A stretch of 35,854 nucleotides of DNA from Anaeromyxobacter sp. Its GTDB lineage: Bacteria; Myxococcota; Myxococcia; Myxococcales; Anaeromyxobacteraceae. The stretch is taken from assembly GCA_025360965.1 (NCBI GenBank), contig JANYBC010000224.1, positions 1 through 35,854 on the forward strand, in the 5' to 3' direction. Positions 1 to 35,854 of the stretch are shown here, piece by piece. The notes below the pieces were generated by a model. That model ran no database searches, was not told where the DNA came from, and saw only the letters and a program-made list of their open reading frames with translations. The translations under genes and the position numbers were made by a program. Every line of letters starts with the position of its first letter. Position 1 is the first letter of the stretch.

Positions 1-1821
1 CGCGACGCCCACCAGTCGCTGCTGGCGACCCGGGTGCGGACCCACGACCTCCTCAAGGTGGCCCCGGCCACCGCCCGCCTCGGCGCCGGGCTCTTCAGCC
101 TCGAGTGCTGGGGCGGCGCCACCTTCGACGTGGCCATGCGCTTCCTGCGGGAGGATCCCTGGGCCCGCCTCCACGCGCTGCGAGCCGAGATCCCGAACGT
201 CCTCTTCCAGATGTTGCTGCGCGGCTCCAACGCGGTCGGCTACACCAACTACCCCGACAACGTGGTCGAGAAGTTCGTCCACGAGGCGGCCTTGAGCGGC
301 GTCGACGTCTTCCGGGTCTTCGACTCGCTCAACTGGACCAAGGGGATGACCGTCGCCTGCGAGGCGGTCCGCAAGGAGAACAAGGTCCTCGAGGCCGCGC
401 TCTGCTACACAGGCGACATCTCGGATCCCAGCCGCACCAAGTATCCGCTCGCCTACTACGTCAAGCTGGCCAAGGAGCTGGAGCGGATGGGCGCCCACCT
501 GCTGGCCATCAAGGACATGGCCGGCCTGCTCAAGCCCTTTGCGGCCGGCCAGCTGGTCAAGGCGCTCAAGCAGGAGGTCGGCATCCCCCTCCACCTGCAC
601 ACCCACGACACGTCCGGGGTCTCGGCGGCCAGCGTCCTCGAGGCCACCCGGGCCGGGGTCGACGTGGTCGACGCGGCGCTCTCGTCCCTCTCCGGGCTCA
701 CCGCCCAGCCCAACCTCAACTCGCTGGTGGCCATGCTGGCCGGCAGCGAGTGGGACTCGAGGCTCGACCAGGACGGATTGCAGCAGCTCTCCAACTACTG
801 GGAGGGGGTCCGCGAGTTCTACGCGCCCTTCGAGTCGGGGTTGAAGAGCAGCACCGCCGAGGTCTACCGCCACGAGATCCCGGGCGGCCAGTACTCCAAC
901 TACAAGCCGCAGGTGGCCGGGCTGGGCCTCCTCGATCGGTGGGAGGAGTGCAAGGAGATGTACCGGAAGGTGAACCTGCTCTTCGGGGATCTCATCAAGG
1001 TGACGCCCTCGTCCAAGGTGGTGGGCGACATGGCGATGTTCCTCGTCAAGAACAACCTGCAGCCGGAGGATCTCTTCACCGAGAAGGGGAACGACCTGGC
1101 CTTCCCCGAGTCGGTGGTCGGACTCGCCAAGGGGATGCTGGGCCAGCCCTACGGTGGCTTCCCGCCGGCGCTGCAGAAGATCATCTTGAAGGGCGTCGAG
1201 CCGATCACCTACCGGCCCGGCGAGCTCATCGAGCCGGCCGATCTCGAGGCCGAGCGGAAGAAGGCGGCCGAGAAGACCGGCGCGCCGGTCGACGACAAGG
1301 CGCTGGCCTCCTGGCTGCTCTACCCCAACGTCTACCCGGAGTTCGTCCGCCACCAGGAGGAGTTCTCCGACACATCGGTGATCCCCACGCCGGTCTTCTT
1401 CTACGGCCTCGAGCCGGGGCAGGAGACCAGCATCGAGATCGAGCCGGGCAAGGTGCTGATCGTGAAGCTGGTGACGGTGGGCAAGCTGCACCCCGGCGGC
1501 ACCCGCGACCTCTACTTCGAGCTCAACGGCGAGGGGCGAACCGTCACCGTCCGTGACGCGGCGGCGGCCACCGGCGGCGCGGTTCGCGCCAAGGCTGACA
1601 AGGGGAACGCCTCCCATGTCGGCGCCCCCATGCCGGGCAAGGTGCTCAAGGTCAACGTCAAGGCCGGCGAGCTGGTCAAGGCCGGCACCGTCCTCATGGT
1701 CACCGAAGCCATGAAGATGGAGACCAACATAAAGGCCCGGGCCGACTGCAGCGTGGCCGAGGTGAAGTTCAAGGAGGGGGACAAGATCGAGAAGGAGGAC
1801 CTGATCTTCGTCCTCGGGTGA
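1..1821 (+). CDS. pyc: Pyruvate carboxylase, C-terminal part (5' end outside window)
   Basis: Biotin-dependent conversion of pyruvate to oxaloacetate. The frame is open from base 1 and begins RDAHQSLLATRVRTHDL, the start of the carboxyltransferase core, so the GTG at 34 is internal and not a start. Seen here: metal-ligand Asp at residue 2 of the fragment, carbamylated-lysine motif AIKDMAG (Lys about 171), metal motif HLHTHDTSG (His about 200 and 202), then the PC linker, and a C-terminal biotinyl domain with AMKMET (biotin Lys about 572). The fragment is 606 residues. Full-length enzymes are about 1150, so the N-terminal biotin carboxylase half lies upstream, unless the organism uses a split enzyme. 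It ends 47 nt before the oxidoreductase gene on the same strand. Family assignment is certain; whether the protein is single-chain cannot be seen. Confidence 0.95.
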   Translation, partial: RDAHQSLLATRVRTHDLLKVAPATARLGAGLFSLECWGGATFDVAMRFLREDPWARLHALRAEIPNVLFQMLLRGSNAVGYTNYPDNVVEKFVHEAALSGVDVFRVFDSLNWTKGMTVACEAVRKENKVLEAALCYTGDISDPSRTKYPLAYYVKLAKELERMGAHLLAIKDMAGLLKPFAAGQLVKALKQEVGIPLHLHTHDTSGVSAASVLEATRAGVDVVDAALSSLSGLTAQPNLNSLVAMLAGSEWDSRLDQDGLQQLSNYWEGVREFYAPFESGLKSSTAEVYRHEIPGGQYSNYKPQVAGLGLLDRWEECKEMYRKVNLLFGDLIKVTPSSKVVGDMAMFLVKNNLQPEDLFTEKGNDLAFPESVVGLAKGMLGQPYGGFPPALQKIILKGVEPITYRPGELIEPADLEAERKKAAEKTGAPVDDKALASWLLYPNVYPEFVRHQEEFSDTSVIPTPVFFYGLEPGQETSIEIEPGKVLIVKLVTVGKLHPGGTRDLYFELNGEGRTVTVRDAAAATGGAVRAKADKGNASHVGAPMPGKVLKVNVKAGELVKAGTVLMVTEAMKMETNIKARADCSVAEVKFKEGDKIEKEDLIFVLG

Positions 1822-1868
1822 TCAGGTTCGACGGCGGGCGCTCCGGCGCCGCGCCAGAGGGAGACGGC

Positions 1869-2837
1869 ATGAGCACGGCGATCCGGTTCCACCAGGTGGG
1901 CGGCCCCGAGGTGCTGCGGGTCGAGGAGGTCGAGGTCGGCGCTCCCGGTCCGGGAGAGGCCCGGGTCCGCCACCAGGCCGTCGGCGTCAACTACGTCGAC
2001 ACCTACCACCGCAGCGGGCTCTACCCGCTGCCGCTGCCGAGCGGGCTGGGGGTCGAGGCGGCCGGCCTGGTCGAGGCGGTCGGCCCCGGGGTGACGCTCG
2101 TGAAGCCCGGGGACCGGGTGGCCTACATGGCCGGGCCCGGCGCCTACGCCGAGGAGCGGCTGTTGCCGGCTGACAGGCTGGTGAAGGTGCCGGTCGGGGT
2201 CAGCAGCGAGCTGGCCGCCGCCGGGCTGGCCAAGGGGCTCACCGCCCACATGCTCGTCACCCGGGTCCACGCCGTCCAGCCCGGTGAGTGGGTGGCGGTG
2301 ACGGCCGCCGCCGGCGGCGTCGGGCAGCTGCTGGTGCAGTGGCTGGCCGCCATCGGTGCCCGGGTCATCGGCCTGGTCGGCTCGCCCGGGAAGGCGGCGC
2401 GGGTCGAGGCGCTGGGCGCCGAGGCGGTGCTGGTCTCCGGCGTCGACGACGTGCCGGCACGGGTCAAGGCGCTGAGCGGCGGCGGGGTGCGGGTGGTCTA
2501 CGACTCTGTCGGCGCCGCCACCTTCGACGCCTCGCTCGACTGCCTCGCCCCCTTCGGCCTGATGGTCACCTACGGCAACGCTTCGGGGCCGGTGCCGCCG
2601 CTCGACACCGCGCTGCTCGGGAAGAAGGGCTCGCTCTCGGTCTGCCGCCCCACCGTCTTCAACCACATCGCGGCGCGGGCCGACCTGGAGCGGGCCGCCG
2701 CGGCCTTCTTCGCCCAGCTGGCGTCCGGAGAGATCGAGGTGGCGGTAGGCGGCCGCTGGCCGCTGGCCGAGGCGGCCGCGGCCCACCGGGCCCTGCAGTC
2801 TCGCGCCACCACCGGCTCGCTGCTGCTGATCCCGTAG
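1869..2837 (+). CDS. qor: Zinc-independent quinone oxidoreductase (MDR superfamily)
   Basis: A 322-residue NAD(P)H:quinone reductase-like protein of the medium-chain dehydrogenase/reductase superfamily. NYVDTYHRSGLY (residues 41-52) is the substrate-side signature of QOR proteins. AAAGGVGQLLVQ (146-157) is the nucleotide-binding loop of the Rossmann fold. The zinc ligands of alcohol dehydrogenases are absent. The ATG at 1869 is chosen because a purine-rich GAGGGAGAC lies just upstream and the N-terminus then matches the family. It follows the pyruvate carboxylase gene by 47 nt and may be cotranscribed, without an obvious metabolic link. Expected role: cytosolic one- or two-electron reduction of quinones or enones. 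The true substrate is unknown. Confidence 0.9.
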   Translation: MSTAIRFHQVGGPEVLRVEEVEVGAPGPGEARVRHQAVGVNYVDTYHRSGLYPLPLPSGLGVEAAGLVEAVGPGVTLVKPGDRVAYMAGPGAYAEERLLPADRLVKVPVGVSSELAAAGLAKGLTAHMLVTRVHAVQPGEWVAVTAAAGGVGQLLVQWLAAIGARVIGLVGSPGKAARVEALGAEAVLVSGVDDVPARVKALSGGGVRVVYDSVGAATFDASLDCLAPFGLMVTYGNASGPVPPLDTALLGKKGSLSVCRPTVFNHIAARADLERAAAAFFAQLASGEIEVAVGGRWPLAEAAAAHRALQSRATTGSLLLIP

Positions 2838-2860
2838 CGCCCCGACCCGGACCCGTCCGT

Positions 2861-2878
2861 CGCCTCCTCGGCGAGGCG
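2861..2878. terminator. Possible bidirectional hairpin between convergent genes
   Basis: CGCCTC and GAGGCG form 6-bp arms around a 6-nt loop in the 43-nt gap between the convergent quinone oxidoreductase and CBS-domain genes. There is no T tract on either side. The position suits a terminator, but in G+C-rich DNA such a short stem can occur by chance. Confidence 0.3.
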
Positions 2879-2880
2879 GT

Positions 2881-3297
2881 TCAGCGACCCGAGATGTAGG
2901 TGTTGAGCTGCTCGATGACGAACTGCTTCTCGTCGAGCATGAGCGCGATGATGTCCCGCATCGAGACCAGCCCGACCACCTCGCCCCCCTCCTCGACCAG
3001 CAGGTGGCGGGTTGTGTGGTCGCGCATCAGGTCGGCGCACTCGGTCTCGGTGGCCTCCGGCGTCACCCTGGGCAGGGCCCGGGCCGCCTTGCCGACCGGC
3101 AGCGAGCCGTCCCCGCCGCTGGCCACCACGGCGGCGACCAGGTCGCGCTCGGTGACCAGCCCGGTCAGCCGGCCATCGACCCGGATGCCGACCGAGCCGA
3201 TCTTGAGGTCGACCATGAGCTTGGCCGCCTCGCGGCACGAGACGTCGGCCGCCAGGGTGATGACCTTTCGAGCAACGTGCTTCCGGATGCTGGACAT
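2881..3297 (-). CDS. Tandem CBS-domain protein
   Basis: A 138-residue protein made almost entirely of two CBS motifs. The first is about residues 8-60 (ending GLVTERDLVAAV), the second about 75-125 (ending GLVSMRDIIALM). Paired CBS motifs form a Bateman module that usually binds adenine nucleotides and regulates a partner. No effector domain is attached, so it probably works as a stand-alone sensor or regulatory subunit whose partner is not in this window. The ATG at 3297 gives the expected N-terminus. It is divergent from the response regulator gene and convergent with the oxidoreductase gene. Confidence 0.9.
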   Translation of the reverse strand: MSSIRKHVARKVITLAADVSCREAAKLMVDLKIGSVGIRVDGRLTGLVTERDLVAAVVASGGDGSLPVGKAARALPRVTPEATETECADLMRDHTTRHLLVEEGGEVVGLVSMRDIIALMLDEKQFVIEQLNTYISGR

Positions 3298-3451
3298 GGT
3301 GCCTCCGCGCGGGGGGTAGACGTTCCGTTACAGCGGGGACGGAGTGGCGCCACCAAAAGTGACGACCCGGGCGGGGCTTTCGTCCATGCCATCGCGTCGC
3401 CGGTTTGCGGGACTACCGCCCCGGTCGGGTCGGCAGTACCTTCTGGGCAAG

Positions 3452-3847
3452 GTGCCGCGCCCCACACGAGTCCTGGTCGTCGACGACAACCTCCCCCTGC
3501 GACTGATGGTCTCACAGGCGCTGGAGGAGCATGGCTACGTGACGGTGGCGGCCGACTCGGCCGAGGAGGCCCTGGAGGCGGCCAGCTTCCAGCCCCCGGA
3601 CCTCTGCGTCATCGACTTCTTCATGCCTGGGATGAGCGGGGCGGAGCTGATCCGCGAGCTCCGCGGCTCGGTCGACGAGCGGCTGCGCCGCGTCAAGGTC
3701 ATCGGCCTGACCGGCTACGAGGGTGGCGATCGCGAGCTGCTCCTGGCCGGCGCCGACCTGGTGCTGCGCAAGCCCTGGAACGAGGCGGCGCTGCTGGCCG
3801 GGGTGTCGCAGCTGATGGAGCTGCGCGCCGCGGCGTCGGCCGGGTAG
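3452..3847 (+). CDS. Single-domain response regulator (receiver domain only)
   Basis: A CheY-like receiver of 131 residues. Acidic pair VVDDN (Asp11, Asp12), phospho-acceptor Asp55 in CVIDFFMPGMSG, Thr87 in GLTG and Lys107 in LRKPW are all present, so phosphotransfer chemistry should be intact. There is no output domain, so it would act by protein contact or in a phosphorelay; no histidine kinase lies nearby. The start is uncertain. I chose the GTG at 3452 because the receiver fold begins immediately afterwards (TRVLVVDD). In-frame ATGs further upstream would add an Arg/Pro-rich leader with no family resemblance. No Shine-Dalgarno is visible, but a -10-like TACCTT lies at 3437-3442. Confidence 0.85.
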   Translation: MPRPTRVLVVDDNLPLRLMVSQALEEHGYVTVAADSAEEALEAASFQPPDLCVIDFFMPGMSGAELIRELRGSVDERLRRVKVIGLTGYEGGDRELLLAGADLVLRKPWNEAALLAGVSQLMELRAAASAG

Positions 3848-3873
3848 GGCACGGCACACCTCGTCCCCGGCCG

Positions 3874-5136
3874 TCAGGGCGCGCGCTCTTCCGGTGGCTT
3901 CATGGAGGAGAAGGCGCGCCAGAGCGCCAGGTCGTAGCCGATCTTGAGCACCCCGCAGACCGCAAACGGCACCCAGGCCAGCGACGGCGCCGCGTAGAGC
4001 GGCCCGGCTAGCACCGGCGCCAGCGAGGCGCCGATGGTCCTGGCCATGCCGGTCACCCCGGCTGCCGCCGCCCGCTCCTCGGGCGAGACCACCGCCATGG
4101 TGTAGGATTGGCGGGTCGGCACGTCGAGCTGCGAGATGGAGAAGCGCAGGAAGAGCAGCCCGGCCGCCAGCGGCAGGGTCGGCATGAAGGGGACCGCCAG
4201 CAGCAGGAGGTTGGACGGCAGGTGGCTGAAGACCATGGTGTTGACGAGGCCGAAGCGCCTGGCCAGCGGGGCGGCCGCCAGCGCCGAGAGGCCGGCCAGC
4301 ACGTTGGCCCCGAGGAAGATGGCGCCGATGAGCGCCTCCCCGGCGCCGAAGCGGGCGTGCAGCCAGGCCGCCAGGAAGCTCTGCACGATGAAGCCGCCGG
4401 CGAAGGCGTCGACGGCGAAGAGCCCGGAGAGCCGGAGCACCGTGGCGCGCGAGCGGTGGAGGCCGAAGCCGATCCAGCTGGCGGGCCCCGGCCTGCTCGC
4501 GGCCGGCGCCTCGACCCCCGGTGAGAGGCGGGCGAAGAGGACCAGCAGCGCCCCGCCCAGCGCGGCGTAGAGCACGATCACCGCCTGGTAGGACTGCAGC
4601 GCGCTCCAGCCGGCGTGCTGCAGCCCCTCGGCCAGCGCCCCTCCCGCCAGCGCCCCGCCCGCCGTGGCGAAGGAGCCGGTCAGGGTGTAACGGGCGAAGA
4701 CCCGGGTCCGCGCCTGATCGGGGACGGCGCTGCTCAGCGCCGCCTGCTCGATGGCCAGGAACGGTCCGACCTCGTTGCCCGACGGGCTGAGGATGCCGAG
4801 CGTGGCGCCCAGCAGCAACAGCCAGAAGTCGGTGGTGACGGCGAAGAGCAGCCCGGCGCCGATCATCAGCGCCGCGCCCAGCGCCAGCATGCGCCGGCGC
4901 CCCAGCCGGTCGGCGCGGGTGGTCACCAGCAGCGAGACCACGGTGTCGCCCAGCAGGGTGAGCGTGAGCAGCAGCCCGATGCGCGCCGGGGTCAGCCCGA
5001 CGGCGGCGAGGTGGAGCACCAGCACCACCGAGAGGGCGCCGTAGGCGAAGAGCCGCAGCCCGCGCGTGGCGAAGAGCGCGGCGACGTCGCGACGGCTGGG
5101 ACCGTCGGCCGGCGTGGCGGGATCCGCGGACGTCAC
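3874..5136 (-). CDS. MFS transporter
   Basis: A 420-residue hydrophobic protein with the pattern of about twelve membrane segments and a loop carrying TTRADRLGRRRMLALG between segments 2 and 3, the conserved MFS D-R-x-GRR motif. Its substrate cannot be read from the sequence; drug or metabolite export is the usual role of such stand-alone carriers. The start is a GTG at 5136 that overlaps the stop of the upstream rsmE gene by 4 nt (GTGA), so translation is probably coupled to rsmE. The short N-terminal tail before the first membrane segment (MTSADPATPADGPSRRD) is hydrophilic and cytoplasmic. Confidence 0.88.
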   Translation of the reverse strand: MTSADPATPADGPSRRDVAALFATRGLRLFAYGALSVVLVLHLAAVGLTPARIGLLLTLTLLGDTVVSLLVTTRADRLGRRRMLALGAALMIGAGLLFAVTTDFWLLLLGATLGILSPSGNEVGPFLAIEQAALSSAVPDQARTRVFARYTLTGSFATAGGALAGGALAEGLQHAGWSALQSYQAVIVLYAALGGALLVLFARLSPGVEAPAASRPGPASWIGFGLHRSRATVLRLSGLFAVDAFAGGFIVQSFLAAWLHARFGAGEALIGAIFLGANVLAGLSALAAAPLARRFGLVNTMVFSHLPSNLLLLAVPFMPTLPLAAGLLFLRFSISQLDVPTRQSYTMAVVSPEERAAAAGVTGMARTIGASLAPVLAGPLYAAPSLAWVPFAVCGVLKIGYDLALWRAFSSMKPPEERAP

Positions 5137-5876
5137 CGCGGGGCCTGGCGCTGCGCCAGCCAGAGCTCGGCCTGGCCGACCGCGAAGGGGACCGCCTGGT
5201 CGACCCGGAGCGGCCGGGGTCCGAGCGAGGCCGGGAGGAAGCCGCGCCGGGCGAGCTCGGCGGCCTCGTAGGGCGTCCAGCCCCCCTCCGGCCCGATGGC
5301 CAGCGTCACGCCGCCGGCGGCGGGGGGCGTGAGCGTGGCGAGCGGAGTGGTGGCGGCGAGATCGAGCAGCAGGCGCGCCGGGCCGAGCATGGCCTCGAGC
5401 TCGTCCTCGACGAACGGCTTGAAGAAGCGGCGCAGGAGCACCTCGGGGAGCACCGTGTCCCGCCCCTGCTCGAGGCCGAGCAGCAGCTCGGCGCGCAGCG
5501 CCTCCGGGGCCAGCAGCGGCGAGCCCCAGTAGGCCTTCTCGACCTTCCAGCTGCCGAGCAGCAGCAGCCGCTTCACCCCCATGGCCGCGGTCGCCTGCAG
5601 CACCTTGCGGAGGATCTTGGGGCGGGGCAGGGCGAGCAGCAGCGTCACCGGAGACGGAGCCGGCGGGGCCCGGTCGAGGGAGGCACGCAGCACCAGCTCG
5701 GCCTCGCCGCAGGCCTGCACCTGGGCGGTGCCGGAGTGGCCGCCGATCAGCCCGACCGCCACGGTCTGGCCCGGCTGGCAGCGGAGCACCTCCCGCACGT
5801 GGCGGGCCCTCCGGCCGGTCAGCCTGGCCGTGCCGTCCGGCCCAAGCTCCGACGGCTCAAGGAGGATGAGGTTCAC
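5133..5876 (-). CDS. rsmE: 16S rRNA (uracil-1498-N3)-methyltransferase
   Basis: A 247-residue SPOUT-class enzyme that methylates U1498 of 16S rRNA in the 30S subunit. The N-terminal PUA-like region contains GRRARHVREVLRCQPGQ (residues 21-37). The knotted SAM site shows LAIGPEGGWTPYEAAEL (192-208) and LGPRPLR (218-224). The second motif differs from the usual LG-RILR-ETA: Pro replaces Ile and VDQAVPF follows, a variation worth noting in the cofactor loop. GTG start at 5876. The MFS transporter gene overlaps its stop by 4 nt. Divergent from the small gene at 5963. Confidence 0.95.
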   Translation of the reverse strand: MNLILLEPSELGPDGTARLTGRRARHVREVLRCQPGQTVAVGLIGGHSGTAQVQACGEAELVLRASLDRAPPAPSPVTLLLALPRPKILRKVLQATAAMGVKRLLLLGSWKVEKAYWGSPLLAPEALRAELLLGLEQGRDTVLPEVLLRRFFKPFVEDELEAMLGPARLLLDLAATTPLATLTPPAAGGVTLAIGPEGGWTPYEAAELARRGFLPASLGPRPLRVDQAVPFAVGQAELWLAQRQAPR

Positions 5877-5950
5877 GCGGGCCGAGGGTGGACCGGGCCT
5901 GGCCTGGAGTCAATCGGCGCCGGCCGGCCGCCGGCTCGGAGGAACTGCAC

Positions 5951-5956
5951 TAGACT
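5951..5956 (+). promoter_or_regulatory. Putative -10 element of a leaderless gene
   Basis: TAGACT lies six bases before the ATG at 5963. Transcription would start about at the start codon, and there is no Shine-Dalgarno between them. No convincing -35 is seen. Confidence 0.35.
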
Positions 5957-5962
5957 GTCCCA

Positions 5963-6316
5963 ATGGCTCGACAGGCACTGCCTCCCGGTTCGACGCTCAT
6001 CTCGGTGCTCTTCAGCACCTTCCCTCTCGAGCCCTCGCTGGCGGCGACCCTCCACCTGGCCGCCGTGGATCTCTACCGTCGCGACGTCGGGGTCGGGCCG
6101 GTGGCTGGCGAGGTGGTCACCGGGCGGGTCGTCAACCTGAAGAGGAGCATGGCGCTCGGCGCCATCGCCGGGCCGGCCTTCGAGGCCGAGCTCGACACCG
6201 CGCGCGGCAGCGGCAAGGTCCGCTACCTGCTGACGCGCCAGGGGCTCGAGCTGATGGGCGTGGCGCCGCCGCCGCCGAGGGCGGCGCATGGAGCGAAGCG
6301 CGAGTACCTGAACTGA
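5963..6316 (+). CDS. Conserved-looking small protein of unknown function
   Basis: 117 residues; no family recognised. The N-terminal half (ISVLFSTFPLEPSLAATLHLAAVDLY, written here only as the stretch around residues 13-38) is moderately hydrophobic but too broken for a clear membrane helix. The middle is mixed alpha/beta in character, and the C-terminus is basic and Pro-rich. No cysteines. Codon use is the strong G/C-third-position pattern of its neighbours, which supports real coding. The ATG at 5963 follows a -10-like hexamer by six bases, suggesting leaderless translation. A G+C-rich hairpin follows the stop by six bases, before trmJ. Confidence 0.6.
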   Translation: MARQALPPGSTLISVLFSTFPLEPSLAATLHLAAVDLYRRDVGVGPVAGEVVTGRVVNLKRSMALGAIAGPAFEAELDTARGSGKVRYLLTRQGLELMGVAPPPPRAAHGAKREYLN

Positions 6317-6322
6317 AACGAA

Positions 6323-6354
6323 GAAGCCCCCCGGCCGGGCGGGCAGGGGGCTTC
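6323..6354. terminator. Strong hairpin between the small gene and trmJ
   Basis: GAAGCCCCC (6323-6331) pairs perfectly with GGGGGCTTC (6346-6354) around a 14-nt G+C-rich loop. It begins six bases after the stop at 6316 and ends eight bases before the trmJ ATG. On the + strand no T tract follows. On the - strand the stem is followed by TTCGTTTCA, a better terminator tail, although both flanking genes are on the + strand. Confidence 0.5.
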
Positions 6355-6362
6355 GGCGCGAA

Positions 6363-7103
6363 ATGGACCATTTCCGGATCGTGCTGGTCAGGCCATGCAA
6401 CCCGGAGAACATCGGGGCGGTGGCCAGGGCCATGCGCAACTTCGAGCTGACCGACTGGGCCATCGTCGAGCTCGGCACGCACGACTTCGCCACCGCGCGG
6501 CGAGTGGCGGTGCACGCCGAGGAGTTGCTCGACCGGCCCCGGCTCTGCGCCACGCTCGACGAGGCGGTCGCCGACTGCGCCTGGGTGGTCGGCACCAGCG
6601 CCCGCAAGGTGCGCGGCAAGGTGCGGCTCCGCCCGGAGGAGGTCGGGCAGGAGGCGCTGCTGCGCCGCCCGGGACGGACTGCCATCGTCTTCGGCGAGGA
6701 GCGGAGCGGACTGACCGCCGCCGAGATCGATCGCTGCCACGCGCTCTCCGCCATCCCGACCGGTGCCGCCCAGCCCTCGCTCAACCTGGCCCAGGCGGTG
6801 CTGCTCTACACCTGGGAGGTCGGGCGCGCCGTGAGGGGCGCGAACGCCGCCGGGTCGGCCTCACCGCTCGGGGAGGGCGTGGCCTCGCGGCGGCGCACCG
6901 GGGCCCTGGCGACCGACGCCCAGCTGCTGGCGGTCGAGGCGGCGCTGCGCCACCTGCTCCGGGCCGGAGGCTTCCTGGCCGGGCCGGAGCGCCACGCCGT
7001 GCGGGACCTGGCCGACGTGGTGCGCCGTGGGAGGCCGTCGCCTCGCGAGGCGCGGCTCTGGGAGCAGGCCCTGCGCAAGGTCGGCAACCGGCTGCCGCGC
7101 TGA
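6363..7103 (+). CDS. trmJ: TrmJ-type tRNA (Nm32) 2'-O-methyltransferase
   Basis: A 246-residue SpoU/TrmH-family SPOUT methyltransferase. Motif 1 is PCNPENIGAVARAMRNFE (residues 11-28), motif 2 FGEERSGLT (110-118), motif 3 IPTGAAQPSLNLAQAV (131-146). The last two are in the TrmJ rather than the TrmL/TrmH form. Expected reaction: SAM-dependent ribose methylation of position 32 in tRNA anticodon loops. The C-terminal 80 residues are less conserved and helical. The start at 6363 leaves only eight bases after a strong hairpin and no Shine-Dalgarno, so initiation may depend on the hairpin or on a leaderless transcript. Confidence 0.88.
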   Translation: MDHFRIVLVRPCNPENIGAVARAMRNFELTDWAIVELGTHDFATARRVAVHAEELLDRPRLCATLDEAVADCAWVVGTSARKVRGKVRLRPEEVGQEALLRRPGRTAIVFGEERSGLTAAEIDRCHALSAIPTGAAQPSLNLAQAVLLYTWEVGRAVRGANAAGSASPLGEGVASRRRTGALATDAQLLAVEAALRHLLRAGGFLAGPERHAVRDLADVVRRGRPSPREARLWEQALRKVGNRLPR

Positions 7104-7151
7104 GGGGCGACCGTGGAGCCGCGGCCAAACTGCGGTAGAACCGCTCCCACC

Positions 7152-7493
7152 ATGCTCGAGACCTTCACCTGGATCGACGGCGGCGCCGAGCGCCGGCTCC
7201 ACCTCGACCCCGCAAGCGCCCGCTACCTCGCGGTCCGGCGGGTCAGCGGCGACGAGGACTGGACCGCCGCCTGCGTGCTGGTGCCCGGCGAGCCGGAGCG
7301 CGAGATCGGGGAGCAGCTGGCCAGCGCGGGCATCGCCGAGGACGTCATCATCAAGTACGCCATCCAGGCGCTGGCCCGGCTCCACGGGGTCTCCCCGGTC
7401 CCCGGGCTCCCGGAGGAGGACGCCGGAGAGGCCGAGCAGCTCATCGCCCGCCTCTGGCAGGTGATCACGGCGCGCTGGGCCCCGACGCACTGA
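7152..7493 (+). CDS. Small protein of unknown function
   Basis: 113 residues, acidic, with no membrane segment or cysteine cluster beyond one Cys; no family recognised. It begins METFTWIDGGAERRL-like (MLETFTWIDGG) and looks like a compact cytosolic alpha/beta domain: beta-rich first half (RYLAVRRV, CVLVPGEPE) and helical second half (IIKYAIQALARLHGV, EQLIARLWQVITARW). The ATG at 7152 was preferred to an upstream ATG at 7113 because the intervening stretch lies in a TrmJ-distal spacer with no protein-like character. It follows trmJ by 48 nt and is convergent with slyD. Confidence 0.6.
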   Translation: MLETFTWIDGGAERRLHLDPASARYLAVRRVSGDEDWTAACVLVPGEPEREIGEQLASAGIAEDVIIKYAIQALARLHGVSPVPGLPEEDAGEAEQLIARLWQVITARWAPTH

Positions 7494-7520
7494 TCAGCCT
7501 GCCGGCGTGCCCTCCGCTGG

Positions 7521-8042
7521 CTAGTGATCGTGGCCGTGATCGTGCCCGTGATCGTGCCCGTGTTCGTGGCCCCCGGGGCCATGGGCGTGGCCGTGCTCCA
7601 GCTCCTCGGCGGTGGCCGCGCGGATCTCCGTGACGGTTACGTCGAAGTGGAGGGTGCGCCCGGCCAGCGGGTGGTTGAAGTCGACGGTGATGGTGTCGCC
7701 GATGACGGCGCGGATCGTGAGGGGGAGGGGCTCGCCGTCCGGGCCCTGGGCCACCAGCTCGAGCCCGACCTTCGGCTCGAAGCCATCGGGGAAGGCCGAC
7801 CTGGCCACCTGCTGGAGGGCGGTCGGATCGGCCTCGCCGTAGCCGTCGACCGGGGCCACGGTGGCCTGGGTGCGGATCCCGGCCTCGAGCCCCTCGAGCG
7901 CGCGCTCCAGGCCAGGGACGATCTGGCCCTGCCCGTGCGTGTAGACCAGCGGGTCGCCCGCCTCGGAGGAGTCGACGACCACGCCGTCGCCGAGGTGAAG
8001 CTTGTACTCCAACGAGACCACGCTGCCCTTGGCCACCTTCAT
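7521..8042 (-). CDS. slyD: SlyD-like FKBP peptidyl-prolyl isomerase with His-rich tail
   Basis: A 173-residue cytosolic prolyl isomerase/chaperone. The FKBP part is formed by residues 1-66 (KGSVVSLEYKL, GQIVPGLERALEG) and about 122-141, where VDFNHPLAGRTLHFDV is the SlyD signature. The insert-in-flap chaperone domain lies between (about 67-121). The tail 150-173 carries repeated His-Gly-His and GHDH units, a Ni/Zn-binding arrangement as in SlyD proteins that supply hydrogenase maturation; no hydrogenase gene is in the window. The ATG at 8042 has GGAG upstream and matches the family N-terminus (MKVAKGS). Longer starts would add an unrelated Arg/Pro leader. Confidence 0.93.
   Translation of the reverse strand: MKVAKGSVVSLEYKLHLGDGVVVDSSEAGDPLVYTHGQGQIVPGLERALEGLEAGIRTQATVAPVDGYGEADPTALQQVARSAFPDGFEPKVGLELVAQGPDGEPLPLTIRAVIGDTITVDFNHPLAGRTLHFDVTVTEIRAATAEELEHGHAHGPGGHEHGHDHGHDHGHDH
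7524..7571 (-). repeat. Four tandem 12-nt units encoding the His-rich tail of SlyD
   Basis: GTGATCGTGGCC, then two copies of GTGATCGTGCCC, then GTGTTCGTGGCC on the + strand encode successive His-Gly-His-Asp/Glu units. Repeat slippage here would change metal-binding capacity in steps of four residues without a frameshift. Confidence 0.85.
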
Positions 8043-8204
8043 GACATCTCCGTGCGCGATGGGTGCGACCGCCGACTGGCTCCAGGAGCGGTCCCGGGGC
8101 GCCAAAGGGGGCCTCATACCGCGCTGCGTGCCGGGAGGCACGCGGAAAAATGCACGCCGCGGCGAGGGGTCGGTGGCGGCGCCAGCGATGAGAGGCGAGG
8201 AGCG

Positions 8205-9395
8205 CTAACCGGCCGCGGCGACGCGGGCCGGCTCTGCCACGGCCAGCCGGCCCTCCAGCTCCTGGAGCAGGGTCTTGACCGAGGGCAACTCGGCGACCGT
8301 CTGCTCGGGGATCCGGGTGATGGAGGAGCCGGTGTAGAAGAGCCCCTTCTCGACGTCCCCCTTGATGCAGGAGGCCAGCAGCGCGTCGGTGATGCAGAAG
8401 CTCTCGCGGAACTGGGAGGCGCGGCAGAGGCAGAGCTCCTCGGCGAGGCACTCGACGCAGGCCTTCTTGCGGCCGTGGAAGCCCTCCGGGCCGAAGTACC
8501 AGGCCTTGCTGCGCGGCGGGAAGCGCTCACCGCGGGCCAGGGCATCGGTGAAGGGGTTGCGGACGGCGCGGGCCTTCATCCCCTTCACGCAGCTGGTGAT
8601 GAGGGTGATCTCGGCCTCGGTCTTGCCGAGGTGCATCTGCTTGAAGTTGGGGTGGGCGTCGCCGTCGGAGCAGGCCAGGAAGCGCGACGCCATCTGCACG
8701 CCGGCGGCACCCGCGGAGAAGAACCTGGCCACGTCGGAGGCGTCCACGCCCCCGGCGGCCACCACCGGCAGCGAGGTGGCCGCCACCACCTCGTCCACCA
8801 GGCTGGGGAGCGGATGGCCGATGTCGCCGATGTGTCCGCCCGCCTCGGCGCCCTCGGCGACCACGAAGTCGGCGCCCCACTTCTCGTACATGGCGGCCAG
8901 CCTGCCCGACGAGACGATGCCGGCGAAGGGGATGTTGGCGGCGCGGCACCACTTGATGATCTCGCGCGAGATGCCCGCGCCCTGGACGATGAAGGAGACT
9001 CGCTCCTCGATGGCGATGCGTGTGGACGACTCGAACTCGCTCTTGTTGATGGCGGCCATCAGGTTGACGCCGACGAAGCCGCCCGGCGCCTCGGCGCGGG
9101 CGCGGCGGATCTCACGCCTGAGGTGGTCCGGGTTCTTCACGACCGCCGAGACCGTGCCCACGCCGACCAGCCGGTCGCCGTGGTGCGCCGCCAACTTGCC
9201 GGCCAGCCCGTCGGAGGCGTGGATGCCCATGCCGCCCTGGATGAGAAGGCGGCGTCCGGAGGCGACGATGGCCTGGATGGCGGAGCGATCGAGGCGACCC
9301 AGCGGCGGGAGCCGGCTCGGATCGAGCGGCACGACGGCGTCGTCGTCGTGCGGCGCGACGGCCAGCGCGGGCTGGGCGTTCGGGAAGGTGCTCAT
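8205..9395 (-). CDS. Nitronate monooxygenase / 2-nitropropane dioxygenase-like flavoprotein
   Basis: A 396-residue TIM-barrel FMN enzyme. QGGMGIHAS (residues 53-61), the signature EGAEAGGHIG (181-190) and the phosphate-binding AAGGVDAS (213-220) place it in the NMO/FabK/PfaD superfamily. The C-terminal region holds six cysteines (313, 316, 322, 324, 334, 343) in the order C-x2-C-x5-C-x-C-x9-C-x8-C, which simple NMOs lack. Such tails occur in uncharacterised anaerobe homologues and could bind a metal or Fe-S centre (inference). Nitroalkane oxidation is therefore not assured; an enoyl reductase or other redox role is possible. The N-terminal 40 residues are a Pro/Asp-rich leader. It has its own promoter and is divergent from the cytochrome gene. 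Confidence 0.85.
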   Translation of the reverse strand: MSTFPNAQPALAVAPHDDDAVVPLDPSRLPPLGRLDRSAIQAIVASGRRLLIQGGMGIHASDGLAGKLAAHHGDRLVGVGTVSAVVKNPDHLRREIRRARAEAPGGFVGVNLMAAINKSEFESSTRIAIEERVSFIVQGAGISREIIKWCRAANIPFAGIVSSGRLAAMYEKWGADFVVAEGAEAGGHIGDIGHPLPSLVDEVVAATSLPVVAAGGVDASDVARFFSAGAAGVQMASRFLACSDGDAHPNFKQMHLGKTEAEITLITSCVKGMKARAVRNPFTDALARGERFPPRSKAWYFGPEGFHGRKKACVECLAEELCLCRASQFRESFCITDALLASCIKGDVEKGLFYTGSSITRIPEQTVAELPSVKTLLQELEGRLAVAEPARVAAAG

Positions 9396-9448
9396 GGTCT
9401 CGCTCCAGGGCCCGCGAGGAGGTGGTGCGGGCTTCGAGGGTGGCGAGC

Positions 9449-9477
9449 TTAGAAACGGGGTGTCATGCGAGTGTCAC
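9449..9477 (-). promoter_or_regulatory. Sigma-70-like promoter of the nitronate-monooxygenase-like gene
   Basis: On the - strand GTGACA (9472-9477) and TTCTAA (9449-9454) are separated by exactly 17 bases. Transcription would start near 9442, leaving about 47 nt before the ATG at 9395, with GGAGCGAG as the Shine-Dalgarno region. Confidence 0.5.
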
Positions 9478-9487
9478 GAGGACACTC
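9469..9487. promoter_or_regulatory. Candidate operator: perfect dyad in the divergent control region
   Basis: GAGTGTC and GACACTC are perfect 7-bp arms around a 5-base spacer, overlapping the -35 of the leftward promoter. A further GTGTCA half-site lies 11 bases upstream of the one in the dyad (9460 and 9471). The arrangement resembles a repressor site in the 220-nt region between two divergent genes. The binding protein is unknown. Confidence 0.45.
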
Positions 9488-9615
9488 AATCGACCGACGC
9501 GTCGCGTTATGGCGGGGAATCGACCCGGACACCACGGGGGCGACTATGGCGGAGGGGCGCCTCCGGGTAAGCTCCGAGGTTCCGACGCCCAGCACCCGAC
9601 TGGACCCACTCCCCG

Positions 9616-10068
9616 ATGCGCATCCCGACCCTCGCCAGCCTCCTCGTCGCCACCGCGACGCTCCTCCTGGTCGGCTGCAGCCAGGAGGCCCCGAAGCTCA
9701 ACACTCCCCGCAAGGAGGAGGCCGCGCCTTCGGTGGCGGTCCGCGCCGGGAACGAGCTCACCCCGGCTCCGGCGCCCACCGCGCCCCGGGCCGCGCCGGT
9801 TCGGGAGAAGCTCGGCGCCGGCCAGTGCCGGACCTGCCACCGGATCCAGTACGACTCCTGGGTCAAGTCCGGCCACGCTCGCAAGGCGCTCGACTGCGAG
9901 GGGTGCCACGGCAACGGCTCGGAGTACGCCACGCTGGAGGTGATGAAGGACCTGGCCCGGGCCAAGCGGGCCGGGCTGATCTTCCAGACCGCCGACTTCT
10001 GCGCCAAGTGCCACCCGACCGCCGACGACTCCTACCTGCCCAAGGCGCACGCCCACAAGAAGCGCTGA
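9616..10068 (+). CDS. Tri-heme c-type cytochrome lipoprotein
   Basis: 150 residues. Lipoprotein signal peptide with LLLVGC (lipidated Cys21), then a 45-residue Pro/Ala-rich linker, then a compact heme domain with three CxxCH sites: CRTCH (71-75), CEGCH (94-98), CAKCH (129-133). Other histidines (87, 144, 146) could serve as distal ligands. The layout resembles the cytochrome c-554/NrfA-like multiheme modules. The lipid anchor and linker would let it sit on the periplasmic face of either membrane and pass electrons. No partner quinol dehydrogenase or terminal reductase is adjacent, so its pathway is unknown. No Shine-Dalgarno is visible before the ATG. Confidence 0.9.
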   Translation: MRIPTLASLLVATATLLLVGCSQEAPKLNTPRKEEAAPSVAVRAGNELTPAPAPTAPRAAPVREKLGAGQCRTCHRIQYDSWVKSGHARKALDCEGCHGNGSEYATLEVMKDLARAKRAGLIFQTADFCAKCHPTADDSYLPKAHAHKKR

Positions 10069-10116
10069 GCGGGGGCGCCGGGCGCGGCGACGTGACTCGG
10101 ATGCAGCGCTCGATTC

Positions 10117-13233
<3,117 letters not shown>

Positions 13234-13258
13234 GGCGATGTCCTGGGGGCGCGCGGCG

Positions 13259-14344
13259 TCAGTCGGCCAGCGGGACGACGGCGTCGCCCGCCATCAGGGT
13301 GCCCGGGTCGAGGATCACGGCGGTGCCGGCGTCGAGGCCGCCCTCCACCGCCACCGTCCCCGGGTTGATCTGCACCGCCTTGATGGTCCGCTTCTCGGCC
13401 TTGCCGCCCACGATGACGAAGACCCAGCTGGCGCCCCCTTCGGTCCTGACCGCGCCGGCCGGGACGTAGAGCCCGTCCTTGTCGCCGAAGCCGCCGAAGT
13501 CGACGTTGAGCAGGGTGCCGGGGCGCAGCGGAGCCCCCTCCACCTTGCCGAGGTCGACCAGCACCTCGATGGTCCTGCTGGCCGGGTCGATCACGGCGTT
13601 CTTGACCCGCACCTGGACTTCGATCTTCTGGGCGCCCGGGGTGGTGACGCCGGCGACCTTCTGCCCGACCTTGACGAACGGCTCGACGCCCTCGGGCACC
13701 GAGAGCCGGGCCTCGAGGTGGTCGACGTCCGCGACCGAGATGATCGGCGTGAGCGGCATGGCGGTGACCGAGTCGCCGGCGTTCCTGAACTTCCCGGTGA
13801 CGACCCCGGCGAACGGCGAGACCAGCAGAGAGTCGGCCAGCTGCTGCTCGGCCATCTTCAGGCTGGCGCGGGCCTGATCGGCCTGCGCGGCGGCCAGCTC
13901 GGCGCCGGTCTTGACCCGGTCGAAGCCGGCGTCGGCCAGGACCTGCTGGTCGCTCAGCGCCTGGCCGCGCTTCAGCTCGCGCTCGGCCGAGGCGAGGTTG
14001 GCCTCGGCCACCTTGACCAAGGCCCTGGCGCTCTCCACCGCGATGGCCTGCATGGCGTTGTCCATCTCGGCCAGCGCCTGGCCGGCGCGGACCCGGTCGC
14101 CGACCTGCACCATGACCCGCTTGATCTGGCCGGATCCCTTGGCGGCCAGCACCGCCTCCTCGCGGGCGCGGATGGGGCCCGAGGCGCGGGCCAACCCGGT
14201 CTCCAGCCGCGTGGCCGGCTTGCCCACCTTGACGGCGCGGGCGGCGGTGCCGGCCTCGGGCAGGGAGGCCTTGTCGGCCTTGTGGCCACAGGCGGCGAGA
14301 GCGAGGGTGGCGAGGAGGGCGGGGGCGATGCGGTGGGCGGGCAT
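13259..14344 (-). CDS. RND efflux periplasmic adaptor (membrane fusion protein) lipoprotein
   Basis: 361 residues. The signal peptide ends in a lipobox (ALAACG, Cys19), so it is anchored to the inner membrane facing the periplasm. A lipoyl-like half-motif (GSGQIKRVMVQVGDRV), a helical hairpin of about residues 100-165, the second lipoyl half (SPFAGVVTGKF) and beta-barrel/membrane-proximal domains follow in the usual order. The ATG at 14344 has AGGAG upstream and gives a clean signal peptide. It lies 25 nt after tetR and 25 nt before the RND transporter gene. It bridges the transporter to an outer-membrane channel not encoded here. Confidence 0.95.
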   Translation of the reverse strand: MPAHRIAPALLATLALAACGHKADKASLPEAGTAARAVKVGKPATRLETGLARASGPIRAREEAVLAAKGSGQIKRVMVQVGDRVRAGQALAEMDNAMQAIAVESARALVKVAEANLASAERELKRGQALSDQQVLADAGFDRVKTGAELAAAQADQARASLKMAEQQLADSLLVSPFAGVVTGKFRNAGDSVTAMPLTPIISVADVDHLEARLSVPEGVEPFVKVGQKVAGVTTPGAQKIEVQVRVKNAVIDPASRTIEVLVDLGKVEGAPLRPGTLLNVDFGGFGDKDGLYVPAGAVRTEGGASWVFVIVGGKAEKRTIKAVQINPGTVAVEGGLDAGTAVILDPGTLMAGDAVVPLAD

Positions 14345-14369
14345 GGAGTGAGGCTCCTGGGTGTGGCGG

Positions 14370-15014
14370 CTAGGATGCTGAGGCCGGCACGGCGCTGATG
14401 CCGTGAAGGGCGAGGTCGACGACGCGGCGGGCCTGGACGTCAGGGGTGCTGGTCTCCACGGCGCCGTGGACCTCGCGGTGATGGAAGGCATGCGAGAGTC
14501 CAGCCAGGGCGCGGGCCGCCAGCTCGACCGGGCAGCGCAGTTCGCGCCGCGAGGCGTGGTGGCGCAGCCAGTCGGCCATCTGGGCCTCGTAGATGGCCAG
14601 CCCGGCGCGGACGTCGGCCAGCGGAGCCGGACCGCTGCACTCGGAGGGGCGCGTGGAGAGGAGCACGGCGAAGACCTCGCGCCGCTCGCGCACCAGCGCG
14701 AACTGGGCCCCGAGCAGCGCCACCAGGCGGGCCTGCAAGGGCTGCGATCGGTCGACCGGCAGCTCGAAGGTGGCCGCCAGCTCACCCTTGAGGAGGTCGG
14801 TGAGGCTGGAGAAGATCTCCTCCTTGCTCTCGAAGTACCGGTAGAGCGATGGGGGCGCGTAGCCGGCCGCCTCGGCCAGGTCGGCCAGGGTCGCGGCGGC
14901 GTAGCCGTGGCGGGCGAAGACTCCGGCCGCCGACAGCAGGATCTCGCGACGGACCCGCTGGTGCGTCTGCTGCTGGCGCGCCTGGGCGGGGGAGGGAGAT
15001 CTGCGAACGCTCAT
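14370..15014 (-). CDS. TetR-family repressor of the efflux operon
   Basis: 214 residues. N-terminal TetR helix-turn-helix at about residues 42-71 (LADLAEAAGYAPPSLYRYF), followed by an all-helical ligand-binding domain with a Cys at 125. First gene of the operon with adaptor and RND transporter, so it probably represses its own transcription and induces export when the pump substrate binds. The promoter and a possible operator lie directly upstream (15003-15052). The ligand cannot be predicted. Confidence 0.93.
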   Translation of the reverse strand: MSVRRSPSPAQARQQQTHQRVRREILLSAAGVFARHGYAAATLADLAEAAGYAPPSLYRYFESKEEIFSSLTDLLKGELAATFELPVDRSQPLQARLVALLGAQFALVRERREVFAVLLSTRPSECSGPAPLADVRAGLAIYEAQMADWLRHHASRRELRCPVELAARALAGLSHAFHHREVHGAVETSTPDVQARRVVDLALHGISAVPASAS

Positions 15015-15052
15015 TCGCGACGCGTTATCGTTCGTTCGCGCCTCGCTGTCAA
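15003..15052 (-). promoter_or_regulatory. Promoter and candidate operator of the tetR-adaptor-RND operon
   Basis: On the - strand TTGACA (15047-15052) and GATAAC (15024-15029) are 17 bases apart, a near-consensus sigma-70 promoter. The -35 overlaps the stop codon of the upstream methyltransferase gene. Arms GCGAACG (15003-15009) and CGTTCGC (15033-15039) on the + strand form an inverted repeat that brackets the -10 and the tetR start codon. This suits autorepression, but the 23-base spacing is wide for a TetR dimer. Confidence 0.6.
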
Positions 15053-15711
15053 CCCAGGACCTGAAGCACCCAAGCGCGCATGGGGCTGCGTTCCTCGATC
15101 TCGAGCGAGACCGGCACCTCGAAGCAGGCCAGGTCGACGACCCCCTCGCGCGGCGAGTAGAGCCGGCCAGGGTCGCCGGTCAGCACGGTGACGCCGCGGG
15201 TCGCCAGGCTCCGGAACCAGGCCAGCGACCGCTCGGCCAGCGGCTTCTCGTAGAAGACGTCGCCGGCCAGCACCACGTCGATCCCGTCCAGCGGCAGGCC
15301 GAGCAGGTCGACCATCCGCGGCGCCAGGGCCAGGCCGTTGAGCGAGGCGTTCATGGGGACCACCACCTCGCAGAAAGGGGCGAGGTCGGTCGAGTCGACG
15401 CTGGCCGCGCCGGCCTGGAGCGCCGCGATGCCGACCAGCCCGGAGCCGGTGGCGAAGTCGAGCACACGCCGTCCCCGCACCAGTTCGGGCCGGTCGAGGA
15501 CGTGCCGGGCCAGCGCCTGGCCTCCGGCCCACGGGAAGGCCCAGAACGGGGAGGCGTCATACCGCTCCAGCTGCGCCGAGGTGGCGTGCCAGAGCGGCGT
15601 GAGCGCGGTCGCCTGGTAGAGCGAGATCTCGGGGACCAGCGGGACCGGGGCCGGGGCGGTCTGCCTGCGGACGAAGTCGCGCCAGCGCCCCAGCTGATCA
15701 ATCGAGGTCAC
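15049..15711 (-). CDS. SAM-dependent protein methyltransferase, ETF-beta lysine methyltransferase-like
   Basis: 220 residues, class I methyltransferase. PFWAFPWAGGQALARHV (55-71) precedes motif I VLDFATGSGLVG (83-94). Later GDVFYE (150-155) and GDPGR (179-183) match the METTL20/ETFBKMT group, which methylates lysines of electron transfer flavoprotein beta in mitochondria and in some bacteria. The target here is inferred; no ETF gene is in the window. GTG start at 15711 overlaps the rhlE stop by 4 nt (GTGA), so translation is coupled to the helicase gene. Its stop codon lies inside the -35 of the tetR promoter. Confidence 0.8.
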   Translation of the reverse strand: MTSIDQLGRWRDFVRRQTAPAPVPLVPEISLYQATALTPLWHATSAQLERYDASPFWAFPWAGGQALARHVLDRPELVRGRRVLDFATGSGLVGIAALQAGAASVDSTDLAPFCEVVVPMNASLNGLALAPRMVDLLGLPLDGIDVVLAGDVFYEKPLAERSLAWFRSLATRGVTVLTGDPGRLYSPREGVVDLACFEVPVSLEIEERSPMRAWVLQVLG

Positions 15712-17006
15712 GCCGGCCGCCGCCGACCCTTCCAGCCGCCTCGAGCGCCGCCGCCGCTCTTGGGGCCGCCGTGACCGCCACCGGCGCGGGCCGAACGGCC
15801 GGTGCCGGCGCCGCCGCCACCAGGACGCCGGTGCGGGGGGACGCCCTGGTGCTGGCGGCCCTCGTCGGCGCGGGCATGTTCGGTCTTGAAGACCTCGGCC
15901 TCGCGCGGCACCTCGGCCCTCGGCAGCAGCACGCGGGTGAGCCGCTCGATGGCGCGCAAGAGGTCGATCTCTTCGGGGGCGCAGAAGGCCGAGGCCTTGC
16001 CGCTGGCCGAGGCGCGGGCGGTGCGGCCGACCCGGTGGACGTAGTCCTCGGGGACGTGCGGCAGGTCGAAGTTGACGACGTGGCCGATGTCGGCGACGTC
16101 GATGCCGCGGGCGGCGATGTCGGTGGCCACCAGCACCCGGTAACGCCCGTCCTTGAAGCCGTCGAGCGCCATCTTGCGCTGGCCTTGCGAGCGGTCGGCG
16201 TGGATGCGCGCCACCTTGTGGCCGGCCCGCTCCACGCTCTTGGCGACCCGGTCGGCGCGCCGCTTGGTGCGGGTGAAGACCAGGGTGGAGAGGTCGTCCT
16301 CGGCCAGCAGGGTCAGCAGCAGCGGCGACTTCTCTTCCTGGGCGCAGAGGAAGACGCGCTGGTCGGCCCGCTCGGCGGTGGTGCCGCTGCGCGCCACCTC
16401 GACCCGCACCGGGGCCTTGAGGTGCGAGGTGGCGAACTCGCCCACCTCGCCGGCGGTGGTGGCGGAGAAGAGCAGGGTCTGGCGGACCTTGGGAAGCCGC
16501 TGCAGGATCTTGGTGAGCTGGGGCTTGAAGCCCATGTCGAGCATCCGGTCGGCCTCGTCGAGCACCAGCACCTCGATGAGGTCGAGCTTGGCCGTCCCCT
16601 TCTGCAGGTGGTCGACCAGCCGTCCCGGGGTGGCGATGATCACCTCGATCTTCTCGCGGAAGGCCCGCTCCTGGTTGCCCATGCCGACGCCGCCGATGAC
16701 GACCGCGCCGCGCACGTGGCGCCCCTTGCCGAATCGCTCCAGCTCCTCGCCGATCTGCAGCGCCAGCTCGCGGGTCGGGGCCAGCACCAGGGCGCGGGTG
16801 CCGGGCTTGCCGGCCAGCCGCTCGATGATGGGGAGCAGGAAGGCGGCGGTCTTGCCGGTGCCGGTGGCGGCGGTGCCGATGACGTCCTTGCCCTCCAGCG
16901 CCGGCGGGATGGCCCGGGCCTGGATCGGGGTGGGGTGCTCGAAGCCGGCGCGCGTGAGCGCCAACAGCGACTTCTCGGAGAGGCCCAGCTCGGCAAAGGT
17001 CGACAC
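15708..17006 (-). CDS. rhlE: DEAD-box RNA helicase, RhlE type
   Basis: 432 residues. Q motif with PTPIQ (25-29), Walker A ATGTGKT (47-53), PTRELA (77-82), TPGR (126-129), DEAD (150-153), SAT (181-183), then HADRSQGQR, RGIDV and HRVGRTAR in the second RecA-like domain. The last 60 residues are basic and Gly/Arg-rich, an RNA-binding tail typical of this subfamily. It unwinds short RNA duplexes in ribosome assembly or RNA decay. It begins with ATG at 17006 and is followed by the coupled methyltransferase gene. Confidence 0.95.
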   Translation of the reverse strand: MSTFAELGLSEKSLLALTRAGFEHPTPIQARAIPPALEGKDVIGTAATGTGKTAAFLLPIIERLAGKPGTRALVLAPTRELALQIGEELERFGKGRHVRGAVVIGGVGMGNQERAFREKIEVIIATPGRLVDHLQKGTAKLDLIEVLVLDEADRMLDMGFKPQLTKILQRLPKVRQTLLFSATTAGEVGEFATSHLKAPVRVEVARSGTTAERADQRVFLCAQEEKSPLLLTLLAEDDLSTLVFTRTKRRADRVAKSVERAGHKVARIHADRSQGQRKMALDGFKDGRYRVLVATDIAARGIDVADIGHVVNFDLPHVPEDYVHRVGRTARASASGKASAFCAPEEIDLLRAIERLTRVLLPRAEVPREAEVFKTEHARADEGRQHQGVPPHRRPGGGGAGTGRSARAGGGHGGPKSGGGARGGWKGRRRPA

Positions 17007-17107
17007 GACGGCTCCAGGTGGATCGCGGGCCGCGGCGGTGTGCCGGGCGTGCGGAGGCGGGGTTTAACAGGTCCGTCGCGCCAAGGCGAGTCGGGAGGGC
17101 CGCCCCG

Positions 17108-18238
17108 TCACGCTCCGGAGGAGCGCGGGCCTGTGCCGTCGGCGAGGGCGAGGTCGAGGCGCTCCACGCCCGCGATGGAGAGCGAGAGGTCGGGCCCGAA
17201 GGCCAGCGAGGGGGTGAGGAAGCCGGGGCGAGCCTGGCCGGCGAGGACCCGCTCGGCGCACTCGACGGCCGCCAGCGCCGTGAAGGCGTACCCCTCGGGC
17301 GTGGTGAGGCGAGCCGCGGCGCGGCGGCCGTCGGCATGCTCCACCTCGCCGTAGAGCAGGCTGAGGCCACGGGCGCGGGCCGCGGCGTCCGGGCCGGTCA
17401 GCTTCGACGTGACCAACGCCGCCAGCGCGCGCTGGACCGGCCGCGAGCCGAGCAGCGGCCCGACGAAGCGCGAGACCACGGAGAAAGCGCGCAGCGCCCG
17501 CGGCGCGGCCAGGTAGACCTCGATGTCGGGGATGCCGGTGGTGTGCCAGGCGGTCCAGACGTCGCCCCAGGGGATGGTCATGCAGGTGACCGGGCCACGG
17601 CCGAAGTCGAAGTCGCGGGTGCGCCAGGCCGCGGGGACGCGGGTGAGCTTGCCGCCGCGCCGGATCATCCCGCCGAGGTGGATCCCCTCGAGCGCGGTGA
17701 GCGTGGTCCCGCGCGAGGGCTGGCCGACGGCCTTGAAGGCGAGGGTCAGCCGGGTGGCGCCCGGGAGGCGCCGGGCCAGGTGGGCCGCCAGGCCGTCGGT
17801 GGGGACCACGTCGAAGCCGACCCCGGGGAGCAGGGTGACGCCGGCGGCGCGGGCCTCGGCGTCGCGCCTCGCCAGCGCGCCGAAGACCGCCCCCTCGCCG
17901 GTGATGTCGAGGTAGTGGACCCGCCGGCGCAGGCAGCCGTCGACCATGGGGCGCGAGGTGCGCGAGAACGGACCGGCGGCGTGCAGCACGGCGGCAACGC
18001 CCTCGAGGCCGGCGTCGACCGCGGCGGCGTCGTCGAGCGCGAAGACGCGATGGGGGAGCCCGAGTTCGGCCGCCAGCGTCGCCAGCGCGGGCGCGGAGCG
18101 GCCGGCCAGGAGGGGACGCAGGCCGCGCTCCACGGCGCGCCGGGCGATCAACTCGCCGGTGTAGCCGGTGGCGCCGTAGAGGAGGAGGGCGCCGCCCGCT
18201 GCAGGGGCGGCCGGCGTCACGCCCTCCGGCCGGCTCAC
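17108..18238 (-). CDS. Saccharopine dehydrogenase-like / trans-acting enoyl reductase family protein
   Basis: About 376 residues. N-terminal Rossmann fold with LLLYGATGYTGELIARR (18-34) and the conserved AAGPFSR, YLDITGEG and LPGVGFDVVPTDGLA blocks, as in the membrane-associated enoyl reductases (Rv2449c-like) and saccharopine dehydrogenase-related proteins. True lysine metabolism is unlikely at this length and context; reduction of a lipid-linked intermediate is the closer analogy. I chose the GTG at 18238 because it overlaps the stop of the TPR gene by 4 nt. A GTG at 18220 is an alternative that removes six residues. Confidence 0.8.
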   Translation of the reverse strand: MSRPEGVTPAAPAAGGALLLYGATGYTGELIARRAVERGLRPLLAGRSAPALATLAAELGLPHRVFALDDAAAVDAGLEGVAAVLHAAGPFSRTSRPMVDGCLRRRVHYLDITGEGAVFGALARRDAEARAAGVTLLPGVGFDVVPTDGLAAHLARRLPGATRLTLAFKAVGQPSRGTTLTALEGIHLGGMIRRGGKLTRVPAAWRTRDFDFGRGPVTCMTIPWGDVWTAWHTTGIPDIEVYLAAPRALRAFSVVSRFVGPLLGSRPVQRALAALVTSKLTGPDAAARARGLSLLYGEVEHADGRRAAARLTTPEGYAFTALAAVECAERVLAGQARPGFLTPSLAFGPDLSLSIAGVERLDLALADGTGPRSSGA

Positions 18239-18915
18239 TTCTTCGGCCCCTTGCCGAGATCGGCCAGTGCGCGCCGGGCATCGCCGGCCTGGGGGCTGTT
18301 GGGGGCCAGGGCGATCACCTTGTTGAAGGCGGCCGTCGCCTTGGCGGCGTCGTGCTTGTCGTTGGCCCAGACCACGCCGAGGTTGTAGGCGCTCTGGATG
18401 TGGTTCGGGTCGGCCTTGCCCGCCTTCTCGAAGTTGGCGACGGCCTCGTCGAAGCGGCCCAGGTCCCGGTACATGACGCCCTGGTCGGTGAGCACGTCCG
18501 GGTTGTTGGGGTTGAGGGCCAGCGCTTTTCCGTAGGCGTCGATCGCCTTCTGCTGCTGGCGCGAGTCGAAGTAGTCGTTGCCGAGCTGGATCCAGACCCC
18601 GACCAGCTGGGGGTCCTTGGCGACCAGCTTCTGGTTCATCTCGATGCGCTGGAACACTTCGGGTGACGGGGCGCCCTGCGGCGTCGCGCCCGGCATGCCC
18701 TGGGGCGGCAGCTGCTGGGCCAGGCCGGACGGCATCGGCGGCGTGGCGTCGAAGGCAGGGAGCGGGGCCGAGCCGAGCAGCTTCTGCGCCTCCGCCATCC
18801 CGTTGTGGACGCCGTAGGCATAACCGCCGAGGAGGCCGACCAGCAGGCCGCCGGCGGCGCCGACGAGCAGGCCGTTGAGGCCGGTCAGGCCGGCGGGCGT
18901 GGATTCCTTTGACAT
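18235..18915 (-). CDS. Membrane-anchored tetratricopeptide-repeat protein
   Basis: 226 residues. Short cytosolic N-terminus, one Gly-rich membrane segment (about 14-35, GLLVGLLGGYAYGV), a Pro/Gln/Met-rich linker to about residue 85, then at least three TPR units: VWIQLGNDYFDSRQQQKAI, VLTDQGVMYRDLGRFDEAV and SAYNLGVVWANDKHDAAKA. Such proteins hold envelope or periplasmic assemblies together; the partner is not evident. ATG at 18915 has GGAGG about ten bases upstream. Translation of the downstream oxidoreductase is probably coupled to it. Divergent from the gene at 19065. Confidence 0.88.
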   Translation of the reverse strand: MSKESTPAGLTGLNGLLVGAAGGLLVGLLGGYAYGVHNGMAEAQKLLGSAPLPAFDATPPMPSGLAQQLPPQGMPGATPQGAPSPEVFQRIEMNQKLVAKDPQLVGVWIQLGNDYFDSRQQQKAIDAYGKALALNPNNPDVLTDQGVMYRDLGRFDEAVANFEKAGKADPNHIQSAYNLGVVWANDKHDAAKATAAFNKVIALAPNSPQAGDARRALADLGKGPKK

Positions 18916-19064
18916 GTTCCGGTGCCTCCAGAGGGCGCCAGGGGGCGCCGCGACGGGGGCGGATAATGGCACACCTCGCGCCCGGAGTGTGGGGCGCAGT
19001 GCCGAGCCGGGCCAGGCGCGACTCGACGCCGCAGCGGCAGCGAGGGTAGCTTCCCGGCCTGCAC

Positions 19065-19700
19065 ATGCCCACCCACCCAGCCGCCCCACCCGCCTGGAGC
19101 CGCGCCGAGCGCGCCGCCCTGCGCCGCCTCTCGACGCCGCGCCGCATCCAGGATCTGCTCGACCTCTTCGCCTACCGGGCGGAGGACGCCCCGGCATCGC
19201 CCCGCCGGGCGCTGGCCGAGCGCCGAGCCCACTGCTTCGACGGCGCCCTGCTGGCCGCGGCAGCGCTCCGCTTCCACGGCCACCGGCCGCTGCTGCTCGA
19301 CCTGCGGGCCGTGCAGGACGACGACCACGTCCTGGCGGTCTTCCAGTTCGATGGCGCCTGGGGCGCGGTCGCCAAGTCCAACTTCGCAGGGCTCCGCTAC
19401 CGCGAGCCCATCCACCGCAGCTTGCGCGAGCTGGCCTTGAGCTACTTCGACCCCTACTACGGCCTGAAGCGGCGCAGGACGCTGCGCCAGTACTCGGCGC
19501 GGCCCCTCGACCTGCGGCGCTTCGACCGGCTCGGCTGGGAGTTCGACGAGGCGGTGGCGCCGCGGCTGGCCGAGCGGCTCGACGCCCTGCCTCATCGCTC
19601 GCTGCTGACGCCCGCGCAGGTGGGCCGGCTCACGCCGCTCGATCCGCGCTCGGTCCGGGCCGGGATGGTCGGCACCGACCTGGCCGGCGTCCACCGCTGA
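19065..19700 (+). CDS. Transglutaminase-like protein of unknown function
   Basis: 211 residues, no signal peptide. The central part has the order expected of a papain/transglutaminase-like fold: Cys57 at the start of a helix (HCFDGALLAAAALRFHG), a beta strand (PLLLDLRA), then His88 (DDDHVLAVFQ) and a following strand (GAWGAVAKSN). This C...H spacing is what is seen in transglutaminase-like cysteine peptidases. The third catalytic acid is not obvious. The C-terminal third (FDPYYGLKRRRTLRQYS onward) is basic and has no recognised match. It could be a peptidase, acyltransferase or inactive homologue. Convergent with the next gene, six bases apart. Confidence 0.6.
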   Translation: MPTHPAAPPAWSRAERAALRRLSTPRRIQDLLDLFAYRAEDAPASPRRALAERRAHCFDGALLAAAALRFHGHRPLLLDLRAVQDDDHVLAVFQFDGAWGAVAKSNFAGLRYREPIHRSLRELALSYFDPYYGLKRRRTLRQYSARPLDLRRFDRLGWEFDEAVAPRLAERLDALPHRSLLTPAQVGRLTPLDPRSVRAGMVGTDLAGVHR

Positions 19701-19706
19701 CGGCCC

Positions 19707-20813
19707 CTACTTGCCGAACCTGACCGGCATGGTGACCCAGAGCGTCATCGGCTTGCCCTGGGCAGTCGCCCCTGGGATGAACTCGCAGCGCTGGATGGCC
19801 GACCAGATGGCGGACGAGATCCGCTGGTCGGTGGGACCGGACAGGTAGGCGTACTGCGAGACCTGCCCGGTCTCGTCCACGGCGAACTTGACGGTGGCGG
19901 TCTCGCCGTCGATGTCGGCGAGGTCGCGTGGGAGCCGCAGCGTGCTGACGACGCACCCGGGTTTGGCCAGCCTGGCCTTCTGCTGGCCTTCCCGGGCGTA
20001 GGAGGGGCCGATCTGAATCGGGGCGGAGGAGACCGGCAACTCCTGCCTGGCGGCGACGAACTGCGGCGCCGGCAGGGGCTCCGGCTCAGGGCGCGTGGGC
20101 GGGGCCGGGCGCGGCGGGGCCGGGGCCGGCGCCGGCTTCTCGACCCGGGCCACCTCGCGGACCGGAGGGGGCGCGGCTGGCCGGGCGGGCCGGGCCGGCT
20201 GGGGAGCGGCGGTCGCCTCGCGCTCGGGAGGCTTTCGCTTCTCGCGCGGTGGCACCGCAGGGTCGTTCGGCAGGTCGCGCGTCACCACCGGCAAGGGCAC
20301 GTCGGGCTCGGCCACCGGCGGCGGGCTCGACTCGGGTGGGCGCCCGATCTTGATCACCGAGGGATCGAGCGACCTGGAGGCGGCGACGGCCTTCGGGGCC
20401 GACTGGCCGCGGAGCAGCGCGAAGGCGGCGATGGCGACGATCAGGACCAGCCCGACGACGATGGGGATGAGGGGCGTCCCCCCCTTGGCCGTCGACGCCT
20501 TGAAGCTCGGGGCGGAGGCCATGCGCGTCGCGGCCACCGAGGTCTCGCTCTGCTGGCGGCGCGGCGGTTCCGGGGCCACGGCAGCGGCCATGGCGGGGCG
20601 GGAGGGCGGGCGGCCGGCCGGTCGGGCTGGCGGAGGGGCCGCGGACTCGGGCTCGGGGTCGAACCTGAAGTCCTCGTACCCATCGGCCGGAATGGGCGGC
20701 CCGCTGGGCGGAGCGGCGGTGAGCGAAGCCTGGCAGGCAGGGCACCGCCCGTTGGGTCCAGGCGGGGAGGTGACTTCTCGACCGCAGCGCGCGCAGTGAA
20801 CGATGGTGACCAT
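19707..20813 (-). CDS. Zinc-ribbon / membrane / TonB C-terminal-like envelope protein
   Basis: 368 residues. N-terminal zinc ribbon CARC...CPAC (Cys 7, 10, 24, 27) in the cytosol; disordered Pro-rich linker; one membrane helix (115-134); a long periplasmic Pro/Ala/Arg/Lys linker (135-265); and a C-terminal domain (about 283-368) with AVDETGQVSQYAYLSG and CEFIPGATAQGKPM, the TonB_C-like fold. Cys287 and Cys343 could form a disulfide. Myxobacteria have several proteins of this design (AgmX/PglI-like and energy transducers). The zinc ribbon suggests a cytosolic partner rather than ExbB/ExbD alone. Start ATG at 20813 gives the zinc ribbon at the very N-terminus. Confidence 0.82.
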   Translation of the reverse strand: MVTIVHCARCGREVTSPPGPNGRCPACQASLTAAPPSGPPIPADGYEDFRFDPEPESAAPPPARPAGRPPSRPAMAAAVAPEPPRRQQSETSVAATRMASAPSFKASTAKGGTPLIPIVVGLVLIVAIAAFALLRGQSAPKAVAASRSLDPSVIKIGRPPESSPPPVAEPDVPLPVVTRDLPNDPAVPPREKRKPPEREATAAPQPARPARPAAPPPVREVARVEKPAPAPAPPRPAPPTRPEPEPLPAPQFVAARQELPVSSAPIQIGPSYAREGQQKARLAKPGCVVSTLRLPRDLADIDGETATVKFAVDETGQVSQYAYLSGPTDQRISSAIWSAIQRCEFIPGATAQGKPMTLWVTMPVRFGK

Positions 20814-20874
20814 GTGGCAGCAATGTACCCAAAGGTGACGCGGATTGCACTTCGAGGGCCGCCACCATTCGCAG

Positions 20875-20911
20875 GAATCGAGGCGATTCGAAGGCGCCCT
20901 GACGCCTTCGA
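20875..20911. promoter_or_regulatory. Two adjoining perfect dyads between divergent envelope genes
   Basis: GAATCG-AGG-CGATTC (20875-20889) abuts TCGAAGGCG-CCCTGA-CGCCTTCGA (20888-20911), 6-bp and 9-bp perfect arms. A -10-like TACACT follows at 20925-20930, nine bases before the ATG at 20940. The second dyad sits where a -35 would be, so it may be an operator in place of a -35. Confidence 0.45.
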
Positions 20912-20939
20912 GGGGGTGAGTTGCTACACTTCCCCCAAC

Positions 20940-22106
20940 ATGAACCGCGGAGTGGGTCAAAAAAAGGCGCCATTGACCCGGACCTTCGTGGCCGCGGGCG
21001 GCCTGCTCCTCCTCACGGCCCTGGCGTGGCCGGGGCCGGTGTGGGGCCAGGTCGCTGGCGTGCCGCCCGACGAGGGGGCCCCGGGGGCGACCGCCGACGA
21101 CGCCGCGGAGCGCGAGGACTTGCCCCCGGTACCACCCGGCCAGGACGAGCCCGGGGAGGGGTGGCTTGAGAAGCAGAAGGCCGTGGTGGAGGACAACCTC
21201 GGCGAGTTGGTGACCGCCTTCGACCTCTTCTTCGACAAGAACCGCATGCTCGACCTCGAGGCCCCCTCGACGCGCTTCCGCGTCAAGACCTCGGTGACCA
21301 CCGCCGAGGACCGGGCCTTCGCCATGGGGTTCGCGGTCGGCACCTCGCTGACCCTGCCGCGCCTGGAGCGCTGGCTCGGCAACGCCCGGCTGCTGGTGGT
21401 CGGAGAGAAGGCCCAGGCCGGCGTGCCGCCCGCGCCCATGGGCAGCGGCGGCCCGGTCGGCACCTCGCTCCCCGCGACGTCTTCGCCGGAGTCGGACGCC
21501 GCGGTCGCGGAGCTGACACGGGGGCGTGGCCGGGCCGAGCTTCGCTTCGACGTGGTCCGGCAAGGACCGCTGGTCTTCGACACCGGCGCCGGCTTCACCC
21601 TGGCCTGGCCGGTGGTCCCCTTCGCCAACCTGCGCGCCCACCTGCGCCTGCCGCTCGGGTGGGGCTTCATGCTCCGCGCCACCGACGTGCTCTTCGTCGA
21701 GCTGGGGGGCCGGGGGCCGGGCACCGGCCTCGACTTGGAGCTGGAGCGGTTCCTCGGCGCCGCCGTCCGCCTCAGCTGGGAAGGGCACGGGCTCTACGCC
21801 GAGAAGACCCGGGGCATCGAGTGGGGCACCCAGATCGCTGGCGAGTGGAAGGTCCACCCCCGCACCGGGCTCTCCAGCGGGGTCGCCTGCAGCGGCTTCG
21901 GAACGCCGTCACCCGGGCTGGACGTCTGGCGCACCTGGGTAGGAGTCCGGCAAGATGTCTGGAGGGGGTGGATCTTCGTCGAGCTGGACCCGGGGATCTC
22001 CTGGCCGAGGCCGGCCGGGATGGCGCGGGCCCCGGTCTGGGCTGTCACCCTGCGGCTGGAGGTTGTGATCGAAGGGCACGGGATGACGAACGAAGCGGCA
22101 CCATGA
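20940..22106 (+). CDS. Exported protein, probably outer-membrane beta structure
   Basis: 388 residues; family not recognised. Signal peptide: basic MNRGVGQKKAPLTR, then a hydrophobic stretch, probable cleavage after VWG (about residue 36). An acidic Pro-rich segment (40-75) follows. The remainder has alternating polar/hydrophobic strands with Gly and aromatic residues (FDTGAGFTLAWPVVPFANL, FMLRATDVLFVELGGRG) that look like an outer-membrane barrel or beta-sandwich; the last strand pair (WAVTLRLEVVIEGHG) is not C-terminal. One Cys (about 320) in the mature part. Its stop overlaps the cardiolipin synthase start by 4 nt (ATGA), tying it to membrane lipid biogenesis by context only. Confidence 0.7.
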   Translation: MNRGVGQKKAPLTRTFVAAGGLLLLTALAWPGPVWGQVAGVPPDEGAPGATADDAAEREDLPPVPPGQDEPGEGWLEKQKAVVEDNLGELVTAFDLFFDKNRMLDLEAPSTRFRVKTSVTTAEDRAFAMGFAVGTSLTLPRLERWLGNARLLVVGEKAQAGVPPAPMGSGGPVGTSLPATSSPESDAAVAELTRGRGRAELRFDVVRQGPLVFDTGAGFTLAWPVVPFANLRAHLRLPLGWGFMLRATDVLFVELGGRGPGTGLDLELERFLGAAVRLSWEGHGLYAEKTRGIEWGTQIAGEWKVHPRTGLSSGVACSGFGTPSPGLDVWRTWVGVRQDVWRGWIFVELDPGISWPRPAGMARAPVWAVTLRLEVVIEGHGMTNEAAP

Positions 22107-23584
22107 GCTGGTCCTGGATGCGAGAGCTGCTCTCCTCGCCCGGCCTCCTGGCCGGGCTCGAGGCGCTCTGGATCGTCTTCATGGTCGGGTGGATGCTGCA
22201 GGAGCGGCGCCCGCCGGTGACCACGCTGGCCTGGATCCTCGGCCTGGCCATGCTCCCGCTGGTCGGCGTCCCGGTCTACCTCGTCCTCGGCCCGCGGCGG
22301 CTCAAGCGCCGGCTGCTGCGCCGCGCCAAGGCCCGGCGCGGGCTGGCCGGGACGCCGGAGCCCTGGGAGGCGCTGGAGGCCAACGCGCCCGTCGACACCC
22401 GCCAGCTGCTGGCGCTGGCGCGCCACCTCACCGGCGTGCCGGGCGAGACCGCCATCGACCTGACGCTGTACGACGACGGCGACCGGGCCATCGACGCCAT
22501 CATCGAGGCGATCCGGGCCGCGCGCGATCATGTTCACCTCGAGTACTACATCTTCTCCGCCGACCGGACCGGCACCCGGGTCCGCGACGCCCTGGTGGAG
22601 CGGGCCCGCGCCGGGGTGACGGTCCGGCTGCTCGTCGACGCTGCCGGAACCTCGCTGAAGAAGGCCTTCCTGGCCCCGCTGCTCGAGGCCGGCGGGCAGG
22701 TGGCCCGCTTCAACCCGGCCTTCGGTGGCCGCAGCTCGACCCGCTTCTTCAACTTCCGCACCCACCGCAAGATCGCCATCTGCGACGGGCTCACCGCCTT
22801 CACCGGGGGTGTCAACGTCACCGACAGCCACAGCCGCTCGGCTTCGGGGAGCGCCGCCTGGCGCGACACCCACCTGCGCTTCACCGGCAACGCCGTCCAC
22901 GGCCTGCAGCTGGCCTTCCTGGAGGACTGGATCTTCTCCGTGCCGGGCGAGCCGCGGACCGAGGGCGAGGCGCTCCGGGCCCGCTACTTCCCGGAGGCCA
23001 GGCGCGGCCACCACCTGGTGCAGGTGGTCGCCTCCGGGCCGGACGAGGTCGGCCCGCGCCAGTCCCGGCTCGAGGAGGCCGGTCACGCCGTCGAGGCGCT
23101 CTACTTCGCGGCGCTGGCCGGCGCCCGCCAGCGCATCTGGCTGACCACGCCCTACCTGCTGCCGAGCGAGTCGATGGCGGCGGCGCTGGAGAGCGCGGCG
23201 CTCCGCGGCGTCGACGTCCGGCTGCTGGTGCCGGTCCGGACCGACTCGCGGCTGGTGGACGCGGCCAGCCGGACCTACTGGGACGGGCTGCTGGCGGCCG
23301 GCGTGAAGATCTTCCGCTACGGCCCGCCCATGATCCACGCCAAGACCTGCGTCGTCGACCAGCACCTCGGCATCGTCGGCACCGCCAACCTCGACAACCG
23401 GAGCTTGCGGCTCAACTTCGAGGTGGTGGTGGCCATCCACGGTGGGCCGACCGTCGAGGAGCTGGCGCGCCTCTTCGTCCGCGACCTCGAGCAGGCCCGC
23501 CCCTGCGCCCAGGAGGGGCGCCGCCAGGCGCTGCCGGCCCGGGTCTTCTCCTCGCTGGCCCGCCTGCTCTCGCCTCTGCTCTGA
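22103..23584 (+). CDS. cls: Cardiolipin synthase (phospholipase D family)
   Basis: 493 residues. Two N-terminal membrane segments (about 17-31 and 43-62) followed by a basic stretch (PRRLKRRLLRRAKARR), then two PLD catalytic HKD motifs: His221-Lys223-Asp228 (HRKIAICDG with FTGGVN) and His412-Lys414-Asp419 (HAKTCVVDQ with GTANLDNRS). It joins two phosphatidylglycerols to make cardiolipin at the inner membrane. Length and topology match bacterial ClsA. ATG at 22103 overlaps the upstream stop by 4 nt, so it is probably translated together with the exported protein. Confidence 0.94.
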   Translation: MSWSWMRELLSSPGLLAGLEALWIVFMVGWMLQERRPPVTTLAWILGLAMLPLVGVPVYLVLGPRRLKRRLLRRAKARRGLAGTPEPWEALEANAPVDTRQLLALARHLTGVPGETAIDLTLYDDGDRAIDAIIEAIRAARDHVHLEYYIFSADRTGTRVRDALVERARAGVTVRLLVDAAGTSLKKAFLAPLLEAGGQVARFNPAFGGRSSTRFFNFRTHRKIAICDGLTAFTGGVNVTDSHSRSASGSAAWRDTHLRFTGNAVHGLQLAFLEDWIFSVPGEPRTEGEALRARYFPEARRGHHLVQVVASGPDEVGPRQSRLEEAGHAVEALYFAALAGARQRIWLTTPYLLPSESMAAALESAALRGVDVRLLVPVRTDSRLVDAASRTYWDGLLAAGVKIFRYGPPMIHAKTCVVDQHLGIVGTANLDNRSLRLNFEVVVAIHGGPTVEELARLFVRDLEQARPCAQEGRRQALPARVFSSLARLLSPLL

Positions 23585-23607
23585 CGGGCTGTGGGCCGGG
23601 CCGGCGC

Positions 23608-23613
23608 TATACT
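23608..23613 (+). promoter_or_regulatory. Putative -10 element of a leaderless gene
   Basis: TATACT lies six bases before the ATG at 23620, with no Shine-Dalgarno between, so the transcript would begin at about the start codon. The candidate -35 (CTGACG, 23581-23586) is too far away at 21 bases. Confidence 0.4.
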
Positions 23614-23619
23614 GGCCCG

Positions 23620-23943
23620 ATGCGCCAGGTCCAGGTCCGCGGCTGTCTCCCCGCCCTCGTGCTGCTGCTGGTGCTGGGCGGGCTGGTGGCGCTGGCGATC
23701 TCGGCCAGCCTGGCCTTGGCGCTGCCCGTGGCGGCGGCGCTCCTTCTCATCGGGTTGGCCCGCTCGCTCTGGTACCGGCTCACCGGCCGGAGCCCGCCGC
23801 CCCTGGCCGGCGCCACCTTCCGGACCATCCGCATCGATCCGGGAGGAGCCGCGGGCGGACCACCGGGCTCCGAAGCGGGCGACGGGCCGATCGTGGACGC
23901 GCTGCCGCGCCCGCGTCCCGATCCGGACCGGCCACCAGGCTGA
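23620..23943 (+). CDS. Small two-helix membrane protein of unknown function
   Basis: 107 residues. Two adjacent hydrophobic segments (about 9-28 and 29-50), a basic/aromatic turn (RSLWYRLTGR), then an unstructured Gly/Pro/Asp-rich C-terminal tail ending in alternating Pro-Arg/Asp. No known domain. The position 35 nt after cls and before pal suggests an envelope role. The TATACT six bases upstream suggests separate, leaderless expression. Confidence 0.6.
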   Translation: MRQVQVRGCLPALVLLLVLGGLVALAISASLALALPVAAALLLIGLARSLWYRLTGRSPPPLAGATFRTIRIDPGGAAGGPPGSEAGDGPIVDALPRPRPDPDRPPG

Positions 23944-24044
23944 GGCGGCCAGGGCGTTCCCGGCGCGGCGGCGTGAGAGTTCCCGGCCGCTGGCGGGTAG
24001 GACCGCTGCGGGGCCGATCCCGCACCACTCCCAGGAGGCAGCAG

Positions 24045-24596
24045 ATGCGCTTCGACCGTGCCCATATCACCCTCGCCGCAGGTGCCGTGCTGACGTTGCT
24101 GGTCGCCGGCTGCGCCTCCCCCGCCACGATCGTCAAGCCCGAGACCGGCGTCAACGACGCCGTGGCCGCCGCGCCGATCTCGCCGACCCCGACGCGGGCC
24201 GTGGAGGCCCCCCCGACAGTCGCCGCCGCCTGCACCATCTCCCGCGTCCACTTCGCCTTCGACTCGGCCCTGCTCGATGGGGAGACCCGCACCGAGCTCA
24301 AGGCCGTGGCCGCCTGCCTGGAGCAGAAGCGTCCGGCCACGGTGGTGATCGAGGGGCACACCGACGAGCGCGGCACCTCCGGCTACAACGTCGCGCTCGG
24401 CAACCGGCGCGCCGACTCGGTCCGCGCCTACCTGAAGGATCTCGGGGTGGGGGCGGCCCTGCAGGTCATCTCCTTCGGCAAGGAGCTGCCGCTGGTGAGC
24501 GGCGCCGGCGAGCAGGCCTGGAGCCAGAATCGCCGAGCCGAGCTGCGGCTGCCGGGCGACCAGCGCTCCGACGGACGGCTGGTGGCCGCACGCTAA
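24045..24596 (+). CDS. pal: Peptidoglycan-associated lipoprotein, OmpA domain
   Basis: 183 residues. Lipoprotein signal with LLVAGC (Cys23), a 40-residue Pro/Ala/Thr linker, then an OmpA-like domain (about 66-170): VHFAFDSALLDGETR, the peptidoglycan-binding EGHTDERGTSGYNVALGNRR (Asp107 and the NRR arginines contact diaminopimelate) and SQNRRAELRL. It links the outer membrane to the cell wall. AGGAGG at 24033-24038, six bases before the ATG, is the strongest Shine-Dalgarno in this part of the window. None of the TolA/Q/R/B genes is adjacent, so this may be a second copy rather than the division-related Pal. Its stop overlaps the stop of the convergent sigma factor gene. Confidence 0.9.
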   Translation: MRFDRAHITLAAGAVLTLLVAGCASPATIVKPETGVNDAVAAAPISPTPTRAVEAPPTVAAACTISRVHFAFDSALLDGETRTELKAVAACLEQKRPATVVIEGHTDERGTSGYNVALGNRRADSVRAYLKDLGVGAALQVISFGKELPLVSGAGEQAWSQNRRAELRLPGDQRSDGRLVAAR

Positions 24597-25123
24597 GCCG
24601 CCATGAGCTCCCGGGCCACGCGCCGCGCCGCGGCCCGGGCGTGGCCGACCTGGCCGTTCATGGCCTGGTAGCTCTTGCCGAGCCGGCGGGCCGCGTCGGC
24701 GATCCCCTCGCCGGCCAGGTCGATGCTGACCAGGGCCTCGGCGTGGCCGGGGCAGAGCCGGGAGAGGACCCGCCCCAGATCGCTGGCGGCGTCGGCCCGC
24801 GCTTGAGCGCCGACGCTGGCGTGCGGGCTCTCCGCGGCCAGCTGGGCCCCGAGCCGCGTGCGGGTGGCCCCGTCGCGCAGCGTGGAGAGGGTGCGGTTGC
24901 GGACGATGGTGGCGAGCAGCGCCTCCGGCGTGCCGAGCGCCGCGTCATAGCGGGGAAGCGACGAGGAGAGGAAGGCGACCAGGGCATCCTGGGCCCGGTC
25001 CTCGACGTCGGGGTGCGAATGCGGGCGGCGCAGCACCTTGGCGGCGACGGCGCGGGCATGATCGAGCAGGTGGGCCCAGCGCGCGTTCTCGGTCTCTGTC
25101 CAGGTGGTCTGGCGGGTGGTCAT
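24593..25123 (-). CDS. Sigma-70 family (ECF-type) RNA polymerase sigma factor
   Basis: 176 residues. Region 2 at about 18-90 (VEDRAQDALVAFLSS, then LLATIVRNRTLSTLRDGATR), a linker, and region 4 at about 112-172 with a helix-turn-helix (EGIADAARRLGKSYQAMNGQVGHAR, positions 139-163). The promoter-recognition helix is unusual and the -10-recognition part is divergent, so this belongs to an atypical ECF group. No anti-sigma factor is adjacent on its strand. It is divergent from the second sigma factor (192 nt apart). ATG at 25123 has GGGAGA upstream. Confidence 0.75.
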   Translation of the reverse strand: MTTRQTTWTETENARWAHLLDHARAVAAKVLRRPHSHPDVEDRAQDALVAFLSSSLPRYDAALGTPEALLATIVRNRTLSTLRDGATRTRLGAQLAAESPHASVGAQARADAASDLGRVLSRLCPGHAEALVSIDLAGEGIADAARRLGKSYQAMNGQVGHARAAARRVARELMAA

Positions 25124-25315
25124 CGGCGGTGGTCTCCCGGGGCGGAAGGCCCCTCTGCAGTGAAAACGCCGCCGCTGCCACATCCGGCTACCTGGGGCGT
25201 CCCGCGGGCCGCTTCAAGCAGGCGCCAGCACGGGCGAATCAGGAATCTTCGGGCCCTGGAATTCCGGCCCGCCCCTGCCCTGGAAGGCTGGGGCAGGTTA
25301 CCCTCAGCGCTCGCG

Positions 25316-26095
25316 ATGGAGCACCCCACCCCAGCCGAGCAGGGACCGAGCACCGAGCGGCTCGTCGCCGAGGCCTACGACGAGCTCCGCGAGCGGGTCC
25401 GGGCCATGAGCCGCGGCGCCCCGCCCACGCTGGCCGGCACCGCCGGGCTCCACACGGCGCTGGAGCGGATCTTGCGCCGTCGCACCACCTTCCGCGACGC
25501 CCGCCACTTCACCGCCTACTGCCTCTTCCTGATCCGCCGGCTCTGGATCTCGCGCTGGCGGGCCACGGCGCGGCGGCACGGGCGGGAGGCGGCTTCGCTG
25601 CTCCCGCTGCTGACGCTGATCCACGGCGAGCCGGTGGCGGCCAGCCGTGAGGAGTCGCTGGCGGTGCTGGAGCTGCTGGCGCGCCTGCGCGCCGACCCGA
25701 ACATCTCGCGGCGGCGCCGCATCGCGCGCGCCGTGGAGTGCCACATGGTGGCAGGCTTCACCCAGGCCGAGACCGCCGACCTGCTGGGAGAGTCGAAGGG
25801 GATGGTGCAACAGCGGCTTGCCTTCTTCCTGGCCTGGGCGAGGCTGGCGGTGGCCCCGGATCTCGGCCTGGTGGAGCGGGCGGTGGCGGCGGTGGCGACG
25901 GATGGCAGGCTGGGGAGGCGGGAGCTGATCGCAGAGGCGGCGCGCCGCTACTACCTGTGCGGCGAAGCCCGGGGGGTCATCGCGGCAGCCACCGGATCGA
26001 CGCCAGGCCGGGTGGAGCAGGACCTGCAGCTCTTCGCCGCCTGGGTGGCGGCGCGCGAGGCGAAACGCGGGGCGAGAGAGGAGCTGGGCGCGTGA
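25316..26095 (+). CDS. ECF sigma factor of the kinase-associated type, with C-terminal extension
   Basis: 259 residues, longer than the usual 180-200. Region 2 (about 16-95) has AYDELRERVRAMSRG and FRDARHFTAYCLFLIRRLW, the pattern of Sigma70_ECF proteins that are paired with Ser/Thr kinases in planctomycetes and related bacteria. Region 4 (about 112-176) has GFTQAETADLLGESKGMVQQ as helix-turn-helix. Residues 180-259 are an added helical domain with a second HTH-like stretch (ARGVIAAATGSTPGRVEQ). The stop overlaps the kinase GTG by 4 nt, so stoichiometry with the kinase is probably controlled by coupling. Probably activated by phosphorylation, by analogy with ECF43-like systems. Confidence 0.72.
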   Translation: MEHPTPAEQGPSTERLVAEAYDELRERVRAMSRGAPPTLAGTAGLHTALERILRRRTTFRDARHFTAYCLFLIRRLWISRWRATARRHGREAASLLPLLTLIHGEPVAASREESLAVLELLARLRADPNISRRRRIARAVECHMVAGFTQAETADLLGESKGMVQQRLAFFLAWARLAVAPDLGLVERAVAAVATDGRLGRRELIAEAARRYYLCGEARGVIAAATGSTPGRVEQDLQLFAAWVAAREAKRGAREELGA

Positions 26096-27897
26096 CCAGG
26101 CTGGGTGCCGACGTGGTGGTGGAGCTGGTGCTGAGGCACGACCGGGGCGAGTGGCCCCGGCTCATCGACGAGCTCTGCGGCGGCGACGCCGGGCTGGCGG
26201 AGCTGGTGCGCGGCCTGCTGGCCCACTACGACCGGCCCGATGGCCCGCTGCCCTCCGGGCCCTACCCGGTGGAGCTCGGTCCGTTCACGCTGGAGCGTGA
26301 GCTGGGGGCCGGGGCGCACGGCAAGGTCTACCTGGCGCGGCGCCCGCCGCTGGAGGGGTACGTGGCCCTCAAGCTGCTGCGCCCGGGGCCGGGCATGAGC
26401 CAGTTCGTCGAGCAGGTGCGGCGCGAGGCGGGGCGGGCCCGGCGCATCCCCAGCGCCCACGTGGTGCCGGTCTTCGACGCCGGGCGCATCGAGGGCGGGC
26501 CGTTCTACGTGGAGATGGCGGTCTGCGCCGATCCCGACGAGGAGGCGCCCGGCTCGATCCGGATCGGGCGGTCGCTCCGCGAGGCCCAGCCCGGGCTCGC
26601 GCCGCTCGAGGCGGCCCGGCTGGTGGAGGACCTGGCGGGCGCCGTCCACGCCGCCCACCGGACCGGCGTCATCCACGGCGACGTGAAGCCGGAGAACGTG
26701 CTGCTCACGCCGGAGAGCCGTCGGGTCATGCTGGCCGACTTCGGCATCGCCACCTCGCTGGCGGCGGCCACCCCGGGCACGCTGAGCGGCGGGCAGGGCG
26801 GGGCTGGCGGCGCCCGCGGCTCGGCGCGGTCCCAGCCCATCGGGACGGTGGCCTACATGGCGCCCGAGCAGTGGCGAGACCGGCTGCCGCCGACGCCGTC
26901 CTCGGATGTCTACACCCTGGGTGGAACGCTCTACTTCCTGCTCTCCGGCGAGGCGCCGCACGCCGGGCGGAGCGGTGACGCCGATCCGACGCCACCGCCG
27001 CTGCCCGCCTCGGTGCCGCCGAGGCTCAGGGAGATCGTCTCCCGGGCGCTGGCCGCCAGGCCCGAGGAGCGCCCCAGCTCGGCGGGGGCCCTGGCCGAGG
27101 AGCTGCGGCGTTACCGTCGCCTGGAGCCGACCTGGCACGAGCGCCGCTCCGCGCTGCGGCGCTCGGCGCTCTTCCTGCGCCGGCACCGGGCCGAGCTGGT
27201 GGCGGTGGCGGTGGTGGTGGCGGCCCTGCTGCCGCTCATGGTGGCCGGGTACCAGCTGCTCACCGGCAAGGTGGTCGAGCTGGCGGCGCGCGAGGCGGCG
27301 CTGGGCGGCAAGCTCGAGGAGCTGGAGCGCTCCCGCCGGTCGCTCGAGGCCGACATCGCCAGGCTCGAAGGGGCGGCGGACGCCAAGCAGAAGGAGCTGA
27401 AGCGGGTCGAGGCGCGGCTGGCGCAGCTGCCGAAGCTGGAGCAGGCGCTCGGCGCGGCGCGGGAGCAGGCCGACCACCAGCGTGAGGTGGCGACCCGCGC
27501 CGAGGGCGAGGCTCGGGGAGCGGCCAGGAAGGTGGCGACCCTGGAAGGGCAGCTGGTCGCGGTCCGCGAGACGTCGGCGGAGGCGGAGCGGCGCGAGATC
27601 ATGACGCTCAAGGAGGCCGGGCGGGCGGCCGGTGAGCGCGACGAGGCGCGCAAGCGGGTGACCGAGGTCGAGGCGCAGGGGCGGGCGCTCGAGGCCCGGA
27701 AGACAGCGCTGGAGAAGGAGCTCCGCGAAAACGCCGCCGCGCTGGGTGCGGCTCGGGCGCTCGCCGAGCGGGAGGCGACCAGGGCCGCCGGCGCGGAGCG
27801 GGAGCGTGATGCCCTGCGCGCTCGCACCGGCGGCGGGGCGGGGGTGGCCGGGAGCACCGGCGGGACCGGCGGGACCGGCGTCGAGCCGGGGCGCTGA
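26092..27897 (+). CDS. Transmembrane Ser/Thr protein kinase with long coiled coil
   Basis: 601 residues. N-terminal helical region (1-60), kinase domain about 65-345: glycine loop GAGAHGKV (73-80), Lys94 (VALKLL), catalytic loop IHGDVKPEN with Asp197 and Asn202, DFG 216-218, APE 257-259. Gly196 replaces the Arg of the HRD motif, so this is a non-RD kinase. A Gly/Ser-rich insert (about 225-248) lies in the activation segment. One membrane helix (about 368-388) is followed by a continuous charged coiled coil (about 395-575) and a short Gly/Thr tail, presumably periplasmic. No PASTA or PQQ sensor is present. It is coupled to the ECF gene upstream, its likely phosphorylation target. Confidence 0.88.
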   Translation: MTRLGADVVVELVLRHDRGEWPRLIDELCGGDAGLAELVRGLLAHYDRPDGPLPSGPYPVELGPFTLERELGAGAHGKVYLARRPPLEGYVALKLLRPGPGMSQFVEQVRREAGRARRIPSAHVVPVFDAGRIEGGPFYVEMAVCADPDEEAPGSIRIGRSLREAQPGLAPLEAARLVEDLAGAVHAAHRTGVIHGDVKPENVLLTPESRRVMLADFGIATSLAAATPGTLSGGQGGAGGARGSARSQPIGTVAYMAPEQWRDRLPPTPSSDVYTLGGTLYFLLSGEAPHAGRSGDADPTPPPLPASVPPRLREIVSRALAARPEERPSSAGALAEELRRYRRLEPTWHERRSALRRSALFLRRHRAELVAVAVVVAALLPLMVAGYQLLTGKVVELAAREAALGGKLEELERSRRSLEADIARLEGAADAKQKELKRVEARLAQLPKLEQALGAAREQADHQREVATRAEGEARGAARKVATLEGQLVAVRETSAEAERREIMTLKEAGRAAGERDEARKRVTEVEAQGRALEARKTALEKELRENAAALGAARALAEREATRAAGAERERDALRARTGGGAGVAGSTGGTGGTGVEPGR

Positions 27898-27927
27898 CGA
27901 AGTGCCGGGACGCTGACGAAGTGCCGG
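27892..27927 (+). repeat. Tandem direct repeat at the end of the kinase gene
   Basis: The 17-bp unit CGCTGACGAAGTGCCGG occurs at 27892-27908 and again at 27911-27927, two bases apart (period 19). The first copy contains the kinase stop codon. It lies 50-85 nt before the next start codon and could be a duplication scar or a regulatory site for the following gene pair. Confidence 0.85.
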
Positions 27928-27979
27928 TTGCATGCGGGGCCTGGGCCGGGTTAACTCCCGCTGCGAGGTTCGAGACCAG

Positions 27980-28288
27980 ATGATCCTGCTCACCCCCACC
28001 GCCGTCGTCGCCTGCCTGGCGCTGCTGGCCGTCCCCGATGCGCCTGCCACCCAGCCGGCCGGGCCGCCCGCCACCACGGCGGGCGGTGGGGCCACGGCCG
28101 ACAAGGCGACCCGGAAGTCCGCCGCCCCGGTGAAGGCACCTGCGCCGGCCAAGGCCGCTGCGCCTCCCAAGGCGGCCGATGCGCCCGGGGCCCCGGGCCC
28201 GGGCAACGGCGCTCCCGGCAAGCCGGCCGAGGCCAGGCCGGCCGAGGCCAAGCCGTGCGAGCCGGTCAAGCCCTGCTCCATCGACTGA
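27980..28288 (+). CDS. Small secreted Ala/Pro-rich protein with C-terminal CX5C
   Basis: 102 residues. The ATG at 27980 gives a hydrophobic N-terminus (MILLTPTAVVACLALLAV) that looks like a signal peptide or anchor. The Cys at 12 might be a lipobox, but the preceding hydrophobic stretch is short. Residues 25-88 are a low-complexity Ala/Pro/Lys/Gly segment, probably extended and cell-wall spanning. It ends PCEPVKPCSID, two cysteines five residues apart. No known family. The VKOR-DsbA gene starts ten bases after its stop, so both are almost certainly cotranscribed and the CX5C may be a substrate or redox partner. An upstream ATG at 27932 is possible but gives a poorer signal. Confidence 0.65.
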   Translation: MILLTPTAVVACLALLAVPDAPATQPAGPPATTAGGGATADKATRKSAAPVKAPAPAKAAAPPKAADAPGAPGPGNGAPGKPAEARPAEAKPCEPVKPCSID

Positions 28289-28298
28289 CTCGAGCGCG

Positions 28299-29456
28299 AT
28301 GGCCCGCAGACCTGCTCCGCCTCCCCCCCCCTCCGCGCCGCGCGCCGCCCTGGCAGCCTCGCTGGGGCTCGCCCTCGTCGGCATGGTGCTCGCCTGGCTG
28401 CTGGTCCGGGTCCACCACGACGCCGCGGCCGGGCTGACCAGCTTCTGCACCATCAGCGAGGAGATCAACTGCGACAAGGTGGCGCTGAGCCGCTGGTCGG
28501 TGCTGTTGGGCGTCCCGGTCGCGGCCTGGGGGCTGGTCGGCTACGCGCTGGCGGCGGCGCTGTCGGCCTGGGGGCTGTCGTCGCGCCGGCTCCATCCGCG
28601 CTGGCCGGCCGGGCTGCTGCTGCTCTTCGGCGCGGCGGCGGTCTCGCTCTCGCTGGTCCTGGCCTGGATCTCCAAGGCGATCATCGGCGCCTGGTGCCTG
28701 CTCTGTATCGGCTCGTGGGCCGCGTCGCTCGGGCTGCTGGTGGCGGCATGGTGGGCCTGCCGGCCGGCCGGGGCGATGGCCTCGATCCGGGAGGACCTGA
28801 GGGCGGCGGGGCGGCAGCCGCGGCGGGTGGCACTGCTGGCGCTGCTCGGCCTGGCCGGCCTGCTGGCGCTGGTGGCCGGATATCCTCGCCTCGAGGCCGG
28901 TGCGCGGAAGGCCGGCACCGGCGGTTCGACCTCCGGGCCGAACCTGGTGGCGCTCCCGCCACCGCTGCCGGCCGCCCTCGGCCCGGCGGTGCTCTTCAGC
29001 GACTACGAGTGCCCGTTCTGCGCGCTGGCCCACGACGAGCTGCGCGAGGCCCTCCGCAAGCGGCCCGACATCCAGGTGGTGCGGCGCCACTTCCCGCTCG
29101 ACCAGTCCTGCAACCCGATCGTCCTGCGCCCCATGCACCTGAAGGCCTGCCAGCTGGCGCGCGCCGCCATCTGCGCCGAGGCCCAGGGGCAGTTCGAGGC
29201 GATGGACGATGCGCTCTACGCCAGCCAGAAGGCGCCGGCGCCGGTGGAGGAGTTGGCGGCGCGGCTCAAGCTCGACCTGGGGCGCTTCAAGGCCTGCCTC
29301 ACGTCGTCTGCGACCGAGGCGAGACTGGCGGATGACGTCGCGGCGGGGATGAGGCTCAAGCTGCGGTCGACGCCGACCTACGTCGTCGACGGGACCCTTC
29401 ACGAGGGAAAGCTGCCGCTGGAGCGCTTCCCGCCGCAGGCGCAGGTCCTGAAGTAG
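28299..29456 (+). CDS. VKOR-DsbA fusion (periplasmic disulfide-forming enzyme)
   Basis: 385 residues. A VKOR domain (about 20-160) with several membrane helices: Cys50 and Cys58 on the loop (FCTISEEINCDKV), LLGVPVAAWGLVGY, and the quinone-proximal CxxC Cys133-Cys136 (GAWCLLCIG). A further membrane segment (about 176-194) leads to a periplasmic DsbA-like thioredoxin domain (about 215-385) with active site CPFC (238-241) and cis-proline STPTYVVDG (Pro359). Further Cys at 271, 284, 292, 333. VKOR re-oxidises the thioredoxin by passing electrons to quinone, so oxidative folding is self-contained. It replaces DsbB. Ten bases after the small CX5C protein and convergent with the S41 protease gene. 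Confidence 0.92.
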   Translation: MARRPAPPPPPSAPRAALAASLGLALVGMVLAWLLVRVHHDAAAGLTSFCTISEEINCDKVALSRWSVLLGVPVAAWGLVGYALAAALSAWGLSSRRLHPRWPAGLLLLFGAAAVSLSLVLAWISKAIIGAWCLLCIGSWAASLGLLVAAWWACRPAGAMASIREDLRAAGRQPRRVALLALLGLAGLLALVAGYPRLEAGARKAGTGGSTSGPNLVALPPPLPAALGPAVLFSDYECPFCALAHDELREALRKRPDIQVVRRHFPLDQSCNPIVLRPMHLKACQLARAAICAEAQGQFEAMDDALYASQKAPAPVEELAARLKLDLGRFKACLTSSATEARLADDVAAGMRLKLRSTPTYVVDGTLHEGKLPLERFPPQAQVLK

Positions 29457-29479
29457 TTGGGCCGGGCCGGACGGGCGGA

Positions 29480-31348
29480 CTACCGTTTCCGCCGGTCGGC
29501 GGCCAGCCGCGCGGCCAGCTCGGTGGCGCGAACCAGGGCAGCGTCGGTGGCGGCGCGCTGAGGCCGCTTCACTTCGGGAGCCAGCGCCCCGAACCGGTCG
29601 AGGGCCTCGACCAGCGTCGGATCGCGGTCGGACTCGCCGCCTTCGAGGGGCAGCGCCTGGGGTGGCTGCGGAAGGGCCCAGGGCAAAGAAGACTCGGTGA
29701 CCACCCCATCGGTCGGCGGCGCCACGACCAGGTCCACCGCGACGCCCGCTCCTTGCGGTGACGAGCCATCCGGCAGGAAGAAGAGGCCGGTGGTGACGTA
29801 GAGGGCGCCGGTCGGCAGCTCGCCGTCGTAGATGTCCTGCATCGTCCCCTTGCCGAAGGTCCGCGCCGTGCCCACCACCAGGGCCCGGCCGCGGGCCCGC
29901 AGCGCGCCGGCCACGATCTCGCAGCCCGACGCCGTCTCCTCGTTGACCAGCACCAGGACCGGTCCGGCATAGGCTCTCGAAGTCGCCGGGTCGTTCATGA
30001 TCTCGTCCGGAGCGCTGCGCTTGTGGACCCTCACCACCGGGCCACCGGTCAGGAAGAGCCCGGCGATGGCCACCGAGGTGGTGAGGTACCCGCCGGTGCA
30101 GCCGCGCAGGTCGAGCACCACCGCCTCGGGAGGGAGTCGCCCCATGTGCAGCGCGCGCTCCACGCCGGCGGCCGTGTCCTGGTCGACCTCGTCGACCCGC
30201 GCCACCAGCACGCGCCGGCCGAACTCGACCCGGGCGGTGGCGGTCACCGACATGTTCTTGTCCTGCAGCACCTGGCGCATTAGGTGGAAGCGGCGAGGCG
30301 GACCGAACCTGCGTCCCGACGGTCGCACCACCGTGAGCGGAACCGCCGCCTCATGGCCGTCGATGAGCGCCGAGACCTCGTCGGCGTCGAGATCGGCCAC
30401 CGACGCGGGGCCGACGGCGGTCACCACGTCTCCAACGCGAAGCCCACGCTGCCGTGAGGCCGGCGATCCGGGGTGGATCCCCGTGATCGGAAGGCCGCCC
30501 GGGACCGGGTCGCCCAGTTCGAGGCCGAGCAGGCCAGCGAGCGGGTTGAGCTCCCGATCCGAGCGGTTGGCCTCCTCCTCGGTCTCGTAGCGGCTGTGGG
30601 GATCGAGGGCGTGCGCGAAGGCGTTGACCATGTCGGCGGTGCCTCGCTCTCCCAGGCGCTGCCGGGAGAGGGTGAGCCACCGGAGGGTCCGCCGCGCGCC
30701 GAAGGAGCGGGCCACGGACCACTCGGCCACGCCCCGGACCCGCCAGGCCTCCATGAGGGCGTCGCCGACGAGGAGTGAGCGGAGCGCCCCCAGATCGCGC
30801 GGAGGTCCTGCGCCCTGCTGCGGCTCCTCCTCCGGCGGTTCGTCGGGGAGCGCCGCGGCCATGGCTTCGGGAGTGGCGAAGAGGTAATGGGCCCGATTGA
30901 GCGCCATCCGGATCCGGGCCAGCTGCGCCTCGGCATGGTCGCACCTCCCGGCGTCGCGCTCGGCCAGAAGCGCCGCGCCCGTGGTGGTGGCGGCGCGTGA
31001 CTTGAGGGCTGCGACGTCTTCGGCGAGCAGCCAGGGGTGGTCGGTGACCAGCGCATCGGCGAGCAGGTCGCGGGCCCGCGAGGCCAGCTCCGGCGTGAGC
31101 CTGTCGTGGATCACGTGGTGCGACACGGCGAAGTCGATCATGGTCCAGCCGTTGGCGCAGGTGGGCGGACCGCGAACCGGGCCATCGGCGCTGGCCGGGC
31201 TGACCTTGGCTGGCAGCGGACTGGCCTTGGCCGGCGCCGGGTGGCCCGCCGCGCCGGACGCGCAAGGCAGCATGGCCGGCGTCGCGACCAGGAGCGCGAA
31301 GGCCAGGCGACGAGCGGCTGCCATTGTGGGGGGGCGGACCGTGACCAT
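29480..31348 (-). CDS. Secreted S41-family (C-terminal processing) protease
   Basis: 622 residues. Signal peptide with hydrophobic core (LAFALLVATPAMLPCASG), N-terminal helical domain to about 250 (AHALDPHSRYE matches the DPHS/T hallmark), PDZ domain about 265-345, then the catalytic core: LDLRGCTGG (413-420), nucleophile Ser474 in NEETASGCEIVAGAL and base Lys500 in RTFGKGTMQ; SPQGAGVAVDL closes the fold. Cys417 takes the place of the usual Asn in DLR-NPGG and Cys476 is two residues after the Ser; Cys64 and Cys136 are in the N-terminal domain. Start uncertain between ATG 31348 and ATG 31324; neither has a Shine-Dalgarno. Convergent with VKOR-DsbA, 23 bases apart. Confidence 0.9.
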   Translation of the reverse strand: MVTVRPPTMAAARRLAFALLVATPAMLPCASGAAGHPAPAKASPLPAKVSPASADGPVRGPPTCANGWTMIDFAVSHHVIHDRLTPELASRARDLLADALVTDHPWLLAEDVAALKSRAATTTGAALLAERDAGRCDHAEAQLARIRMALNRAHYLFATPEAMAAALPDEPPEEEPQQGAGPPRDLGALRSLLVGDALMEAWRVRGVAEWSVARSFGARRTLRWLTLSRQRLGERGTADMVNAFAHALDPHSRYETEEEANRSDRELNPLAGLLGLELGDPVPGGLPITGIHPGSPASRQRGLRVGDVVTAVGPASVADLDADEVSALIDGHEAAVPLTVVRPSGRRFGPPRRFHLMRQVLQDKNMSVTATARVEFGRRVLVARVDEVDQDTAAGVERALHMGRLPPEAVVLDLRGCTGGYLTTSVAIAGLFLTGGPVVRVHKRSAPDEIMNDPATSRAYAGPVLVLVNEETASGCEIVAGALRARGRALVVGTARTFGKGTMQDIYDGELPTGALYVTTGLFFLPDGSSPQGAGVAVDLVVAPPTDGVVTESSLPWALPQPPQALPLEGGESDRDPTLVEALDRFGALAPEVKRPQRAATDAALVRATELAARLAADRRKR

Positions 31349-31411
31349 GAAAAGTCCACGGTAGTGTGCCGGGGCGCCAAACTCCAGCGTGGCCAGCGCC
31401 CGAAACGAAGA

Positions 31412-31432
31412 GACCCCGCACTGGGCGGGGTC
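31412..31432 (-). terminator. Rho-independent terminator of the ferredoxin gene
   Basis: GACCCCGC (31412-31419) pairs with GCGGGGTC (31425-31432) over a 5-nt loop. Read in the - direction, the stem is followed by TCTTCGTTTCG. It lies 42 nt after the ferredoxin stop and before the S41 protease gene, so the two are separate transcripts. Confidence 0.75.
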
Positions 31433-31473
31433 CCGTGGGCCGGAGAGGCCGTTGGCCTGCCGGTCTCGTCAGT

Positions 31474-31662
31474 CTAGAGCTTGACGATGCACTCGGTCGG
31501 GCAGACCTCCATGCAGGCCGAGTTGCCGCCCTTGGCCGCGCAGTCGTCGCACTTGGCGGCGTCGACCATGTAGTGGTCGTCGCCCTCGGCGATCGCTTCA
31601 GTGGGGCATTCGGCAGCGCATGCTCCACAGTTCGTGCAGTCCTCGGTGATCGACTTGGCCAT
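31474..31662 (-). CDS. 2[4Fe-4S] ferredoxin, Allochromatium (Alvin) type
   Basis: 62 residues. Cluster I ligands Cys 9, 12, 15 and 19 (CTNCGACAAECP). Cluster II is C-x2-C-x8-C-x3-CP (Cys 38, 41, 50, 54), whose eight-residue insert between the second and third ligands defines the Alvin-type subfamily; the additional Cys58 (CPTECI) is also typical. These ferredoxins have unusually low and unequal potentials and serve as donors to difficult reductases. The partner is not in the window. ATG at 31662 with GGAG upstream gives the exact family length. A palindrome 38 nt upstream and a terminator downstream indicate a monocistronic regulated transcript. Confidence 0.96.
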   Translation of the reverse strand: MAKSITEDCTNCGACAAECPTEAIAEGDDHYMVDAAKCDDCAAKGGNSACMEVCPTECIVKL

Positions 31663-31699
31663 GGCTACTCCGTCGTTCGGGTTTGTCGGGGCCCTGCCG

Positions 31700-31718
31700 G
31701 CGCTCCAAAGTGGAGCGC
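31700..31718. promoter_or_regulatory. Perfect 19-bp palindrome upstream of the ferredoxin gene
   Basis: GCGCTCCA-AAG-TGGAGCGC: 8-bp perfect arms with a 3-base centre, 38 bases upstream of the ATG. It is either an operator or, in the RNA, a tight hairpin in the 5' leader. No promoter is securely placed around it. Confidence 0.55.
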
Positions 31719-32634
31719 ACCGGTCGGATGCCCCTGGGCTCATGGGATGATGCACATGGCGCACCAGATGGGCCGCCGGGAGAATTGTCGCCGATCCATG
31801 AGCTCTTGCGCGGCCGGCCCCGGTGCCGCCTCGCCTGGCCGAGCGCGGCGACTGCGCGGACGGGACGCTGAGTCGCAAGAAATGCGAGGACTCAGGCTGT
31901 CCAGAATCTCACCAGGCGGTCAGGAGCCGCCGACGCCGGGCCCGGCAGAACCCCGCGACAACCGACCGAAGGGGACTCTCCGGCTCAAGGCCTCGCCGGC
32001 GGCCAGAGCGCGGCGTCGCCTACCTCGTCGACTCGGACTTTCACATGAGCCGGACCTCGCCAGATGCTGCCTGCGATGACCCGGCCGGGCAGCCATGGGA
32101 AGGCGAACCGGGCGGCGTCGGTGGTAAAGACGGCCGGGGAGGGTGGCGGCACATCCGGCACGGCAGCCGGAAACCCCTCGTCGTTGATGGGGATGATGGG
32201 GGCCTGCGGGGTGAGGCCCCGGCCGGGACGGCGCTGGCGGCGGAGGCGGCGGTCCTGGCGCGGCTTTGAGTGGCGAGGTTCGTTCAAGGTCCGGTGCTCC
32301 AATCACTGCTCTGGGAGTGGCGCTCGCCCCTTCGAGGGCGGCGGCCAGGCTCGCGTTGTCGGCGTTGGCGCTGGCGCTGGCGATTCATCGGCTCGAGGCT
32401 GGATCTTCCAACCTCAAGGCCGTCAAGGTTATAGCAGAACTCCCGTGCATCTGCAGCCATCGGCGCCGCGCTGTGGCAGGCGATGACGCGGCGTGCCAGC
32501 AATCATTGGACGAATGGCTTGCCTCGTGGCCCATGGCTTGTCAGGATGCGCGTCCCAAACGGGAGCACTTTAGCGCCGCAACTGCGCGGGTTAATTGACC
32601 TATCCGCTCGATTATTCCCGCGCCTGCCGGAACG
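31719..32634. other. Stretch without a convincing gene
   Basis: About 0.9 kb between the ferredoxin palindrome and the carboxyltransferase Shine-Dalgarno. No reading frame resembles a known family and none has consistent codon bias over its length. The least bad is a leftward frame at 31985-32302 (105 codons, TTG start), whose second half (IIPINDEGFPAAVP, FTTDAARFAFPWLPGR, VIAGSIWRGPAHVKVRVDEVG) reads more like protein than its rivals; it has no good start and I do not call it. The G+C content falls to about 61% over 32401-32640 by my count, below that of the neighbouring genes, with A/T-rich patches at 32590-32615 that may hold the promoter for the carboxylase genes. I see no tRNA, IS or CRISPR signal. 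Confidence 0.6.
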
Positions 32635-32651
32635 AAGGAGGAACGCGCCAC

Positions 32652-34376
32652 ATGACCACGAAGGCCATCAGACCGTCCCTGATCAATCCGCTCGACCCCG
32701 CCGAGAAGGTGGAGTTCACCATCCCGGGCGAGATCTCCCGCGCCACCGGTCCGTACGAGGAGGCGATGAAGGAGGGGTACGACCTCATCCAGCGCCCCAT
32801 CCGCTCGGTGCCGGTCGACGCCATCGAGAAGCAGCACCTCAAGAAGCGGATGACGGTCTGGGAGCGGCTCAAGGTGCTCTCGCCCAGGCCGCCCAACGTG
32901 CTCTACCAGAACTGGGGAAAGAACCTCGACGGCGCCTCGCTGGTCACCGCGGTCCTCGACATCGGCGGCCGTGACGTGGCGGTCTACGGCCACGACTTCA
33001 CGGTCCGTGCCGGCTCGATGGACGCCACCAACGGCAACAAGCTGGCCCGCCTCTTCCGTCTGGCCGGCGAGAAGGGCATCCCGCTCATCGGCATGAACGA
33101 CTCGGCCGGCGCCTACGTCCCGGCCGGCGTCGGCGGCCTCGACGGCTACGCCGAGGCCTTCACGGCGCTCCGCAAGATCAGCGGCGTGGTGCCGTCGATC
33201 ATGTGCATGTTCGGCTTCAACGCCGGCGGCGGCTCCTACCTGCCGCGTCAGGGCAGCTTCGTGATCCAGCCTGGCGACACCTTCATTGGCCTGACCGGCC
33301 CCGGCGTCGTCAAGTCGGTGCTGGGCGAGGACATCACCCCCGAGGAGCTGGGCGGCCCCAAGGTCCACGGCGCCTCCGGCGTCGCCGACCTCACCGTGCA
33401 GGACGAGCTGGCGGCGCTGCGCCAGGCGGTCCGGCTGCTCTCCTACATCCCCGACAACAACCGCGTGGCGGCGCCGTTCCAGCCCACCAGCGACCCGCTC
33501 GATCGCAAGACCTGGGAGATCAACACCCTCCTCAAGAAGGCCTTCAACTCGCCGACCGGCTTCAACACCCCCTTCGACGTCTCCATCGTCATCCAGGGGG
33601 TCTGCGACTACGGCGACTACTTCGAGGTCCAGCCGGAGCGCGCCCGCGAGGCGGTCACCGCCTTCGGCCGCATCGGCGGCCAGGTGGTCGGCTTCGTGGC
33701 CAACAACAGCGCGGTCGGCTCCGGCCAGATCGACGTCGACACCGCGCTCAAGATCGCCAGGTTCGTCCGCTTCTGCAACGTCTACAACATCCCCATCGTC
33801 TTCATGGAGGACACCACCGGCTTCCTCCCCGGTCGCGAGCAGGAGGCCCGCGGCATCGTCCAGGCCGGCCGCTCCATGCTCGACGCCATCGTCGACGTGC
33901 GGACGCCGCGCATCCTGCTGATCCTGCGCAACGCCTTCGGCGGCGCCTACGCCTCGTACAACAACTACCCGACCGGCGCCGACCTGGTGCTGGCGCTCCC
34001 CACCACCCGCCTCGCGGTGATGGGGCCGGCCGGCAAGGAGTTCGTCTACAAGGACGAGCTCCGCAAGATCCGCGGCAGCGTGGCCGGGATGGTGAAGCAG
34101 GCCGCCGCCACCCGCACCAGCGCCGGCATGGAGCCGGCTGCGGCCAAGAAGGACGCCGAGAAGGAGGTCGGCGAGTGGGTCAAGGCCCAGGAGCTGCTGC
34201 TCAACCAGCGCTACGAGCGCGAGCTGATGAACCCCAAGGAGGGCCTCTCGCTCGGCTCCATCTCGTCCATCGTGATGCCGACCGACCTGCGCCAGGCGCT
34301 GGCCGAGAACATCGGCTTCCTGATGCGCCACTACCAGCCCTCCGCGATGACCGGCCCGCAGCGCGAGTTCCACTGA
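32652..34376 (+). CDS. Acyl-CoA carboxylase carboxyltransferase (PccB/MmdA-like)
   Basis: 574 residues, two crotonase-fold carboxyltransferase halves. N-terminal half: [21 protein letters not shown] (split around residue 158 in the binding loop) and oxyanion-hole [10 protein letters not shown] (189-198). C-terminal half: [21 protein letters not shown]-like acyl-CoA segment, [15 protein letters not shown] and [13 protein letters not shown]. It moves the carboxyl group from biotin to an acyl-CoA (propionyl-, acetyl- or another; not decidable). AAGGAGG at 32635-32641 fixes the ATG at 32652. The biotin carboxylase gene follows after 51 nt. The biotin carrier subunit is not seen here and must be downstream or elsewhere. 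Confidence 0.9.
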
Positions 34377-34427
34377 GCCGCGGCCCCATCCCCTAGAGAC
34401 CTGAGACTCGTCGAGAGAGAGAGACCG

Positions 34428-35716
34428 ATGGCCCAGCCCACCGACCTGTACCGCCACAACCCGCTCATCCACCGCGACCGCCGCCTCGGCGAGTCGAAGT
34501 CCGAGTGGGTCCGCTCCTTCGCCTGCACCGACCTGAAGCCGCTCATCGTCTGCCGTGGCCCCATCCGCAAGGAGGCCATGGACGTCTTCGAGGAGATGGG
34601 GATCGGCCACTACGGGATCCTGCTCTCGGAGAAGGACTCGATCGTCTACCCGAACGCCCTGGCGCCCGAGCTGCGCCAGTTCAACGACAGCAGCCGCGTC
34701 CACCGGGTGCCCGACTACTCGGGCGCCAGCAAGGAGGAGCGAGTCGAGCGGATGAACCAGATCGTGCAGATCGCGCACGACAACGGCTACGACTCGGTCT
34801 TCGCCGGCTACGGCTTCATGGCCGAGGACGAGGAGTTCGTCGCCACCCTGGAGAAGGCCGGCCTCAAGTTCATCGGCCCCAACTCGCGGACCCAGGCCCG
34901 CGCCGGCAAGAAGGACGAGGCCAAGCGCACCGCGCTGGAGGTGAAGGTCAGCGTCACGCCGGGCATCAACAACCTCACCGCCCGCACCGTGGTCTCCAAG
35001 TTCCCAAGCCGCAAGCAACTGCTGGCGGTCATCGAGGCCCGCAAGCTCACCGTCGATCCCAAGGTGGTCGCCGACGAGAAGCGCCCGCTCGAGGACCTCG
35101 CCGACGCCATCCTGGCCGCCTGCTACGCCAGCGGCCAGGACCTCTACACCATCGACGAGCTGGGCGTGCAGGTGGAGAAGGAGGTCGCCGCCATGTTCAA
35201 GGAGCACCCGCGCAGCCGGGTGCGCCTCAAGGCCATCGGCGGCGGCGGCGGCAAGGGCCAGCGCATCCTGGGCGGCTCGCTGCTGACGCTGGAGAAGGCC
35301 ACCGACAAGGAGATCGCCGCGGCCAGCGCCGAGGCACCGGCCATGGTCCGGGAGGTGCTCAACGAGGTCAAGGCCACCGGCGTCGGCGACAACAAGAACG
35401 TGCTGGTCGAGCTCAACATCGAGCAGACCCGCCACAACGAGATCCAGCTGCTCGGAAATGGCGAGTGGTGCGTGACGCTGGGCGGCCGCGACTGCTCGCT
35501 GCAGATGCACGAACAGAAGCTGCTCGAGATCTCGGTGACCCAGGAGAGCCTGGCCGCCGCCATCGCCCGCGCCGAGAAGGCCGGCAGGAAGGCCGAGGCC
35601 AGGTCGCTGGCCACCGATCTGGAGATCCTCAAGCGGATGGAGGCCGACGCGGCTCGCTTCGGACAGGCCGTCGGGCTCGACTCGGCCTCGACCTTCGAGT
35701 GCATCGTCGACCGCGA
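34428..35716 (+). CDS. Divergent biotin carboxylase subunit (3' end missing)
   Basis: ATP-dependent carboxylation of biotin. Recognisable blocks: N-terminal Rossmann-like domain (LIVCRGPIRKEAM, SVFAGYGFMAEDEEF), FIGPNSRT (148-155), ATP-grasp glycine loop AIGGGGGKGQRI (269-280), RHNEIQLLG (335-343) and GGRDCSLQMHEQKLLE (352-367). About 85 residues separate PGINN from the glycine loop, where ordinary biotin carboxylases have about 30, so there is an inserted helical segment (about 190-255). The usual QRRHQK is QMHEQK here. The frame is sound to Arg429 (35714). The bases that follow encode nothing sensible because they are the inverted continuation (FMEVNTRIQVEHRVSE read leftward). Confidence 0.85.
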
Positions 35717-35854
35717 AGAAGTCGTTCGGGTCCTTTGGGTTGGTGAACTTGAGGCTGTAGCAGAGCTCCGAGACCCGGTGCTCCACCTGGATGCGGGTGT
35801 TGACCTCCATGAAGTAGTAGCGGTCGCGGTCGACGATGCACTCGAAGGTCGAGG
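35686..35854. repeat. Fold-back: 31-bp perfect inverted repeat around an inverted gene segment
   Basis: 35686-35716 and 35824-35854 are exact reverse complements. The 107 bases between them, read leftward, continue the biotin carboxylase (YYFMEVNTRIQVEHRVSE, then LCYSLKFTNPKDPNDFF). The gene therefore runs to the first arm and then turns back on itself. This is typical of a contig-end misassembly or an amplification chimera. A real inversion in a gene of this kind would destroy it. Confidence 0.9.

Follow-up and report, generated by a model that had tools for sequence, protein, structure and literature searches.

Two divergent sigma factor genes and a coupled transmembrane kinase gene in Anaeromyxobacter-type bacteria suggest a two-step gene-control relay

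Pairs of ECF sigma factors and kinases are already known, one of them regulating a T6SS (PMC8999054; PMC13147305). ECF43 factors are inactive until their cognate kinase phosphorylates a threonine in sigma2.2, and in two of them, EcfP and EcfK, the DAED of this region is replaced by STTA/QTTA containing the phosphorylated threonine (PMC8999054; PMC13147305).

The window analyzed here is a whole contig of 35,854 nucleotides (G000:C194) from a 3.8 Mb genome, with Anaeromyxobacter oryzisoli and two Myxococcales MAGs among its near relatives. The following features were found in the region of interest:

24045 to 24596, plus strand: OmpA/Pal-like lipoprotein gene (ompA)
24593 to 25123, minus strand: sigA, ECF sigma factor gene, from the ATG at 25123 to the stop at 24593, 176 aa
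25124 to 25315, no strand: divergent control region between sigA and sigB, exactly 192 nt
25164 to 25191, minus strand: promoter-like motif of sigA, GTAGCC-N17-CGTTT, kept in five genomes
25299 to 25304, plus strand: TACCCT, a sigma70-like -10 (TANNCT) just 5' of sigB
25316 to 26095, plus strand: sigB, TIGR02999/ECF43-like factor gene, from the ATG at 25316 to the TGA at 26095, 259 aa
25856 to 26068, plus strand: C-terminal domain of sigB (residues 181-251), predicted second sigma4-like four-helix HTH
26092 to 26095, plus strand: GTGA, overlap of the kinase start with the sigB stop
26092 to 27897, plus strand: Hanks-type Ser/Thr kinase gene, from the GTG at 26092 to the TGA at 27897, 601 aa (PF00069, E 8e-27)

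Two elements of the original prediction were thereby recovered, namely that two sigma genes diverge from a 192-nt region (25124-25315; sigA on the minus and sigB on the plus strand), and that the rightward one is coupled by the GTGA at 26092-26095 to the gene of a membrane kinase, here a Ser/Thr kinase with one transmembrane segment. The stops of sigA and ompA also overlap, tail-to-tail, by 4 nt (24593-24596). SigA matched the Pfam domain Sigma70_r2 with 28.3 bits (cut-off 24) and SigB matched PF07638 (Sigma70_ECF) with 26.6 bits (cut-off 21.1), while the match of the latter to TIGR02999 (E 4e-12), at 46 bits, lies under the curated cut-off of 126 bits. Downstream of the kinase gene, positions 27980-29456 encode a small secreted Ala/Pro-rich protein ending in PCEPVKPCSID, followed by an apparent VKOR/DsbA-type fusion, the gene of which is conserved 3' of the kinase in G003 only.

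A sigma gene beside a gene for a Ser/Thr kinase with one transmembrane segment is also found in EcfP-PknT of Vibrio parahaemolyticus and EcfK-PknS of Xanthomonas citri, and SigB shares with these factors the loss of the sigma2.2 DAED and a threonine at the phosphorylated position. A further likeness to EcfK-PknS is seen in G016, where the sigB-kinase pair adjoins a T6SS operon. Unlike in both known systems, however, a second, divergent ECF gene (sigA) is present, sigma4 is duplicated in SigB, the SigB motif is AGTA and not QTTA/STTA (with HE changed to HT in five close copies), the catalytic loop of the kinase reads HGD, and there is no strict link to a T6SS. SigB also resembles ECF41, ECF42 and CorE, i.e. 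factors with C-terminal regulatory extensions, in having an extra domain behind sigma4, but this domain is itself sigma4-like and not SnoaL-like, TPR or metal-binding. SigA, in turn, recalls the ECF39 factor SigE, which is controlled transcriptionally by CseBC without an anti-sigma factor, in that it appears to be free of post-translational control and would be set by its promoter; the regulator proposed upstream of it differs in being itself a sigma factor, controlled by a Ser/Thr kinase. The literature covered, which was partial, yielded no description of a conserved divergent second ECF gene or of a duplicated sigma4 in a kinase-linked sigma factor. Similarly, none were found in a search on tandem sigma4 domains or kinase-linked sigma pairs, which, with partial coverage, is weak evidence.

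In 99 relatives searched with the single proteins, orthologues of sigA and sigB came up in G001, G003, G021 and G022, as well as remote ones, at about 30% identity, in G016. Profile searches of 195 Myxococcota genomes returned close sigA relatives in six of these (G000, i.e. that of the window, G001, G003, G016, G021 and G022) and full-length sigB relatives in seven, namely the same six and G012, while the next-best sigB matches ended at, or soon after, the first sigma4. The scores of the members themselves are inflated, since the profiles were built from those very sequences; informative are the gap to all other matches and the agreement with the single-protein searches. In a scan of 84,980 species, close sigB relatives were only found in Anaeromyxobacter-type genomes.

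Comparison of neighborhoods, the check attached to the original prediction, showed the leftward sigma gene to be kept beside the other two, with sigA divergent from sigB-kinase and the trio intact in all six sigA-bearing genomes. Four genomic settings were distinguished: flanks common to the window and G003, flanks common to G021 and G022, a third set of flanks in G001, with an unrelated acyltransferase-like gene between sigA and sigB, and T6SS genes adjoining the module in G016. As the sigma orthologues are adjacent and divergent in G003, G021, G022, G001 (with one gene between) and G016, the locus is not a chance neighborhood. The trio could still be adjacent without function, as a syntenic leftover, and its restriction to just six genomes of one family and the flanking genes common to the window and G003 would agree with this. 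We regard such an explanation as quite improbable, however, as the flanks vary over the four settings while the trio is constant, other genera and most genomes of genus g4 lack both sigma genes, and the gene order persists in G016 at about 30% protein identity. The differing flanks fit horizontal transfer, but the protein identities are mixed: that of SigB was 71% for G001 versus 78% for G021, against 90% versus 86% for a reference protein, and the kinase and SigA did not clearly show this contrast.

An OmpA-like gene accompanies the module in G000, G021, G022 and G016. In G003, a decayed OmpA-like lipoprotein gene (L023 8564-8686) was found, with only about 41 C-terminal residues recognizable, and no such gene was found beside sigA in the fetched part of G001. 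With this remnant in the one genome and none seen next to sigA in the other, ompA was rejected as an obligatory member. The locus of G012 (L028 7263-10027) contains a sigB-type factor with a second sigma4 domain and a kinase, without sigA, and is thus well suited for judging, by comparison, what sigA contributes.

While a classical ECF factor would end after sigma4, SigB continues for about 75 residues with a second predicted sigma4 fold. From residue 181 onward, this extension can be aligned gap-free with the first sigma4 of the protein across 45 columns (hhalign probability 96.5, score 47.7), compared with a best score of 13.4 in 60 column-shuffled control runs. It was modeled as a four-helix HTH with a mean pLDDT of 86.8, and its best structural matches in Foldseek were mostly sigma4 domains, including those of Mycobacterium tuberculosis SigL, SigD and SigC and of E. 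coli sigmaE, although the KorA repressor was listed as well. The target-normalized TM-scores were about 0.7-0.8 and the Foldseek probabilities 0.99-1.00, with E-values of 0.07-0.3 for what is a very small domain. No Pfam model matched the extension, and a fold search with the whole SigB model gave no significant match, probably because the sigma2 part was poorly modeled from four sequences. As judged from alignment and model, the layout of SigB is sigma2-sigma4-sigma4'.

The sigma2.2 region of SigB reads L-AGTA-GL-HT, the acidic DAED motif being lost. In the five Anaeromyxobacter-type copies no acidic residue is left in the motif, where even the glutamate of the 'QE' position is a threonine, while SigB of G016 keeps acidic residues (DGTA..HE). 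All seven relatives share Thr42, which corresponds to the phosphorylated residue of EcfP and EcfK, together with its neighbors G41 and A43. This invariance alone is not specific, since most other TIGR02999-type factors of the phylum with a readable motif have the same threonine (xPTA..(H/N)(E/D)). These factors are only about 155-197 aa long, and several adjoin a kinase gene. The threonine is thus characteristic of the family, and what sets SigB apart is its extension. The seven sigB loci also share a Hanks-type Ser/Thr kinase gene directly downstream. By analogy with ECF43, where DAED loss and a threonine at the phosphorylated position likewise go together, SigB probably behaves as a kinase-activated factor of this type, and the prediction that phosphorylation activates a sigma factor is supported for the rightward one by the lost acidic motif and the invariant threonine.

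Alternatively, SigB could have lost its function as a sigma factor and act on the sigA promoter as a DNA-binding regulator under kinase control, or as a decoy using its two sigma4-like domains. Its sigma2 is weakly recognized (Sigma70_r2, E 0.066), the whole motif is uncharged, including the change of HE to HT, and there are two HTH domains. This reading is nevertheless improbable in our view, as the TIGR02999 and PF07638 matches span sigma2 through sigma4 and, in close orthologues, sigma2 belongs to the most strongly conserved parts of the protein.

The kinase has its kinase domain N-terminal of a single clear transmembrane segment at about residues 370-390, which is followed by a long, charged, coiled-coil-like C-terminal region of about 210 aa that is probably periplasmic. 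In all seven copies the HRD of the catalytic loop is replaced, by HGD or, in G012, HSD. HGD in place of HRD suggests that a kinase needs no activation-loop phosphorylation. The kinase gene overlaps sigB by 4 nt in G000, G003, G021 and G001 and by 17 nt in G016, whereas a gap, small in G022 (as called) and of 185 nt in G012, separates the two elsewhere.

SigA has the usual length of an ECF factor and retains the acidic sigma2.2 motif DVED..QD in five close orthologues (HPDVEDRAQD in the window). No candidate anti-sigma gene was found beside sigA in the six loci, its neighbors being ompA, an uncharacterized 156-aa gene (G016), a 328-aa gene (G001) and sigB or the acyltransferase-like gene. Since the acidic motif is kept and an adjoining anti-sigma gene is lacking, SigA is probably active once made, with control likely at its promoter. 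In G003, a few kb downstream of the module (L023 15421-16892), yet another ECF-like sigma gene, the third, is accompanied by what looks like the gene of a zinc-finger anti-sigma factor.

On the sigA strand, the control region contains a two-block motif, GTRGCC-N11-CGGYGGCGYTT, with identical spacing in five genomes. Mean pairwise identity is 0.93 and 0.89 for the two blocks, but 0.43 for the spacer between them and 0.34 and 0.43 for the sequences upstream and downstream, respectively. From its sequence the motif is readable as an ECF-like promoter with a -35 of GTAGCC, a 17-nt spacer and a -10 of CGYTT (GTRGCC-N17-CGYTT). In G001, where another gene lies between sigA and sigB, the motif remains with sigA, and it is absent before sigA of G016. 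The possibility that the motif is coding sequence (upstream ATG at 25183) appears unlikely, because the alignment of some pairs needs a 1-nt indel between the motif and the sigA start. The exact motif occurs once in G000, at sigA, and has between zero and five matches per genome across 18 genomes, without excess over the reversed control; degenerate copies were equal in number to the control and to genomes without the module. A wider regulon based on this motif was consequently rejected.

Within 70 nt upstream of sigB, TANNNT occurs just once in each of the six genomes, in every case as TANNCT, and in five of these genomes it lies 11 to 22 nt from the sigB start. This is reminiscent of a sigma70-type -10 followed by a very short leader, on weaker evidence than that for the sigA motif. 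TANNCT is the only recurrent element there, no conserved ECF-like motif being found. A reverse order, with SigA on top raising sigB and the kinase from a plus-strand promoter, would agree with the shared divergent region and with a SigA that looks active without modification, but as TANNCT alone recurs before sigB, we hold it to be very improbable. The possible two-sigma cascade considered in the original prediction is compatible with the promoter anatomy, ECF-like before sigA and sigma70-like before sigB.

The main rival, which we consider unlikely, is that SigA autoregulates through GTRGCC-N17-CGYTT, while SigB and the kinase form a parallel arm that shares the region, with the kinase perhaps acting on both factors. 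Autoregulation is common among ECF factors, and the motif, which in its exact form is confined essentially to sigA, comes and goes with the close sigA type. A self-activating sigma factor without an adjoining anti-sigma would, however, have no obvious off-switch, and the constant adjacency of sigA to sigB and the kinase would be left unexplained.

The arrangement we propose instead is a relay. A basal sigma70-type, possibly leaderless promoter, suggested by TANNCT, would make SigB and the kinase, keeping inactive SigB on hand until an envelope signal acting on the periplasmic C-terminal region turns the kinase on. The kinase would then phosphorylate Thr42 in sigma2.2, adding the missing negative charge and letting SigB~P bind RNA polymerase, a step supported by the motif loss, the invariance of the threonine and the known EcfP/EcfK mechanism. 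SigB~P, perhaps aided by its second sigma4 domain, would transcribe sigA from GTRGCC-N17-CGYTT in the 192-nt region, and SigA would drive an output regulon, possibly including sigA itself. In favor of this are the trio's persistence in six genomes and four settings, Thr42 with G41/A43 and the uncharged motif of the five Anaeromyxobacter-type copies, the intact DVED..QD of SigA without a neighboring anti-sigma, the conserved sigA motif that follows sigA in G001, and the single TANNCT before sigB in 6/6 genomes. Against it speak the commonness of the threonine in TIGR02999-type factors, G016 with its missing sigA motif and its DGTA..HE, the lack of a wider sigA-motif regulon, and G012, which has sigB without sigA. 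If the kinase activates SigB, the step from SigB to sigA is somewhat favored, while the relay as a whole is put forward tentatively, at slightly below even. The stronger version, in which a phosphorylation-gated SigB reads an enlarged promoter or bridges divergent promoters with its two sigma4 domains and serves almost solely to activate a single further sigma factor, i.e. a phosphorylation-to-sigma-to-sigma relay, is speculative and rather unlikely.

As to the output, the module of G016 (L027 1490-18348) lies beside a T6SS operon with FHA, ClpV-like AAA, TssG, TssF, Hcp, VipB and VipA and an RHS-repeat protein. A T6SS sheath gene is also present in G000 and G021, away from the module, and was not found in G003, G022 or G001 (79% complete). 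Although G016 is suggestive, T6SS control was rejected as a general function in view of the missing sheath gene in G003 and G022.

Lastly, the study of direct sigma factor phosphorylation is young, and the very few cases worked out so far are, in the literature covered, all single sigma/kinase pairs. With a second sigma factor conserved beside the pair and equipped with a promoter of its own, the trio allows a clear-cut test of whether sigma/kinase pairs can stand at the top of sigma cascades, and the duplicated sigma4 allows a natural test of the role of a second -35-binding fold in a sigma factor. Present in a few soil bacteria of the Anaeromyxobacter type, the trio suggests a relay of gene control in two steps that has not been described before.
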